A DNA stretch of 64,000 bases from Pseudoalteromonas sp. DL-6. Its GTDB lineage: Bacteria; Pseudomonadota; Gammaproteobacteria; Enterobacterales; Alteromonadaceae. Positions 1-64,000 of the stretch are shown in pieces. Position 1 is the first letter of the stretch; every line of letters starts with the position of its first letter. The stretch is taken from the NCBI RefSeq assembly GCF_004328665.1, contig NZ_CP019770.1:1240001-1304000 (forward strand). Reading direction: 5' to 3'. The position numbers and the translations under genes are program-made. The notes below the pieces were generated by a model. It made no database searches and was not told where the DNA came from. It saw only the letters and a program-made list of their open reading frames with translations.

Positions 1-265
1 TGCGCTTTATAAAGCATTACGCAACAAGCCCGTGGCGTTTTTTCCGGTAAGTGGTTATGAATACGTAAAAAGCGGTGGTGATATGGCAAAAGCCAACAGT
101 AAATTTAGTCCACAGTATATTGGCCGAGGTGAGGGGGAAAACCCTTATATTCGTTTAACGGTGCAATCACTTAATGACTGCCAAGACGAATTTATACATT
201 GGAGCGATAAGCTACTCGCCCCATTATTTGAGCACGCCAAGGAGAGTGACTATGCAAGCGCTTAA
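1..265 (+). CDS. recC: RecBCD subunit gamma, C-terminal end (partial)
   Basis: Open frame entering from the left edge (first full codon at position 2) and ending with TAA at 263-265, so only the last 87 residues are present. RecC is the non-catalytic scaffold of RecBCD that splits the DNA strands and recognises Chi. The identification rests mainly on position: the frame overlaps the recB start by 14 bases and is followed by recB and recD. The visible tail contains segments such as PVSGYEYV and a final helix ending DKLLAPLFEHAKE, which fit the RecC C-terminus. The 5' part is outside the window and cannot be judged. Confidence 0.85.
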   Translation, partial: ALYKALRNKPVAFFPVSGYEYVKSGGDMAKANSKFSPQYIGRGEGENPYIRLTVQSLNDCQDEFIHWSDKLLAPLFEHAKESDYASA

Positions 266-3200
266 TCCACTCACTATGCCATTATCAGGGCAAAGCTTAA
301 TTGAAGCCAGTGCTGGCACAGGTAAAACCTACACAATCACGGGTTTGTATTTGCGTTATTTATTGGGTATGCAAATACCTGGTGAGCTGAATACGCCATT
401 GAGTGTTGAGCAAATTTTGGTAGTAACCTTTACTGATGCCGCCACGCAAGAAATTAAAGACCGTGTTCGTAGCCGTATTATTGCTGCGCGTGATGCGTTA
501 CTGGGGCAAGTACCCAATGATGAGCTAATTGAGGATGTAATAGCGGGCGTTGATGACAAGCACCGTGCATTTGACTTACTCGATGCCGCAGCTAAATCAA
601 TGGACGAAGCAGCTATTTTTACCATTCATGGTTTTTGTCAGCGAATGCTAAAGCAGCATGCGTTTGAATCCGGTGTGGCATTTAACTTAGAGTTCATTTT
701 AGATGAGCGCGATATTCTGCTTGAAACCATAAAAGACTTTTGGCGCGCGTTTGTATACCCACTTAGTAAAGAAAAAACAGATGCGATTTTAGCGGTATTT
801 GCCGCGCCCGAATCACTATTTAGTCATGTAAGTAGTATTTTAAATAAGGCGAACGCAGAGATAACCCCGCAAGTTAGTTTAGATGCGGTATGGCAAGCGC
901 GAGATGAATACTTGGCGCGTGTTCCAGCTTTTAAAAAAGCCTGCCTAGAGCAAGAGTTTATTGGTGCTGTTAAAGCATCCGATTTAAGTGGCTCAAAAAC
1001 ACCTGGGCGAAAGGGCAGCCTTGCTGCACTTGAAGCATTTTGCTTAGGCAATGATGACTTTTTTGAATTTGGTACCAGTAAGTATTCGTTTGAGGTGTGG
1101 AGTAGCGAGAACTTAAGTAATGCCGCTAATTATAAAAAAAATGGCATATTACTGACGCATCCACTTATTAGCCAATTCGATGCCTTAGCCGCACTTAACA
1201 ACACCATCAACCAAGGGTTAAAAATTGCGATAGTGCAATATGCGGCGAGCTGGGTAAAAGCGGCCATAGTTAAACGCAAACAAGAACAAAGCGTGATCAC
1301 CCCTGACGATTTACTGACTAATTTACACAGTGCCCTAAAGAGTGAACAAGGTGATGTGCTCGCACAAAAAATAGCGCAGTTATTTCCGGTGGCAATGATA
1401 GATGAGTTTCAGGATACCGATCCGATTCAGTACGGTATTTTTAGTAAAATTTATGCTCAAAGCAATACCACTTTAGCTATGATAGGCGATCCTAAACAAG
1501 CAATTTATGGGTTTAGGGGCGCAGATATATTTACCTACATTGGCGCAAAAGAAGCGGTAGATGAGCCACAACAATTTACATTGGGCACTAACTTTCGCTC
1601 AAGCAGTGATATTGTAAATAGCGTAAATAGCTTATTTAGCAAATACGACAACAGCTTTATTTATAACGATGCCATTCCCTTTAATAAAGTGAAAGCCAAG
1701 GGCAAAAAAGCAGATGAGTCGTTTTTAATTGATGGCAAACCGGCCACCGCCTTTGAATTTAATGTGTTTGTAGATGAAGCCGGCGATGAAAAAAATAAGC
1801 CGACCAGTAAAGGCGTAGGGCAAGCTCATTTAGCCACCCATTTTGCTAATAAAATAGTTACTTTACTTGAGCAAGCAAACCAAGGTGTTGCCTGTATTGG
1901 CGCTAACCCTGTCAGTGCTGCTGATATTTGTATTTTGGTGCGCGACCGCGTTGAAGCACAAATAATGAAGCAAGCGCTGAGTAAAGCTAATATTGCCAGT
2001 GTGTATTTGTCTCGCGACAGTGTATTTAGCCAAGAGTTGAGTCATCACTTGCTCAATTTTTTAACGGCTTTGCATGGTCAGTACGATGAGGCATTACTAC
2101 GCGGTGTATTAGCCGGCCCGTTATTTTGTTTGAGCTATAATGATATTTTTGCTCTAGCCGATGATGAAAATAGCTGGCAAGAACACCTAAACTTTTTTGC
2201 TCAACTTAGCCATATTTGGCATAAGCAAGGGGCAATGGCAATGCTTGAACGCTTACTGAGTCATAATCAGCTCAGTGCCAAATGGCAAGGCTTGGGCTAT
2301 AACGTAGAGCGGTGGCTTACCGACTTTAGACACCTTGGCGAAATACTGCAGCAAAAACAAATTGAGCTTGAAGGGACACTTCGTTTATTACGTTGGTTTG
2401 CGCAAAAGGTGAGCCAGCAAGATGGCGAAACAGTGCAAGTTCGCTTAGAAAGTGATGCGAACTTAGTTAAAATTGTGACTATGCATGCCTCAAAGGGGCT
2501 TGAATACCCATTGGTATTTATGCCATTTGCCAGTGGTTATCGTGAAACTAAAGACGCGCTTTATCATCAAAACGGCAAGTTGATTTACGATTTAAGTAAA
2601 GATGAAGATGCCCTGCAAAAAGCCGAGCAAGAACGTTTAGCAGAAGACTTACGTTTGCTTTATGTGGCACTGACCCGTGCAGTGCATTTTTGTTCGCTGG
2701 GCGTGTATAACATTTCTCAAGGGCAAAGTAGCCGTTTAGCAATTCAAAGTAGTGCGCTGGGGCATGTGTTGTTCTCAGGGTTAGAGATAACCAGCAGCCA
2801 AGTGTGGCGCACCCATTTAAGTGAATTTTGTGAGGCTAATCATGCTATGCAATATCAGCAATTTACCTCAGGCGAATTAGTTGATCAGGGCATATTTCGG
2901 TTAAAAAATAGTGACACTAAACAGCACGATTTACTTATTAATACAGTAACGGCGCAGATTGAACGTGACTGGCGAGCAACTAGCTTTAGTGCCTTGAGCT
3001 TTAAAAAGCATACAGAGCAACTTGCTCCTGGGCGCAGCGATGAAGATCATCAAAGAGATGAGTTTGCCGTGCAGCAAGATGAACTTCCTTCACCGTATAG
3101 CTTTCCAAAGGGTGCAAAACCAGGGAGTTGTTTGCACGAAATATTTGAGCAGCTTGATTTTACCAGTCCGGTAAGTCATCCCACGAATACAGAGCAAAAC

Positions 3201-3818
3201 TTAACGGCTGTGATTGAGCGTGCTTTTGAAAAATACCATATCGATGAGCAATGGCAGCAAATTACCGAGCAATGGATACTCGATGCACTTAATTGCCCGT
3301 TAAACAGCGAGAATAATTTAAGTTTGAGCCAATTAGCGCCAAGTGACTGTTTAGTAGAAATGGAGTTTAATTTACCACTTAGCAGCCTCAGTGCCCCTAA
3401 GCTTAATGAAGTGTTGATTAAATATTTTGGCTTTAACCAAAGTAAACTTGAGTTTGCCCATGTTAAAGGGTTACTAAAAGGCTTTATAGATTTAATTTTT
3501 TGCTACCAAGGCAAGTATTATATTTTAGATTATAAATCTAATTATTTGGGTAGTACCGCCGCTGATTATGTGCCGGAGCAGCTAGAGCAAGCCATGACCA
3601 GCCACCAATATCATTTACAGTATTTAATTTATACCGTAGCGCTGCATCGCCTGCTTAAACAGCGAATTCCCGATTATTCCATAGAGGCGCATTTAGGCGG
3701 TGTTTATTATACTTTTTTACGCGGTATGCCAGCAGGAGAGGGAGTGTACTTTAAACAGCTAAGTGCAGATCAAGTCGTTATTTTAGATGGCTTGTTTAGC
3801 CAAGGAGCCATGCTATGA
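252..3818 (+). CDS. recB: Exodeoxyribonuclease V subunit beta RecB
   Basis: 3'-5' helicase and the only nuclease subunit of RecBCD, acting in double-strand break repair and degradation of linear DNA. The frame is open further upstream, but the ATG at 252 is chosen because it overlaps the recC stop by 14 bases and places the Walker A motif ASAGTGKT at residues 19-26, as expected. The product is 1188 residues. UvrD-like motifs follow: DEFQDTDP, GDPKQAIYGFRGAD, and MHASKGLEYP near residue 745. The C-terminal nuclease domain shows GFIDLIF and DYKSN near residue 1090, the metal-binding signature. The reading frame ends inside the recD start (ATGA), pointing to translational coupling. Unlike E. coli, no ptrA gene separates recC from recB. 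Confidence 0.97.
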   Translation: MQALNPLTMPLSGQSLIEASAGTGKTYTITGLYLRYLLGMQIPGELNTPLSVEQILVVTFTDAATQEIKDRVRSRIIAARDALLGQVPNDELIEDVIAGVDDKHRAFDLLDAAAKSMDEAAIFTIHGFCQRMLKQHAFESGVAFNLEFILDERDILLETIKDFWRAFVYPLSKEKTDAILAVFAAPESLFSHVSSILNKANAEITPQVSLDAVWQARDEYLARVPAFKKACLEQEFIGAVKASDLSGSKTPGRKGSLAALEAFCLGNDDFFEFGTSKYSFEVWSSENLSNAANYKKNGILLTHPLISQFDALAALNNTINQGLKIAIVQYAASWVKAAIVKRKQEQSVITPDDLLTNLHSALKSEQGDVLAQKIAQLFPVAMIDEFQDTDPIQYGIFSKIYAQSNTTLAMIGDPKQAIYGFRGADIFTYIGAKEAVDEPQQFTLGTNFRSSSDIVNSVNSLFSKYDNSFIYNDAIPFNKVKAKGKKADESFLIDGKPATAFEFNVFVDEAGDEKNKPTSKGVGQAHLATHFANKIVTLLEQANQGVACIGANPVSAADICILVRDRVEAQIMKQALSKANIASVYLSRDSVFSQELSHHLLNFLTALHGQYDEALLRGVLAGPLFCLSYNDIFALADDENSWQEHLNFFAQLSHIWHKQGAMAMLERLLSHNQLSAKWQGLGYNVERWLTDFRHLGEILQQKQIELEGTLRLLRWFAQKVSQQDGETVQVRLESDANLVKIVTMHASKGLEYPLVFMPFASGYRETKDALYHQNGKLIYDLSKDEDALQKAEQERLAEDLRLLYVALTRAVHFCSLGVYNISQGQSSRLAIQSSALGHVLFSGLEITSSQVWRTHLSEFCEANHAMQYQQFTSGELVDQGIFRLKNSDTKQHDLLINTVTAQIERDWRATSFSALSFKKHTEQLAPGRSDEDHQRDEFAVQQDELPSPYSFPKGAKPGSCLHEIFEQLDFTSPVSHPTNTEQNLTAVIERAFEKYHIDEQWQQITEQWILDALNCPLNSENNLSLSQLAPSDCLVEMEFNLPLSSLSAPKLNEVLIKYFGFNQSKLEFAHVKGLLKGFIDLIFCYQGKYYILDYKSNYLGSTAADYVPEQLEQAMTSHQYHLQYLIYTVALHRLLKQRIPDYSIEAHLGGVYYTFLRGMPAGEGVYFKQLSADQVVILDGLFSQGAML

Positions 3819-5833
3819 GTGATTTAAATCAACAACCGGGTTTGTTTGATGACTTAGATGATGCGCCTTTAGATGAACCTGTGCTCACAACAGCACAGCC
3901 AACGATGCAGGCCAGCGAAAGCATTAAAGTCGTGCCGTTGCTAACGTATTTAACGGACGAACATAGAGTGCGTGTGGTTGATGTAAAACTGGCTGAATTG
4001 CTCAGTGGCACAAACGCACAGCAAGGGTATGACGACCTCTTTTATATAATTTTAATGCTGTGTTTATCGCAGCAAAGCCAACATAGCTGTTTAACCCTAA
4101 CAGAGGTTGATTGGACTAATCCGTTTAATTTACGTCAAAGCGACTTTACTAAACTAGAGGGCACACAGCCTGATACTCTGAGCCCATTTAGTGATGACTT
4201 TACGACTGAGGCGGCAATAGGTTATTTACTCTCACATCACAGTGTTGGGGAGCAAAAGCCGCTGCAATTGTTTAATCAACGGTTATATTTTTCTCGTTTA
4301 GCAGGCTATGAACAGACTCTTGCGCAACGATTACTAACAATGAGCGAGCGACAACTTAACATTGATGATGCAGTACTTGCTCAGTTATTAACTCGCTACT
4401 TTCCTGATGATCCGAGTATTGATATTGATTGGCAAAAAGTAGCGTGTGCCATTGCCGCTACAAAAGGTTTTAGTGTGATCACGGGCGGGCCTGGTACAGG
4501 TAAAACCACCACGGTGACAAAGCTGTTAGCGATTTTGCAGTCGTTATATCAAGCGGCACCATTGAGCATAAAATTAGTAGCGCCCACCGGTAAAGCAGCG
4601 GCGCGACTAACCGAGTCAATTTTAGGGGCCAAAAATAAGCTTAATGAAATACCGGATGAGATTAACGCGTTGATCCCGCAAAGTGCGCAAACCATTCATC
4701 GTTTGTTAGGAGTTAAGCCATTTACCAATAAATTTCGGCACGATAAAAGCAATCCGCTGCATGTTGATGTGCTGATTATTGATGAGGCCAGTATGGTCGA
4801 CTTATCACTTATGGCTAAATTAATTGAGGCCTTGCCAGATCATGCACGATTGATTTTACTCGGCGATAAAGACCAACTTGCTTCGGTTGATACTGGCAGT
4901 GTAATGAGTGATTTATGCCAAGGGTTAGTGCTTGGACAAACACCGCGTTATTCAAAAGTACGCTGTGAGCAATTGAACACGCTGTGTTTTAATGGCGCTG
5001 TTAAACTCAACGCGCAAAGTCAAAGTGAGTTTAAACTCGCTGACTGCATTGCCTTTTTACAACATAGCTATCGGTTTGATGCAAAAAGTGGCATAGGTCA
5101 ATTGGCGCTGGCGGTTAATACCAACAACCGTGGGATATTAAACTATGTTGAACAACAAAGCAGCGAAGGGCATTTTAGCGATATTATTTTAGACTATGAC
5201 TTTGTTTCCACACCAATTGAAAAGTTAGTAAATAGTGCCGCAAGTCATTATGCTAATTACCTAACACTGATAGCCCAAGGTGCTAGTGTTGCACACGTGC
5301 ATGCAGCTTTTGCCAGTTATCAGTTACTGGCTGCGGTTCGTGAAGGCGATTATGGTGTTAATAGTTTAAACCTGCGTATTGAACGGGTATTACAGCAGCA
5401 AGGTTTAATAAGCGTTAACCCTAATCAGCGGCATTATACAGGGATGCCAATTATGGTTAGCCAAAACGACTATCAGCTAAAATTATTTAACGGTGATATA
5501 GGGATTTTAATGCCCGATGATAGCGGTCAACTCAAGGCACTGTTTATTGATGAGCAAGGCAATGAACGGGCATTTTCGCCCGCACGATTACCGGCGCACG
5601 ATAAAGTCTATGTAATGACCATTCATAAATCCCAAGGCTCAGAGTTCAGCTATACCGCGATGGTATTACCGCCGCTCAAGCAAGCGAGTATCGGTATTAA
5701 CAGGCAATTAGTGTACACAGGAATTACCCGCGCAAAGCATACCTTTGAGCTGGTGGCAGATAAAAAAGTGCTGCAACTGGCCATGGGTAAAAGTGTATCA
5801 CGGGCGTCAGGCTTGTATGAGCGATTAGTGTAA
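3815..5833 (+). CDS. recD: Exodeoxyribonuclease V subunit alpha RecD
   Basis: 5'-3' superfamily 1B helicase subunit of RecBCD, 672 residues. The ATG at 3815 overlaps the recB stop in an ATGA arrangement. The N-terminal roughly 170 residues match the RecD N-terminal domain. Walker A (GGPGTGKTTT) lies near residue 223, Walker B is DEASMVDLSLM, and the motif GDKDQLASVD follows. The C-terminal UvrD-like part carries MTIHKSQGSEF and YTGITRAK, needed for ATP-driven translocation. It is the last gene of the recC-recB-recD transcription unit; the next gene runs in the opposite direction. No typical strong terminator was seen in the 13-base gap. Confidence 0.97.
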   Translation: MSDLNQQPGLFDDLDDAPLDEPVLTTAQPTMQASESIKVVPLLTYLTDEHRVRVVDVKLAELLSGTNAQQGYDDLFYIILMLCLSQQSQHSCLTLTEVDWTNPFNLRQSDFTKLEGTQPDTLSPFSDDFTTEAAIGYLLSHHSVGEQKPLQLFNQRLYFSRLAGYEQTLAQRLLTMSERQLNIDDAVLAQLLTRYFPDDPSIDIDWQKVACAIAATKGFSVITGGPGTGKTTTVTKLLAILQSLYQAAPLSIKLVAPTGKAAARLTESILGAKNKLNEIPDEINALIPQSAQTIHRLLGVKPFTNKFRHDKSNPLHVDVLIIDEASMVDLSLMAKLIEALPDHARLILLGDKDQLASVDTGSVMSDLCQGLVLGQTPRYSKVRCEQLNTLCFNGAVKLNAQSQSEFKLADCIAFLQHSYRFDAKSGIGQLALAVNTNNRGILNYVEQQSSEGHFSDIILDYDFVSTPIEKLVNSAASHYANYLTLIAQGASVAHVHAAFASYQLLAAVREGDYGVNSLNLRIERVLQQQGLISVNPNQRHYTGMPIMVSQNDYQLKLFNGDIGILMPDDSGQLKALFIDEQGNERAFSPARLPAHDKVYVMTIHKSQGSEFSYTAMVLPPLKQASIGINRQLVYTGITRAKHTFELVADKKVLQLAMGKSVSRASGLYERLV

Positions 5834-5846
5834 AGCCATACTTATA

Positions 5847-6479
5847 CTAATCGTTTATTTTTGGGGTTCGCTTTCTAAATAGGTTGGGTTGCCAGCCAAA
5901 ATGTAGTGCGCCCAATCTTAGAAAAACGGTTACCAATAATGAACCTATAATGCACCATAAATAGGGAGCTTCTAATAAAAATAGCGTGGCATAGGTTAAG
6001 CCTCCTGCAAAACACGCGGTGGAGTATAGCTCTTCGCGCATCACCAGCGGTACTTCTCTACAGATCACATCGCGTATTAAGCCGCCAAATATACCCGTCG
6101 TCATTCCCATTGTAAGCGCAACCACCATGGTGGTGCCTTCAATTAATGCTTTTTCAATACCGACCACATTAAAGATAGCCATACCAATCGCATCAACCAA
6201 TAACATGTAATAGTTAGACACATCAGGTAAGTGGCGAATAAACATAACGGTGACAAAAATAGCGCCATAGGTGGCATATAAATAATCGGGGTTGGCTATC
6301 CAAAATACAGGTTGGTTAAGAAGAATATCTCTGAGCGTGCCACCACCTAACGCAGTGACTGAGCCAACAACGACAACACCAAATCCACCAATATCTTTGT
6401 CGTGGCCTAATAATGCACCTGAAATTGCAAAGAATGCCACGCCAATAAGGCTTAAAAAATTAAAATACTCTGCCGTCAT
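5847..6479 (-). CDS. TRIC/UPF0126 family inner-membrane protein
   Basis: A 210-residue, very hydrophobic protein with about six to seven predicted membrane segments, arranged as two related glycine-rich halves: GVAFFAISGALLGHDKDIGG near residue 14, and GMTTGIFGGLIRDVICRE near residue 124. This is the duplicated UPF0126 signature (YadS/YicG-like in E. coli, related to trimeric intracellular cation channels). The GG-x-LRDI and GG-LIRDV motifs in each half are family hallmarks. Prokaryotic TRIC members conduct monovalent cations; a specific role here is not shown. It reads toward recD (convergent) and away from the amidohydrolase, and is probably monocistronic. Confidence 0.85.
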   Translation of the reverse strand: MTAEYFNFLSLIGVAFFAISGALLGHDKDIGGFGVVVVGSVTALGGGTLRDILLNQPVFWIANPDYLYATYGAIFVTVMFIRHLPDVSNYYMLLVDAIGMAIFNVVGIEKALIEGTTMVVALTMGMTTGIFGGLIRDVICREVPLVMREELYSTACFAGGLTYATLFLLEAPYLWCIIGSLLVTVFLRLGALHFGWQPNLFRKRTPKIND

Positions 6480-6558
6480 TGAGGCGTCCTTTCCAGATTG
6501 AGAATTTATAATTAAAGGTAAGCGAGAGGGGATTTATATTAGCTGAATAACACTCTCT

Positions 6559-6585
6559 AAGCACAAGGTTATTAGCCCTGTGCTT
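6559..6585 (-). terminator. Weak hairpin downstream of the M20 hydrolase
   Basis: Arms AAGCACAAGG and CCCTGTGCTT are separated by seven bases, just downstream of the minus-strand amidohydrolase. There is one mismatch and no clear T-run on the minus strand, so it may be only a weak terminator or an RNA-protecting hairpin. Confidence 0.3.
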
Positions 6586-6599
6586 GTTATACTGGGTTG

Positions 6600-7889
6600 T
6601 TATTGTAAGTAGTCAACGACCAGTTGAGATAATGATTCTACGCCAAGTTGTAATGCGCTTTCGTCAACATAAAACTGAGGTGAATGATTACTTGGTGCCG
6701 TTTTAGCGTTTTGATCTTTTGGAGTGACACCTAAAAAGTAAAACAGTCCAGGGGTTTCTAGCGCATAATAACTAAAGTCTTCTGCACCGGTAATCAAGTC
6801 TGTTGTAATAATGTTGTCAGCGCCAGCAATACGGGCAAGCGTAGGGGTCATTTTTTGAGTCAGTGCAATATTATTTACTGTTACAGGGTAACCGTGATCT
6901 ATATGCACGTCGGCTTTTGCACCAGCGGATTCGGCAACCAGCTCAGCGGTTTTAGCTAAACGTTTTTTAATATCGGCGCGCATAGTTTGATCAAAGGTTC
7001 TAATTGTTCCAATTAGCTCGACGTTATCAGGGATTATATTTGAGCGTATGCCGCCATTAATCGCGCCAAACGAAATAACAGAAGGTGCTTTAGTTACATC
7101 AACTTGGCGTGAGGCGATTGTTTGAGTTGCCATTATAATTTGTGATGAAGCAACTATGGGATCTACGCCATTCCAAGGGCGCGAGCCATGGGTTTGACGA
7201 CCCGTTACGTTAATTGTGAAAGAGTCTTCACTGGCCATTAGTGGCCCTTCTCTAAAGCCAATTTGACCAGTATTAAGTGAGCTGGTGACATGTAAGCCAA
7301 ATACCGCCTCTGGCTTTTGTTTAAATAAACCTTCTTTTAGCATTAGCTCAGCGCCACCTTCTTCTCCCTCGGGGGCACCTTCTTCAGCCGGTTGAAATAC
7401 AAACAGTACCTCACCCGCTAACTGCTCTTTAATTTTTACCAGTGACTCTGCTACGGCCATTAAAATTGCAACATGGGTATCGTGCCCACAGGCATGCATA
7501 ACGCCTACTTCATTACCACGATAGGTTGAGGTTTGTTTAGAGGCAAAGGGTAAATCAACTTGTTCGGTAACGGGTAAAGCATCCATATCGGCACGAAGGG
7601 CGATTAAAGGGCCTTTTTTACCACCGCTTAATTTAGCCACAACACCGGTATGCGCAACATCGGTTTGTACTTCAAGACCCAAAGATTTTAAATGGTTAGT
7701 AATGTACTTAGCGGTTTCAAATTCGCGATTACTCAGCTCTGGATATTGATGCAAATGGCGACGCCATGTAATGACTTTTTCACTCACGCTTTGTGTTGCA
7801 TGTTCAAGTTGGGTGTTAATGCTACTAGCAAAACTAGGCGCTGAAATAGCAGTAAATAAAACACTGCCAAAAATTATTTTTTTTATCAT
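6600..7889 (-). CDS. Exported M20-family amidohydrolase
   Basis: A 429-residue zinc-dependent amidohydrolase of the M20D/hippurate hydrolase type, which cleaves N-acyl amino acids or similar amides. An N-terminal signal peptide (hydrophobic core IIFGSVLFTAISA, likely cut after SFA) indicates a periplasmic location. Metal-ligand motifs are visible: ALRADMDALPV, then HACGHDTHV, and EEGxPEGEEGGAEL with the catalytic Glu. The dimerisation-domain motif TGRQTHGSRPWNGVDPI follows, and the terminal GAEDFSYY supplies the last ligand region. Length is normal for the family. It stands alone between two spacers; the substrate cannot be deduced from sequence alone. Confidence 0.92.
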   Translation of the reverse strand: MIKKIIFGSVLFTAISAPSFASSINTQLEHATQSVSEKVITWRRHLHQYPELSNREFETAKYITNHLKSLGLEVQTDVAHTGVVAKLSGGKKGPLIALRADMDALPVTEQVDLPFASKQTSTYRGNEVGVMHACGHDTHVAILMAVAESLVKIKEQLAGEVLFVFQPAEEGAPEGEEGGAELMLKEGLFKQKPEAVFGLHVTSSLNTGQIGFREGPLMASEDSFTINVTGRQTHGSRPWNGVDPIVASSQIIMATQTIASRQVDVTKAPSVISFGAINGGIRSNIIPDNVELIGTIRTFDQTMRADIKKRLAKTAELVAESAGAKADVHIDHGYPVTVNNIALTQKMTPTLARIAGADNIITTDLITGAEDFSYYALETPGLFYFLGVTPKDQNAKTAPSNHSPQFYVDESALQLGVESLSQLVVDYLQ

Positions 7890-8222
7890 TTTAATTCCTT
7901 GGTTTTCATCGTGTGTAATTAACTTACGCTATTACATCAATAAAAAGTAGTGTTGTTTAATAGTTAATCGCAGTCCAAGAAAAGTTTGTTAAAGCTGCTT
8001 AAAAAAGTATTTATTGTTATTTTGTTTAGCACAATAGTTTAGCGCTTTTGTCGTATTTTAGTGCAGATTTTTAGCTTTAACGGTGAAAATGATAACAAAA
8101 TGTTGCATTTTTTGAGTTTGTTCCCAATACTGGTCAATGCATTGCTTTTACCATGCACTGACAACAGCGTGAAATAAGCATTGCCAAACATAAGAAAAAT
8201 ATTCAATCAGTTAAGGATTAAT
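7890..8222. other. Divergent promoter spacer
   Basis: This 333-base AT-rich spacer separates the divergently transcribed M20 amidohydrolase and lipase-like genes, so it must hold both promoters. Apart from the inverted repeat at 8133-8162, no convincing coding frame or RNA gene is seen. Confidence 0.6.
8133..8162. promoter_or_regulatory. Inverted repeat upstream of lipase-like gene
   Basis: GTCAATGCAT and ATGCACTGAC form 10-base arms with a single mismatch around a 10-base spacer, 60 bases upstream of the hydrolase start. There is no following T-run, so it looks more like an operator, or a hairpin in the mRNA leader, than a terminator. The binding protein is unknown. Confidence 0.4.
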
Positions 8223-9281
8223 ATGAATAACACACACATATTTAAACGCGCGACTTTATTTGCAGCCGCAATAGGACTCTTAATGAGTTTTTCTGCACTC
8301 AGTAAAGAGTATAAAGTAGTTTTAATTCATGGCTTGCAAGTATCTCAGCTTACTAATAAAGCAGGCAGTAATGTGGTAAATGACGGTCAAAGTTATTGGC
8401 AGTCTTATTGGGTGAATCGTGCAGATGAGCGTATTGATTGGCCTGCATATGAGCGAATAGAAGGCAAAATTACCACAGATTGGGTATGGCCCAAGCTACA
8501 ACAGATCTCTCGTTCAAATCTATGCGAACCAGGCTGTGTGTTTGTAACCCACTCAACCGGTGATTTAGTTGCCCGATATATCATAGATAACCAAGAAAAC
8601 TGGCTAGAAAACGCGGGGCTAAAACCGCTTAATATTATAGCGACCTTTGATTTGGCGGGTGCTGGTGGCGGCAGTGAGTTAGCCGACTTAGCCGTGAGCG
8701 CGTTAAACGGCGCATCATGGAATTTTGCAGTTGATGCTGCATTAACATGGTGGCTAGGCAGTGAGGTTAATGAAGCGGTAGGCGTATTACATGATTTAAA
8801 AGTTAATAATGCACGCAGAATTGCGCCATTACCTGATGCGCGCACACCACGATTACGTTTTGTGGCCGATGGTAATGCTTACTTAGGTTTAACGGCTGGC
8901 TTTTTACGTGGTAACGATGATTCGGTAGTCGCTACTCACTCATCATGTGGCGCAAGCTCGGTAAGCTCATTTGGTAGTTGTAGTGCCAATATTGACACCA
9001 ATGGGCGTTTAACTTCACAAGGTGATGCTGTTAGTAGCTTTATGCCATACCATTATCCCTTAATGATGACTAACAGCTACAGCCATAACGAAATTCAACA
9101 AGCGCAGCGCCAAGGTAACGTAACGGTGGCGATGAATAATATTAGCGTAGCTGGTGATACATTAGGATATGAAACTGTCGATGAAACCACCGGTAGCTGG
9201 TTTTGGAAAAAACAATACCGTTATGTAAAAGGCTCAGATAATTTGAGTGCATCAGCACTTATATATAATGTGATCCCATAA
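8223..9281 (+). CDS. Exported lipase-like alpha/beta hydrolase
   Basis: A 352-residue secreted hydrolase. The ATG at 8223 is preferred over an upstream in-frame ATG (8181) because it gives a clean signal peptide (about 28 residues ending SFSALS). The mature part starts YKVVLIHGLQ, the HG oxyanion-hole element of lipases. The nucleophile elbow is THSTGD, a variant of GxSxG in which the first Gly is Thr. The later GNDDSVV resembles the NDGVV Asp segment of lipases, and YSHNE could supply the histidine. Four further cysteines may form disulfides. Substrate (triglyceride, phospholipid or other ester) is not evident. A strong terminator follows, so it is probably a single-gene transcript. Confidence 0.75.
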   Translation: MNNTHIFKRATLFAAAIGLLMSFSALSKEYKVVLIHGLQVSQLTNKAGSNVVNDGQSYWQSYWVNRADERIDWPAYERIEGKITTDWVWPKLQQISRSNLCEPGCVFVTHSTGDLVARYIIDNQENWLENAGLKPLNIIATFDLAGAGGGSELADLAVSALNGASWNFAVDAALTWWLGSEVNEAVGVLHDLKVNNARRIAPLPDARTPRLRFVADGNAYLGLTAGFLRGNDDSVVATHSSCGASSVSSFGSCSANIDTNGRLTSQGDAVSSFMPYHYPLMMTNSYSHNEIQQAQRQGNVTVAMNNISVAGDTLGYETVDETTGSWFWKKQYRYVKGSDNLSASALIYNVIP

Positions 9282-9291
9282 ATATGATTGT

Positions 9292-9321
9292 GCGTGCGGC
9301 TTTATATGCTGCACGCTTTTT
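9292..9321 (+). terminator. Rho-independent terminator after lipase-like gene
   Basis: GCGTGCGGC and GCTGCACGC pair over nine positions (one G-T wobble) around a seven-base loop and are followed by TTTTTA. It lies 10 bases after the hydrolase stop. Confidence 0.85.
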
Positions 9322-9445
9322 ATATTAATTCGCTTTATTCAGTGATTTATTTTTAGGTAAGAAAACCTGAATGCAAATAGCAACAGGTTATCGCTCTAAC
9401 AATGATTAACCATTATTGCGAATTGATGCTATAGGATAAATAACA

Positions 9446-10507
9446 ATGAAAAAATCCTACGTTATTGCTTTAGTGATTATTGTTGCCGGCTTAGTGTGGT
9501 TTTTAGGTCAAGGTAATGCTAGTTATTCAGCTTCGCAAACAACAGCTAAAGAGCATAAAAAAACACCTGAACTTGCGACTATGCCGGCAAAATCAGAGGT
9601 ACCAGCAGTTAAATCAAGCATAAAAAAAATGCCTGAAGAGCAGCATGAGTTTAATGAAGATATAGCTAAAGCAGCATCGGCGGTAGCGCAGCAATATCAG
9701 CAAAGCTTAGCATTTCCGCCATATTCGCAACCTCTAACGGTATATGATGAAGACCGGCTTAAGCCAAATCAGTTTTTTCCGGTTAGTAGCCCAGTGGGAG
9801 AGCAGGGCGGGGAGTTAACCTTAAGTTTATCTCAATATCGTTATGTCTACCCGCAAGCGATTAAATTAACCATAAGCGCACAAAATTTAGACAAAGCACA
9901 GGTAACACTCAGTGCTACTGATACTAAACAGCCGTTAAAAACACACAGCGGTGTTGCTCGTGACAATGAGTTGGCAATTACGTTTAAAGGTGAAGAAGAT
10001 TTCCCTCGTAATTTACAGTTATTAGTTGAAGCCGACATTGCGGGTAAAATGGTTCCTGTGGTGGCACAAATACAATATATGCCGCCTAGTGCAACCCTAA
10101 CTAGCTTTGATAACGCGTATCCACGTTATGATAATATGATAGTGCCTGCTAACTTAACAGTGATAAAAAGTGGTTTATATCGTTTAAGAGCTAACTTATA
10201 CAGTGGAACTTCGCCATTAGCACATTTAGTTGCTAAAGCACGTTTAAATGAAGGCAGCCAACAAATTGATTTTAAAGCGCATTGGTCTGTTTTGCCTAAG
10301 CAAACGAATGACTTACGGTTGAGGGACTTTGTTATTGAACGTATGTCGCCAAGCCCAGGTGAGCGTAACAGCTTTGGACAAAGTAAAGTGAGTGAGTTTA
10401 CTATTGAAGATTTTGCTTACGATAGCTTACAACAGCTGCCTTATCAGGCGAATAAACAAGAAATGCAGAGTTTAGAGTTTTTACAAGGATTAGCTGCCGG
10501 TAAGTAG
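9446..10507 (+). CDS. Unrecognised anchored periplasmic protein
   Basis: A 353-residue protein of a family I do not recognise. The N-terminus (KKSYVIALVIIVAGLVWFLG) is an uncleaved-looking membrane anchor. Next comes a low-complexity linker of about 70 residues rich in Lys, Glu, Ala and Pro, then roughly 230 residues that look mostly beta-stranded (for example VYPQAIKLTISAQNL and GLYRLRANLY), suggesting one or two immunoglobulin-like domains. No catalytic motif or cysteine pair stands out. The start is supported by AGGA nine bases upstream. A terminator separates it from the lipase-like gene, so joint function is only a guess based on adjacency. Confidence 0.7.
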   Translation: MKKSYVIALVIIVAGLVWFLGQGNASYSASQTTAKEHKKTPELATMPAKSEVPAVKSSIKKMPEEQHEFNEDIAKAASAVAQQYQQSLAFPPYSQPLTVYDEDRLKPNQFFPVSSPVGEQGGELTLSLSQYRYVYPQAIKLTISAQNLDKAQVTLSATDTKQPLKTHSGVARDNELAITFKGEEDFPRNLQLLVEADIAGKMVPVVAQIQYMPPSATLTSFDNAYPRYDNMIVPANLTVIKSGLYRLRANLYSGTSPLAHLVAKARLNEGSQQIDFKAHWSVLPKQTNDLRLRDFVIERMSPSPGERNSFGQSKVSEFTIEDFAYDSLQQLPYQANKQEMQSLEFLQGLAAGK

Positions 10508-10524
10508 CAGCATAGAACAGAGTG

Positions 10525-10550
10525 AAGGGTTTGCATTACTGCAAACCCTT
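10525..10550. terminator. Hairpin between convergent genes
   Basis: A perfect 11-base stem (AAGGGTTTGCA and TGCAAACCCTT) with a TTAC loop sits between the 3' end of the plus-strand anchored protein and the 3' end of ttcA. It probably terminates transcription from one or both sides, although T-runs are short. Confidence 0.65.
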
Positions 10551-10555
10551 AAAAA

Positions 10556-11470
10556 TTAGCTTAAGTTAATAGTAACTACATCTGCTTGATTTGTTTCATC
10601 TTGTTCAGGATTAACCGGCGCTTTTGGTATGTCGGGTTTATCTAACGCAATGTCGCCACCATCAATCACGTCACCGGTTTGCAGATTTGCAAAATCAAAC
10701 AATTGGTTATCAGCTAAATGCGAAGGCACAACATTTTGCATGGCAGTAAAAATACTTTCTATACGCCCAGGGTGCTCTTTATTCCATTGCGCTAGCATAT
10801 TTTTAGTGTGCTTACGTTGTAAGTTTTCTTGTGATCCACATAAGTTACACGGAATAATAGGGTAGCCTTGGCTAAATGCGTATTGGCTAATATCGGCTTC
10901 TTTACAATATGCTAATGGGCGAATAACCATGTGCTCGCCGTTATCACTCATTAGCTTAGCCGGCATACTTTTGAGTTTGCCGCCGTAAAACATATTTAAA
11001 AACAAGGTTTCTATCATGTCATCGCGGTGATGGCCTAAAGCTATTTTAGTAGCGCCTAGCTCTTTAGCGGTGCGATACAAAATACCACGACGCAGACGAG
11101 AGCAAAGTGAGCATGTTGTTTTACCTTCAGGAATAATATCGGTAACAATACTGTAGGTATCTTCTTCGACAATTTTATATTCAATATTTAAGTTATCAAG
11201 GTATTCAGGCAGTACATGCTCAGGAAAGCCTGGTTGTTTTTGGTCAAGGTTAACCGCAAAAAGCTCAAACTTAATAGGGGCAACCCGCTGTAAATGTTGC
11301 AGCATATCGAGCATAGTATAACTGTCTTTGCCGCCCGATAAGCACACCATAATACGGTCGCCTTCTTCTATCATGTTAAAGTCCATGACAGCTTGACCTG
11401 TGAGGCGGCGTAAACGCTTTTGAAGCTTATTTAAGTTGTGTTGAGCTTTGGCTTGAGCAGAATGAGACAC
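10556..11470 (-). CDS. ttcA: tRNA 2-thiocytidine synthetase TtcA
   Basis: 304 residues. TtcA is an iron-sulfur, ATP-dependent enzyme that thiolates cytidine 32 of certain tRNAs. The PP-loop SGGKDS lies near residue 46, and the cluster-binding pairs CSLC and CNLC follow in the expected places. [11 protein letters not shown] and [17 protein letters not shown] match E. coli TtcA closely. The start is GTG at 11470, since no other initiation codon precedes the conserved region. Its Shine-Dalgarno (AAGGGGG) is inside a 13-base-pair inverted repeat that abuts the start codon (separate entry). The gene follows uspE and fnr, as in Shewanella and relatives, in the order expected for this redox region. 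Confidence 0.97.
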
Positions 11471-11525
11471 TACGCCCCCTTATAAATAGTACGGCAAAAT
11501 TAATTGCTAAAAATAAAGGGGCGTA
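11471..11525 (-). promoter_or_regulatory. ttcA leader hairpin covering the ribosome-binding site
   Basis: In the mRNA sense the arms are UACGCCCCUUUAU (complement of 11513-11525) and AUAAGGGGGCGUA (complement of 11471-11483). They pair over 13 positions with one U-G wobble around a 29-base loop. The 3' arm contains the Shine-Dalgarno and ends immediately before the GTG start, so the folded form should block ribosome access. This may be a translational switch, or possibly an attenuator. Confidence 0.6.
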
Positions 11526-11562
11526 TTATATGCCATATGTAATATCACAGCTACAGCAAACG

Positions 11563-12489
11563 TTAACTTTCTGCAAGGGGGCTTACATAGCCGTCAGGTT
11601 TCAATGCAAGTACATCACAATCAAGGCTGTCAATAACATGCTCAGCGGTGTTACCTACTAATGCTGCACTTAAGCCGGTACGTCCCACAGTGCCAATAAC
11701 CACTAATTCACTATTTAAACGTTTAGCAACATCTGGTATCACATCTTCTGGCAAGCCTTCTTCTATAAAGCACTGCTCAGAGGTTAAGTTAAACTCATTA
11801 GCTAGTTCATTAGTTGACTCAATATGATGTTTTTTAACTGATTCGTTGTAAAGCCCGGGGTTAAACTCAGGAATTTCTATGGCAATATTTACCGGTGTAG
11901 CAGGGTAAGCATTGACTAAGTTAAGTTTAGCATTAGCGAGTTCACATAAAAACTGTGCATCTTTAATAATGCGCTTATTAAGTGAGAGGTGCTGTTCATT
12001 TTCACTGACTGCATTTACGGCAGCTAAAATATTACCTTGTGCTGGCCATTGCATATCTTTTACAAATAATACCGGCGTTGGGCATTTTCTAACTAAGTGC
12101 CAGTCTGTAGGAGTAAAAATAACCGCTTTTAGTGCGCCGTGTTGATGCGTACCTTTGATAACTAAGTCGTATTTATCATTGATAACGGTATTAATTATTG
12201 CCTCGTATGGTCGATTATGCCAAATAACTTGCGTATCAATATTAATATTTTGATAAGGAGAGACCAGATCTTTAAGCCATAGCTCGCGATCTTTGAGGAC
12301 GGCTTGACGCATTGCTTCACGTTCATCGCCTGATAACATAGTGGTCATTTCGTAAGAAAAATCGTAAACCGTCATAAAGGCGGTAATGCTCGCACCCGAT
12401 TTTTTGGCTAAATCTATTGAACGCGCGAGGGCATTTTGATCGTCTTTAGTTGGGTCAATAACCGCGATAATACGTTTAATCGTTTCCAT
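11563..12489 (-). CDS. uspE: Universal stress protein UspE
   Basis: 308 residues with two tandem Usp domains (about 5-150 and 155-300), the UspE architecture. The first starts KRIIAVIDPTKDDQNALARS. The second ends with VVIGTVGRTGLSAALVGNTAEHVIDSLDCDVLALKP, the GxxG-(9)-GS/T-like nucleotide-binding tail of the fold. UspE is a cytoplasmic stress protein linked to motility, aggregation and oxidative or DNA-damage resistance. The position between fnr and ttcA is conserved in enterobacteria and Shewanella. The start ATG has GGAG seven bases upstream, and this site can pair with an upstream sequence (separate entry). It probably has its own promoter in the 106-base gap after fnr. Confidence 0.93.
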   Translation of the reverse strand: METIKRIIAVIDPTKDDQNALARSIDLAKKSGASITAFMTVYDFSYEMTTMLSGDEREAMRQAVLKDRELWLKDLVSPYQNINIDTQVIWHNRPYEAIINTVINDKYDLVIKGTHQHGALKAVIFTPTDWHLVRKCPTPVLFVKDMQWPAQGNILAAVNAVSENEQHLSLNKRIIKDAQFLCELANAKLNLVNAYPATPVNIAIEIPEFNPGLYNESVKKHHIESTNELANEFNLTSEQCFIEEGLPEDVIPDVAKRLNSELVVIGTVGRTGLSAALVGNTAEHVIDSLDCDVLALKPDGYVSPLAES

Positions 12490-12490
12490 T

Positions 12491-12561
12491 GTGCTACTCC
12501 ATTCACTTAACAGTTATATATTTAGTGTAACGCAAATACACAACAGTTAAAGGGGTAGCAC
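12491..12561 (-). promoter_or_regulatory. uspE leader inverted repeat
   Basis: In the mRNA sense GUGCUACCCC (complement of 12552-12561) can pair with GGAGUAGCAC (complement of 12491-12500) over ten positions with one mismatch. The second arm holds the GGAG ribosome-binding site of uspE. Further imperfect pairing of UUUAACUGUU with AACUGUUAAG would extend the stem. Confidence 0.45.
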
Positions 12562-12595
12562 TAAGATTATTGTTCTATATCAATTTATTGATCTA

Positions 12596-13333
12596 TTAAC
12601 GGGGTTTTACAATCGCAGCGGTTTTAGCAAGCGCGTCATTATCTAAAATAGTAATAAACTTACCTTCTACTTTGATCAAATCTGCTTTTTGAAAACGGCT
12701 CAATAAACGGCTAATGGTTTCAACAGTTAAACCAAGGTAGTTGCCAATTTCACCGCGAGTCATAGTAAATCTAAATTCTTTACGTGAAAAACCACGTTCA
12801 CCAAAACGCTCTGATAAATTATAAATAAAACTCGCTAGGCGTTCTTCGGCAGACTTTTTATTAAGTAGTAGCAGCATTTCTTGATCGTAGGTTATTTCAC
12901 TACTCATTAAGCGCATAATTTGTTGGCGTAGCTTAGGCAGTTTACCAGCAAGTTCGTCAAGGGTATCAAAGGGGATTTCACATACCATTGAGGTTTCTAG
13001 TGCTTGAGAAAAGCTTTGATGCTGCATTTTGTTAATGGCATCAAATCCAACAAGGTCGCCAGCTAAGTGAAAACCGGTAATTTGTTCATCGCCTTGCTCA
13101 GACAAGGTATACGATTTAAACGAGCCTGAACGAACCGCATAAATTGCATTTAAAGGCGCGCCTGATTCAAATAAGTAGTCACCTTTGTGTAATGGTTTTT
13201 TTCGCTCAATGATCTCATCAAGTTTATCCATTTCTTGGCCATTTAAAGAAAATGGTAAACATAACTGGCTAATACTGCAGTTATTACAGCTAATAGCACA
13301 ATTACCTTTAGCACGACTTTGAGAAAAATCCAT
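12596..13333 (-). CDS. fnr: FNR-type oxygen-sensing transcription regulator
   Basis: 245-residue Crp/Fnr regulator, orthologous to E. coli FNR and Shewanella EtrA. Cys12, Cys16, Cys19 and Cys25 lie in the N-terminal [14 protein letters not shown] segment, and a further Cys near 118 (SMVCEIPF) completes the set that holds the oxygen-labile [4Fe-4S] cluster. The cNMP-like sensor follows ([21 protein letters not shown]). The winged-helix domain contains [16 protein letters not shown], whose recognition helix (E-x-x-S-R) is that of FNR and predicts binding to TTGAT-N4-ATCAA. It sits just downstream of the cbb3 assembly genes, its probable targets. It is 42 bases from the tauE-like gene, so it may be partly co-transcribed. 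Confidence 0.96.
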
Positions 13334-13375
13334 AAGTTCAATCCGTTAAATTTCTATGCACGACATTTATCAATG

Positions 13376-14047
13376 TTAATGCACTAGCTTATCTGTTGCA
13401 ATGATCAGAAGGTAGATACCGTACCAAATGATAACACTGCCTAATGTTATTCGTGTCCATGGGTGGTTAAAAAGCGTATTTAGCTTTTGTGCAGCCACAC
13501 CTAAGGTGATCATGGCAGGAAATGTCCCTAGGGCAAATGACAGCATAACCAAAGCACCATTGAGGGCGTTGCCACTGGTCATTGCCCAGGTAAGTGCAGA
13601 GTATACTAAACCGCACGGTAACCAGCCCCATAACGCGCCATAACCAAGGGCTTTTAAAGGCGAATCAATGGGCATTAAATATTTATTAAGTTTAATTAAG
13701 TGCTGCCAAATAAGGGTTTTACCCAGTTTTTCAAGCCACTGTAAGGTGGCGGCTATGCGCATAATATAAACGCCAACCAGTAACATAAAAATACCGGCTA
13801 AAAATGACAAAAATAATGAAAAGGCAGAATTTTGCGTGGCAAACTGGCTACTAATACCCGCAACAAGGGCTCCTGCTAACATATAACTTAAAGCTCGACC
13901 GCTGTTATAAGCAAGAGAATATAACCAGGTTTGACGTTTGTTACTGGCAAGTTGTAACGAACTGGCAATACCGCCACACATAGCAATGCAATGACCACTG
14001 CCAATTAAACCCATTAAAAAAGCGCTAACAAAAATAGGGTCAATCAT
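13376..14047 (-). CDS. TauE/SafE-like membrane protein of the cco cluster
   Basis: 223 residues, six or seven membrane segments. The ATG at 14047 (MIDPIFVSAFLMG) is preferred over an upstream TTG because it overlaps the ccoS stop by eight bases, implying translational coupling. LMGLIGSGHCIAMCGGIASS near the N-terminus is the signature of the sulfite exporter TauE/SafE-like family commonly found beside ccoS, with His and Cys residues in the first membrane helix that suggest metal (copper) handling. GALWGWLPCGLVYSAL forms the second conserved half. A role in copper supply or maturation of the cbb3 oxidase is inferred from context; it is not proven. Confidence 0.87.
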   Translation of the reverse strand: MIDPIFVSAFLMGLIGSGHCIAMCGGIASSLQLASNKRQTWLYSLAYNSGRALSYMLAGALVAGISSQFATQNSAFSLFLSFLAGIFMLLVGVYIMRIAATLQWLEKLGKTLIWQHLIKLNKYLMPIDSPLKALGYGALWGWLPCGLVYSALTWAMTSGNALNGALVMLSFALGTFPAMITLGVAAQKLNTLFNHPWTRITLGSVIIWYGIYLLIIATDKLVH

Positions 14048-14207
14048 TACTTTTATTGTGCTGCTCTTTGTCGTCTTCAAACAAAATACTGTGGCCTTGC
14101 TTGTTTAAATCAGAGAATTGCTCGCCTTTTACAGCCCAAAAAAACACGCCAATAGCAATTAATACAAACAAAATAGCAATAGGAACTAAAATATAAATTA
14201 TGCTCAT
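14040..14207 (-). CDS. ccoS: cbb3 oxidase maturation protein CcoS
   Basis: A 55-residue protein: one N-terminal membrane helix (MSIIYILVPIAILFVLIAIG) followed by the conserved FFWAVKGEQFSDL, where the WA-x-xxGQF-DL pattern defines CcoS/FixS, and a charged tail. CcoS is required for insertion of haem and copper into the catalytic subunit of cbb3 oxidase in other bacteria. Its ATG overlaps the ccoI stop (ATGA), and its own stop overlaps the downstream tauE-like start, so the three are coupled. Confidence 0.95.
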   Translation of the reverse strand: MSIIYILVPIAILFVLIAIGVFFWAVKGEQFSDLNKQGHSILFEDDKEQHNKSND

Positions 14208-16576
14208 AACTTTAATAGCCTTAGTGAATTACATATCACAATAATTGAGCTGGCAGACATACCAATAACCGCCATCCACGGCGCAACTAAGCCCATAGCA
14301 GCAAGCGGTAATATTGAGCCATTATATAATAAAGAAAGTGTTAGGTTTTGTTTAATTATACGTCGTGTTTGCTTGGCAACGGTTAATAAATGCGAGATGG
14401 AGGCTAAGTCACTGTTAAGCAATACAACATCGGCACTGTTTTTAGATATATCGGCACCGGTTTCCATGGCGATAGATAAATGGGCACTGGCAAATACTGG
14501 GCTGTCGTTTACGCCATCACCAACCATAGCAACAATTTCACCTTGCGATGACCAGTGATCAACGGCATTTTGTTTATCTTTTGGACTGCAACTGGCTTGC
14601 ACTGAGTTAAGCTTTAACTTTTTAGCGACTTTGGCACCCGCATCAGATGCATCACCAGTTAGCATATGGCAACTAAGGTTAGCCGCTTGTAAAACATTAA
14701 TTAGCTTATCGGCATCGGCTTTAACTTTATCTACAAAGTAAAAGCGTGCAACAGCCTGCTTGTTTATGTAAAGCGTGGCCTGTGCGTTGGTTTTCTTTGT
14801 ATCAAACCAACCACTTTTACCAATAGCGTAATGCGTATTATCAAACTGAGCGCTTATCCCAATGCCTGGGTGGAGTTGTACATCGTCAAATTTACGCTGT
14901 CCTTTAAACTCCTTAAATGCACTGGCAATAGGGTGTTCAGAATAACTTTCAAGCTGGGCTGCAATATCAAGAACTTGCTCTTTACTGTAGTTATCATCAA
15001 GTATGTCAACCACGTCGAGGCTAAACTTACCTTGTGTAAGCGTACCTGTTTTATCAAAGGCAAATAAAGTGAGCTTTGATAGGGTTTCGAGCACATGCGC
15101 TTGCTTAATTAATATGCCTTTGCGGGTTAAGGTTGCTACAGCACAGGTTAACGCGGTTGGAATTGCTAAACTTAATGCGCACGGGCAAGTGGCCACTAAC
15201 ACCGAAATAGTGATCCAAAATGCAACGTCAGGGTCTACCTGATACCAACCAATCGCAGTTATGGAAGCAAATACCAGTAATACAGCAACAAACCACTGCG
15301 CCACTTTATCGGTAATTTCAACCAGTCTTGGGCGTTTTGTCAGGGCATTATGTTGCAGGCGAATAATTTGATTAAGCAGGGTGTTTTGGCCTAGCTTATT
15401 GATTTTTATTTCAATTATACCATCATGATTAACCGTGCCTGCATATACGTTATGATCAATATACTTTCGTACTGGTTGATGTTCGCCGGTCATCATCGAC
15501 TCATCAACACTGGTACTGCCTTTAACTAATATGCCATCAGCAGGAATGGTTTCGCCTGCTTTTATTAACACAATATCGTTAAGTTTGAGTTTTTTGGCGG
15601 CAATGATGTGCTCATTACCGTGTTCATCGAGCGTACGCGCAGTAAGGGGTAACAACTTTTGCAAGTTAGCAGTAAATTCACTGGCTTTTAAACGCGCTCT
15701 AAACTCTAAGTATTTACCTAATAAGAGTAAAAAGGTAAACATACAAATAGATTCAAAGTAAACTTCGCCTACTTCCATTACTGTGGCATAACAGCTAGCG
15801 CCATAAGCACCAAAAATAGCCAATGATACTGGTAAGTCCATATTCAGCTGTTTTGCTTTTAAGCCATTAATTGCATTACTTAAAAAGGGCAGGGCGCTGT
15901 ATAGAATAACGGGGGTGGCGAGAATTAAACTGATCCACCTAAAGTACTGTTCAAAATTGCTGTCCATTCCAGAGAACATGCCAAAGTACATTGCAAAGGC
16001 AAACATCATCACTTGCATGGTCATCAAACCTGCAACACCGAGACGACGAATATACGCTTTGGCAGTTTGCTGTTTTTGCTGGGCTTCTAAATCTGATTGG
16101 AAAGGGTACGCTTTATAACCTATTTCAGCCAGTGAGGTAATTAGCTCACTTAAAGGCGTGGCGCTTTTATCCCAGTGGATCATGGCACGATTCGTTGAGG
16201 TATTTACATCAACGCGTTTTACTGATTTAAGGTTTAATAATTGTTTTTCAATAAGCCAAGCACAGGCAGCGCAAGTTATACCTTCAACACTCAGTAGTAC
16301 CTCAGAACTGTCATTATGGGTGCTAATAAACTCATCTTGAATATCTTCATTGTCATAGCTTTTAATAAAAGCGAGCTGTTCAGGAACCAGTTGTTCTACT
16401 TTACCAGCGCTAACAGTGCGGTATTTGTAGTAATCGGTCATTCCTTGGTCAATGATATTCTGTGCAACAGCCTGACAGCCAATGCAACACATTGGCTGAG
16501 ATGTATTGTCTATAACTACATGTGCGCTAAACCCAGCAGGCACACTTTCAAGACAATGAAAGCAATTTTTAGACAT
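14204..16576 (-). CDS. ccoI: Copper-transporting P1B ATPase CcoI
   Basis: 790 residues. CcoI exports copper across the inner membrane for the CuB centre of cbb3 oxidase. The N-terminus has an extra Cys-rich metal-binding segment (CFHCLESVP, CCIGCQAV) typical of FixI/CcoI, then a heavy-metal-associated domain with GITCAACAWLIEK near residue 98. Eight membrane helices include the transport motif CPCALSLAIP. The phosphorylation site is DKTGTLTQG, the actuator has TGEHQPV, and GDGVNDSP closes the ATP-binding domain. It lies between ccoH (8-base gap) and ccoS (overlap), clearly in one operon. Confidence 0.97.
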   Translation of the reverse strand: MSKNCFHCLESVPAGFSAHVVIDNTSQPMCCIGCQAVAQNIIDQGMTDYYKYRTVSAGKVEQLVPEQLAFIKSYDNEDIQDEFISTHNDSSEVLLSVEGITCAACAWLIEKQLLNLKSVKRVDVNTSTNRAMIHWDKSATPLSELITSLAEIGYKAYPFQSDLEAQQKQQTAKAYIRRLGVAGLMTMQVMMFAFAMYFGMFSGMDSNFEQYFRWISLILATPVILYSALPFLSNAINGLKAKQLNMDLPVSLAIFGAYGASCYATVMEVGEVYFESICMFTFLLLLGKYLEFRARLKASEFTANLQKLLPLTARTLDEHGNEHIIAAKKLKLNDIVLIKAGETIPADGILVKGSTSVDESMMTGEHQPVRKYIDHNVYAGTVNHDGIIEIKINKLGQNTLLNQIIRLQHNALTKRPRLVEITDKVAQWFVAVLLVFASITAIGWYQVDPDVAFWITISVLVATCPCALSLAIPTALTCAVATLTRKGILIKQAHVLETLSKLTLFAFDKTGTLTQGKFSLDVVDILDDNYSKEQVLDIAAQLESYSEHPIASAFKEFKGQRKFDDVQLHPGIGISAQFDNTHYAIGKSGWFDTKKTNAQATLYINKQAVARFYFVDKVKADADKLINVLQAANLSCHMLTGDASDAGAKVAKKLKLNSVQASCSPKDKQNAVDHWSSQGEIVAMVGDGVNDSPVFASAHLSIAMETGADISKNSADVVLLNSDLASISHLLTVAKQTRRIIKQNLTLSLLYNGSILPLAAMGLVAPWMAVIGMSASSIIVICNSLRLLKL

Positions 16577-16584
16577 ACTAAATA

Positions 16585-17076
16585 CTACTTATAGTTAGGA
16601 GTAACTAAAACGGTGGTTGTGGTTGGTAAAGTGACACTTTCTTTCATTTTCCAACTAGCATCAACGGGTTCAATAAACACTGAGTAAGCACCAGCCGTGT
16701 AGCTTTCTAATAATGCAGTAAACTCTTGGTTTGCATTAGGCGTCAAGGTTGCTTCAAAATCGTGGGCTTTAATAGTACGGTGGAAAAATGACAATTTTAG
16801 TGCGTGGATGTTGCTCGTATCGCCTTTAGTAAATTTAAAGCTTACTCGCTCATCAGATACATTTAGGTCACCATGCAGATACAAGGCTTTTGCTTTATCA
16901 AACTTGATCAGCTCTAAGTTGATTGCTTTGCCTTTTTTATAGTAATCATCAACGACCATATCTGGACCGTTACCTATAGCTGTAATAAATAAACTAATGC
17001 AGCCAATAATTGCAGCTAGAGGGAAGAAGATTAAAAACCAAGGCCAAAAATTTTTATACCACGGAGTCGGTTGCAT
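16585..17076 (-). CDS. ccoH: cbb3 oxidase assembly protein CcoH/FixH
   Basis: 163 residues with one N-terminal membrane helix (FWPWFLIFFPLAAIIGCISLFI) and a periplasmic domain. PWYKNFWPW at the start and VVDDYYKKGKAIN after the helix are the conserved FixH signature. FixH/CcoH interacts with the oxidase during assembly and is needed for its stability. It begins the ccoH-ccoI-ccoS-tauE group. A terminator lies between ccoP and this gene, so the assembly genes may have a promoter of their own or depend on readthrough. Confidence 0.92.
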   Translation of the reverse strand: MQPTPWYKNFWPWFLIFFPLAAIIGCISLFITAIGNGPDMVVDDYYKKGKAINLELIKFDKAKALYLHGDLNVSDERVSFKFTKGDTSNIHALKLSFFHRTIKAHDFEATLTPNANQEFTALLESYTAGAYSVFIEPVDASWKMKESVTLPTTTTVLVTPNYK

Positions 17077-17133
17077 AGTTGCTCTAAAATTGATGAATGT
17101 GCAGCTATATTATAATAAATAAAAGAAAAAGAC

Positions 17134-17165
17134 TAAAAAAAAGCCTCCGAGTAGAGGCTTTTTTG
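17134..17165 (-). terminator. Terminator between ccoP and ccoH
   Basis: AAGCCTC and GAGGCTT pair around a six-base loop, flanked by A8 on one side and T6 on the other, so it can act in both directions. It lies about 60 bases downstream of ccoP and would uncouple structural from assembly gene expression. Confidence 0.88.
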
Positions 17166-17225
17166 ATCTGTATTAATCTATTGAAATAAAAAGATTAAAA
17201 CTGAAACGTTTTGTTAACTTTATCG

Positions 17226-18260
17226 CTATTTTTCTTGTGATAAGCTGTAAACGTAAGCAGTTAATAGGTGAATTTTGTCTTCGCCTAAAATCTCTTTAAA
17301 AGCAGGCATTACACCAGCACGACCGTGGTTTAGTGTTTCTTCAACAGCACGTTGAGAGCCACCGTATAACCAAATGTTATCAGTTAGATTTGGTGCACCA
17401 AACGGTAGGTTATGCGCAACTGAGCCTTTACCATCTGCACCATGACAAGCTGCACACATCGCGAATTTCGCTTTACCTGCCGCGGCATCTTTTTGGTTAA
17501 CAGTACGACCAGAGAGGCTAAGTACGTAAGCGGTCATTTCTTTAACGCCTTGCTCGCCTAATGCATCACCCCAAGGCGGCATTGCTGCAACACGACCTAA
17601 AAGTAACGTTTCTCTGATTTTGTCAGGCGTACCGCCATATAACCAGTCGTTATCTGTTAGGTTAGGGAAGCCAGTACCACCACGAGCATCAGAGCCATGA
17701 CATTGCGCACAGTTTTGAGCAAATAAGCGTTGACCAATTTCAACTGCTAATTGACCCTGCGTTTGTTCATGTTTAGTGCCATTTTCAAGAGCGATTTGCT
17801 GCGCAGCATCACCCGCTAATTTAGAGTCAACTAATTCTAAAACAGGGGTTTTTGCCAATTCATTAAAAATCGGACCAAAACGCTCTTCAGCAGCGCGGTA
17901 TTCTGCATCTAGCTTTACAAAGCGGCCATCTTCTTTAGCATCAATGACTGCTTCTTTCGATTCAGTTAAAGAGGTAACACCTTGATTTGAGCTAGTCCAC
18001 TTTGCCAAGCCTTCCCAATTACCTAAACCTGGGTAAGCTGCTAGGTAATAAACAGACCATACAAACGTTGCGAAGAACATGTAAGTCCACCATTTTGGTA
18101 GTGGATTGTTTAATTCTTCAATGCCGTCAAACTCATGTCCACAGCTTTCACCTTCTTTTACGCCTACATAGTTTTTTAAGTTCCAAACTAGTAGACCAAA
18201 GATAATGATTAAGCATGCAAGGGTTAATACAATAACCCATATACTCCAAAAGCTAGTCAT
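17226..18260 (-). CDS. ccoP: cbb3 oxidase dihaem cytochrome subunit CcoP
   Basis: 344 residues. CcoP is the membrane-anchored dihaem c-type cytochrome that takes electrons from soluble cytochromes and passes them to CcoO. Two hydrophobic helices occur in the first 85 residues (the family variant with two anchors), followed by two haem c attachment motifs, CAQCH near residue 180 and CAACH near residue 272, each with downstream Met ligands (AAMPPWG and GVMPAF). Both cytochrome domains share NLTDNxWLYGG. Overlaps ccoQ by four bases (ATGA) at its start. Confidence 0.97.
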   Translation of the reverse strand: MTSFWSIWVIVLTLACLIIIFGLLVWNLKNYVGVKEGESCGHEFDGIEELNNPLPKWWTYMFFATFVWSVYYLAAYPGLGNWEGLAKWTSSNQGVTSLTESKEAVIDAKEDGRFVKLDAEYRAAEERFGPIFNELAKTPVLELVDSKLAGDAAQQIALENGTKHEQTQGQLAVEIGQRLFAQNCAQCHGSDARGGTGFPNLTDNDWLYGGTPDKIRETLLLGRVAAMPPWGDALGEQGVKEMTAYVLSLSGRTVNQKDAAAGKAKFAMCAACHGADGKGSVAHNLPFGAPNLTDNIWLYGGSQRAVEETLNHGRAGVMPAFKEILGEDKIHLLTAYVYSLSQEK

Positions 18261-18442
18261 TTCTCAGACCCCTTTTCCTCGTTAGAGAGTGTATTGTTGT
18301 GTTTTTTTTCATCTTCAAAGATGACATTAGCAGCGTCTTTAAAACGACTTTTACTACGCTTGCTATATGCCCATCCAACAATCACAATAAATAATACTAA
18401 AATTACCAGAGTCAAAATGCCTCTGTATGTCCCGTAGTCCAT
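18257..18442 (-). CDS. ccoQ: cbb3 oxidase small subunit CcoQ
   Basis: A 61-residue single-helix protein: MDYGTYRGILTLVILVLFIV, then GWAYSKRSKSRFKDAANVIF, matching the CcoQ/FixQ pattern in which the helix is followed by a basic segment and the F-x-D-A motif. CcoQ helps CcoP associate with the core complex. It lies between ccoO (6-base gap) and ccoP (4-base overlap). Confidence 0.95.
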   Translation of the reverse strand: MDYGTYRGILTLVILVLFIVIVGWAYSKRSKSRFKDAANVIFEDEKKHNNTLSNEEKGSEK

Positions 18443-18448
18443 AATAAT

Positions 18449-19123
18449 CTACTTCAAATGTGTGCCAAGTTGTTGCAAATAAGCAATAAGGGCTTGCATT
18501 TCTGTTGCACCTTTACCGTCATTCATTGCGTCAACTTTAGCAATGTCAGCGATTAATTCCTCGTCACTGCCATAACCTAAACCCGGGTGTTTTGGGTTTT
18601 CTGGGTTAATAGCAAACGTGTCACGGAAAATTTGTAGCTTTTTCAGAGTTAAGCTTGTATCAAGCGTGTTCTCTGCTAACCAAGGGAAGCCTGGCATATT
18701 CGACTCAGGAACCACAGCACGTGGATCAACTAAGTGCGCATAATGCCAGTCATCTGAGTAACGTTTACCTACACGTGCTAAGTCAGGACCAGTACGTTTA
18801 GAACCCCAAAGGAATGGGTGATCCCATACTGACTCACCCGCAACCGAGTAGTGACCGTAACGCTCAACTTCATCACGAAATGGACGAATCATTTGTGAGT
18901 GACAGTTAGCACAGCCTTCACGTACATAGATGTCACGACCTTCAAATTCAAGCGCGTTTAATGGGCGTAACCCATCAACGGGTTTAGTTGTGTCGTCTTG
19001 GAACATTAGCGGGGTAATTTCTACTAATGCACCAAAGCTGATTGCGAAAACAGTCAAGATGGCCATAAGGCCGATGTTTTTCTCGATAATTTCGTGTTTA
19101 TTTTGCGAATTTTTATTGCTCAT
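18449..19123 (-). CDS. ccoO: cbb3 oxidase monohaem cytochrome subunit CcoO
   Basis: 224 residues with one N-terminal membrane anchor ([20 protein letters not shown]). A single haem c motif [14 protein letters not shown] occurs near residue 70, followed by the conserved [10 protein letters not shown] and [21 protein letters not shown]. The distal Met ligand is probably within [10 protein letters not shown]. CcoO relays electrons from CcoP to the haem b centre of CcoN. It is 12 bases downstream of ccoN in the same operon. Confidence 0.97.
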
Positions 19124-19135
19124 TATCTGACTCCG

Positions 19136-20569
19136 TTATGCTAACTGCGCTTGTTCATCAAGTTCTAGCGAGTTATTTTTCGCTGAAACTGTACGATAAA
19201 CGTTATAAGCCATAACCAGCATACCTGCGACGATGAATACACCGCCTAAGAAACGCATAACATAGAAAGGATGAGAGGCTTCTAACGACTGAACAAAGCT
19301 GTACATTAATGTACCGTCAGAGTTAACTGCACGCCACATTAGGCCTTGCATTACACCTGAAATCCACATTGCAACAATGTATAAAACAACACCCACTGTG
19401 TGTAACCAGAAGTGTGTATTGATTAATTTAATGCTGTACATACGACCTTGCGAGAATAACGCAGGGATAAGGTGGTAAATAGCACCAATAGAAATCATTG
19501 CAACCCAACCTAATGCACCTGAGTGTACGTGACCTACAGTCCAATCCGTGTAGTGCGATAACGCATTTACAGATTTAATTGCCATCATTGGGCCTTCAAA
19601 TGTCGACATACCGTAGAAAGACAATGAAACAACTAAGAAACGAAGTACCGGGTCAGTACGTAGCTTATGCCATGCACCTGAAAGCGTCATAATACCGTTG
19701 ATCATACCACCCCAAGACGGTACAAATAAGATAATAGACATCACCATACCTAAGCTTTGCGTCCAATCAGGAAGCGCAGTGTAGTGAAGGTGGTGAGGAC
19801 CTGCCCAAATGTAAAGCGAAATAAGTGCCCAAAAGTGAACAACCGATAAACGGTATGAGTAAACTGGACGACCTGCTTGCTTTGGTACAAAGTAATACAT
19901 CATACCTAAGAAGCCAGCAGTAAGAAGGAAACCTACAGCGTTGTGTCCGTACCACCACTGAACCATTGCATCAACCGCACCGGCGTAAATTGAGTATGAT
20001 TTAGTTAGTGAGACAGGAACAGCCATGCTGTTAACAATATGAAGTACTGCAACAGTAATAATGAAACCAGCATAGAACCAGTTAGCTACATAAATATGTG
20101 CTACTTTACGTTTAGCAATAGTACCCATAAATACAATAGCGTACGTTACCCAAACAACAGCAATTAAGATATCGATAGGCCACTCAAGTTCTGCATACTC
20201 TTTAGAACTTGAAATACCCATAGGTAGAGTAATTGCTGCTAGAACAATCACTAACTGCCAACCCCAAAAGGTGAAGGCGGCTAATTTATCTGAAAGAAGG
20301 CGCGTTTGACATGTACGTTGTACGACGTAATAAGACGTCGCAAAAAGAGCACTTGTACCAAATGCGAAAATTACTGCGTTCGTGTGTAACGGACGAAGTC
20401 GAGAGTAAGTTAACCATGGTGTGTCAAAGTTAAGTGCTGGCCAAGCTAGTTGGGCAGCAATCAGAACCCCAATACCCATGCCAACGATGCCCCAAATCAC
20501 TGTCATAATAGCGAATTGGCGTACAACTTTATAATTGTACTCAGTTTGTGATGCTACTGTTTGGCTCAT
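19136..20569 (-). CDS. ccoN: cbb3 oxidase catalytic subunit CcoN
   Basis: 477 residues, about 12 membrane helices. CcoN is the proton-pumping oxygen-reducing subunit with haem b, haem b3 and CuB, giving high-affinity respiration at low oxygen. Histidine-bearing motifs are visible: [26 protein letters not shown] (with the Tyr-His region at the active site), [11 protein letters not shown] and [11 protein letters not shown]. First gene of ccoNOQP. FNR control is likely, given the fnr gene in the same block and the possible FNR half-sites upstream. No ccoG is present in the cluster. Confidence 0.98.
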
Positions 20570-20611
20570 TTTCTGGCTTCCGCTGCAATAAATGCGTTTA
20601 GAAATGAATTA

Positions 20612-20636
20612 CCTACTTGTTAAAGTAGGACCTACT
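20612..20636 (-). promoter_or_regulatory. Repeated CCTACTT/AAGTAGG element before ccoN
   Basis: The plus strand shows CCTACTT, GTTA, AAGTAGG, A, CCTACT. The middle arm can pair with either flank: with the first as a seven-base hairpin with a tetraloop, with the second as a near-perfect 13-base palindrome. It lies 43-67 bases before the ccoN start and could be an operator or a leader hairpin. Confidence 0.4.
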
Positions 20637-20771
20637 ATTATTCCAAAGTATACTATCTAAACCCCACAATATGTGGTTTTAAAGATAATAATCTCAAGAA
20701 ATACTTGTTTTTTTTGCGGTTGAAATGATAAATTTTTTGGCCTTAAAAAGATAGGTCAATTGCGTAATAAT

Positions 20772-20785
20772 ATGACATCAATCAA
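20772..20785 (-). promoter_or_regulatory. Possible FNR-binding site
   Basis: On the minus strand it reads TTGATTGATGTCAT: a perfect left half (TTGAT) and a right half (GTCAT) matching the FNR consensus TTGAT-N4-ATCAA at three of five positions. It lies about 200 bases upstream of ccoN, in the direction expected for activation. A weak call from motif and context only. Confidence 0.35.
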
Positions 20786-20905
20786 ACTTTATTAAGATGC
20801 TGTCTATTTTTTGAGGTGATTTGTACCTTACTCGCTTACTAAAGCCGATAATCAACCAACTTGCCCTAATGATGGGCTCATATATTAAATATTTTGAGAA
20901 CCTGC

Positions 20906-21334
20906 ATGTATATGTATAAAGTGTGTTTACTTTCTTTTCTATTATTTTTACTAGGCTGTGACTTTTCTGGATCAACAACAACACCAAAAGTAAGCCAATC
21001 ACAAACCGAGTGTAAAAGTGACGCCCCCTGTATTTTTGCAAATCAAGTTAAAGTGTGGCTGAGCGAGGAAACCCTATCACCGGAAACACCGTTTTCAATT
21101 TATGCACAGTTACCGGCTGGCGTAATAATAACAGCGGCTAAGTTAGAGGGAGTAACTATGTATATGGGTTACATTCCCGTACAATTTAAAAATCAGGGCA
21201 GCGTTTGGGTAGCTAATACCATGGTAGGGATTTGCTCAGAAAAAAACATGGTGTGGAAGCTTATTCTTACTACTGTCGATACAAACACCGCCACAAGCGA
21301 AAATGTTGAATACTTTTTTAACGTTACCTATTAA
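20906..21334 (+). CDS. Small lipoprotein of unknown function
   Basis: About 142 residues. The reading frame opens at a TTG (20894), but the ATG at 20906 (or the one at 20912) gives a regular lipoprotein signal: KVCLLSFLLFLLGC with the lipidated Cys at residue 18, next to Asp, which in enterobacteria would signal inner-membrane retention. The mature domain has paired cysteines (CKSDAPC and a later Cys in VGICSEKN) and looks beta-rich. I do not recognise the family. It is divergent from the ccoN operon with no clear operon partner downstream. Confidence 0.7.
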   Translation: MYMYKVCLLSFLLFLLGCDFSGSTTTPKVSQSQTECKSDAPCIFANQVKVWLSEETLSPETPFSIYAQLPAGVIITAAKLEGVTMYMGYIPVQFKNQGSVWVANTMVGICSEKNMVWKLILTTVDTNTATSENVEYFFNVTY

Positions 21335-22089
21335 AGATATTCTATTCAGGTGCGGCTTTTAACTGTGCCATTCCCATAGCATTATAGTGGCAAAGCCAAA
21401 TGCCTCACATTTAATAGTTATCTGCAATTAAAGTCTATCTGATAAAATAACCATTCTTAATATAGCTTTTACATACCCATTTACCTTCCAAGTTTATAAC
21501 TTAAGCTTTGTTCGGCTAACTTATTCAATAGTGCTCATACATGCAATAAAGCACCCATATCATTTATAGGTGGGTTTATCTAATGGACCCACTTTGATGA
21601 CAGTTTTTGCTTTAACTTGTAACCAGTCTGAAACTCTCAATACACATAAAATTTGCATGATTAAAACTTATAACAAAAAATTTCAGACTAAATAAACAAT
21701 CTCCTTGCATAAATATGGTTAGTAATTAACACCTAGTTTTACCGTTTTAATAACGAGCTGTGATTAACATGTTAACTTTCCTATTTAAGGCACATTATCC
21801 CGATAGTTACATTTAATTACAAACTCTACCTATTTGATTTCACCTGTGTTTTTTGTGTGATTGTTTTTAGCTTAGTGTTTGATTTGCATCTGTTTTTATT
21901 GGTTAACAATGAAACAACCATTAACACCTGTACCTTTTTTAATCATGCAGAAATTGAGCTGTTCTTTAATTGGTCTTGCGTTAAGTTTTCGTTCAGTTAA
22001 AGGCGCCTAAGTTGCTCCCGCTCACTCAAAATTCTCATAAAAGTGGGCATTACCAATTCAGGTAAATTTTCAACAAGTAGGGTTCATCC
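21335..22089. other. Long non-coding leader region of the TonB receptor
   Basis: 755 bases without a convincing gene on either strand, AT-rich throughout. One small inverted repeat is visible (GTGGGT at 21570-21575 and ACCCAC at 21587-21592), not followed by a T-run. The spacer probably contains the promoter and a long 5' leader for the receptor at 22090, which starts with TAGGG nine bases or so upstream. Confidence 0.5.
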
Positions 22090-24792
22090 ATGAAAAAATC
22101 AACTCTTGGTTTAGCTGTAATTGCAGCAATCCCAATGTTCTCAAGTGTTCAGGTTTTAGCTGCAGACGAAGCAGCAAAGTCAATTGAAAAAATTCAAGTA
22201 ACGGGCTCTCGTATCAAGCGTTCAGATATGGAAAACGCAAGCCCAGTTACACTTATCGGTGCTGATGACATCCAAGCTATGGGTGCAACAAGTATTGATA
22301 GCGTTTTACAAAAAATGACCGCTACAGGCGGTGCAATGACCAACCCTGGTGTTAATAATGGTTCAGGTGGTAATGCACGTATCGATTTACGTGGCTTAGG
22401 TGCTAACCGTACATTAGTACTTGTTAATGGTCGTCGTATGATTGCATCTGGTACTGGTGCAGCATCAACGGTTGATTTAAACACCATTCCAGTTTCAATG
22501 ATTAAGCAAGTAGAAGTACTTAAAGATGGTGCATCTGCTGTATACGGTACTGATGCGGTTGCAGGCGTAGTCAATATTATCTTAAAAGATAATTTTGAAG
22601 GTCTAGACATGAACGTCAACACTGCAATTACAGGCGAAGGCGACGCAACAGAAAATTCTATAGATTTCACTGTAGGCAGCTCATTCGACAAAGGTAATAT
22701 TGTTATCGGCATGCAGTACACTGACCGTGGTAAAGCATCTCAAGCTGATCGTGATTACTCAAACTGTCCAATTGCTGAAGGTGCAAACGGCTTATATTGT
22801 ACAGGTTCTTCATACAATGAAGGCGGTCATATTTGGAACGGTAACGGTGAAAAAGGCACAACTGTAAACGCTAAAGGCGAAGATACAACAGTTTCTCTTA
22901 TCGATGATAATGGTGTAACAGGGCGTGGTGGTGATTACCATCGTTATACTAATGAAGATGCTTATAACTACTCACCAGCAAGCTACCTTTACACGCCAAT
23001 GGAGCGTTTAAACTTAACAGGTATCGCTACATACGAACTATCTGATGACACAAGCGTATTTGCTGAATTTACTTATACAAAGCGTTGGTCAGAGCAGCAA
23101 ATGGCACCACAGCCAGTATGGTTTGATTTTGAGTACAATACAGAGAATATGGGTGACTCACTATTAACTCAAAGCTATGATAATCGTGTTGATTTAAATG
23201 GTGACGGCTACTTAGATAAAGATGCTGATGGTAACTACATCACACAAGAAACGAATTACAAAAATGGTGATGCAATTTCTTACGGTCGTCGTATGTCAGA
23301 CACTGGCGCGCGTTACTTTGAACAGTCAGTTGATACTGTTCGTGCTGTCGTAGGTGCAGAAGGTTTTGTGGGTGATTATTCTTGGGACGTATCAGCTAAC
23401 TTCGGTCGTAACGACTCAGTTGATAAGTTAAGTAATCTTCACAACATGGGTGCCATTCAGGATCAAATCACTGAAGGCAAATTCAACCCATTAGATCAAG
23501 CTGCATGGGTATCTGAAGATTTCCGCAAAAATGTTTACACAGAAGTTAACAACGGTGGCAGCCAATTATTCATATTAGCAGCGTCTGTTTCAGGTGAAAT
23601 GTTTGAATTACCAGCAGGTTATGCTGCATTTGCAGCGGGTGTAGAGCGTCGTCAAGAAAAAGCATGGTTTACGCCAGATTCATTAACAGCGCAAGGCCTT
23701 GCAAACGACCCAATGGTTGAGCCAACTGCAGGTGGTTTTGATGTAAACGAAGCCTATGTTGAGTTCGCTATTCCTCTACTAGCTGATGCACCTCTTGCAC
23801 AAAATGTTGAGCTAAGCGCAGCAATTCGTGCATTCGATTACAGTACATTTGGTTCTGATGAGACATGGAAACTAGGTCTTACTTGGAAAGTAAATGATGA
23901 ATTAATGTTACGTAGTGTTGTTTCAACAGCTTTCCGTGCACCAACGGTTTCTGAGTTATATTCAGGTAATTCACCATCGTTTGATCAAATTGATTTCCCA
24001 GGTGCACAAGAACAAGCAGAAGTAACAGTCGGTGGTAATGATGCATTAACACCAGAAGAAGCTGATACTTTAACTGCCGGTATTGTTTATGAGCCACAGT
24101 GGTTTGATGGTTTCTCAATGACACTTGATTATTATGAGATTGACATTGAAAATGCGATCACACAAGTTGATAGTCAATACATTGTTGAACAGTGTCTAAA
24201 TAACCCAGCAAATTCTAGCACAGCACTTTGTAAGTCAGCGGGTGTTTCAATGGATGCAACTGGCCGTGTTAAATTTAATAACCAGTTACAAAACGTAGGT
24301 TCTGAAAAAACATCGGGTGTTGATTTAAACCTAGCATACAGCTTTGAAGCTGCAGGCCTTAACTGGAAAGCAGGCTTAGACACAACATACTTAGAAGAGT
24401 ATGTAGTTGCAGTAACGGGTTCTCCAGTTGATTACGCCGGTGTAATTACTTCTGGTACTGGTGGTTATGCAGATCTTAAGTCAAACCTAACAATTAATGT
24501 GTCAGGTGACAACTGGGATGCACAATACCAAATGCGTTACATCGCGGGTATGGACAGCTACGCATGTCTAAATAAAGACACGTGTTATGCACCTACAACA
24601 CCATCAGTTATCTATAGTGACCTAAGTGGTAGCTACCTAGTAAACGATACTGTTTCTCTTTCAGCAGGTGTAAACAACTTGTTCGATAAACAGCCTCCTT
24701 ACTACACTGGTAACAACGACTCAAACACTGACCCGTACACTTACGATGTGTTAGGTCGTCGTTTCTTTGCAAGCGTAAACGTTAAATTCTAA
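22090..24792 (+). CDS. TonB-dependent outer-membrane receptor
   Basis: 900 residues. A signal peptide (KSTLGLAVIAAIPMFSSVQVLA) is followed by a TonB-box-like segment IEKIQVTGSRIKRSDM. The plug domain is clear: SPVTLIGADDIQAMG, then IDLRGLGANRTLVLVNGRRM and VEVLKDGASAVYGTDAVAGVVNIILKD. The remainder is a 22-strand-type barrel with ELMLRSVVSTAFRAPTVSELY and a terminal aromatic strand ending in Phe (FFASVNVKF). This subtype (RGLGxNRTLVLVNGRR) is widespread in Alteromonadales and usually imports peptides, carbohydrates or other large nutrients; the ligand cannot be told here. It is monocistronic with a strong terminator, and its regular codon use suggests high expression. Confidence 0.95.
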   Translation: MKKSTLGLAVIAAIPMFSSVQVLAADEAAKSIEKIQVTGSRIKRSDMENASPVTLIGADDIQAMGATSIDSVLQKMTATGGAMTNPGVNNGSGGNARIDLRGLGANRTLVLVNGRRMIASGTGAASTVDLNTIPVSMIKQVEVLKDGASAVYGTDAVAGVVNIILKDNFEGLDMNVNTAITGEGDATENSIDFTVGSSFDKGNIVIGMQYTDRGKASQADRDYSNCPIAEGANGLYCTGSSYNEGGHIWNGNGEKGTTVNAKGEDTTVSLIDDNGVTGRGGDYHRYTNEDAYNYSPASYLYTPMERLNLTGIATYELSDDTSVFAEFTYTKRWSEQQMAPQPVWFDFEYNTENMGDSLLTQSYDNRVDLNGDGYLDKDADGNYITQETNYKNGDAISYGRRMSDTGARYFEQSVDTVRAVVGAEGFVGDYSWDVSANFGRNDSVDKLSNLHNMGAIQDQITEGKFNPLDQAAWVSEDFRKNVYTEVNNGGSQLFILAASVSGEMFELPAGYAAFAAGVERRQEKAWFTPDSLTAQGLANDPMVEPTAGGFDVNEAYVEFAIPLLADAPLAQNVELSAAIRAFDYSTFGSDETWKLGLTWKVNDELMLRSVVSTAFRAPTVSELYSGNSPSFDQIDFPGAQEQAEVTVGGNDALTPEEADTLTAGIVYEPQWFDGFSMTLDYYEIDIENAITQVDSQYIVEQCLNNPANSSTALCKSAGVSMDATGRVKFNNQLQNVGSEKTSGVDLNLAYSFEAAGLNWKAGLDTTYLEEYVVAVTGSPVDYAGVITSGTGGYADLKSNLTINVSGDNWDAQYQMRYIAGMDSYACLNKDTCYAPTTPSVIYSDLSGSYLVNDTVSLSAGVNNLFDKQPPYYTGNNDSNTDPYTYDVLGRRFFASVNVKF

Positions 24793-24813
24793 TTTTAACT
24801 AATTAGAATTGCT

Positions 24814-24843
24814 AAAAGGCCTAGTATTTACTAGGCCTTTTTT
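24814..24843 (+). terminator. Strong terminator after TonB receptor
   Basis: AAAAGGCCTAG and CTAGGCCTTTT form an 11-base perfect stem (extendable through the TATTTA loop) followed by TTTT, 22 bases after the receptor stop. Confidence 0.93.
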
Positions 24844-24899
24844 GTTGAACAAAATTAAAGAGGCACGTAAACTTGAATATCAGACCCTAGGAGGCATCA

Positions 24900-26267
24900 T
24901 TGTTAAAGCAAGACGAAAATTTATCGTTTGTTATTGAACCGCAATTATCACCGCGTGCAGAGCAGCGTCTCGATCTCTATTTTTCTATCCCAAACGAGAT
25001 GGGTATTAATGCACAAACCCTTAGCGAAGAGTCTTACTTTAATAACCAATTTAAATCTTTTGTAGCCTACAACGCTAATAATATCCACCTTCCATTGGTA
25101 CGAAGCCGCTTTGTGAGTAAAAACAAAGGTGAGCAACAAGACTACCGACAAAATCTAAATTTATATTGTTATCAAGTACGCCTTGCTATTGATGCTGATA
25201 TTAAAGATGCGTTAAAAATTCAAGAAAGCGATGAATTTTACCAACGTGCAATGGAGCTTTGCGAGCAAAGCCAAAGCCTACTTCGAAAACTCAGACGTTA
25301 CACCCCAGATAACGAAAAGTTGATCCCGTTTTATACTAATGCTGATAACTACCTAAGCTGGCAAATTGAACAAACTTTTTTAAAGCTGCTTGATGAAGGC
25401 CCGCGTAGTAGCGATCACGCTAAAGAGCGAAATGACTTACTAAACTTTTGTAAGTCAGAGAGTGAGTATCGAGCAGAGCAGCAATATAATTCTGATTCAA
25501 CACTTAAAGACGCCAATAGAATTACTAATAAGATGCGTTTACTCCAGCGTTTAATAGAGCATGGAGTGATTTTACAGCGCCAAACACGCTATCTTAATAG
25601 CTATTTAAAACGTTTGGTAAAAGGCTCTGTAACGGCCGTTATAATGGCTTTTGTAATGGTGGTTATTTTAAATGCGCGTTCTACCTTTACTGAAATAACC
25701 GCCTCATTGATTTTGATTTTAGGGGTTATTTACGGGCTGAGAGAAATATTTAAAGAAGATATTACCCGTATTATTTGGCGTGCTATTGTGCGAGGGCGGC
25801 CAAAATGGCGGTTTATTTTTAAAAACAGCATCACAAAAGATAAAGTGGCGAGCCAGTTTATTTGGTTAGAATACACCCGGTTTAAAAAAATCCCTAAAGA
25901 AGTGAGAAAAATTTTCTCCAAGCGTCGTCAACAAAATAAACAGGCGGCACAATGGCTGCATTTTGCTAGCGAAACACGGGTCAGTGCTAAAGAATTTTTG
26001 CCAGGCTACGATAGCTTGCAGCAAACACTGCAATTTAATCTTGCGCCATTTGCACGTTATTTAAAAAAGGGGGAGGGGAAACTCTACCATTTAGAAAATA
26101 ATAAAATTTCTAAACAGGGAGTCGAAAGACGCTACCAATTAAATATGGTATTAGTTCTAACCGAATCTGATAATGCACTGTATCAACGCTACAAAATCAC
26201 TTTAAATCGCAGTAAAATTGTCAATATAGAGCTGATTTACACCAGTGACGCTAAAAAAGAGGAATAA
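24900..26267 (+). CDS. Unrecognised membrane protein with two central helices
   Basis: 455 residues. The start is a TTG at 24900, supported by a perfect AGGAGG at 24889-24894 with five-base spacing and by the absence of a better ATG. The N-terminal 235 residues are charged and helical. Two adjacent membrane segments follow (VTAVIMAFVMVVILNA near 245 and ITASLILILGVIYGL near 265). The C-terminal 180 residues are basic and look mixed alpha/beta, ending in strand-like segments (RYQLNMVLVLTE). The topology would leave both large domains on the same, cytoplasmic side. I do not recognise the family and see no catalytic motif. Bounded by terminators on both sides. Confidence 0.75.
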   Translation: MLKQDENLSFVIEPQLSPRAEQRLDLYFSIPNEMGINAQTLSEESYFNNQFKSFVAYNANNIHLPLVRSRFVSKNKGEQQDYRQNLNLYCYQVRLAIDADIKDALKIQESDEFYQRAMELCEQSQSLLRKLRRYTPDNEKLIPFYTNADNYLSWQIEQTFLKLLDEGPRSSDHAKERNDLLNFCKSESEYRAEQQYNSDSTLKDANRITNKMRLLQRLIEHGVILQRQTRYLNSYLKRLVKGSVTAVIMAFVMVVILNARSTFTEITASLILILGVIYGLREIFKEDITRIIWRAIVRGRPKWRFIFKNSITKDKVASQFIWLEYTRFKKIPKEVRKIFSKRRQQNKQAAQWLHFASETRVSAKEFLPGYDSLQQTLQFNLAPFARYLKKGEGKLYHLENNKISKQGVERRYQLNMVLVLTESDNALYQRYKITLNRSKIVNIELIYTSDAKKEE

Positions 26268-26290
26268 CATACGTTATTCCTTTATTTCTT
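26261..26290 (+). terminator. Terminator overlapping a stop codon
   Basis: GGAATAAC and GTTATTCC (loop ATAC) are followed by TTTATTTCTT. The stem contains the TAA stop codon of the membrane protein gene ending at 26267. Confidence 0.7.
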
Positions 26291-26303
26291 AACCTTAACT
26301 AGC

Positions 26304-26558
26304 TTACTTATCTGTTAGCCCTTTTTTGCTGTATAGGGTTACTTTGTCTGATACTAAGGTAATTTCGATGTTTTTAGCGTCATCACCCCAAGTACAGCTA
26401 GTATGCAGTGTTTTTTCTACACAATTATCAGCACTACCTAAAATGGCTTCAACTTCAGTTTTGTCCATTCCGATTTTAATTTTTTCGTAATTTTCCAAGC
26501 TTACTTTCGAACAAGCCGCAAGACTCAGTGCTGCAGCAATTATTAGTAGTTTTTTCAT
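26304..26558 (-). CDS. DUF3862-type small lipoprotein
   Basis: 84 residues. A lipoprotein signal (KKLLIIAAALSLAAC, Cys16) is followed by YEKIKIGMDKTEVEAILGSADNC and CTWGDDAKNIEITLVSDKVTLYSKKGL. The G-M-x-x-x-E-V-x-x-I-L-G pattern with a later tryptophan is the DUF3862/SmpA-like fold, related to the BamE and beta-lactamase inhibitor domain. Two Cys in the mature part probably form a disulfide. Ser after the lipid-bearing Cys would favour the outer membrane. Its function is unknown; it sits 26 bases downstream of csiV on the same strand. Confidence 0.85.
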   Translation of the reverse strand: MKKLLIIAAALSLAACSKVSLENYEKIKIGMDKTEVEAILGSADNCVEKTLHTSCTWGDDAKNIEITLVSDKVTLYSKKGLTDK

Positions 26559-26584
26559 TGTTATTTTCCTTTGAGTAAATACCG

Positions 26585-27421
26585 TTAATGATTAAATTTT
26601 CGAATTTGTACAATCATCCCCAGTCGAGGGTGATCAAAGTAATGAATATCTTCGCTAAACACCCGTCTAAACTGTGAAAAACGGGCTGACTCTAGCTCTC
26701 CATTGTCACGTTTTTCACTAATATCAAAGTGTGCATTAATGAATAAGTAATGGCGCAAGTGTATTTTAAATAGCCCATCTAATTCCCATTTCATTTCGGG
26801 AGATTGAGTTTCGATAAATAGTGGCTCAGGCGTATTTATCAAGCTAATAAAATCAGAATTGGCGTAACTAATCGCGGTGTTTATATTGTTCTTTAATTGG
26901 CTGCCTGCAAACAAGTGTATGCTAGGCGAACGTGATTTGCTCGCACCTTCAAATCGCCAGCCGGTGTGTAATAAAGGAGTAAGTCCTTTGCGGTCTAGGG
27001 CTTGACGTTGTGATTCGAACTGCAATTGCTCAGGGGCTAACAGGTAAGTTTGCTCCATCGTCTCTTGTGCTGGTGCCTGAGGGATTACTGGTAGCACATC
27101 GTAACTCTTTATATAATCAATGCTGTCGTTACATGCTGCTGACTGTGGGTTTGAGTTAACTAAGGTGTCAGCAAAGGTACGTGTTTGAAAACGCGGGTCG
27201 CCGTTTATACACGCGTCCATTGCTTGGTTTTTATAAACTGGGCTTAGTAAATCTAAGGTGTTTTTATCTTCTATGGCATCGTGCTTTAAGCTAAAGTCTT
27301 CTTGTAGGTATGGGGCAGGGCGTTGTTTAAATATCAATACCTCTACTTCAAACCAGCGCTCTGCAAATGCAGTACTGCTGAACAAGCAGCATAAAATAAC
27401 CAGCGATTTTTTCAGCAACAT
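26585..27421 (-). CDS. csiV: CsiV-like periplasmic peptidoglycan-binding protein
   Basis: 278 residues with a signal peptide (KKSLVILCCLFSSTAFA). The mature protein begins RWFEVEVLIFKQRP, the hallmark opening of the CsiV family (PF10972). In Vibrio cholerae CsiV binds peptidoglycan and supports cell-shape maintenance and PBP1A activity. The rest is variable and alpha/beta. Its start overlaps the mfd stop (TAATG), and the mfd-csiV order is as in Vibrio and Shewanella, which supports the assignment. Confidence 0.85.
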   Translation of the reverse strand: MLLKKSLVILCCLFSSTAFAERWFEVEVLIFKQRPAPYLQEDFSLKHDAIEDKNTLDLLSPVYKNQAMDACINGDPRFQTRTFADTLVNSNPQSAACNDSIDYIKSYDVLPVIPQAPAQETMEQTYLLAPEQLQFESQRQALDRKGLTPLLHTGWRFEGASKSRSPSIHLFAGSQLKNNINTAISYANSDFISLINTPEPLFIETQSPEMKWELDGLFKIHLRHYLFINAHFDISEKRDNGELESARFSQFRRVFSEDIHYFDHPRLGMIVQIRKFNH

Positions 27422-30400
27422 TAATGGCTAACCTTTTTTTCGAAATCTGCAATCATAGCAGTGATCATTTTTAAGCGTTCACGGGCATTTGCCTCGCTAA
27501 TGGCAAAGCGTAATTTATTTGCGCCATCCATCTTGTAGATATGCGGCGCACTTTGTATCAAACCAATAATGAAGCTAGGATTAACCTTAGTATTTTGACT
27601 AAACTCAAAGTAACCCCCTTTCGGGTTAGCTTCAATTTTTGTTATGCCTAAATTACTCGCCTGCATTTTTAGTTGTTGTAAGCTAAACAAGTTTTTAGCT
27701 GCATCGGGTAATAAACCAAAGCGGTCTATCAATTCAACTTGCAACTCATCAATATCAGCAAGACTAGCACAACTTGCTACACGCTTGTACATTCCTAAAC
27801 GCGCGTTAACATCGTGAATATAGTCATCTGGCAACAGAGCCGGTAGCTTTAAGTCTACTTCTGTCTGTTTTTGTAATAGATTTTCAAGAGTTGGCTCTTG
27901 ACCATTTTTAAGTGCGTTAACGGCCTGTTCAAGCATTTCCATGTACAAATTAAAGCCAATGGTCTGCATTTGCCCTGATTGATCATCCCCTAATAGCTCA
28001 CCCGCACCACGAATTTCTAAATCATGAGTTGCTAAGGCAAAGCCAGCGCCTAAATCTTCTAATGAGGCAATCGCGTCTAAACGTTTTTTCGCATCTTTAG
28101 AGAGTGCCTTAGGGTTACCGGTAAGTAAATAAGCATAGGCTTGGTGATGGCTTCTACCTACACGTCCGCGTAATTGGTGTAGTTGAGCAAGACCAAGTTT
28201 ATCGGCTCTATCCATAATTATGGTGTTTGCTGTGGGCACGTCAATACCGGTTTCAATGATTGTGGTACACACAAGGACATTGTATTTTTGATGATAAAAG
28301 TCGGTCATTATCTGCTCAAGCTCTTGCTCTCGCATTTGCCCATGTGCAGAGGTTACTGTTGCCTCAGGCACCCATTCACTAATTTCTTGAGCGACACGTT
28401 CAATGGTTTCTACGTTGTTATGTAAAAAGTATACTTGGCCGCCACGTTTAATTTCACGCAGTACCGCTTCGCGAATAAGCTCTTCGTCGCGTTGGCGTAC
28501 AAAGGTCTTAACCGCTAAACGTTTAGCCGGTGGAGTGGCAATAATTGATAAATCACGCATGCCACTCATCGCCATGTTTAATGTACGCGGAATAGGCGTA
28601 GCGGTCAGAGTGAGTATGTCTACATCAGCTCTCAGGGCTTTAATTTTTTCTTTTTGACGAACCCCAAATCGGTGTTCTTCATCAACAATTAACAGGCCTA
28701 AATCTTTAAAGTTGATATCTTGTTGAATCAATTTATGAGTGCCAATAACCACATCTAGCTTGCCATCACTCATTCTTTCAAGGGTTTCTTTTTGCTCTTT
28801 GGTCGAATTAAAACGCGACAGCACACCCACTTCAATTGGAAAATCAGCAAAGCGGTCTTTAAAATTATCGTAGTGTTGCTGAGCAAGTAGGGTGGTAGGG
28901 ACTAAAATAGCCACCTGCTTATTATCGTTAACTGCTACAAAGGCTGCACGCATAGCTACTTCGGTCTTACCAAAACCTACATCACCACATACTAAGCGAT
29001 CCATGGCTTGTTTTGACTGCATGTCACCAAGTACCGCTTCAATGGCGTTACGTTGATCATCCGTTTCTTCAAACGGGAAGCTATCGCTAAATTGGCGATA
29101 AGCTTGGCCATCAAGCGTAAACTTATTACCAGGCTTAGCTTGGCGTTGTGCATATATGTCGAGTAACTCTGCGGCTACATCACGTACTTTTTCGGCGGCG
29201 CGCTTTTTCGCTTTATCCCAGGCATCAGAGCCGAGTTTATGCAGTGGCGCACTGGCCTCTTCACCGCCTGAGTAACGACTAAGCATATGAAGTGCCGATA
29301 CCGGCACATAAAGCTTTGCTTCACCTGCATAAGTAATTGTTACAAATTCAGTCACCACACCGGCGGCATCAATCGTTTGCAGCCCTTGATAACGGCCCAC
29401 ACCATGGTCAAGGTGCACAACCGGTTGACCTTCTTTAAGCTCTGCTAAGTTACGAATTAGCGCGTCTTGGCTTGCTTCATACTTGTGCTTACGACGTCTG
29501 CGTTGTGATACTTTGATCCCAAGCAATTCTTGCTCGGTAATAATGCTCAAGCTTGGTTTAGTACTAAGCACTACACTTTGCTCAAGCGGACTGACAATTA
29601 AACCAACGTCATTACTGCTGTTGGTAAACTGCTCAAAACTATCAAATTCTTTAAATTTTAAGCCGCTAGGTTTTAATATACTCAGTAATGATTCGCGTCG
29701 ACCGTCTGACTCAACACTGATGACAACTCGGCCTTTTTTCTTTTTTTGTTCTGCCACATAATTTATAAATGCATCGTAGGGTTGATGTTGTTTATGATCG
29801 ATGCGTACATTGGGCAATTCATTAACTGCGAGGTTTTTATTACCTGCTTTGGTGCCTAGCTTTGCTTGCGATAGGCGAATGCGGCCATAATTGCCTAAAT
29901 TGGAAAACAGCTCATTAATTGGCTGATATAATTCATCGGGCGGTAATAGTGGACGCAGAGGATCTACACGGCGGTTCTCATAACGCACATTAACATCGTG
30001 CCAAAAGTTATCTGCTGCATGCTCTAAATCCCCTAACTGCATGACCGTTGTTGAGTCAGGCAAGTAGTCGAATATGGTTGCTAAGCCTTCAAAAAACAGC
30101 GGCATGTAATATTCTATACCTGCTGGCCAATTGCCTTTGCTGACCTGCATGTAGACTGAGTCTTGCTCAGCACTTGCGCCAAATTTTTCACGATAGCTTA
30201 TTCTGAAACGTTCAATATCTGATTCGTTAGTAGGGAACTCATGAGCAGGCAGTAGCTCAATTTTGTCTACTTTTTCGTCTGATCGCTGAGTTTCCACATC
30301 AAATAAACGGATGGTATCTAGCTCATCATCAAAAAAGTCGAGCCTAAATGGATGCTTACTCCCCATGGGGTATAAATCAACAATAGAGCCGCGTATGGCA

Positions 30401-30894
30401 TATTCGCCATGTTCCATGACTTGTTGCACATGTAAGTAACCCGCTTGCTCTAAATTTTCTCGCAGGGCATGAGTGTCTAATCTATCGCCTACTTTAAAGT
30501 TCAGCGTTGAGCCGTATATAAATGATGCTGGGGCAGTACGCAGCATCAAGGTTGATACCGGCACAATGAGCACGCTTTGTTGCTCTTTTTTCAGTGTATT
30601 GAGTGTTGCTAAGCGCGCTGAAATAATATCTTGGTGGGGTGAGAAGTGATCATAAGGCAATGTTTCCCAATCCGGAAATATCATCACTGGGTTATCAGGC
30701 AGCAAGTACTCTAATTCTGTTTCAAGGCGCAGAGCACTTGGTGTATCAGGGGTAACAATTAACACCAAGTTATCTTGCTGTTTTACACCTTGTGCAATAG
30801 CAATGCTTAAGCCACTGCCTAAAAGTTCGCCCCATTGAATTCTATCTTTTTGAGATTTTACCCAAGGCAAGGCTGCCCATTGCTCAAACGCCAT
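27421..30894 (-). CDS. mfd: Transcription-repair coupling factor Mfd
   Basis: 1157 residues, full length. Mfd releases RNA polymerase stalled at DNA damage and recruits UvrA. In order: UvrB-like N-terminal module (residues 1-350), RNA polymerase-interacting CarD-like domain (VVHLDHGVGRYQGLQTI near 500), SF2 translocase with Walker A (CGDVGFGKTEVAMRAAF) and DEEH box, TATPIPRTLNMAMSGMRDLS, RecG-like QLRGRVGRSHHQAYAYLL, and the TRCF C-terminal domain. The gene is followed by csiV with TAATG overlap. It is 50 bases from aguB, which has a weak hairpin in between. Confidence 0.98.
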   Translation of the reverse strand: MAFEQWAALPWVKSQKDRIQWGELLGSGLSIAIAQGVKQQDNLVLIVTPDTPSALRLETELEYLLPDNPVMIFPDWETLPYDHFSPHQDIISARLATLNTLKKEQQSVLIVPVSTLMLRTAPASFIYGSTLNFKVGDRLDTHALRENLEQAGYLHVQQVMEHGEYAIRGSIVDLYPMGSKHPFRLDFFDDELDTIRLFDVETQRSDEKVDKIELLPAHEFPTNESDIERFRISYREKFGASAEQDSVYMQVSKGNWPAGIEYYMPLFFEGLATIFDYLPDSTTVMQLGDLEHAADNFWHDVNVRYENRRVDPLRPLLPPDELYQPINELFSNLGNYGRIRLSQAKLGTKAGNKNLAVNELPNVRIDHKQHQPYDAFINYVAEQKKKKGRVVISVESDGRRESLLSILKPSGLKFKEFDSFEQFTNSSNDVGLIVSPLEQSVVLSTKPSLSIITEQELLGIKVSQRRRRKHKYEASQDALIRNLAELKEGQPVVHLDHGVGRYQGLQTIDAAGVVTEFVTITYAGEAKLYVPVSALHMLSRYSGGEEASAPLHKLGSDAWDKAKKRAAEKVRDVAAELLDIYAQRQAKPGNKFTLDGQAYRQFSDSFPFEETDDQRNAIEAVLGDMQSKQAMDRLVCGDVGFGKTEVAMRAAFVAVNDNKQVAILVPTTLLAQQHYDNFKDRFADFPIEVGVLSRFNSTKEQKETLERMSDGKLDVVIGTHKLIQQDINFKDLGLLIVDEEHRFGVRQKEKIKALRADVDILTLTATPIPRTLNMAMSGMRDLSIIATPPAKRLAVKTFVRQRDEELIREAVLREIKRGGQVYFLHNNVETIERVAQEISEWVPEATVTSAHGQMREQELEQIMTDFYHQKYNVLVCTTIIETGIDVPTANTIIMDRADKLGLAQLHQLRGRVGRSHHQAYAYLLTGNPKALSKDAKKRLDAIASLEDLGAGFALATHDLEIRGAGELLGDDQSGQMQTIGFNLYMEMLEQAVNALKNGQEPTLENLLQKQTEVDLKLPALLPDDYIHDVNARLGMYKRVASCASLADIDELQVELIDRFGLLPDAAKNLFSLQQLKMQASNLGITKIEANPKGGYFEFSQNTKVNPSFIIGLIQSAPHIYKMDGANKLRFAISEANARERLKMITAMIADFEKKVSH

Positions 30895-30913
30895 TAATTA
30901 CTCCATTAAATTA

Positions 30914-30934
30914 GGCTCTTAACGAATAAGAGCC
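30914..30934 (-). terminator. Weak terminator between aguB and mfd
   Basis: GGCTCTT and AAGAGCC pair around a seven-base loop in the 50-base gap. On the minus strand it is followed only by TAATTTAAT, so termination of the agu transcript is likely to be partial. Confidence 0.5.
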
Positions 30935-30944
30935 ACACTATTAT

Positions 30945-31838
30945 TTAGTCACGGTAAATTTTTGTTAAATCTTGATAATGATCAATTCTACGGTCGCGTA
31001 AATACGGCCAGATGCGTCTTACGTTCTCGCTGCGTTTTTGATCAAGTTTTACCATTAATATTTGTTCATTTTGGTTATCAGCCTCTGCCAACATTTCACC
31101 TTGAGGGCCTGCAATAAACGAGTTACCCCAAAATTGAATACCGTCACTTTGACCGCTCGGGTCGCTTTCATGACCAACCCGGTTACAACTAATCACCGGA
31201 ACGCCATTAGCAACCGCATGCGCTCGCTGTGAAATAACCCAAGCTTCTTTTTGGCGGGTTTGCTCGTCTTTATCATCGCGAGGATCCCAGCCAATAGCTG
31301 TTGGGTAAATTAAAAGCTCAGCACCGGCCATTGCCATTAAGCGCGCGGCTTCAGGAAACCATTGATCCCAACATACCAGTACACCTAGTTTACCTACTGA
31401 GGTTTGAATAGGCTCAAAGCCTAAGTCCCCAGGAGTAAAGTAAAACTTTTCATAAAACCCTGGGTCGTCTGGAATATGCATTTTACGGTATTTACCTGCA
31501 ATGCTGCCGTCTTTTTCAAGCACCACGGCGGTATTGTGGTAAAGGCCCGTAGCACGTTTTTCAAATAATGACGCTACAATCACAATACCAAGCTCTTTGG
31601 CGAGTTCACCTAAAATATTACTACTTGGGCCTGGTATTGTTTCGGCCAAATCAAATACATCAACGTCTTCGGTTTGGCAAAAATATAAACTACGGTGTAA
31701 TTCTTGAAGTACAACAAGTTGCGCGCCTTTACTTGCTGCATCGCGAATGCCCGCAATTGACTTTTCAATGTTATGTTCAGCGTTGTCACTGTTGCTTTGT
31801 TGCACTAAGGCAACTGATAAATGTGCAGGGCTTGTCAT
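30945..31838 (-). CDS. aguB: N-carbamoylputrescine amidase
   Basis: 297-residue nitrilase-superfamily (CN hydrolase) enzyme that converts N-carbamoylputrescine to putrescine, CO2 and ammonia. The catalytic triad segments are visible: Glu in LQELHRSLYFCQ, Lys in KYRKMHIPDDPGFYEKFYF, and Cys in GVLVCWDQWFPEAARL. GWDPRDD and NRVGHE are typical of AguB. The start overlaps the aguA stop by four bases, and the pair forms the agmatine-to-putrescine route, so the two are co-translated. Confidence 0.96.
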   Translation of the reverse strand: MTSPAHLSVALVQQSNSDNAEHNIEKSIAGIRDAASKGAQLVVLQELHRSLYFCQTEDVDVFDLAETIPGPSSNILGELAKELGIVIVASLFEKRATGLYHNTAVVLEKDGSIAGKYRKMHIPDDPGFYEKFYFTPGDLGFEPIQTSVGKLGVLVCWDQWFPEAARLMAMAGAELLIYPTAIGWDPRDDKDEQTRQKEAWVISQRAHAVANGVPVISCNRVGHESDPSGQSDGIQFWGNSFIAGPQGEMLAEADNQNEQILMVKLDQKRSENVRRIWPYLRDRRIDHYQDLTKIYRD

Positions 31839-32890
31839 TGTGCTGCTCCAGCTAAAAATCCACGGGGTAATTGCATTGTAATGCAGTGAAGACTGCCAAA
31901 TTGCTCAATAATAGGTAAACAATTTACACCAATAATTGTGTGCTCTGGGTATGCTTTTTGAACTTGTGTTAAAGCACGTTGGTCGTTTATATCGTCATAA
32001 ATAGGCACTAATACTGCGTTATTTATAATTAAGTAATTTGCATAGGTGGCAGGTAGACGCGTATTTTCATCGTCATACACGGCTTTTGGCCACGGTAACT
32101 CAATTAGCTTATATGGGGTGTTATCAGCAGTTTTAAAGCTTTGTAGTTGTTTTTCCATGGCATCTAGCGCGCTAAAATGCTCATCGCTTTTATCGTCACA
32201 TTTTACATACACAAGGGTGTTGTTAGGTGCAAAACGAACGAGCGTATCAATGTGGCTATCGGTGTCGTCACCAGCTAAATAACCATGATCAACCCATAAA
32301 AAATCAGTAGCGCCTAAGTGCGCTTTTAAAAGTACTTCTATGTCACTTGGGTTTAAATCAGGGTTACGGTTTTTATTCAGTAAACATTCGCTAGTTGTTA
32401 GCAATACACCATGTTCATTAATTTCAATACCACCGCCTTCAAGCACCATATCGAGGGCTTGATACTGGTTGTTTGTATTGCTTAGCTGTTTAACTAATGT
32501 GTGGTTTATTTGATTATCAAGGGCACTTTCAAACTTATTACCCCAGCCATTAAAGGTAAAATCGTAGACTTTTAATTGCTCTGGCTTTTCTATAGCGCTG
32601 CAGGTAAGTGGGCCATGGTCGCGCGCCCACGTATCGTTAGTGGGAGTAACAACAAAATATACACGGGTTTGCTCAATACCAGCATCATTTAGTAATGAGT
32701 TAATGTGGGTTTTTAATATTTCATCATGAGCAACAATCACTAAGGCTTGTTGCGCAGTAATATGTTTTGCAAGTTCAATATAAACGGGTTCAACACGCGC
32801 TAAATTATCAGCCCAATCGGTATTTTTGTGTGGCCATGTAAGCATAACTGCATCTTGCTCGGCCCATTCAGGTAAAAGTCTAAAGTTCAT
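31835..32890 (-). CDS. aguA: Agmatine deiminase
   Basis: 351 residues, cytoplasmic guanidino-group hydrolase of the PAD-like fold that turns agmatine into N-carbamoylputrescine and ammonia. Recognisable segments: LLPEWAEQDAVMLTWPHKNTDW at the start, DTWARDHGP, FNGWGNKF, VLEGGGIEINEHG, LWVDHGYLAGDDTDSHIDTLVRF, and the nucleophile Cys336 in GSLHC. First gene of the aguA-aguB pair. The 110-base gap upstream presumably has the promoter. Confidence 0.97.
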   Translation of the reverse strand: MNFRLLPEWAEQDAVMLTWPHKNTDWADNLARVEPVYIELAKHITAQQALVIVAHDEILKTHINSLLNDAGIEQTRVYFVVTPTNDTWARDHGPLTCSAIEKPEQLKVYDFTFNGWGNKFESALDNQINHTLVKQLSNTNNQYQALDMVLEGGGIEINEHGVLLTTSECLLNKNRNPDLNPSDIEVLLKAHLGATDFLWVDHGYLAGDDTDSHIDTLVRFAPNNTLVYVKCDDKSDEHFSALDAMEKQLQSFKTADNTPYKLIELPWPKAVYDDENTRLPATYANYLIINNAVLVPIYDDINDQRALTQVQKAYPEHTIIGVNCLPIIEQFGSLHCITMQLPRGFLAGAAQ

Positions 32891-33000
32891 GGATTTTTAA
32901 TACAAATAAAGATGGGGCTAGTTTAGCAGTTCAATTACGGCTAAGTCACTTTTAAATAAGTGTTTGAACTACAATTTAAAGCGGTAAATAAACACTGGTG

Positions 33001-33603
33001 TTACTCGTTTGAACTCTCTTTTGCTTTTTCAAGTTGCTGACGCTTTTTAAGCTGGCGTGTTTGCGCATGTAAACTGGCTCTAACAACTAACTCTTGATCA
33101 CTGTCTCTTATTGATACAAAGAGCAGGGTATATTGGTAATGCTCATTGTCTTGTTTTTCTATAGCAACGACTTCGCTATAACAATACACTGCAGAGGCTT
33201 CGTGTTGTAAAAACAGTTTGGTACGAAATTTCTGACCTAATGTGTACAAATGTTCACTGGTAAACTTAATTCCGCCGCCGCCATAACTGTCGCAATAAAT
33301 AGAGTTATCTTCAGGTTGTTCTGAAGCTAAAATATGGCTCATGATCAAATCTATTTTGCGCGACTGAGCTTGTAAAAACGTCGTCAGTTCTTGGGCAATA
33401 TCTCCTAAGTTACGCAAAGGGCCCAAAGCGCTTTGATCTAAACTACTGACTTCGTTAGCAAGTTTAAATAAAGGCGGAATATCTGCGTCTAGTTCAGCTA
33501 AACTTTTTGGTACCACCGCGTCATCTACAGTAAATAGATTGACGCGATTGCTTTCTTCAATTTGAAAGTAAAGCTCAAAATCAGCTAATTTTTGATTATT
33601 CAT
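33001..33603 (-). CDS. PilZ-like domain protein
   Basis: 200 residues, cytoplasmic. The first 95 residues are helical. The second half (about 100-190) is beta-rich with SYGGGGIKFTSE and LQHEASAVYCYSEVV, resembling a PilZ domain in the D/NxSxxG position. However, the usual RxxxR arginine pair is not evident, so binding of cyclic di-GMP is uncertain. The tail is strongly basic and helical (TRQLKKRQQLEKAKE). Adjacent to aguA but 110 bases away and presumably a separate transcript. A divergent promoter region with the sigma factor gene lies upstream. Confidence 0.65.
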   Translation of the reverse strand: MNNQKLADFELYFQIEESNRVNLFTVDDAVVPKSLAELDADIPPLFKLANEVSSLDQSALGPLRNLGDIAQELTTFLQAQSRKIDLIMSHILASEQPEDNSIYCDSYGGGGIKFTSEHLYTLGQKFRTKLFLQHEASAVYCYSEVVAIEKQDNEHYQYTLLFVSIRDSDQELVVRASLHAQTRQLKKRQQLEKAKESSNE

Positions 33604-33889
33604 TTTTAACTCCTAGCCTCTATCCGTTAATAGTAGCGTTGCGGTTATTAAATTACTACACAGCAAGCCAATAAAAATAAGCTAAATAACGGTTTGGCTT
33701 CACTATAAAAACGCTAGGGCTGCTGCTTTTTATACAGTCATAATGATTAAGAACATAATAAATATTAATACATTTATACTGAGTATGTATGTTAGCAACT
33801 AATAAATAACCAATAATTAACAAAATGCCTTGTAATTAACCATAAAACTCGTAATCTTACCGTAATAATAATAACAAGGGACTACCCAC

Positions 33890-34447
33890 GTGGCTCGAGG
33901 ACTTAAATTAGCCAGTACATTCTCAGATATATCCACGCAACTGCGACGCTTTGTGTCTAAAATTGTCTTACCCGACGATGTTGATGATATTGTTCAAGAA
34001 ACCTTTGTTAAAAGTTATGAAGCAGAGCTAAAACAGGATATTCAATATACCCGCAGCTATATGTTAAAAACAGCCAAGCACCTCGCCTTGAATCATATAG
34101 CTAAATGGGATAATAAATTTAGTACTCCTTTGAATCACGAAACTGAACTTCCTAAATTGCTCAAATCGATGCAATTAGAAGATGAATACACCTCCAAAGA
34201 GCGTTTTTTACTATTTTGCCGAGCTACTGAGCAATTAAGCCCTGTGGTAAGAAAGTGTTTTATATTAAAAAAAGTATATGGGATGAGCCAAAAAGAGATC
34301 GCACAGCAAATGCAGCTAAGTCAAAGCACGGTAGAAAAGCACATTGCTAAAGGACTATTAAACACCATGCTGTATATGCGCGAGCAAGCGCAAGATGAGA
34401 GTGAGCATGGGCAACAAAGTGCGAGCATTGTGAGGGCAGTAAAATGA
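33890..34447 (+). CDS. FecI-type ECF sigma factor
   Basis: 185 residues, RNA polymerase sigma factor of the extracytoplasmic-function class. Region 2 carries LPDDVDDIVQETFVKSYEAEL (the DDVVQETF pattern). Region 4 carries GMSQKEIAQQMQLSQSTVEKHIAKGL near residues 125-150. GTG at 33890 is the start, with AAGGGA eight bases before it. It overlaps the FecR-like gene (ATGA), and the TonB receptor follows, the classical cell-surface signalling trio. The 286-base upstream spacer contains no other gene and probably its own promoter. Confidence 0.92.
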   Translation: MARGLKLASTFSDISTQLRRFVSKIVLPDDVDDIVQETFVKSYEAELKQDIQYTRSYMLKTAKHLALNHIAKWDNKFSTPLNHETELPKLLKSMQLEDEYTSKERFLLFCRATEQLSPVVRKCFILKKVYGMSQKEIAQQMQLSQSTVEKHIAKGLLNTMLYMREQAQDESEHGQQSASIVRAVK

Positions 34448-35520
34448 ATAACGTCCATCAATTTACTTCAAAAGAATTAATCTTAGAAAAAGCATCGCTA
34501 TGGATAAGCGCGATTGATCGTGGCTTAAGTATACAAGAGCAAGAGCAATTTAAACTATGGATGCTACAAAGCACCGCTCATCAAAATGCGGTATATGAGT
34601 TAGCGCAACTGTGGGACGACTTAAGTGTGCTTAACGAACTTAGCGTATTGTTTCCTAATAAACACTCAGCTGGCATTAAAACCAAGCCTGCCTATGTATA
34701 TGGTATTGCAGCAAGTATTATTGCAGCCTTAATGATGTGTAGCTATTTTTTGATAAACATTGATAGCAACTTTAGCCAAAATTTAGCTAAAGTAAATTAT
34801 ACAAAAATTTATAAAACAAAGGTTGGCGAGCAAGCAACCTATGTTTTACCAGATGGCACAATAGTTCAGCTTAATACCAATAGTTCATTGGAAGTAGCTT
34901 ATAGCCAAGGGCGCAGACAGTTATTACTAAGCCGTGGGGAAGGACGTTTTAACGTAGCTAAAGATGCATCACGACCATTTAGTGTGATGGCGGGTGACAA
35001 AAGCTTTACCGCACTTGGTACAGTATTTAATGTTCAGCGCAATACCTCATCAGATCTCGAGTTGGTAGTCACTGAAGGTAAAGTGATGATCACCGATCCT
35101 AGCGTTGCCGTTAATGCTGACGATTTTAAAGCGTATCAGCAAGCTGATAACAGCAATCACGAAATCCGCCAGATCAATGCCAATATAGTGATATCGGGTG
35201 AAAAAGCTATTATTGAACAGAGCGTTACTAAACCAATTACACAATTATCGGTTGATGACGTACAACGCGATTTAGCATGGCAAAATGGCATGTTGATATT
35301 CAATGGCGAGCAACTGGTTGATGCCTTAAACGAAGTTAGCCGTTATACCGCCACGCGATTTGAACTGTCATCTGATGAATTAGCGCGTATTAAAGTGGCT
35401 GGCGTTTTTAAAGCGGGTGATGTCGCAGGGCTTTTAGAGAGCTTACAAAATAATTTTTCAATTGAGCATGAGCGTTTAGGCGAGCATGTTGTTAGTTTAA
35501 AATATCAAAAAAAGTCATAG
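34444..35520 (+). CDS. FecR-type transmembrane anti-sigma/sensor
   Basis: 358 residues. The N-terminal cytoplasmic DUF4880 domain (EKASLWISAIDRGLSIQEQEQFKLWML) would hold the sigma factor. One membrane helix follows (YGIAASIIAALMMCSYFLI near residue 95). The periplasmic FecR domain begins YVLPDGTIVQLNTNSSLEVAYSQGRRQLLLSRGEGRFNV, and a C-terminal secretin/STN-like segment contains DVQRDLAWQNGMLIFNGEQL and the final strands. Such proteins carry a signal from an outer-membrane receptor to their ECF sigma factor. Start overlaps the sigma gene stop; the receptor begins three bases after its own stop. Confidence 0.93.
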   Translation: MNNVHQFTSKELILEKASLWISAIDRGLSIQEQEQFKLWMLQSTAHQNAVYELAQLWDDLSVLNELSVLFPNKHSAGIKTKPAYVYGIAASIIAALMMCSYFLINIDSNFSQNLAKVNYTKIYKTKVGEQATYVLPDGTIVQLNTNSSLEVAYSQGRRQLLLSRGEGRFNVAKDASRPFSVMAGDKSFTALGTVFNVQRNTSSDLELVVTEGKVMITDPSVAVNADDFKAYQQADNSNHEIRQINANIVISGEKAIIEQSVTKPITQLSVDDVQRDLAWQNGMLIFNGEQLVDALNEVSRYTATRFELSSDELARIKVAGVFKAGDVAGLLESLQNNFSIEHERLGEHVVSLKYQKKS

Positions 35521-35523
35521 GTA

Positions 35524-38500
35524 ATGGTAATGAAAATCACGCCATTGTTAATCAATGTTACTCATAAGGGTTTAAAAAGTAATTTAAAGATTAAAAAAAT
35601 GATAAAAACCTATAGAGGATTTTTGTTTGCTAACTGTTTATATAAGTTGCGCAGTAACCATATGTGTTATTTAAGCCCGTTGGGACTCGTTGCACCGCTG
35701 TTTTTTAGTATCAGTGTGCATGCGAATCAAATCCAGGGGCAAATGATGCAGTTTGATATAAAAGCGCAACGAGCAGACAAAGCCTTAATTGAATTTGCCA
35801 AGCAAACTGAACAAACAGTGGTTTTTTCGTACGAACTTGCTAAACAGTACCAGGCAAATTCGTTATATGGATTTTATTCTCAACTCGATGCGTTAAACGC
35901 ATTGTTAGCTGAGACTGAGCTCGATGCGGTTGTTGATCAAAATGGTTTACTGAGTATTAAACTCAAACAAATCAATAGGAAAGATAACAACATGATGAAG
36001 CTTTCAGGAGTTAGTGCTGCTGTATTACCTGCTTTACTTGCAGTTAATTCACAAGGAATAAATGCCGCTGAACAAAGCGCAGAACAAAACATCGAAAAAA
36101 TTGCTATTGTAGGTAGTCGTGTCGCAGGACGCTCAGTTGAAGACTTACCTGTCCCCGTTGATATTTTAAGTGCAGAAGCACTCGAAAATACTGGTCAAAC
36201 TGAAGTTGGCCGCATGCTTCAAGCTATCGCACCTTCTTTTAACTTTTCAAGTTCATCTATTAGTGACGGTACTGATGCATTAAGACCCGCAACCTTACGT
36301 GGCCTTGGCCCGGATCAAACATTGGTATTGATCAATGGTAAGCGTCGTCATCAAGCCAGTATTATTCACATTAATACTTCTGTTGGTCGTGGTACTGCGG
36401 GTACTGACATGAATGCGATTCCAGCCTCAGCCATTAAACGTATTGAAGTGCTGCGCGATGGCGCTGCGGCTCAATATGGTTCGGATGCAATTGCCGGTGT
36501 TATTAATATCGTGCTAAAAGATGACAGCGAAGGTGGTAAAGCGGCCGTTAACTACGGTGAGTACTCTGAAGGTGATGGCGAAACCGTTAATGTCGACTTT
36601 AATAAAGGCTTTGCTTTAGGTGATAACGGTTATTTAAATACAACTATTAACTACCGTGATCGTGCACCAACTAACCGTGCAGGCCTTCATGGCTCATGTC
36701 AGTTCTATGGCTGTACTGAACTTTCTGATGGTACCTTGCTTGCAGGTGATCCACGCGAATTAACCGCACCACGTGATACATTCAGAATTGGTGATGCTGA
36801 TTCACAACAATTTGGTTTAACAGTTAACACCGGCTACGAATTAGGAGCGGGTGAACTATACGGTTTTATTACCTATTCAACTCGTGATAACGAATCAGCA
36901 GCATTTTTCCGCCATAATGCTAATGCAGGTGGTAACCCGGTACTCCAAGATGGCGATGCAACTATCCCAGCTGGCTTCTTACCTAAAATAAATACCACGA
37001 TTGATGATATTTCCTATAACTTTGGTTATAAAACTGAATTTGATAACGACTCAAGCTTAGATTTATCGTACACCTATGGTGAAAACAGTATTGACTACAC
37101 GACCAGCGATACTATTAACGGCTCTTACGCGAATTTTTTACGTTATGACCAAGGCCTAAGTGCAGCAGATATTCGCGCCACGATTCCACGTCAAGGTTAC
37201 GCTTATGGCATGGAGCTATCACTGCAAACGATCAATCTTGATTTTACTCAAAATTTTGATGACTACTCGTTAGCAATGGGTGCTGAAATTCGTACCGATG
37301 AGTACCGAATTTTAGAGGGTAGTGAATATGCATATCGTGATTACGATACCAACAATGGTGTTAATATTTACGATGGACTAAGCGGTGGTATTGGCAGCGA
37401 AAACGCATCCGGTGGCACACAAGGCTTTGGTGGTTCATCGCCAGCATCTTCGGTTGATGAGTCGCGTGATGTGATCTCATTTTACTTAGATGCTGAAGCT
37501 TACGTTATTGAAGATGTGATTATCTCAGGGGCGTTACGTTACGACAATTATAAAGGGTTTGGCGATACAGTTAACTTTAAACTAGCCGGTAACTGGTCAG
37601 TAACTGAAGATATTTCACTTCGTGGTGCGCTAAGCTCAGGCTTTAGAGCACCTTCAATGCAACAGTTGTATTTTAACAACATCAGCACACAGTTTGTTGT
37701 AGGCCCTAATGGCAATTTAGTGGCTGAAGAAGTAGGGACCTTTAGAAACGATTCAACCCTTGCCCAAAGTTTAGGTATTCCTAAGCTCACAGAAGAGAAA
37801 TCTCAAAACCGCAGTTTAGGTATCGTTTATAACGTAAGCGATAATATTAATGTAACCTTAGATTACTACTCAATCGATATTGACGATCGTATTGTAATTA
37901 GTAATCGCTTAGGTAAAGGCTTATCAAGCAGCCTTGATGCCGCGTTATTAAGCTCGGGTGCAGGTGCAGGGCAGTTTTTCTTAAATGGCGCTGATACTGA
38001 GACACAAGGTATCGACTTTGTTGCTACGTGGAATACAGAAGGCCTAGGCGGCACGCTTGATTTTACTTTAGCGGCTAACTTTACCGAAACCGATGTGGTG
38101 TCGCTATTTACACCAGCAGGCTCTGGCCTTGAAACCGTGCCAGTCGATGATGTGTTTTCTGATCAAGAAATTTCTATTATTGAAGAATGGCAACCAGAAG
38201 ATCGAATTAACTTAAGTGCACTTTATCGTCGCGACGACTGGACCGTAAACCTATCGCTTAACCGTTTTGGTGAGTACACAGTTGAAGATGGCGGCCGCCA
38301 GACTTACGGTGCTGAAATTTTAACGGATATTAAAGTAAACTATTTTGTGACTGATGATTTATCGGTAAATATTGGCGCAAATAACTTATTTGATGTTTAC
38401 CCTGATGAAAACACCATAGGTAATTCACGTTCAGGCACAATTGTGGATGCTCAAGGTAACACCATTGTCAGCAGTGACGGGGTATTTAAGTACTCACGTC

Positions 38501-38562
38501 GTTCAGCGCCATTTGGCTTTAATGGTGCTTACTACTACGTAGGCGCAGAGTACCGCTTTTAA
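35524..38562 (+). CDS. TonB-dependent receptor with STN signalling domain
   Basis: 1012 residues as opened at 35524; in-frame ATGs at 35599 and 35662 could be the real start, since the obvious signal peptide (MCYLSPLGLVAPLFFSISVHA) begins at residue 47. An STN domain follows (about 72-150: FDIKAQRADKALIEFAKQTEQTVVFSY). At residue 157 a second signal-peptide-like stretch begins (MMKLSGVSAAVLPALLA, ending INAAEQ), then a TonB box, plug (PATLRGLGPDQTLVLINGKRRH, VLRDGAAAQYGSDAIAGVINIVLKD) and barrel ending in YVGAEYRF. STN receptors signal substrate presence to FecR. The inner signal-like sequence suggests fusion of a signalling module onto an ordinary receptor, or an alternative start. Confidence 0.92.
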   Translation: MVMKITPLLINVTHKGLKSNLKIKKMIKTYRGFLFANCLYKLRSNHMCYLSPLGLVAPLFFSISVHANQIQGQMMQFDIKAQRADKALIEFAKQTEQTVVFSYELAKQYQANSLYGFYSQLDALNALLAETELDAVVDQNGLLSIKLKQINRKDNNMMKLSGVSAAVLPALLAVNSQGINAAEQSAEQNIEKIAIVGSRVAGRSVEDLPVPVDILSAEALENTGQTEVGRMLQAIAPSFNFSSSSISDGTDALRPATLRGLGPDQTLVLINGKRRHQASIIHINTSVGRGTAGTDMNAIPASAIKRIEVLRDGAAAQYGSDAIAGVINIVLKDDSEGGKAAVNYGEYSEGDGETVNVDFNKGFALGDNGYLNTTINYRDRAPTNRAGLHGSCQFYGCTELSDGTLLAGDPRELTAPRDTFRIGDADSQQFGLTVNTGYELGAGELYGFITYSTRDNESAAFFRHNANAGGNPVLQDGDATIPAGFLPKINTTIDDISYNFGYKTEFDNDSSLDLSYTYGENSIDYTTSDTINGSYANFLRYDQGLSAADIRATIPRQGYAYGMELSLQTINLDFTQNFDDYSLAMGAEIRTDEYRILEGSEYAYRDYDTNNGVNIYDGLSGGIGSENASGGTQGFGGSSPASSVDESRDVISFYLDAEAYVIEDVIISGALRYDNYKGFGDTVNFKLAGNWSVTEDISLRGALSSGFRAPSMQQLYFNNISTQFVVGPNGNLVAEEVGTFRNDSTLAQSLGIPKLTEEKSQNRSLGIVYNVSDNINVTLDYYSIDIDDRIVISNRLGKGLSSSLDAALLSSGAGAGQFFLNGADTETQGIDFVATWNTEGLGGTLDFTLAANFTETDVVSLFTPAGSGLETVPVDDVFSDQEISIIEEWQPEDRINLSALYRRDDWTVNLSLNRFGEYTVEDGGRQTYGAEILTDIKVNYFVTDDLSVNIGANNLFDVYPDENTIGNSRSGTIVDAQGNTIVSSDGVFKYSRRSAPFGFNGAYYYVGAEYRF
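35977..35997 (+). promoter_or_regulatory. Internal ribosome-binding site and start inside the STN receptor
   Basis: AGGAAAG at 35977-35983 lies eight bases before in-frame ATG-ATG codons at 35992 and 35995. Translation from there would give an 856-residue receptor with its own signal peptide but no STN domain. Confidence 0.5.
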
Positions 38563-38589
38563 TAACTCTCCTATTGTTATTTAACAACC

Positions 38590-38610
38590 AAAGGGCCGTA
38601 AGGCCCTTTT
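38590..38610 (+). terminator. Terminator after STN receptor
   Basis: AAAGGGCC and GGCCCTTT pair around GTAA and are followed by T-rich sequence, 28 bases after the receptor stop. It separates the signalling operon from phnW. Confidence 0.88.
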
Positions 38611-38684
38611 ATCGTTTTTATAGTTACAGTGTTTATAGTGTCATAAAAACTTCACTGTTTTTAGTTTATGAAATCTTCAATAAT

Positions 38685-38702
38685 ATCTGGACTAGACCAG
38701 AT
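38685..38702. promoter_or_regulatory. Palindromic operator before phnW
   Basis: ATCTGGACTAGACCAGAT is a palindrome with only the central positions unmatched. The core TGGACTAGACCA resembles the TGGTATAGACCA site reported for the GntR/UTRA phosphonate regulator PhnF of mycobacteria. A TAATAT box (38681-38686) abuts it, so a bound repressor would cover the transcription start. phnW begins 16 bases downstream. The GntR gene at 39869-40555 is the likely binder. Confidence 0.75.
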
Positions 38703-38717
38703 TGAGTGAAATAAATT

Positions 38718-39815
38718 ATGAACAATTATTTGCTATTAACGCCCGGCCCATTAACGACCTCTAATACTGTTAAGCAGGCGATGCTTAAAGACTGGTGTAC
38801 TTGGGATGATGATTATAATCGCGACATAGTGCAAACAATACGTAATAAATTAGTATCGCTTGCGACATCACAACCTAATTATACTAGTGTATTAATGCAA
38901 GGCAGTGGCACTGCCAGTGTAGAGTCAGCGCTTGGCAGTCTTATTCCAAAAACGGGTAAGTTACTTGTTATTAATAATGGGGCATACGGGAAGCGTATTG
39001 CTGAAATTGCCGACTATTTAGCAATTGACTGTCATGTTTTAAATTATACAGAAACGGCACTGCCAAACCTTAATGAGATTGATACTGTTTTAAAAAATAA
39101 TTCAGGTATTACTCACATTGCAATGGTCCATTGTGAAACGACCACAGGTATACTCAATCCAATTGAAGAGGTTGGCTCACTAGCTAAAAAGTATCAAAAG
39201 GTATTTATTGTTGATGCTATGAGCAGTTTTGGCGGTATTGAGTTCGACCTAGCACAGTGGCATATAGATGTAATGATCAGCTCTGCAAATAAATGCATTC
39301 AAGGTGTCCCTGGCTTTGGCTTTGTGGTATGTAAGCAGAGTATTATTGAGCAAAGTGAAGGCATTGCGCGCTCCTTGTCGTTGGATTTATATCAGCAATG
39401 GTTATGTATGGAGCAACACCATGGTAAATGGCGTTTTACCTCGCCAACTCATGTTGTGCGTGCATTTTATCAAGCCCTGCAAGAGTTAGATGAGGAAGGA
39501 GGAATAGCAGAGCGCTTTAAGCGTTACTCGCAAAACCAAAAGACTTTGGTAGCAGGTATGAAAGCGTTAGGGTTTGTACCTTTACTGAATGAGGAAGTTC
39601 ATTCCCCCATCATTACCTCATTCTTGTCGCCTAGCGAAGAGCATTATGATTTTAAATCTTTTTACAGTGCGTTAAAGCAAGAAGGTTTTGTTATTTACCC
39701 TGGTAAAGTTTCTAACGCCGATTGCTTTCGCATAGGTAATATTGGTGAAGTAGTTGAGGCCGATATACAGCGTTTGCTTGATGCTGTGGCAAAAAACCAA
39801 TATTGGAAAGCTTAA
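38718..39815 (+). CDS. phnW: 2-aminoethylphosphonate-pyruvate transaminase
   Basis: 365 residues. This PLP enzyme moves the amino group of 2-aminoethylphosphonate (AEP) to pyruvate, giving phosphonoacetaldehyde and alanine. [11 protein letters not shown] at the start, [28 protein letters not shown], the PLP-aspartate in VDAMSSFGG (Asp166) and the Schiff-base lysine in [15 protein letters not shown] (Lys192) match PhnW. Its product is the substrate of phnX on the opposite strand of the same island. Regulated probably through the palindrome just upstream; a terminator follows directly. Confidence 0.97.
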
Positions 39816-39834
39816 AGCTAATTTTCACCCGTGC

Positions 39835-39870
39835 AAGCGGTGCTTAATTTTCATTAAACACCGCTTTTTT
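39835..39870 (+). terminator. Terminator after phnW
   Basis: AAGCGGTG and CACCGCTT pair around a 16-base loop and are followed by TTTT. It lies between the convergent ends of phnW and the GntR gene. Confidence 0.8.
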
Positions 39871-40555
39871 ATTGGCCATCAACCACCATTTCAATGGCAT
39901 TATGCAACCAGTACTCAATGTTATAATCAACTAACAAACCATGCTCATCAAATCGCTTTCTAATAACGTGTAAGCAGGGTGTACCGCTATTTTTTTCAAG
40001 TAGATGACTCACTTCATCAGGTAATACCGTGACATTTATTATGCTTTGCTCATTAACGATATTCGTTGCGTACTGTTTTGCCATAATATCGGTGATAGAG
40101 GTATCTAAGGGGTGTAAGTGAAAATCAGCAAAGCGTTTAGCATCACAATAAATATGCTCAAACATTACGGCGCGATTATCTAGACTACGTATACGTTGAA
40201 GATGATAAAGCGTTTGGGCATCTAACGCTTGGCAAATTTTAAGCTTTGCCTGCTGTTGCACACTCACGAGTGTCGTTTGTGCAACAAATCCTTGTTGTTT
40301 TGCCAATTCATAAAAATTGACTTTAGTAGCAGGGTGCCACTTTAATCTTTTTGGGGTGACAAACCAGCCTTTACGTTTTTGACTGAATATTAGGCCTTCA
40401 GCTTCCAACCTCAGAAGCGCTTCGCGAACAGTAATTCGGGTAGAACTAAACTTTTGTTGTAATTCTCGCTCTGAAGGCAACTTATGACCCGCTGCAATCA
40501 CGTCGGTTTTTAGTAGCGCATGAATATAATTACGGATCTCTTGATATAAAAGCAT
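39869..40555 (-). CDS. phnR: GntR/UTRA-family phosphonate regulator
   Basis: 228 residues from the ATG at 40555; the frame continues upstream to 40672, but the conserved GntR start (LLYQEIRNYIHALL) favours the shorter form. The winged helix has KLPSERELQQKFSSTRITVREALLRLEAEGLI (residues 20-55), and the C-terminal UTRA domain (about 85-225) binds the effector, with HLQRIRSLDNRAVMFEHIYCDA typical of the fold. Related regulators (PhnR, PhnF) control AEP or phosphonate genes. It is the last gene of the minus-strand AEP operon and is the likely binder of the two palindromes at 38685 and 47059. The effector may be AEP or a derivative. Confidence 0.85.
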   Translation of the reverse strand: MLLYQEIRNYIHALLKTDVIAAGHKLPSERELQQKFSSTRITVREALLRLEAEGLIFSQKRKGWFVTPKRLKWHPATKVNFYELAKQQGFVAQTTLVSVQQQAKLKICQALDAQTLYHLQRIRSLDNRAVMFEHIYCDAKRFADFHLHPLDTSITDIMAKQYATNIVNEQSIINVTVLPDEVSHLLEKNSGTPCLHVIRKRFDEHGLLVDYNIEYWLHNAIEMVVDGQ

Positions 40556-40643
40556 CGTTTGATTATTTATCCTAAAAATATAATAGCTTAGCTGAGTATA
40601 ATATGACTTATATTGTTTATGGTGAGCATTATATTCAGCTAGT

Positions 40644-42035
40644 TTATGAATCGACTTTAGCAGCATTGCCACTTAATTTAGCCAAAAAATTATCAATACT
40701 GCGAACTGCTGCATTACTATCTTCTGCGGCCTCTTTACGTCTTATTGCATTACGCACTAAATATGCACCTGCTGTTCGGATGGGTTCAATAGGAAACTGA
40801 TTTAGTGATTGATTAACTAAGCCACAGTTTTGCCACTTAGGATCATTATTGAGTACCATTGCACAGAGAATTTTTGCACCCAAATAAGATTGTACAATGC
40901 CATTGCCAGAGTAGCCACCTGCGTAAAATACATTTTTTTGATTGTTAAGCTGACCAAAGAATGGAAAGCCAGAAACGCTGCGATCGGAAGCGCCCGTCCA
41001 CGTTCGTTCTATGGGTAAGTGATGCCTTTCAAAGAAATAATTGAGTGATGATTTTAAAATATCATCATAGCTGCTCGGCAAATCAAACTTTGGATGTACC
41101 TTATTACAATAACTAAAAAAGTTTCCTCCTTTACCTAACATTAACCGCCCGTCACTGGTGGTCCGGTAGTAATTAACAAACAGACGAGAGTCAATAATAG
41201 CACTGCCGTGATTTAAATTTAGTTGCTCTAAAACTTCTGGGATTGGCTTAGTGATGACCATGTCACTAGAAACCAGTACAACAGAGCGAGAAAATACTTT
41301 ATGTAAACTAGGTAGCCACGCATTAACCGCAAAAATAACTGTATTGGATAATAGGTTCCCCTGACTTGTATGTACGGTTATTTGTTGATCGCCAAAGTGT
41401 TGCATATATTCGCATTGCTCTATTATTGTCACTCCAAGCTGTTGCGCGACTCGCTTTAATCCTCTGACGAGCTTCGCTGGTTGTACACTGCCACCATGTG
41501 CAGAAAAATGAGCAGTGAGGTTTTGCTTTGAACCGGTTTGTTGTAATTGTTGAGTGTCACAAGAATGCCACGAATTAATTTTAAATTTATCTAAGTAATC
41601 AAGCGCGTTACTTAACCGCCCAATTTGACTCGTGTTGGAGGCTGTATAAAAGCATCCATCAATTCGACAATCACAATCAATAGCATAAGTTAGCGTAAAA
41701 CGCTTAATATCATGGACGGTTTGCTCAGATTGTTGTACTAAAAAAAGGGCGTTTTCTAATCCTACTAATTTAATCAGACTGGGTAATTTAGTCGACCATG
41801 TTAACATCGCACCGCCATTACGGCCCGATGCGCCCTGACCACACAACCCTTGTTCAATAATAGTCACTTTTTTTTGGGGCTGCTGTTGCTTGATTTGAAT
41901 GGCGGTCCAAAGTCCTGTAAACCCCCCACCGATAATACAAACATCGGTGTGATGATTTTCAGGAAGTTGAGGAAGAAGTCTATCGGCATCCTCCTCTTTT
42001 ATGGCGCTATCAAACCAAAAAGGTTGATAATTCAT
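40644..42035 (-). CDS. FAD-dependent amine oxidoreductase of the AEP island (PbfD-like)
   Basis: 463 residues of the DadA/glycine-oxidase superfamily. The dinucleotide-binding motif is GGGFTGLWTAIQIK (near residue 35), followed by CGQGASGRNGGAML, the FAD-contact pattern of this family. The C-terminal GxSGSGI-type segment appears as GGYSGNGIVQSYLGAKIL. FAD oxidases next to phnW/phnX genes (called PbfD in the literature) have been linked to oxidation of N-methyl-AEP and related amines to phosphonoacetaldehyde. That role here is inferred from context, not shown. Its start shares an A with the phnX stop (TAATG), so translation is coupled. Confidence 0.85.
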   Translation of the reverse strand: MNYQPFWFDSAIKEEDADRLLPQLPENHHTDVCIIGGGFTGLWTAIQIKQQQPQKKVTIIEQGLCGQGASGRNGGAMLTWSTKLPSLIKLVGLENALFLVQQSEQTVHDIKRFTLTYAIDCDCRIDGCFYTASNTSQIGRLSNALDYLDKFKINSWHSCDTQQLQQTGSKQNLTAHFSAHGGSVQPAKLVRGLKRVAQQLGVTIIEQCEYMQHFGDQQITVHTSQGNLLSNTVIFAVNAWLPSLHKVFSRSVVLVSSDMVITKPIPEVLEQLNLNHGSAIIDSRLFVNYYRTTSDGRLMLGKGGNFFSYCNKVHPKFDLPSSYDDILKSSLNYFFERHHLPIERTWTGASDRSVSGFPFFGQLNNQKNVFYAGGYSGNGIVQSYLGAKILCAMVLNNDPKWQNCGLVNQSLNQFPIEPIRTAGAYLVRNAIRRKEAAEDSNAAVRSIDNFLAKLSGNAAKVDS

Positions 42036-42844
42036 TAAGGACGCTCTCCTCGAGCGAGTCTCGCTTCAATTTGCATTAAAACAGGTTCAATATCAGCTAA
42101 AGAGTCAATCACGAAATGAGCGCCGGCTTGATATAAATGCTGGTATGCTTGACGGGTTAAAACGGCTTGTTCATCGTTTGAGCACGCTGCCCATTCTTGT
42201 TCGGTTAAACCGACTGCATTACCACTTAGGGCAACACCAACAGTCCACATTCCTGCATTTAACCCTTCAGCGATGCCAGGTGCTGAATCGTCAACTTTTA
42301 CACAGTTCGCAACACGTTGAATGCCTAGTGCATTCACGTTTTCAAGTGCCATCCATGGCCCTGGGCGAGAGCCAGCCGTTAGTTCATCACTACCAACGCT
42401 ATGATCGGGTTGGTAACCATATTCAGCGGCAGCCACTTCAAGCACGTCCATCACTTGGCGAGGATAGCCTGAACAGCTGCCAATTTTAATACCTTGCTCT
42501 TTTAAACGCGCTATTACGGGTAATACGCCAGCAATAGGCATAGCACGATCTGCGACTTTAGCTTTTTGTAATGGCATAAAGGTATTGTAAATATGATCTA
42601 TTTGCTCATTAGTCATTGAGCAGCCAAATTGTGCCTGCCAACGAGATTCAATTTCCGGTAATTTACCTAGGGTTGCAATATGGTCCCATTTTCCCATGCC
42701 CATCGGAATACGCGCTTGCGCCAGCGTAATATCAAAATCAAACGCGGCTTTAAATGCCTCCACAAAAATAGTGGTTGGCGCTACAGAGCCATGGTCTACA
42801 ACTGTGCCGGCCCAGTCTAAAATGAGTGCTTCTAAATGTTTCAT
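42035..42844 (-). CDS. phnX: Phosphonoacetaldehyde hydrolase (phosphonatase)
   Basis: 269 residues from the ATG at 42844, which overlaps the permease stop (ATGA) and is preceded by AGAAGAA; the frame is open further upstream but non-conserved there. PhnX cleaves the C-P bond of phosphonoacetaldehyde to acetaldehyde and phosphate. HAD motif I is [15 protein letters not shown] with nucleophile Asp10. The Schiff-base lysine is Lys52 in [11 protein letters not shown], corresponding to Lys53 of the Bacillus enzyme. [25 protein letters not shown] and [21 protein letters not shown] complete the site. Uses the phnW product, closing the pathway. Confidence 0.97.
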
Positions 42845-44172
42845 ATTTCTTCTCTTATATATGTAGGTGTAGATACAGGGTGTAACCTGCGAACTTGTTT
42901 GAAAGGGGATAAGCGCATTACAAAGTAGCTTAGTGAGCACAATACCAAGAATGCAGCGATACAGCCGACCCAGTAACAGGCGTTTATAAAAAAGTTAAGC
43001 CAACTAATCTCAGGCATCACAAAGGTGCGATAGAGTAAGATACTCACCGAGCCCAAATAACCAGCTGAGTCTGCTAAGTAAATTAAAAACCCGGCATTAG
43101 CGGTTGAGCCAACAGCAGAAATCATACGGTCAAATAAGAAGCAATTGTAGGGGATGTAACTAATATAAAGGCCAGCTCCAAGGAGCACCATCCATGCCTT
43201 AGCGTTTAGTAATTGGCTTTCAAACGCAAGAGTACTGCCTACGAACAAGCAGGCACCAAACAAAATGAATCCGTGGTTAACATAAAAAGCGGTTTTATTA
43301 TTTTTTACTAACACCATTGCACCAAGTGCAATCAAGACTATGAATGCCATTCGTATACCTGCATAGGCGAATATAGCTGGCTCTTGGCCATATCCCAGTG
43401 CTTGCCAAATTTCTGCGGCAAAGTTATCGCGAAAGTCACGAAAGCCAGTAAATAATAAGAAACTCAGAATTAAACAACTAATACCAAACCAGTATTGTTT
43501 GAAAAACTGCCAGCGGGCTCTACCATTCATAGGTAAGCGTTGTTGACGCGCCTGCTGATCCTCTGGTGTTGGATTGGGTAACAAGGTTAAACACTTAACA
43601 CTAAGTAACAACAAGGGTAAAAATAACGCTCCGGTTGCGGCAGGCATCCACAGTTCCGGAACATTGAGATTATCTATCAGCCATTTACCGACACTGCGCA
43701 CTAAACCAGACGCCAAAATAAAGGTGACACTGAGAATGGCACCGAGTATCTCAGAAGTTCGTCTGCCTTCTAAGAAACTAAATACAATACCCCAAATCAT
43801 TCCCAACGATAAACCATTAAAAAATAGCCATACTACGTTGACTCCAACAGGGGTAACGGCAAATAAAATTAGCGATAATTCAGCTGCTGTAATCATACCA
43901 ATGATGGCAAGACCTCGTTGTTGGTGCCGCATTTCTGCAATGACCTTAACACCAATAAATTTGGCGCATAAGTAGCCAAATACTTGTGCCAGAATGAGCG
44001 CTATTTTAAAGCTAATTTGCCAACTTGGATCGTCAAACTCTGTATAGCTGTTAGCTGTAAAGGGTTTACGAAATGCATACATACAAAAGTAAGTCATAAA
44101 TGCGGCGCTTGCTGCAAATAGAACAAACCCAACACCGTGTGCACGATGTAGCCACTTTGATTGCGTAAACAT
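42841..44172 (-). CDS. MFS-like DUF5690 permease, candidate AEP importer
   Basis: 443 residues, about 12 membrane helices. The N-terminus [22 protein letters not shown] is characteristic of the DUF5690 branch of major-facilitator-like proteins, recalling the glycerol-3-phosphate/hexose-phosphate permease family (YAFRKPF). Such organophosphate transporters make an AEP or phosphonate substrate plausible. No ABC-type phn/aep transporter is present in the island, so this is the only visible inner-membrane transporter for it. Its stop overlaps phnX; the TonB receptor is 44 bases upstream, so a single operon is likely. Confidence 0.8.
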
Positions 44173-44216
44173 AGGGTTATCCTTCGCGAGGCTTTCGCCC
44201 CGCGTAATACAATAGA

Positions 44217-47033
44217 TTAAAATTGATAATTAATACCGACCATGCCGCGAACACCATAATACTCAACTTGTAACGGGCGATTTTCATCTCCCAAATAATA
44301 TTTAAGCGGCTCGTTAGTTAGGTTATTTAATTCAAGATAAACTAATGCATTTTCGTTAAGCTGGTATGACGTAGTAAAATCAACGCTAACATTTTCGCCA
44401 TAATAGCTATCCGATTGCCGATCACTGCCATGCTCTTCGATGTACTCGCCTTTATAATTTAGGGCAACCCGCGCGGCAAAGGAGCTGTCATCGTAATATA
44501 AGGTAAAGTTATAGAGGTTATCGGCTTGACGCGGAATCGCTACTTTATCGCCACGATCTGGAATATTCATTTGTGAGTCCATAAAGGTCGCATTCACCAT
44601 TACTCCAAAGCTATCTAGAGTCGGATTGATGAAGCCCAAATCGCGATTAAAGGCCATCTCAATACCTGCAAGCCATGCGCTGTCGCCATTTTCTGGGCGC
44701 ACAATATTTACACCACTGTTATCATTAAACTGACCAATTGAGCTACTTTGAAAAATTGGGTCGCTAATGTCCTTGTAAAACAGGCCTGCAGAGACTAAAC
44801 CAACACGTTCAAAGAAATGCTCAACCATCAAATCAACATTATTTGAGTAAGTGGGTTCGAGTTCGGGATTACCGGTAACAAGTTCGTTATCAGCTTCTAA
44901 GTAGGTTGCGCCTGGTGTTAAAGAGCCAAAGTCAGGACGTGAGAAAGAGCGGGTTAATGCTAAGCGGTAGTTGGTTTGCTCGTCGCTGTGATAAGTAACA
45001 TGTAATGCAGGTAACACCGATAGGTAATAATTTTTAGCATGACTTGGTGTAACTCTATCTTCATCAGCTAGGTATGTATAACCATTCACTTCAGTATCGG
45101 TTTGAGTTAGACGTAAACCACCTAGTATTTCCCAGTCGTTATTAATTGTATAGGTTGCCATACCATATAGTGAGGTATGCTGCTCGTTAACATTAAAGTT
45201 ACGTCCTAACGCACCGCCATTTTCAATTAAGGCAGACTCACTTTTATCAAGTACAAATTTGTCTTTATTGGTATTCCAAAACTGCGCTAGATCGCCGGTA
45301 TCAACAACTTGCGAAAATTGCTGTTGGTAATCAATAGCTAATTCATTTAAAAAATCATTGCGGCCTGGCTGATCTGCCAAAGTAAAGTCACTTAAGCTTG
45401 GCGCAGCGCCATAGTTTGCTTCATCCCACGCGTAAAATTCATCGCTAAAGCGCGCGACACGTTCTTTATCACGGTATTTGGCACCTATTTTTACAGTTAA
45501 GTTTGCATCTACTTGCCATTCGAAATCGGCACTCGCGACAATTTTATCTTTCTCATTAACGAATATTTTATATAACTCTACCCATGAAAGATTAGTATTA
45601 GCAGGATCGAACGAAAAATCACTAGGTAAATGGTTACTGATTGCATTCCATGGATCGCTGCCACCATCAATCGTATTATAAGCGTAATTTTTGCCTGTGC
45701 CCCTGTCTTCTAGTCCTTGAAAGCCAACCTGTTTTTGGTCAAATCTGACAACAAAATAACTGTTGTCTTCGCTATTTGGGGTATTGCCATAACGAAATTC
45801 ATTCTCGTAACTTGATAACTTCCAACTAAGAGTTTTGTCATAACCAAAATAATGCTCTGCCTCTAACTCAAGCCCAGTCATTTCGGTAATTAATTCATTG
45901 CGGATATGTTGTACTTCAGCGCGATTTTTATCAAAGCGCATACGATGCTTATAATGTGTTTCGTCATCAATTAAAGTCCCATACATGGCTGTGGCGCTAA
46001 TTGTGCCTTGTTCAAGTTGATACTCAACAGCACCATTAAGCCCATAAGTTTCGCGCGTGCCGGTATAATCTCGTAACTCTAAGCGATAAATGCCTAAACC
46101 ATCATTGCCACGGCGCGGCTCATAGTTATCAGTGGCCCAGTCACGTTGCCACGCAGTCGCATTGATCAAAAAACCTAACTTGTCGTCTAGTAAGCGGTCG
46201 CCGTAAAGTAAGTTTGCTGAATAATTAGTGCCATCGGCAAGCTCATTTTGACCAATTGCAAAATTAGTATTAAACACAAAATCATCGGGCGCTTTTTTAG
46301 TGATAAAATTAACATTACCGCCAATGGCGTCACCTTCAAGGTCAGGGGTTAGCGCTTTCGACACTTCGACAAATTCAATTAATTCACTAGGGAAAAAGTC
46401 AAAAGCTGTTGCTCGACTGGTGGTTTCTTCTTCAGCCGTTGGTAAACGATCGCCGTTAATACTCGCAGAGCTCCACTGTGCCGGTAGACCGCGCACAGCA
46501 ACAAAACGACCTTCACCTTGGTCACGTTCAATCGATACTCCAGGTATACGCTGTACAGCTTCAGCTGCATTTCTATCAGGTAGTTTTCCAATACCGTCAG
46601 CAGAAATAATATTTTTAATACTTTTGGCATTTTTTTGGTTATTAGCTGCCGCCATTTCACCGCGCTGAATTTGGCCGACAGCAATTATTTCTTCAATGGC
46701 GTTATTATTATTTGCAGCAAAAAGAGTGATTGGTTTTAGCTTTTTTATTTCGCCTTCACCAACAGTAATATCAACAAAATAAGGCTGATAACCTAAATAA
46801 GTCACTTTAAGTTGGTGTTTACCAGGATTTAACTGCGGTAACTCAAATTGTCCCTGATAGTTTGTTACGGTACTTTTACCAGTACCAACTACTGTGATTA
46901 ATGCGCCAGAGAGCAGTGATTTACTATCTTCTACAGTGCCTACAAATGTAGCGTTACCGGCAACGGCATCTTGGGCAATAAATAACGGGCTAGTACACAG
47001 TAATATAGCAGTGGCTATTGCATGTCGTTTCAT
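44217..47033 (-). CDS. TonB-dependent receptor of the AEP island
   Basis: 938 residues. A signal peptide (KRHAIATAILLCTSPLFIA) is followed by a carboxypeptidase-regulatory-like beta domain (about 28-105: GALITVVGTGKSTVTNYQGQFELPQLNPG), then IEEIIAVGQI (TonB box-like), plug (ADGIGKLPDRNAAEAVQRIPGVSIERDQGEGRFVAVRGL) and barrel ending GVRGMVGINYQF. This plug type is common in receptors for carbohydrates and other large nutrients in marine gammaproteobacteria. It is the first gene of the AEP operon with the palindrome at 47059 only 26 bases upstream. AEP itself would pass porins, so a larger AEP-containing compound is a plausible ligand (inference). Confidence 0.93.
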   Translation of the reverse strand: MKRHAIATAILLCTSPLFIAQDAVAGNATFVGTVEDSKSLLSGALITVVGTGKSTVTNYQGQFELPQLNPGKHQLKVTYLGYQPYFVDITVGEGEIKKLKPITLFAANNNNAIEEIIAVGQIQRGEMAAANNQKNAKSIKNIISADGIGKLPDRNAAEAVQRIPGVSIERDQGEGRFVAVRGLPAQWSSASINGDRLPTAEEETTSRATAFDFFPSELIEFVEVSKALTPDLEGDAIGGNVNFITKKAPDDFVFNTNFAIGQNELADGTNYSANLLYGDRLLDDKLGFLINATAWQRDWATDNYEPRRGNDGLGIYRLELRDYTGTRETYGLNGAVEYQLEQGTISATAMYGTLIDDETHYKHRMRFDKNRAEVQHIRNELITEMTGLELEAEHYFGYDKTLSWKLSSYENEFRYGNTPNSEDNSYFVVRFDQKQVGFQGLEDRGTGKNYAYNTIDGGSDPWNAISNHLPSDFSFDPANTNLSWVELYKIFVNEKDKIVASADFEWQVDANLTVKIGAKYRDKERVARFSDEFYAWDEANYGAAPSLSDFTLADQPGRNDFLNELAIDYQQQFSQVVDTGDLAQFWNTNKDKFVLDKSESALIENGGALGRNFNVNEQHTSLYGMATYTINNDWEILGGLRLTQTDTEVNGYTYLADEDRVTPSHAKNYYLSVLPALHVTYHSDEQTNYRLALTRSFSRPDFGSLTPGATYLEADNELVTGNPELEPTYSNNVDLMVEHFFERVGLVSAGLFYKDISDPIFQSSSIGQFNDNSGVNIVRPENGDSAWLAGIEMAFNRDLGFINPTLDSFGVMVNATFMDSQMNIPDRGDKVAIPRQADNLYNFTLYYDDSSFAARVALNYKGEYIEEHGSDRQSDSYYGENVSVDFTTSYQLNENALVYLELNNLTNEPLKYYLGDENRPLQVEYYGVRGMVGINYQF

Positions 47034-47058
47034 TATTAGTTTTACCTTAAGTTTATTT

Positions 47059-47070
47059 TGGTCTAGACCA
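47059..47070. promoter_or_regulatory. Palindromic operator before the AEP receptor operon
   Basis: TGGTCTAGACCA is a perfect 12-base palindrome, 26 bases upstream of the receptor start. On the minus strand it is preceded by TAAAATATC, the same AATATC that precedes the phnW copy, putting a -10-like box directly before it. It is almost identical to the site before phnW. Confidence 0.78.
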
Positions 47071-47157
47071 GATATTTTAACTAATAATAGTGATGAATTT
47101 TTACAAACATGTGACGAAACTAATTTTTTTCACAGGAGGGGATTTTTTTAAGGTAAC

Positions 47158-47182
47158 AAAAAGCCCAGCACTAAGGCTGGGC
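47158..47182 (-). terminator. Terminator after the four-helix protein gene
   Basis: On the minus strand GCCCAGC and GCTGGGC pair around a six-base loop and are followed by TTTTT, 20 bases downstream of the stop at 47203. Confidence 0.88.
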
Positions 47183-47202
47183 GGTTATTCTTTGTATTAA
47201 AC

Positions 47203-47646
47203 TTAATGTTTTTGCATTTTACTCATTTCTGCATGGCAGCTTTGCATGGTAAGTAATACCTTTGATAGCGCTGCTTCACAGTCGTGGGACTGAGGCTTTT
47301 TCAACGCTATTTTTATTTCTTCTAAGGTTTTATCTTCTACTTCCTCAAGCTCTTTAACGTAAATTTGATCGTTATCGTTAGTAAATTTACTGATCAAAGC
47401 GGTGAATGCTTGGCGTGCTTCTACAACAAACGACGAGCCATCTTCGCGTTCACCCTGCTGATTAATTGCATAAGGTTGTAAACTCTCCACACAGACTTTA
47501 CGCGCGTCAATCATACGTTGGAATAGGGCGCCTATTGCGGGGTCTTGTATTTTATCTTGTGCTGTTTGGTAAAAGTCGATGCCGCTATTCATTACTTGGA
47601 TAATGTCGGTAATATGATTTATTTCTTGTCCTTGATGGGTGCTCAT
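47203..47646 (-). CDS. PA2169/DUF2383-type four-helix-bundle protein
   Basis: 147 residues, soluble and almost entirely helical: INHITDIIQVMNSGIDFYQTAQDKI, then AIGALFQRMIDARKVCVESLQPYAINQQGE. This matches the ferritin-like DUF2383 family in which FY-x-A-x-x-x-V/I-x-x-P opens the second helix. Metal ligands are not obvious. A histidine/cysteine-containing tail (SHDCEAALSKVLLTMQSCHAEMSKMQ) is notable. The function is unknown; it is monocistronic with its own terminator. Confidence 0.75.
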   Translation of the reverse strand: MSTHQGQEINHITDIIQVMNSGIDFYQTAQDKIQDPAIGALFQRMIDARKVCVESLQPYAINQQGEREDGSSFVVEARQAFTALISKFTNDNDQIYVKELEEVEDKTLEEIKIALKKPQSHDCEAALSKVLLTMQSCHAEMSKMQKH

Positions 47647-47817
47647 AATAATGACCTCTGTTAATTTAAAATACAGTCATTACCAAGCAAGCGCTATTCC
47701 AAACAAGCTTTATTTTTAAGTTTTTGTATTTTATGGCTTTTAATTGTTTTTGACGGGGAGGAAGGCTTGCTAACCAAGCGCTAGCAAGCAAATTTTACAT
47801 AAAGGTATGTAAGAAGG

Positions 47818-48756
47818 TTATTTTAGCTCATCCGCTACTTCAGCTACTTTTTGGCGTAACCAAATATGGCTAGCATCTCTGTGTAATAAAGGGCTCCATA
47901 TCATATCAAGTTCAAATGGCGGAATAGGAAAGGGTGGCTCAAGTATTTTAAGCCCAGGATCGTCTAAATAAATATTGGCTGCCTTTGAGGGCAACGTAGC
48001 AACTAGGTTTTTCTCTTTCGCTAAATGAATAGCGACATGGTAGTTACGGGTAAAGGTGGCAATATTTCGGTGTTTACCAAAATGAGCCAGTGCTTCGTCA
48101 ACCCAGCCCAGCTTTTGCACATCTTTAGGATCCATCCCTACACCCACACCAAAACCTGTCTTACTTACCCAAATGTGGCGGGCTTTTAAATAGCTGTCTA
48201 GACTAAAGTTTTCAATAATAGGGTTGTCGGATTTGACTAAACAGCAAAAGCTATCTTTCCAAATACGTTTATGATGAAACGATTGTGGTAAATTTTCAAA
48301 GCGGTTAATCGCCATATCTACTTTACCGTTTTCAACATCGTGAAAGGTAACATCACTGGGAGTTAAAATATCTAAGGTGGTGTCGGGCGCTTCTTCGTGT
48401 AGTTTGCCTAATAAACGCGGTGCCATGGTACTGGCTGCGTAATCACTGGCCATGATCCTAAATACCCGTTTGCTTTGTTTAGCATCGAACTCACGATTAG
48501 GTGCCAGTGTTTCTTCCAGGGTCATCAAAATGCCACGAATGACAGGCTGTAGCTCAATAGCACGCTCGGTCGGCACCATGCCATCGCTGGTACGTACTAA
48601 AATAGGATCATTAAAAAGATTTCGTAGGCGTTTAAGTCCGTTACTCATGGCCGGTTGAGTAATACTAAGCTGGTTTGCAGCACGAGTAACATTACATTCG
48701 CGCAGTAATGTATCGAGGTAAACCAGTAAATTTAAATCTATTTTACTTATATTCAT
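47818..48756 (-). CDS. LysR-family transcription regulator
   Basis: 312 residues. The helix-turn-helix (LNLLVYLDTLLRECNVTRAANQLSITQPAMSNGLKRLRNLFNDPILVRTSDGM) covers residues 8-60; a periplasmic-binding-like effector domain follows from about 95. The R-x-A-A-x-x-L-x-x-x-Q-P-A-x-S pattern is canonical. It lies 16 bases downstream of aceK on the same strand and is probably co-transcribed, which might tie it to isocitrate/glyoxylate or acetate metabolism, but its targets cannot be read from the sequence. Confidence 0.92.
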   Translation of the reverse strand: MNISKIDLNLLVYLDTLLRECNVTRAANQLSITQPAMSNGLKRLRNLFNDPILVRTSDGMVPTERAIELQPVIRGILMTLEETLAPNREFDAKQSKRVFRIMASDYAASTMAPRLLGKLHEEAPDTTLDILTPSDVTFHDVENGKVDMAINRFENLPQSFHHKRIWKDSFCCLVKSDNPIIENFSLDSYLKARHIWVSKTGFGVGVGMDPKDVQKLGWVDEALAHFGKHRNIATFTRNYHVAIHLAKEKNLVATLPSKAANIYLDDPGLKILEPPFPIPPFELDMIWSPLLHRDASHIWLRQKVAEVADELK

Positions 48757-48772
48757 TGTGTGTCCTTAACGT

Positions 48773-50491
48773 TTACCAATAATGGATAAAACGTTGTGCT
48801 GTAGGATAGGGATAAATATGACTCACCTTTCCATTTTTTATATTTTGTTGTGCTTGTTTCCAAAAGTTCACATCAAGTAATTCAGGGTGCGTGCTAGTTA
48901 AAAATTGTTTATATGTTGGGTTAGGCATTACAAAAGTACATAGCTGCTCTGGAAATACATCTTGAGGAGCAACCGAGTAACTTTGTTCGTCCATTAAATA
49001 ATCGTCATAACTTTTTGCTTTGGGTAGTGCTCTAAAGTTCATGTCTGTTAAATATTGCACTTCGTCGTAATCGTAAAAAATAATACGTTTGTGCTTACTT
49101 ACACCAAAGTTCTTTAACAACATGTCACCGGGGAAAATATTCACGGCAATCATTTCTTTGAGTGCTTGACCATACTCTTCTATGGCATCGGCGGCACTTT
49201 TTTCATCTGCATTTTCTAAAAACAGATTAAGCGGTGTCATGCGTCTTTCAATATATAAATGTTTTATAATTAACCAGTCACCTTCAATAACCATTGATGA
49301 TCCAATGGTTTTATGTAACTGCGCTAACAAGTTACTATCAAAACGCGCTAAAGGAAATACGACGTTTGAATACTCTATAGTGTCGGCCATTCGCCCTACA
49401 CGGTCGTGGCTTTTAACCAATTGATAGCGTTTTAATACGGTATCGCGACCAAATGGCTTACTTTCACCAAATTTATCTTTGATGACTTTAAATACATAGC
49501 CAAATGAGGGCAGAGTAAATACCATCATCACCATACCTGGGGTGCCAGGTGCAATAGTAAATTCGTCATTAGAATGGGTTAAATGATTCAAAAACTCACG
49601 GTAAAACTCAGTTTTTCCTTGTTTATGAAAACCAATCGCGTTGTAAAGCTCGGCTAAGGTTTTATTCGGCATCAGTTGGTTTAAAAACCGCACTAACGCG
49701 GAAGGGGCGTGAGTTTCTACCATAAAGTAAGCGCGTGCAAAGCCAAAAATAACCCGCATTTGCGACGACTTAGTCAGCAGGGCATCAAGATATAACCCCT
49801 GATCTTCATGGTGAAGTACCGCAATGATAAAAGGTTGAACGCCACTTTGCGATACAACACGCCCTACAATATACGCGGCTTTATTGCGGTAGAACGGCGT
49901 GTGTAATATATCAAAACGCATTTGCCAATGCTGGTGGTGAGTATCGGGGGCCTGCTTATAAAATGCTTTAACTAATAAACGAATATCGCGCTCAAGATTG
50001 ACAAAATCGGCTTTAAAATCAAAGTGGTTAATGATGCGTTTAATGGTTGGTTTTAAACCGTCCACTACCGGGAAGTAGCTTCTGTATTCAGCTTCTACAG
50101 GCACTGAAGGTGCATCTTTTAGTGTCGCTTCAACAAAAATAAAGTCGTTATGGAAATAGCGGCGGTGGTACAGGCGGCAAAATACGGAGTTATAAAATGT
50201 CTCAGCAAGCTCAGCTTGCGGATGAAAACATAAAAAATGCTGGTAAATTTTCTTTACTTCAAGCCATAAGCTTTCGTTTAGCTGGTCTGTTTGCTGGCGT
50301 TCACGTAAGGTTTTTGTGGTTTCGTTAACCCGATCATCGTAATAACTAATACGCAAGCGGCTAATATCATTAATTGCTTGCCAATCTCTTTTAGCAAACG
50401 CATAGGGCGCTTTTGCTGTTGTTCTTTGAAACAGCAGGTAATGTTTTTTAAATCCGGTTAAAATTAATTCAGCAATTTGGCGTGGTTGCAT
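48773..50491 (-). CDS. aceK: Isocitrate dehydrogenase kinase/phosphatase AceK
   Basis: 572 residues. AceK phosphorylates and dephosphorylates isocitrate dehydrogenase to switch carbon between the Krebs cycle and the glyoxylate bypass. Recognisable parts: the N-terminal regulatory half with YYDDRVNETTKTL and SVFCRLYHRRYFHNDFIFVE, then the atypical kinase loop APGTPGMVMMVFTLPSFGYVFKVIKDKFGESKPF and FPGDMLLKNFGVSKHKRIIFYDYDEVQYL. In enterobacteria it follows aceBA; here neither aceA nor aceB is adjacent. A LysR gene follows 16 bases downstream. Confidence 0.97.
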   Translation of the reverse strand: MQPRQIAELILTGFKKHYLLFQRTTAKAPYAFAKRDWQAINDISRLRISYYDDRVNETTKTLRERQQTDQLNESLWLEVKKIYQHFLCFHPQAELAETFYNSVFCRLYHRRYFHNDFIFVEATLKDAPSVPVEAEYRSYFPVVDGLKPTIKRIINHFDFKADFVNLERDIRLLVKAFYKQAPDTHHQHWQMRFDILHTPFYRNKAAYIVGRVVSQSGVQPFIIAVLHHEDQGLYLDALLTKSSQMRVIFGFARAYFMVETHAPSALVRFLNQLMPNKTLAELYNAIGFHKQGKTEFYREFLNHLTHSNDEFTIAPGTPGMVMMVFTLPSFGYVFKVIKDKFGESKPFGRDTVLKRYQLVKSHDRVGRMADTIEYSNVVFPLARFDSNLLAQLHKTIGSSMVIEGDWLIIKHLYIERRMTPLNLFLENADEKSAADAIEEYGQALKEMIAVNIFPGDMLLKNFGVSKHKRIIFYDYDEVQYLTDMNFRALPKAKSYDDYLMDEQSYSVAPQDVFPEQLCTFVMPNPTYKQFLTSTHPELLDVNFWKQAQQNIKNGKVSHIYPYPTAQRFIHYW

Positions 50492-50674
50492 CAGTACTCC
50501 TTAATTGACGCCTTTAGGTGTTTAGCAAAGTGCAGGTGGATACCATTTAAATTGTAAAAGGTGGTTAAAAGAAGTTGCACCACTAAACACGCATTAGAGT
50601 TCAAACTCTACGGTTGTTAAGGGTATGTTATTTTATATTTAAAACCAAGCTAATTAAGATGATATTTATTTAAG

Positions 50675-51166
50675 TTAATTAGTGGCTGATTGGTAGGCAT
50701 CAATCTTTTTTTGTAATTTTTTAATTCGCTTTTCAATCAACTTTTTATCTTTTTTATATTGCTTATCTAAGCTTTTTTGTGTCTTTTTAATATCTTTACT
50801 AATTCGTTTTTTGTCTTCCGCACTCAATATATGATTTAAGCGCTGTTGTTGCTTAAAATCAGCTCTGTCTTTTTCTCGTGTAAGAATGGCGAGTTTATGC
50901 TGGTTACTGCGCAGCTCTGCCTCTAAGTTGGTAATTATGGTGTCGCGTTCAAGTTCGTTTAACTGCTGGGTGTAGTTTATTTCTTCACCTGTCTGTTTAG
51001 GCTCAGTGGAAGTTATTTTATGCATGGTTGCATTGTTACTACAGGGAAATTGTGAAAATGTCGTTCCTTTTGGAGTAACGCATTTGTAGTAGGTGGTTTG
51101 AGCTAATGCGAAAGGGCTAAAACAAAAAAGGCAGACAATAATGATCAGATTAATAACGTTGAACAT
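50675..51166 (-). CDS. DUF4124-domain exported protein with coiled-coil tail
   Basis: 163 residues from the ATG at 51166, which has AAGGA eight bases upstream; an in-frame ATG at 51184 is less well placed. A signal peptide (FNVINLIIIVCLFCFSPFALA) precedes TTYYKCVTPKGTTFSQFPC, the DUF4124 motif Y-K-C-x-x-x-x-G-x-x-x-[FY]-x-x-x-P-C with two Cys for a disulfide. The rest is a highly charged Lys-rich coiled coil (KKDKKLIEKRIKKLQKKID). Function unknown. A possible terminator lies between it and the yejM-like gene. Confidence 0.8.
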   Translation of the reverse strand: MFNVINLIIIVCLFCFSPFALAQTTYYKCVTPKGTTFSQFPCSNNATMHKITSTEPKQTGEEINYTQQLNELERDTIITNLEAELRSNQHKLAILTREKDRADFKQQQRLNHILSAEDKKRISKDIKKTQKSLDKQYKKDKKLIEKRIKKLQKKIDAYQSATN

Positions 51167-51267
51167 AATGATTATCCTTTGCATATTCTGATCGAGTTAA
51201 TAATTTTTAATGCTAAAAACTATAACCTAGCTTGGGGGGATAGCAAGTGCAAAGGAATAAAAATAGA

Positions 51268-51304
51268 AAATCAAGCGAGCCAGTGCTAATAACCCGCTTG
51301 AACT
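51268..51304 (-). terminator. Terminator after yejM-like gene
   Basis: On the minus strand TCAAGCG and CGCTTGA pair around a 17-base loop and are followed by TTTTCTATTTTTATT, 12 bases beyond the stop at 51313. Confidence 0.6.
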
Positions 51305-51312
51305 ATCAGGTG

Positions 51313-52809
51313 CTATTGAGAAAAAGTTTTGAGCTTTTTAATACTGTGTACTAAAAACGGAATATCAAGTCCTTGTTCAATTGAAAACCCTTCAGCTGCG
51401 GAAATATTTCTAAAATTTCCGTCACGATCAATTAGCGTAATTCTATCTTTTTTATAAGCTATCACGACACCTTGTGAGTAATTAACGCCAATGTTATTAC
51501 TTTTACTGTATAAGTTTTTACCTAACATTGTCTGCTCTGCAAGGGCATTACAGTTTAAATATTGGCCAAGGGTAGTAGCAATAATATCACTCGGCTGAAT
51601 TAAGCCGTTCACTTTAGAAATAAACTTATCTGAGCTATATAGCGTTGACGTAGTCACTATTTCATTACTGTTTTGCGACACACTAAATGCAAAAAACTCA
51701 GTAGCATCATCGCGTACAGTCGCGCTTTCATTTGCTTTGATAACCCTGATTGCACTGTCTTTGTGTGCTTGCTCGTTAATAAAGCTCAGCTCATCAATAC
51801 CGTATACTTCTACACTTCGACGTTGGCTTTGCCAAACGGGTAACGTTTGTTGCTCAATAATGTCGGTTTTATAAAATGCAGGCAGGCCGTACACTAAACC
51901 AAATAGCATGTCACTATGATCTGTAGGTTGTAAAAATTGCTGATTTTTATAAACGCCTTGTTTGCTGGCAACAAATTTTGCTAACTGCTCGTCATTATCA
52001 AAAACTAAAATATCAATTTTAGCTGCGTTGTAATCTTCACATTTTGCTAATGGGGTAGGTATTTGGTAATTAATACCTTGGTTATTAATTTTAACATTAT
52101 GTGCTTGCTCGTAGCTTTCAACATCCAATAAGTCGTTTTTAGCGAGTAAACTTTTGGCTGTAGTAGGGTACGAAAGTGGCAGTACGTTGTCTTGCTTGGT
52201 GATATCAAACTTTAAATTTGCATCAGCCCAAATATGAATGCTGTGGCTTAATGCAAAACAAATCACTAAAAAAGAACCGGCATAACGGGCAAATTTAAAT
52301 TGCTTCAAACGCCCTAAATGGTGCCAAGTAAAGTTACTAACCGTAAGCTGAAAACCTAAAATAAGTAATACAATACTGCCAGCTAGCAAGGTAGTGAGCG
52401 CAGGTGAATTTGTTAAGCGGTGCCACAACAACGAAATAATTTCAGGCAGTGCTGAGGCATTTAAGTGATAGCCTAAGTTAAAATACACATAAGCGTCCAA
52501 AGTGAGTATTGAAGCACCTATTGTTGCTATCACTGCTGCCATACCGCGTATATGCTGCGGATAAGGAAACACTAAACTTAAAGGAAAAACCGTCAGCACA
52601 AACGCTAAAAATGCAATAAAGCTGGTGTGGCTTAGCCACGTAACCACCATATAAGTAATACCTATATAGGTGGTGGGCGGCGAGTCGGCAAATAAATAGC
52701 TTAAGCTAATTAAAAGCGCCAAACCAATATTGGCAAATGTAAACCAATGGCCCCAACTTAATAATTGACTTGCTTTCGATGAAAACTGGTTATGCTGCGA
52801 TAAATTCAT
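51313..52809 (-). CDS. yejM: YejM/PbgA-like inner-membrane protein with degenerate sulfatase domain
   Basis: 498 residues. The first 200 form five membrane helices of the DUF3413 domain (LLSWGHWFTFANIGLALLISLSYLF, TLDAYVYFNLGYHLNASALPEII), matching YejM, which in E. coli senses lipid A and controls LapB/FtsH-dependent LPS synthesis. The periplasmic part aligns loosely (HSDMLFGLVYGLPAFY resembles the FGLxYGLP segment), but it is about 90 residues shorter than the E. coli protein, and the usual metal-site motifs of sulfatases are not visible. It follows yejL by five bases, as in enterobacteria. Probably a regulatory rather than an enzymatic protein. Confidence 0.8.
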   Translation of the reverse strand: MNLSQHNQFSSKASQLLSWGHWFTFANIGLALLISLSYLFADSPPTTYIGITYMVVTWLSHTSFIAFLAFVLTVFPLSLVFPYPQHIRGMAAVIATIGASILTLDAYVYFNLGYHLNASALPEIISLLWHRLTNSPALTTLLAGSIVLLILGFQLTVSNFTWHHLGRLKQFKFARYAGSFLVICFALSHSIHIWADANLKFDITKQDNVLPLSYPTTAKSLLAKNDLLDVESYEQAHNVKINNQGINYQIPTPLAKCEDYNAAKIDILVFDNDEQLAKFVASKQGVYKNQQFLQPTDHSDMLFGLVYGLPAFYKTDIIEQQTLPVWQSQRRSVEVYGIDELSFINEQAHKDSAIRVIKANESATVRDDATEFFAFSVSQNSNEIVTTSTLYSSDKFISKVNGLIQPSDIIATTLGQYLNCNALAEQTMLGKNLYSKSNNIGVNYSQGVVIAYKKDRITLIDRDGNFRNISAAEGFSIEQGLDIPFLVHSIKKLKTFSQ

Positions 52810-52814
52810 AGAGT

Positions 52815-53027
52815 TTATTTAACCGACTGAGCGAGTGCTTTTGCAAAGTTCTCAGTAACAGCTTGTCTTTTCCCTGTTGGTACATGCTCTTTTAAGATAT
52901 GCGTGATAGAATTTCCTAAACACATAAGACTTAAATCAACCGGCGCATTGTGTTTTGATAAAACATCAATAAGCTGATCGACGATTTGTTCTACTTCTTC
53001 ATTAGAGTATTTTGATAAGATTGGCAT
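52815..53027 (-). CDS. yejL: YejL-like DUF1414 protein
   Basis: 70 residues from the ATG at 53027, which aligns with the E. coli YejL start (MPQISRYSDEQ versus MPILSKYSNEE); a TTG at 53039 would add four residues. VEQIVDQLIDVLSKHNAPVDLSLMCLGNSITHIL is diagnostic. A small helical cytoplasmic protein of unknown role, always between yejK and yejM. Divergent from yejK with a 63-base gap that must contain both promoters. Confidence 0.92.
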   Translation of the reverse strand: MPILSKYSNEEVEQIVDQLIDVLSKHNAPVDLSLMCLGNSITHILKEHVPTGKRQAVTENFAKALAQSVK

Positions 53028-53090
53028 CAGTTGGTTCAATAAAAATAGTTATATTCCCGTATTTTAACACCAGAGGCGTGAAAAACAAAG

Positions 53091-54107
53091 ATGACAATAG
53101 ATGTTAAAAAATTAGTCGTGCACTATGTAGACAAAAAAGATGACGACACCCAAATTCACCTTCGCAACGATGAAATGATGATCAACGACAAAGTCGCTGT
53201 ATTCATTGAGCAATTACACCATGCCTACAATGGCAAACCGGGCAAAGGTTTTTGTGCTTTTAGTGGCGAAAAAAACAGTATTGTTGCCTCTACTATGCAA
53301 AGCTACCGCAATAATGAGCTTGGCTTTTGGCATATGACCGAGCAAGCATCAACGGTATTAAAAGAAGAGTTAGATAAATACGCTTTTAATGAGACTGGCT
53401 ATTTAGTATTTTGTCATTATCAGTACGTGGCTACTGATTATATGTTGATTGCCATGATCAACATTAAAGAACACTACTCAATGACTTCAGAGCTTGATTT
53501 AGCCGCATCGCGCCATTTAGATATTTCGCGTATGCAATTGGCTGCCCGCATCGATTTAACCGCATGGGATACCCAAGCAGACGATAATCGTTATATTTCA
53601 TTTATTAAAGGCCGTGCAGGGCGAAAAGTAGCTGACTTTTTCTTAGATTTCTTAGGTTGTGAAGAGGGTATTGACCCTAAGCAACAAAGCCAAGTGATGC
53701 TAAGCGCGGTAGAAGACTACTTATCAGAGCAAGAATTTGATAAGTCTGAAAAGGACGATTTACGTAAGCAAGTATTTGATTATTGTAACGACTGTGTCAC
53801 CACAGGCGAAGAGGCTAATGTAAGTGAACTTTCAGCAACGCTGACTAAAGGCGACGACAACCCGTTTGAGAGCTTTTGTAAAGAGCAAAGCTATGACCTA
53901 GAAGAGTCATTCCCGGTTGATAAAAAAACGGTAACCAGCATGGTTAAATTTTCAGGCTTGGGTGGCGGTGTGAGCATTAGCTTTGAGCGTAAGCATTTAG
54001 GTGAGCGTGTAACTTATAATGAAGCCACTGATACCTTAGTGATCAAGGGCATTCCGCCAAACCTAAAAGACCAACTGCAACGTTTCATGGAACAAGAGCA
54101 AGATTAA
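53091..54107 (+). CDS. yejK: Nucleoid-associated protein YejK/NdpA
   Basis: 338 residues, cytoplasmic nucleoid-associated protein. LVVHYVDKKDDDTQIHLRNDEMMIND at the start, GFWHMTEQASTVLKEELDKYAFNETGYLVFCHYQYVATDYMLI and ISFIKGRAGRKVADFFLDFLGCEEGIDPK are conserved NdpA segments. In E. coli YejK binds DNA and interacts with topoisomerase IV and gyrase. Divergently transcribed from yejL-yejM as in enterobacteria; a repeat-rich 0.9 kb spacer follows. Confidence 0.95.
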   Translation: MTIDVKKLVVHYVDKKDDDTQIHLRNDEMMINDKVAVFIEQLHHAYNGKPGKGFCAFSGEKNSIVASTMQSYRNNELGFWHMTEQASTVLKEELDKYAFNETGYLVFCHYQYVATDYMLIAMINIKEHYSMTSELDLAASRHLDISRMQLAARIDLTAWDTQADDNRYISFIKGRAGRKVADFFLDFLGCEEGIDPKQQSQVMLSAVEDYLSEQEFDKSEKDDLRKQVFDYCNDCVTTGEEANVSELSATLTKGDDNPFESFCKEQSYDLEESFPVDKKTVTSMVKFSGLGGGVSISFERKHLGERVTYNEATDTLVIKGIPPNLKDQLQRFMEQEQD

Positions 54108-54112
54108 ACTCA

Positions 54113-54680
54113 TGGCGGGCTGCGAGCTACGGGTTGCGGGATCAGGTTCGTAACCCGAACCCCGCAGCCAGCTAACTTTTTTGACTCTAATCTTTGGTTT
54201 TTTAACCACAGAGAACACCGAGGCGCTGCGCGCTGCACCGAGAATACATAACAAAACCAATACCCTGTACTTTTTAATTTCATAACATTTGTATTTAATC
54301 ATTTCCTCTGTTTTCTCCTATCCTCTGTGGTAAATAAATCACTAAAGTCTTATTGTCATGCTTACGGCAAATTGCGAGCTACGAGTTTTGGGCTCAGGCT
54401 CGTAACCCTAACCCCACAGCCCGCTAACTTTTCTGCCTCTAGTCTTTGATTTTTTAACCACAGAGAACACCGAGGCGCTGCGCGCTGCACTGAGAATACA
54501 AAACAAAAACCAATAATCTGTTATTTTTAATTCTCATAACATTTGTATTTAATCATTTCCTCTGATCCTCTGTGGTAAATAAATCACTAAAGTCTTATTG
54601 TCATGCTTACGGCAAATTGTGAGCTACGAGTTTTGGGCTCAGGCTCGTAACCCTAACCCCGCAGCCCGTTAACTTTCGAT
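54113..54680. repeat. Alternating A-B-A-B-A repeat block
   Basis: Two elements alternate with a period of about 245-252 bases. Element A (near 54113-54180, 54362-54430 and 54607-54676) contains GAGCTACG, GGCTCAGGCTCGTAACCC and CCCGCAGCCCG, and in the first copy folds into a long GC-rich hairpin. Element B (54202-54332 and 54454-54578) opens with TTAACCACAGAG and closes with its inverted counterpart CTCTGTGGTAA, and carries the GC palindrome GCGCTGCGCGC. Copies within the block are around 90% alike. It looks like an amplified non-coding mobile or REP-like element, without any coding sequence. Confidence 0.85.
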
Positions 54681-54967
54681 TGTAACTTTACCCTCTAAAA
54701 GCGCAGCGTCTCATAGCCCTCTTTGTGCATAATTCACTTAGATCATTTTTGAACTGAGAGAAGGGAATGAGGAGTAAATGAGAAGATAAAACAAGTGTTA
54801 GATGTTAATAAATAACTGTAGACGTAGAGCTTGCTCACGTGTGAAGCGAAGCTTCGAATGTTTTAACCTTTAACCTTTAACCTTTAACCTTTAATTTTCA
54901 GTCTTTACTCCTTACCCGATCCTCGCAGCCCAAACCCCGTTTGCCAGATACATAAATGCCAGGCATT
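54681..54967. other. Non-coding remainder of the yejK-rne spacer
   Basis: AT-rich sequence with no convincing gene on either strand. It contains the heptanucleotide run at 54862-54894 and the small palindrome CGAAGCTTCG at about 54848-54857; nothing else stands out. Confidence 0.5.
54862..54894 (+). repeat. TTTAACC heptanucleotide tandem repeat
   Basis: Four perfect copies of TTTAACC plus a partial fifth. Seven-base units in a non-coding spacer; copy number could vary by slippage. Confidence 0.97.
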
Positions 54968-55004
54968 AAAAAACCGCGTTAAAATCAATTAACGCGGCTT
55001 TTTT
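54968..55004. terminator. Bidirectional terminator after rne
   Basis: CCGCGTTAA and TTAACGCGG pair around a six-base loop, flanked by A6 on the left and T6 on the right. On the minus strand it ends the rne transcript 24 bases past the stop at 55028. Confidence 0.93.
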
Positions 55005-55027
55005 ATGCTTTGAGCTAAACTTAGTGC

Positions 55028-58000
55028 TTATTCAGCATTAAGTGTTTTAGTCATTGCTGAGCTTGCACGACCGGCAGGTTTTACCGAGCCAGGGCGAAGG
55101 CCGCTGTCAGGGATTAACTCGCGTTTGTCATGTGCCATTGCAACCGATGTATGCTTGGTTTCGCTATCAGCTACAGGTGTTGGCTGTGCCATTGGCGCAC
55201 TTGCATGTCCAGCTGTAATCACTGTTTTAGCGTTTACATTACTAGAACTCGCTTGTGAAACAGTTTTAGGTTGGCTTGCAACCACTGGTGCTTCTTTCGC
55301 TTCTACAGGTGTTTCAGTAGCACTAACCGGTGCGGTTTCAGCTTCAACAGCAACTTCTTCAGTTTTTACTGGTTCTTCAGCTTGTACTGGTTCTTCAGTT
55401 TTTACTGGTTCTTTAGCTTTCACTGGTTCTTCAGTTTGTACTGGTTCTTCAGTTTGTACTGGTTCTTCAGTTTGTACTGGTTCTTCAGTTTGTACTGGTT
55501 CTTCAGTTTGTACTGGTTCTTCAGTTTTAACTGGCTCTTCAGTTTTCACTGGCTCTTCAGTTTTTACTGGTTTTTCAGTTTTCACTGGTTCTGCAGCTTT
55601 CACTGGCTCTTCAGTTTTCACTGGTTCTTCAGTTTTCACTGGTTCTTCAGTTTTCACTGGTTCTTCAGTTTTCACTGGTTCTTCAGTTTTCGCTAATTCT
55701 TCCTCAACAATGTTTTGTTCAACTGCATCAGAGGCATCAACGGCCGATTTATGTGCTTTTGCTTTTAGCTCTGCTTCGTATTCAGCAGCGGCTTGATCCG
55801 CAACGGGTACAAACGCAGGCGCTTCATCAGACTTTTCTGGTGCGTTTTCACCTTCAGGGCGACGACGGCGTTGACCTGATGCGCGAAGATGACGTGGTGA
55901 ACGACGTGAACGAGTGCGTGTTTGCTCTTGTTCTTCATCTTGTGCCACAGCGTTATCGTTTGCATCAACAACAGCCTCTGCTTGTTCTTTAGCAGGTGCA
56001 GGTGCTTTTTCATCTGATACTGGCGTTTGCTTTTCAGCAACAGGTGCTTGCTCTTGTACTTGTGGCTTGTCTTCTTTCACCACAGGTTGCTCAACAGCTT
56101 GCTCTGTTGTTTGAACTTGCTCAGCACTTTCGTCTTGTACGCGAACTTTTTTACGTAAATTACGACGTTGGCGACGTACCTTAGGCTTTTGCTCTTTTGG
56201 CTCAGCACTTGCATTTTTGTCAGACTTAGGCGAAGTATCCGCGTTTTGAGTTGCCTCTGCTTTTACTTGCGTTTTATCTTCAGTTTTATGCTCAGGACGT
56301 TTACGCGTATTAGAATTGCGACGGCGCTTATTGCGATTCTCATTCTTTTCTTGCGTATCACCTGCAGGCGCTGACTCATTTTTAGTTTCAGTGTCTGTTG
56401 TACGTTCGTTACGTGGTTTATTACGTGGGTTGTTATTACGACGACGCTGGTTGTTGTTACGGCGACGATTATCACTACCACGATTGTTATTGGTGCGCTC
56501 TTGAGATTTCTTCTCAGAAGACTCTTGTGTTGTTTGCTCGCTTTCGTTTGCAAATAACGACTTAATCCACTTACCCAATGAAGTAAATAAACCAATTTTA
56601 GCTTTTGCTTCTACTACCGGCGCTGCTTTTGCTGCCGCTTGTGGAGCAGGCGTTGAAGGCATAACGACACCTTTAAGCTTCGGCTCTTCACGTACAGGTG
56701 CTGCTGGCGATTTAGACATTTCAAATGCTTCAGGCTCAGGCGCAACAACTTGCTCGTAGCTTACTGTTTCAAGCGTTTCATCTTTACGTAAGCGCATTAC
56801 TTCGTAGTGTGGTGTTTCCATGTGTTGATTAGGAATAATCACTACGTCACATTTGTGATGCTTTTCAATGCGGTGAACGCTACGACGTTGCTCATTTAAT
56901 AAATAAGCGGCAACAGCAACAGGCACTTGTGCATTTACTTGTGCAGTATTGTCTTTAATCGCTTCTTCTTCAATCAAACGTAAAATCGATAGTGCAATTG
57001 ACTCGTTTGAACGAATAGTGCCTTGACCACTACAACGTGGACAAACACCTTGGCTTGCTTCACCTAGTGAAGGGCGTAGGCGCTGGCGCGACATTTCAAG
57101 TAAACCAAAGCGTGAAATTTTACCAATTTGAACACGCGCACGATCTGGGCGAGCGGCATCTTTTAAGCGGTTTTCTACTTCACGTTGATGACGTGGAGGA
57201 GTCATATCAATAAAGTCGATAACAATTAAACCACCTAAGTCACGTAAACGAAGTTGACGTGCAATTTCATCCGCTGCTTCTAAGTTGGTGTTAAGTGCTG
57301 TTTCTTCAATATCGCCGCCTTTTGTTGCTTTAGACGAGTTGATATCGATAGACGTAAGTGCTTCAGTAGGGTCAATAACAATTGAACCACCTGATGGTAA
57401 ACGCACTTCACGTTGGAACGCAGACTCAATTTGGCTTTCAATTTGGTAATGCGTAAATAACGGTGTGTCACCTTGATAAAGCTTAACGCGGCTCATAAAG
57501 TCAGGACGAAAACGCTCAATGTGCGCTTTAGCTTCTTCAAAAACACGTGGTTTATCAATTAAAATTTCGCCAATGTCACGACGTAAATAGTCGCGAATGG
57601 CGCGGAAAATAACGTTGCTTTCTTGGTGAATTAAAAATGGCGCTTTAGCACTGTCTGCCGCTTGTTGAATGGCTTCCCAGTGGACTAATAATGCTTTTAA
57701 ATCGTAGTTTAATTCTTCAAACGATTTACCAACACCCGCAGTACGTACAATCAAGCCCATACCTTTAGGTAGTTCTAAACGGCTAAGCGACTCTTTAAGT
57801 TCAGTACGCTCATCACCTTCGATACGGCGAGAAATACCGCCAGCGCGAGGGTTATTAGGCATAAGCACTAAATAACTACCTGCCACGCTGATAAAGGTTG
57901 TGAGTGCAGCACCTTTTTGGCCACGCTCTTCTTTATCAACTTGTACTATTACTTCTTGACCTTCTTTGATCACGTCGCGAATATTCGGACGACCATGGAA

Positions 58001-58249
58001 GGTGTAACCTTGCGGGAAGTAAGTGCGAGCAATTTCTTTTAATGGAAGGAAACCATGACGATCAGCACCGTAATCAACAAATGCTGCTTCTAAAGATGGT
58101 TCAATGCGTGTGATTTTGCCTTTATAAATATTGGCTTTTTTCTGTTCGTGACCTGGGCTTTCTATATCTAAATCATATAGGCGCTGGCCGTCAACCAGTG
58201 CTACGCGCATTTCTTCTTGCTGCGTTGCATTGATTAGCATACGTTTCAT
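55028..58249 (-). CDS. rne: Ribonuclease E
   Basis: 1073 residues. Essential endoribonuclease and scaffold of the RNA degradosome, peripheral to the inner membrane. The catalytic half (about 1-520) has the S1 domain ([32 protein letters not shown]), the 5'-sensor, the DNase I-like catalytic segment with [47 protein letters not shown], and the zinc link CPRCSGQGT. The C-terminal half is disordered with Arg-rich RNA-binding blocks (near 600-640, 690-700, 800-815) and an 18-unit acidic hexapeptide repeat near residues 855-962. The tail ([23 protein letters not shown]) should hold the partner-binding microdomain. Opposite strand to rluC, as in E. coli. Confidence 0.97.
55364..55687 (-). repeat. 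18-unit hexapeptide (18-base) repeat inside rne
   Basis: 18 tandem units of six residues, mostly TEEPVK or TEEPVQ (a few [24 protein letters not shown]), each encoded by 18 bases. Units 1-9 are mainly the K form and 10-14 all the Q form, indicating stepwise local duplication. Frame is kept since each unit is a multiple of three. Confidence 0.97.
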
Positions 58250-59025
58250 AATGTTACTCTACTAGTTTGTGTCGCTGACATGACGATGTTTTTCTCGCCT
58301 GTTCAGGTGTTCCTATTTTTAGAATGTGCAGCCTCACGACTGGGTCTTTAACGGAACGGCTCTGTATTTTGGTACGCAGTATTTTAAATGCCGGCAAACA
58401 ATAGGGTGTTATCACGCTATTAAATTCTAAAGGGATTCAAATGTGTCGGCTGTTTAGCTCAATACTCATTTTATCCAGAAGTTGGCCTGTCATATCAATC
58501 TTATTAAATGCATTCATATTAGGTGCGTAGGGCTCTTTAGGTTCAAACCATAGTTTCGTTTTTAAAACTACCGTTATCTATTTTATGAGCAAAAATCGCT
58601 ACCGATGTTAATGAACGCTTATTTATTAGATTTTTTTAGTTCTAAATAAGCTGCTGTACGGTACTACTACAATATTTGAGCGAATTCTGAACGGCGTGTT
58701 TTTTACGCCGTCACTATCAGACAAATTATCTGTTCATTGCTTTTACTATCACATTAAAAATCAATTCATGTTCAAACTTAACCAGCAATATATTACGCGC
58801 ATTGCCGTTAGTTGTGCGCACGTGTTGACTGGGTATGTATAAAAGCTTTGGAAAACTTAACTCGGATCTGTATGATCGGTTACCCAGAATGTGCATCACG
58901 AATGTTTTGTTGTGTTAAAAAGCACCGTTGTTATTTGCAAATACTAAATATTTGCGCTGCTGATTATCCCACTATTATAACCGTGTTAGCAACTAAATTA
59001 TTTTACTTAAATCAGTGATTAGGCA
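58250..59025. other. rne-rluC divergent spacer with long rne leader
   Basis: 776 bases between the divergent rne and rluC. As in other gammaproteobacteria a long structured 5' leader is expected on the rne side, where RNase E controls its own mRNA. Hairpins are visible (58691-58711), but the sequence is not similar enough by eye to state that it is the rne5 element. A 68-codon frame on the plus strand at 58812 has no family likeness and is not accepted. Confidence 0.55.
58691..58711 (-). promoter_or_regulatory. Hairpin in the putative rne leader
   Basis: ACGGCGT and ACGCCGT form a perfect seven-base stem with a seven-base loop (A-rich on the minus strand, U-rich on the plus strand). Placed 442 bases upstream of rne; possibly part of the autoregulatory leader or a promoter-proximal terminator for the other direction. 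Confidence 0.4.
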
Positions 59026-59985
59026 ATGTCAGAAAAAACCGGCTTACAAGTATCTTTTGTCACGATCAACGAAGACCACCTAGGTCAGCGTATTGATAAC
59101 TTTCTTATTACCCATTTAAAAGGGGTGCCTAAAAGCGCAATTTATAAAATTCTTCGTAAAGGTGAGGTGCGTGTTAATAAAAAACGCATCAAACCTGTGT
59201 ATAAATTGCAGCTAGACGACGTTATTCGTATACCGCCAATTAGAGTGTCAGAGCGTGAAGAGTTTGTACCATCAAAACTCGATAAAGTAACGCGCCTCGA
59301 AGACGATATATTATTTGAAGATAAATACCTGATTGTTATTAACAAGCCATCAGGCATGGCTGTGCATGGCGGTAGTGGCTTAAGCTACGGGCTTATTGAA
59401 GCATTACGTGTTTTACGCCCAGAAGAGCGCAGCCTAGAGCTTGTGCATCGTTTAGACCGCGATACCTCAGGTTGTTTACTCATTGCTAAGCGCCGCTCAG
59501 TGCTGACCGCTTTGCATGAGCAATTACGCGAAAAAACCATGGAAAAAAATTACTGGGCATTGGTAGAAGGCCAATGGGACTCTAAAACAAAAAATGTAAC
59601 GGAAGGTTTGCGTAAAAATACCCTAAAATCGGGTGAGCGCGTAGTACGTGTTGATAATACCGAGGGCAAACCGTCGCATACCCGTTTTAAAGTGCTTGAA
59701 CGTTTTAACGATTGCTCATTAGTACAAGCATCCCCTGTAACCGGTCGTACTCACCAAATTCGTGTGCATACTCAGTGTCAAGGCCATGCTATTGCCTGTG
59801 ATGATAAGTACGGCGACCAAGGATTTGATGAGTCAATGCGTAAACGCGGTTTAAACCGCTTATTTCTACACGCGCATGATTTAAGCTTTTACCATCCTAA
59901 AAACGAAACCACTATGCGAGTAGAAGCACCGCTTGATAAAGCACTATCAAGTTGTTTAGTAAAACTTAGAGCAGCAAAGGCGTGA
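59026..59985 (+). CDS. rluC: 23S rRNA pseudouridine synthase RluC
   Basis: 319 residues. RluC isomerises uridines 955, 2504 and 2580 of 23S rRNA. The N-terminal S4 RNA-binding domain (LGQRIDNFLITHLKGVPKSAIYKILRKGEVRVNKKRIKP, residues 17-57) precedes the synthase domain with the catalytic Asp in LVHRLDRDTSGCLLIAK. VTGRTHQIRVHTQCQGHAIACDDKYGD is the uridine-pocket region. Divergent from rne; its last codons overlap the start of the HAD gene. Confidence 0.97.
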   Translation: MSEKTGLQVSFVTINEDHLGQRIDNFLITHLKGVPKSAIYKILRKGEVRVNKKRIKPVYKLQLDDVIRIPPIRVSEREEFVPSKLDKVTRLEDDILFEDKYLIVINKPSGMAVHGGSGLSYGLIEALRVLRPEERSLELVHRLDRDTSGCLLIAKRRSVLTALHEQLREKTMEKNYWALVEGQWDSKTKNVTEGLRKNTLKSGERVVRVDNTEGKPSHTRFKVLERFNDCSLVQASPVTGRTHQIRVHTQCQGHAIACDDKYGDQGFDESMRKRGLNRLFLHAHDLSFYHPKNETTMRVEAPLDKALSSCLVKLRAAKA

Positions 59986-60641
59986 TCGTAACCCCAATAA
60001 AACATTACAAGCTGGTGATTTTTGATTGGGATGGCACCATTATGGATTCAATTAGCAAAATCGTTAATTGCATTCGCAAAAGTGCCCAATCACATAATAT
60101 TGAGCCGCCAAGCGATACCGCTAGTAAAAATATTATTGGTTTATCGCTTGAAAACGCAATCGCAACCTTGTTTCCTGATCACAGCGAACATCACGAAACG
60201 CTTATTGCAGGTTATAAACAGCAATATGCACTTGATACCACCCCAACACCGGTGTTTGATCACGTTGCACAGGTACTCACTGAGTTAAAAAATCAAGGCG
60301 TAATATTGGCGGTTGCCACAGGTAAAAGCCGAGTAGGACTGGAACGTCTACTGAATGAAAGCCAACTGCGTCACTTTTTTAGTGCTACGCGTACCAGCGA
60401 CGACGCTAAATCAAAGCCTGCTCCCGATATGCTTTATCAATTGCTTGAAGAGCTAGGGATAAGTGTTGATGAAGCGCTAATGATAGGCGACACCCAAATA
60501 GATATGGCAATGGCAAAAGCCGCGGGTATGGATAGAATAGGGGTAACCATGGGCGTGCACAACGCAGCGCAATTAAACGAGTTAACCCCGATTGCAACGG
60601 CTGACAACTATCAGCAGTTGCAAAATATATTACTTGGTTAA
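59982..60641 (+). CDS. HAD-superfamily phosphatase (HAD-IA)
   Basis: 219 residues. The start is GTG at 59982 within the GTGA overlap with the rluC stop. HAD motif I is VIFDWDGTIMDS (with both Asp), motif II is the VATGKSR threonine, and motif III/IV are KPAPDMLYQLLEELG and MIGDTQIDMAMAKAAGM. Length and cap placement resemble phosphoglycolate phosphatase-like HAD-IA enzymes; the substrate is not predictable. In other gammaproteobacteria an HAD gene often follows rluC, which suggests a conserved operon with a nucleotide or sugar-phosphate housekeeping role. Confidence 0.92.
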   Translation: MIVTPIKHYKLVIFDWDGTIMDSISKIVNCIRKSAQSHNIEPPSDTASKNIIGLSLENAIATLFPDHSEHHETLIAGYKQQYALDTTPTPVFDHVAQVLTELKNQGVILAVATGKSRVGLERLLNESQLRHFFSATRTSDDAKSKPAPDMLYQLLEELGISVDEALMIGDTQIDMAMAKAAGMDRIGVTMGVHNAAQLNELTPIATADNYQQLQNILLG

Positions 60642-60645
60642 TCAG

Positions 60646-61251
60646 TTAATTTGCGCTAGGCACTTGAGCTGCTAATACATCAACACCAAACTCAGCCAAT
60701 AATTGGCTGAGTTTAATGAGTGGTAAACCAATTAAGCTGTTTGGATCATCACCACTGAGCTTTTCAAATAAACAAATACCCAAGCCTTCACTTTTAAAAC
60801 TTCCAGCACAGTTATAAGGTTGCTCTGCATCGCAATAAGCACTTATTTGCGCCGTTGTTAACGTTTTAAAGGTCACATTGAATGGCTCAATAATGGTTTT
60901 GCATTGCTTAGTGTGTATATCGTACACACATAAACCAGTTAAAAAAGTGACTGTTTGCCCACTAAATAAGCTCAATTGCTTTATTGCGTTTTCTTTATTG
61001 TGCGGCTTACCTAATATTTGGCTATCAAATACAGCAACTTGGTCGGAGCCAATCGCGAGGCCTTGGTCAAAATGATCGACGGCTGCTGCGGCTTTTAATT
61101 CACTGAGGCGCTTAACAAGTGTGCTTGGTGTTTCGTTTTTATGCGGCGTTTCGTCAACATCTGGCGAAAACGTTTCAAACGGCAGATTAAATTTTTGTAA
61201 TAAAGACTGCCTAAATGGCGAGCTTGAGGCTAATATAAGGGGGTGCTTCAT
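60646..61251 (-). CDS. yceF: m7GTP pyrophosphatase YceF (Maf-like)
   Basis: 201 residues of the Maf/HAM1 nucleotide pyrophosphatase fold. LILASSSPFRQSLL opens the protein; DVDETPHKNETP, IGSDQVAVFDSQILGKP and CAGSFKSEGLGICLFEKLSGDDPNSLIGLPL follow, all nearly the same in E. coli YceF, which hydrolyses 7-methyl-GTP as a house-cleaning enzyme. It is divergent from yceD, matching the E. coli arrangement yceF / yceD-rpmF-plsX. Confidence 0.95.
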   Translation of the reverse strand: MKHPLILASSSPFRQSLLQKFNLPFETFSPDVDETPHKNETPSTLVKRLSELKAAAAVDHFDQGLAIGSDQVAVFDSQILGKPHNKENAIKQLSLFSGQTVTFLTGLCVYDIHTKQCKTIIEPFNVTFKTLTTAQISAYCDAEQPYNCAGSFKSEGLGICLFEKLSGDDPNSLIGLPLIKLSQLLAEFGVDVLAAQVPSAN

Positions 61252-61344
61252 GGCATGTTTTCCTAGCGTAAATCAGATTGAGTTAGGATAAATCAGATCC
61301 GTGAGTAAAACACGTGAAAAACAACGTAAAATTGGTTTTTTACT

Positions 61345-61373
61345 TTGACTAACTTACTAACTATCTATATGAT
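61345..61373 (+). promoter_or_regulatory. Near-consensus sigma-70 promoter of yceD
   Basis: TTGACT (61345-61350) and TATGAT (61368-61373) are spaced by exactly 17 bases. The start of yceD is at 61383, only nine bases after the -10 box, so the transcript would have almost no leader. No Shine-Dalgarno fits in the remaining space. Confidence 0.75.
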
Positions 61374-61382
61374 GCAGCCCCT

Positions 61383-61907
61383 ATGCAAAAGGTGAAAATT
61401 CCCATCACCCTTCATCCGGGCAAAGCAGCTCAGCATCGTTTAAAGTATGACGGCGTTGTACCGCTTGAGAAACTTCCTCGTTTACGAGGGGTTATCCAGG
61501 AAGAAGTAGGTGAAATAGCGGTAAAAATTCATTGCAAAAACGATGAGCAAGGTTTAGTTGTGATTAGTGGCAATTTGTCCACACACGTAACTGTCACTTG
61601 TCAACGTTGTAATGGTGATTTAGGGTTGGATTTGGATCAAGACTTTGTGTATTCGCCAGTCGGTTTGGATGCAGAGTCAGATGATCTTCCAGAAAGCTAC
61701 GACGAAGTAGCACTTGATGAAAATGGTGAAATAGACGTGTTTGAGTTAATCGAAGACGAACTTATTTTAGCAGTGCCATTAGTGCCTACCCACAACGAAG
61801 CTTCATGCAGTTATACAGCAGAGCCTGCCAGCTTTGGTGTTTTAAAGGCGGAAGATGATAAACCAAATCCATTTGATATTTTGAAACAACTTAAGAAAGA
61901 TTCTTAG
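61383..61907 (+). CDS. yceD: YceD (DUF177) protein, rRNA accumulation factor
   Basis: 174 residues. MQKVKIPITLHPGKAAQHRL matches the E. coli YceD start (MQKVKLPLTL), fixing the ATG at 61383. CQRCNGDL (residues about 75-82) is the conserved cysteine pair of DUF177; EDELILAVPLVPTH and KPNPFDILKQLKKD close the protein. YceD family members are needed for proper 23S rRNA levels in plants and bacteria. First gene of yceD-rpmF-plsX-fabD. Confidence 0.95.
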   Translation: MQKVKIPITLHPGKAAQHRLKYDGVVPLEKLPRLRGVIQEEVGEIAVKIHCKNDEQGLVVISGNLSTHVTVTCQRCNGDLGLDLDQDFVYSPVGLDAESDDLPESYDEVALDENGEIDVFELIEDELILAVPLVPTHNEASCSYTAEPASFGVLKAEDDKPNPFDILKQLKKDS

Positions 61908-61916
61908 GAGAAGACT

Positions 61917-62087
61917 ATGGCTGTACAAAAAAGCAAAAAGTCTCGTGCAAGACGCGGCATGCGCCGTTCACACGATGCGATCAGTGGTCCAACTTTAACT
62001 GTAGACCAAACATCTGGTGAGACTCATCGTCGTCACCATGTGACTGCAGATGGTTACTACAAAGGCGTTCAAGTAATTTCTAACTAA
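61917..62087 (+). CDS. rpmF: 50S ribosomal protein L32
   Basis: 56 residues, ATG at 61917 with TTAGGAG upstream, TAA at 62085-62087. Begins [20 protein letters not shown] and contains the [17 protein letters not shown] tail typical of L32. It lacks cysteines, so it is the zinc-free type. Sits nine bases after yceD and 12 before plsX, in the usual order. Confidence 0.98.
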
Positions 62088-62099
62088 GAGATTGCTTAT

Positions 62100-63137
62100 A
62101 TGCTGACTAATCTAACCATAGCGTTAGATATGATGGGGGGCGATTATGGCCCCCGTTCATCTATCCCCGCAGCCGTTCGTGCGGTAAATGCTAATGCCAA
62201 CTTAAAACTCATTTTATGTGGCAACGAGCAAGTAATAGCTAAACAATTAGAATCACTCGATTCACTTTCTCATCCCAGATTAATAATCCGCCATTGTAAC
62301 GACGTTGTTACCAATGCCTGCGAACCCGCTGTTGCTGTACGCTCAAAAAAAGATTCCTCCATGCGAGTTGCCCTTGATTTAGTTAAATCGGGTGAAGCGC
62401 AAGCCTGTGTTAGCTCTGGCAATACAGGGGCGCTATTTTTTATGGCGCATTACGTATTAAAAATGCTTCCAGGAGTGAAACGTCCCGCACTCATATCGGC
62501 TGTACCCACTGAACGTAAAAATCCTGTTTACTTACTCGATTTAGGTGCCAATGTGCACTGTGATGCGCAAATGCTGTATCAGTTTGGCATTATGGGTTCG
62601 GTAGTGGCAGGACAAGCACTTGGGTGTGATAACCCAAAGGTCAGTTTATTAAATATTGGCGCCGAAGACATTAAAGGTCACGACGAAATTAAGCAAGCCG
62701 CGCAGTTAATGCAGCAAAGCGAGCTGATTAATTATATTGGCTATAGCGAAGGTAGTGATATTTTTTCTGGCAAAGCCGATGTTATTGTCTGTGAAGGCTT
62801 TGTTGGCAATGTTGCACTTAAAACCTGTGAAGGCATTGCTAAACTTATCATGAAAAAGTTTACCCGTGCCCTTGAAAAGCACGTCGTTTACAAGTGTATG
62901 GCGTTTATGTTGGCGCCAATCATAAAAAAACTCTATAAAAGAGTGAACCCCGACCAGTATAACGGCGCTTCTCTGGTAGGATTGCGCGGTATTGTTGTTA
63001 AAAGTCATGGAAATGCCTCAGCTAAAGCATTTCATGCTGCAATCGACGAAGCAGTGAAAGAAGTAGAACGTCAACTTCCAGATAAAATAGCTGCTATTTT
63101 CGAAAAAACACATTCTAAAGACACGGCGGTTGAATAA
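62100..63137 (+). CDS. plsX: Phosphate acyltransferase PlsX
   Basis: 345 residues. PlsX converts acyl-ACP and phosphate to acyl-phosphate, the first step of phosphatidic acid synthesis. [55 protein letters not shown], and [34 protein letters not shown] are diagnostic. A cytoplasmic enzyme that sits on the membrane. 12 bases after rpmF; the next gene, fabD, follows 55 bases later, without the fabH that lies between them in E. coli. Confidence 0.98.
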
Positions 63138-63192
63138 CAGTTAACGTGCCGTGTTACACATTATTTATTTTGTTTAATTATAAGAGCAAATT

Positions 63193-64000
63193 ATGGCACA
63201 AAAAATTGCACTTCTTTTTCCAGGTCAAGGCTCGCAAACTGTGGGTATGTTACAAGAGCTACTAGCGAGTTCTGACATAGTAAAAGCCACATTTGCAGAA
63301 GCTTCAACCGCACTTGGTTACGATCTAGCAGACCTTGTACTTAACGGTCCAGAAGAAAAACTAAATCAAACACACCGTACTCAGCCTGCATTATTAACTG
63401 CAAGCGTTGCTATTTATCGTCATTGGTTAGCTGCAAACCCAGATGCTGACGTCGTTATGGCAGGTCACAGCCTGGGTGAGTATTCAGCTTTAGTATGTAG
63501 CGATGTGATCAGTTTAAGCGAAGCCGTAAAACTGGTTGAAAATCGCGGTTTATACATGCAAGAAGCCGTACCTGCTGGTGTAGGTTCTATGGCCGCTATT
63601 ATTGGTTTAGGCGACGATGAAATTAAAGCCGCTTGTGCAGCAGCGGCACAAGGTGAAGTGGTTTCTCCAGTAAACTATAACTCGCCTGGTCAGGTTGTTA
63701 TTGCCGGTCATAAAGATGCAGTTGATAGAGCCTCTGTTGCTTGTAAAGAAGCCGGAGCAAAACGAGCACTGCCATTATCTGTAAGTGTGCCGTCGCATTG
63801 TGAACTAATGAAACCAGCCGCAGAAAAATTAGCCGCCGATTTAGCCGCTTTAACATTTAATACACCTAAGTGTGATGTAATTAATAATGTTGATGTAAAA
63901 GCTGAAGGTTCAGCAGATGCAATTAAAGAGGCATTAATGCGCCAGCTATATAGCCCTGTACGCTGGACCGAAACGGTTCAAGCACTGGTTGCACAAGGTG
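63193..64000 (+). CDS. fabD: Malonyl-CoA:ACP transacylase FabD (partial, cut by window end)
   Basis: 269 residues visible; the frame runs off the right edge. MAQKIALLFPGQGSQTVGML contains the opening FPGQGSQ motif. The catalytic serine lies in AGHSLGEYSALVCS, and the arginine-bearing QPALLTAS, the HCELM histidine region and SPVRWTETVQAL follow. FabD loads malonyl groups onto ACP for fatty acid elongation. It probably continues into fabG/acpP beyond the window. Confidence 0.97.
   Translation, partial: MAQKIALLFPGQGSQTVGMLQELLASSDIVKATFAEASTALGYDLADLVLNGPEEKLNQTHRTQPALLTASVAIYRHWLAANPDADVVMAGHSLGEYSALVCSDVISLSEAVKLVENRGLYMQEAVPAGVGSMAAIIGLGDDEIKAACAAAAQGEVVSPVNYNSPGQVVIAGHKDAVDRASVACKEAGAKRALPLSVSVPSHCELMKPAAEKLAADLAALTFNTPKCDVINNVDVKAEGSADAIKEALMRQLYSPVRWTETVQALVAQG

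Follow-up and report, generated by a model that had tools for sequence, protein, structure and literature searches.

A horizontally moved phnW-phnX cassette of Pseudoalteromonas that pairs a TonB-dependent receptor with a DUF5690 permease

The window, by which we mean the whole 64 kb stretch of Pseudoalteromonas sp. DL-6 DNA that was analysed, contains a single cassette of about 8.6 kb with six genes. Its features, in window coordinates, are the following.

38620..47196, no strand: the whole cassette, six genes; the alignments of loci L116, L117 and L118 end at 38634 and restart at 47197
38688..38699 (site 38685-38702), no strand: operator copy 1, TGGACTAGACCA, about 19 bases 5' of the phnW ATG
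38718..39815, plus strand: phnW, 2-aminoethylphosphonate:pyruvate transaminase (TIGR02326, 597 bits, cut-off 401)
39869..40555, minus strand: GntR/UTRA (HutC-type) regulator, PhnR-like (PF00392 and PF07702); ORF open to 40672
40644..42035, minus strand: FAD amine oxidoreductase (DAO), PbfB-like (PF01266; TIGR03329, 583 bits, under the cut-off of 633)
42035..42844, minus strand: phnX, phosphonoacetaldehyde hydrolase (TIGR01422, 316 bits, cut-off 220); ORF open to 42940
42841..44172, minus strand: DUF5690 MFS permease, proposed inner-membrane carrier of 2-aminoethylphosphonate (AEP) (PF18943, 514 bits)
44217..47033, minus strand: TBDT2, TonB-dependent receptor with a CarboxypepD_reg domain (PF07715, PF00593, PF13715; TIGR01782, 476 bits, cut-off 310)
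47059..47070 (site 47056-47073), no strand: operator copy 2, TGGTCTAGACCA, about 26 bases 5' of the TBDT2 start, an exact match to the 15-base pattern
47163..47182, minus strand: right-end terminator-like hairpin, from a pattern scan

The gene content and boundaries of the cassette are computed directly from these matches and alignments. The three relatives L116, L117 and L118 have an empty site in which 38634 abuts 47197, and the left end is placed at about 38620 because the 17-base overlap between the two empty-site alignments is a weak match. The limits given in an earlier note on this DNA, 38685 and 47070, match the two operator copies, both slightly within the ends defined by the empty site. 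Terminator-like hairpins were no commoner in the scan than in shuffles (11 observed, 11.8 expected), so the one at the right end is listed for its position. All six genes that the earlier note had named (phnW, phnX, FAD oxidase, GntR/UTRA regulator, DUF5690 permease and TonB receptor) were found, and its statement that an ABC phosphonate transporter is absent was borne out, as none of the six encodes an ABC transporter. Nor did the profile search find SusD in any of the six proteins of the island; in the compared set SusD occurs only in Bacteroidota loci.

The steps of PhnW, PhnX and the FAD enzyme are predicted from their membership of known families. PhnW and PhnX exceed the curated cut-offs within the same cluster, as expected for the hydrolytic PhnWX pathway of AEP degradation, and match solved proteins (PhnW and the solved PhnW 9kk8, 575 bits; PhnX and 3iru, 227 bits). 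The phnX ATG is likely at 42844, and would overlap the DUF5690 stop. The FAD oxidoreductase matches a Vibrio vulnificus FAD enzyme at 48% over 460 aa, a comparator which may not be PbfB WP_049798008 itself. Because this makes the enzyme PbfB-like, N-methyl-AEP is a likely second substrate, which the oxidoreductase would be expected to oxidise. The PbfB, PbfC and PbfD FAD oxidases, in the part of their description consulted (PMC10590968), are likewise PF01266 enzymes within phnWX clusters; its main text contains neither the term TonB nor DUF5690.

TBDT2 has both the plug and barrel domains (PF07715, PF00593) of a TonB-dependent receptor. Across the genus, phnX is present in 35 of 108 genomes and TBDT2 is present in the identical 35, adjoining phnX, while none of the 73 genomes without phnX has it; this adjacency is therefore not chance. 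An order-wide sample of 394 genomes returned TBDT2 in three, each with DUF5690 and phnX. In the order sample, receptor scoring covered the top two first-look candidates from each genome, and in the genus sample eight. The expectation that relatives with phnX would also carry the receptor thus held throughout the genus (35/35 carriers) and failed beyond it, only 3 of the 69 phnX carriers in the order-wide sample having an ortholog. Inspection of 20 regions from 19 genomes, hand-picked out of those 69, showed that all three with an MFS-type importer also carry a TonB receptor, whereas the 17 without DUF5690 have none and contain ABC genes in 16 cases. TBDT2 is a genuine member of the cassette, inherited and moved with phnW and phnX.

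Upstream of both phnW and TBDT2 lies a putative HutC-type operator, the palindrome described above. The 15-base operator pattern has five matches in the 64 kb against 0.75 expected, and four of the five are at these two operators. The exact 12-mer also appears once in the part consulted of a paper on NagR dre sites (PMC4333415). The regulator itself scores 209 bits against TIGR03337 (PhnR), under the cut-off of 297, and is therefore termed PhnR-like only; its start at 40555 was taken from the beginning of the family match. Among the DUF5690-PhnX loci, 40 bear a receptor, 33 of them gammaproteobacterial, and an operator (at least 11 of 12 positions) precedes the receptor in 32 of these 33 islands versus 8 of 287 unlabelled ORFs, although close kinship between the species makes many of these sites non-independent. 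In the other seven of the 40, which are alphaproteobacterial or from Bacteroidota (L056, L064, L074, L079, L085, L087, L088), no operator precedes the receptor. The survey omitted L001-L010, L109 (the same as L036) and L116-L118. In the relatives from the order, a similar operator is found upstream of PhnW (11 of 13) and of ABC genes (12 of 17 regions). From the operator arrangement, TBDT2 is apparently regulated together with phnW and phnX.

Siderophore receptors belong to the same superfamily as TBDT2, and the only solved sequence relatives found for it are two colicin I receptor chains, matching its plug region, which could point to an iron or siderophore receptor merely adjoining phnX. We consider this extremely improbable: the receptor follows phnX through the genus and order samples, lies inside the cassette and has an operator in common with phnW, and on these grounds both an iron receptor and a chance neighbour were ruled out.

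The DUF5690 protein was modelled with a pLDDT of 86. The MFS structural match spans the whole chain, and the nearest solved fold, G6PT/SLC37A4, belongs to the organophosphate:phosphate antiporters (GlpT/UhpT/G6PT), so that in its predicted fold DUF5690 appears to resemble G6PT. A profile search against the sequences of solved structures gave no matches, global hhalign against GlpT, UhpT and UhpC gave no alignment, and an hhalign comparison with GlpT was weak (probability 18-32%). In this weak alignment the invariant R35-K36 of DUF5690 pairs with GlpT R45-K46, and the invariant R245 falls four residues past R269; R45 and R269 are the phosphate-binding arginines of GlpT.

We compared DUF5690 loci from the best 80 of 569 relatives, a set leaning to Pseudoalteromonas, with the addition of L102 and L110. 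Seven of the resulting 82 (L058, L059, L065, L066, L068, L069, L073) yielded no DUF5690 call and were removed, leaving 75. Receptors, phosphodiesterases and other genes in these loci were labelled with custom HMMs, whose seeds were partly checked with Pfam. At least one phosphonate enzyme lies within 8 kb of DUF5690 in 62 of the 75, and none in 13. These 13 loci, and the release of phosphate by PhnX, which would call for export, could be taken to mean that DUF5690 is a phosphate exporter or a UhpC-like sensor and that AEP enters otherwise. This seems to us improbable, given the 62 loci with a phosphonate enzyme and the fact that DUF5690 is the only inner-membrane transporter of the island. Its cargo may nevertheless extend to other organophosphates, since the genus has 12 further DUF5690 places away from phnX and all 10 that were retrieved have a different TonB receptor together with PhoD-like phosphatases. 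Nor is TBDT2 obligatory to DUF5690-PhnX loci: within the same set, 9 of 49, among them loci of Photobacterium, Endozoicomonas and Oleispira, lack a TonB receptor within 8 kb, some of these nine being short or cut, such as the Endozoicomonas contig L041 (4.2 kb), and L081 having a SusC-like gene just past 8 kb.

What TBDT2 imports can be read in two ways. It may take up free AEP or N-methyl-AEP and raise their periplasmic level for a low-affinity MFS carrier, making a larger substrate unnecessary, and to this we give slightly under an even chance. TonB receptors do likewise for small sugars in some Proteobacteria. Consistent with it are the pairing of receptor and MFS-type importer in the order regions described above, the lack of an ester hydrolase in the island by profile search and the abundance of TonB receptors in this genome, which has 37 plug matches. 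Against it, Photobacterium, Endozoicomonas (L041) and Oleispira use DUF5690 with phnWX and no receptor was seen there, and it leaves unexplained the phosphodiesterases that related islands link to the operator.

These genes, found with the same operator in the loci L011, L050, L051, L052 and L110, encode PF01663 type I phosphodiesterases, most with predicted signal- or lipoprotein-like N-termini and some with hemopexin, laminin-G or PA14 modules. In L102 (DUF5690-PhnX) and in L048, which has DUF5690 and a Phn-HD gene and no PhnX, a phosphodiesterase gene likewise lies behind a co-directional TonB receptor that is preceded by an operator. In the Bacteroidota loci L079, L085 and L087, DUF5690, FAD and PhnX-like genes stand together with SusC/SusD and with a gene of a metalloenzyme or phosphodiesterase family. 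Such loci suggest that TBDT2 might instead import ester-bound AEP, such as phosphonolipid or phosphonoglycan fragments, from which envelope or secreted phosphodiesterases free AEP, the islands being phosphonate-ester utilisation loci; we regard this as possible, at somewhat below even chances. The window's own island has no phosphodiesterase, however, and the two PF01663 genes of the genome are not close relatives of the operator-linked ones. A single genome among the 108 of the genus has the Pseudoalteromonas arctica phosphodiesterase, and only 5 of 14 phosphodiesterase-labelled genes (best 80 of 569 relatives plus additions) have their own operator site. If the phosphodiesterase acted extracellularly, moreover, the receptor would need to take free AEP only. 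A phosphodiesterase query returned a single weak, irrelevant match.

Taken together, we think it probable that the six genes form a horizontally moved unit, inducible by substrate, for the use of AEP and probably N-methyl-AEP, with uptake by TBDT2 and DUF5690 and repression by the GntR/HutC protein. TBDT2 would move an AEP compound through the outer membrane, powered by TonB, and DUF5690, as an MFS protein resembling organophosphate antiporters, would carry AEP over the inner membrane, plausibly in exchange for phosphate. Phosphonoacetaldehyde would then be made from AEP by PhnW and from N-methyl-AEP by the PbfB-like oxidase, and be cleaved by PhnX to acetaldehyde and phosphate. Until substrate is present, the GntR/HutC protein bound at TGGTCTAGACCA would repress the divergent units phnW and TBDT2-DUF5690-phnX-FAD-gntR. 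We infer the substrates of TBDT2 and DUF5690, the antiport and the repression. The route from outside to acetaldehyde and phosphate that had been proposed for this gene set, with a step at each membrane, is supported; TBDT2 is co-inherited, co-moved and apparently co-regulated with phnW and phnX.

The cassette shares phnW, phnX, a GntR-type regulator and a similar operator before PhnW or ABC genes with the PhnW-PhnX pathway of the Vibrio/Salmonella type, but has a TonB receptor and DUF5690 instead of an ABC importer. AEP is a common natural carbon-phosphorus compound, and in marine animals phosphonolipids are a reservoir of AEP in bound form. Work on AEP uptake, as far as the consulted parts go, concerns ABC systems and AepP (PMC8316502), with outer-membrane passage presumed to be via porins (PMC10574752); TonB is not mentioned in the main texts of PMC10590968, PMC8316502, PMC10574752 or PMC9381506. 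AepP, a GlpT-related MFS permease adjoining AEP genes, is an MFS importer, as DUF5690 is proposed to be, and DUF5690 appears GlpT-related by fold, but it is a separate Pfam family and the likeness is drawn from the description of AepP alone, read in part (PMC8316502). The literature searched contained no mention of DUF5690, and among the matches listed for phosphonate or AEP combined with TonB, SusD, phosphonolipid or ceramide AEP, none was relevant by its title or abstract opening.

Polysaccharide utilisation loci and carbohydrate TonB systems likewise unite an outer-membrane TonB importer, an inner permease, catabolic enzymes and a local regulator in one locus; the Bacteroidota relatives share SusC/SusD with them, and some relatives a secreted hydrolase. 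Here, in contrast, the cargo would be a phosphonate, any hydrolases present are phosphoesterases, and the window has neither SusD nor such a hydrolase. We tentatively propose that DUF5690 is the signature of a class of loci not yet described, in at least Proteobacteria and Bacteroidota, harvesting ester-bound phosphonates and phosphates, of which the window would be a reduced form whose TBDT2 takes an AEP ester or AEP. Loci of this class would combine an outer TonB or SusCD importer, a phosphodiesterase, phospholipase C or phosphatase secreted to the outside, DUF5690 as the antiporter and varied C-P cleaving enzymes. With a co-inherited, apparently co-regulated receptor, the outer membrane would become a controlled step in AEP uptake. 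DUF5690 would gain a function and, together with phnX or Phn-HD, could mark phosphonate users overlooked by ABC-based surveys, and the fate of phosphonolipids would become testable by gene deletion.

Directly 5' of the cassette and outside it are the genes of a second TonB receptor (TBDT1), FecR and an ECF sigma factor (33890-38562, plus strand). TBDT1 was rejected as a part of the system: of the 108 genus genomes, 50 carry it and 41 of those 50 lack phnX, and it lies beyond the cassette boundary set by the empty site, with a terminator-like hairpin at 38590-38609 behind its unit.

The cassette is one mobile unit and the island claimed in the earlier note is real and well bounded: six genes are inherited together. 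In three relatives without phnX (G296, G301 and G287; loci L116-L118) the match to the window runs as far as 38634 and resumes directly at 47197, with 88-96% identity on the two sides, so the cassette spans approximately 38620-47196 and holds exactly six genes. G291 (L129) carries the island, at 96.8% identity over 19.5 kb, and the same block has different neighbours in Thalassotalea, Colwellia and other Pseudoalteromonas. The window comes from a 3.9 Mb genome (G000), taken to be Pseudoalteromonas since that genus supplies the nearest named relatives of its DUF5690 protein. Its features are:

38718-47033, both strands: phnW (+) and, divergent from it, TBDT2-DUF5690-phnX-FAD-gntR
44217-47033, - strand: TBDT2, the TonB receptor of the island
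33890-38562, + strand: genes for an ECF sigma factor, FecR and TBDT1 (another TonB receptor), which make up a Fec-like signalling set immediately upstream of the cassette
55028-58249, - strand: ORF of 1073 aa with internal repeats at 55355-55702, seen as shifted matches with relatives

Both phnW and phnX pass curated family cut-offs. The gntR product scores strongly against the PhnR model, and the FAD enzyme against "putative aminophosphonate oxidoreductase", though neither reaches the cut-off. The start of phnX is most likely 42844, overlapping the stop of DUF5690; starting at the listed GTG would make the protein 32 residues longer. The cassette lies just behind a terminator-like hairpin of the Fec-like set. 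The receptor of that set occurs in 50 of the 108 genomes of the genus, and phnX is lacking in 41 of these.

TBDT2 belongs to the phnX cassette. At thresholds of E<=1e-50 for phnX and E<=1e-120 for TBDT2, phnX is present in 35 of the 108 genus genomes and TBDT2 in the same 35, always adjoining phnX on the same contig; none of the 73 phnX-less genomes has it. The expectation that phnX-carrying relatives share the receptor thus holds throughout the genus but not across the order sample, where it applies to only 3 of 69 carriers: TBDT2 was detected in three of 394 genomes (G000, G112 and G464), all with phnX and DUF5690, and the remaining 66 phnX carriers gave no TBDT2 match. DUF5690 is also rare across the order (4/197 genomes; three with phnX and one, G113, without). 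TBDT2 is split in G267 and in locus L017 and has an internal stop in G241; since no stop was seen in phnX of G267 and G241, these cases may reflect receptor decay or sequencing error.

Some 26 bases ahead of TBDT2 stands a HutC/NagR-type palindrome, TGGTCTAGACCA, and a version with one change is found ~19 bases before phnW. A 15-base form of it occurs five times in the window, where 0.75 would be expected, and four of these are at the TBDT2 and phnW sites (both strands). In gammaproteobacterial DUF5690-phnX islands, the nearest receptor is preceded within 250 bases by a site of at least 11/12 in 32 of 33 cases, the sole exception being L017, where the receptor ORF is split and the site goes with its upstream piece; 24 of 25 PhnW genes have a site of at least 10/12. 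Among the unlabelled ORFs of these loci, 12/287 have one at 10/12 and 8/287 at 11/12. Across a wider locus set (leaving out L001-L010, L109, which is the same as L036, and L116-L118), rates at 10/12 are 39/48 for PhnW, 39/86 for TonB receptors, 5/14 for phosphodiesterases (PDEs), 14/86 for DUF5690 and 37/1100 for other ORFs. The signal is gammaproteobacterial, because no site precedes any receptor in the seven other receptor-bearing DUF5690-PhnX loci (L056 and L064 from Asticcacaulis; L074, L079, L085, L087 and L088 from Bacteroidota). TBDT2 and phnW thus appear from these sites to be co-regulated through a putative operator. The proposed transport across both membranes is supported by a receptor that is co-inherited, and apparently co-regulated, with phnW/phnX.

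Twenty phnX regions from 19 order genomes served as a natural control. All three of DUF5690 type (L102, L109, L110) have a TonB receptor, and the receptor HMM found none in the other 17, of which 16 contain at least one ABC-cluster gene (solute-binding protein, ATPase and permease by Pfam, on one example per cluster); L092 showed neither. Since sites of at least 10/12 precede an ABC gene in 12 of these 17 regions and stand before 11 of the 13 PhnW genes found there, the importer module seems to be swapped under one regulatory signal: an ABC system, or a TonB receptor with DUF5690. According to an excerpt of PMC9381506, phnWX has already been reported in marine Pseudoalteromonas. The AEP pathway itself is known and this uptake arrangement is a variant, of which we found no description in the literature searched.

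DUF5690 also occurs apart from its island partners. We analysed 75 DUF5690 loci, taken from the best 80 of 569 relatives plus L102 and L110, minus seven without a DUF5690 call. For nine of the 49 with PhnX, no TonB receptor lies within 8 kb (L037, L039, L040, L041, L042, L054, L062, L075 and L081, some on short contigs), so DUF5690 probably does not need a receptor in order to work. PhnX is not nearby in the other 26, half of which (13) have another phosphonate enzyme and half none. Within the genus, 43 of 108 genomes have DUF5690, eight of them without phnX, and four carry a second copy. Ten of these twelve phnX-less places were fetched (L119-L128) and represent a second locus type in Pseudoalteromonas: gntR and DUF5690 diverge from another TonB receptor, PhoD-like genes occur in 10/10 and alkaline-phosphatase-superfamily genes in 8/10 (labels by similarity; Pfam on examples). 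Given these phosphatase genes and the other receptor, DUF5690 may serve several organophosphorus compounds. In L070, L077, L078, L083, L086 and L089, DUF5690 directly follows a HisJ-type PHP-domain protein (a label taken from the relative in L054), and no phosphonate enzyme was found near it.

The earlier note read the receptor as a hint of larger AEP-bearing compounds, and the gene content of related loci favours the view that the wider DUF5690 class feeds on ester-bound phosphonate. Five related islands (L011 from P. arctica, L050 and L051 from Microbulbifer, L052 from Cellvibrio, and L110) have a type I PDE gene with its own operator copy 34-55 bases from the start; in L102 and L048 (Bowmanella; DUF5690 and a Phn-HD gene, no PhnX) the PDE gene is downstream of an operator-led receptor, in the same direction. 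The N-termini of most of these PDEs look like signal or lipoprotein peptides. Other DUF5690 loci encode phospholipase C, PhoD-like or purple acid phosphatases, with a TonB receptor near most, and in those of Bacteroidota (L079, L085, L087, L088) DUF5690 is accompanied by SusC/SusD, a PhnX-like hydrolase and a FAD enzyme of the TIGR03364 type. However, the window's own island has no phosphodiesterase-type enzyme among its six genes, the two PF01663 genes of G000 are not close relatives of the islands' PDEs, and the P. arctica PDE is present in one of 108 genus genomes. For TBDT2 itself, free AEP and AEP esters are about equally probable cargoes. The P. arctica gene (L011:9513-11582) lies between phnW and the Fec-like receptor; the L085 hydrolase is TIGR03351, and L085 and L087 also have a PA14-type phosphodiesterase.

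Over 460 residues, the FAD enzyme of the island shares 48% identity with one from Vibrio vulnificus, possibly not PbfB itself. As excerpted, PMC10590968 describes phosphate release by V. vulnificus PbfB (extracts of expressing cells) with PhnX from N-methyl-AEP and not from AEP. Of 26 loci (L011-L035 and L053), 14 have a PhnZ-like Phn-HD gene inserted between gntR and the FAD gene (for example L013:13542-14102); it scores below the TIGR03276 cut-off in the examples tested. We noticed no hydroxylase partner adjoining these genes, an absence that would point to hydroxy-AEP being used directly. L061, L072, L076, L084 and L090 all combine DUF5690, a Phn-HD gene and phospholipase C without PhnX, four of them with a LysR gene and TonB receptor and three with a PhoD-like phosphatase; this type is possibly an oxidative counterpart of the phnX island.
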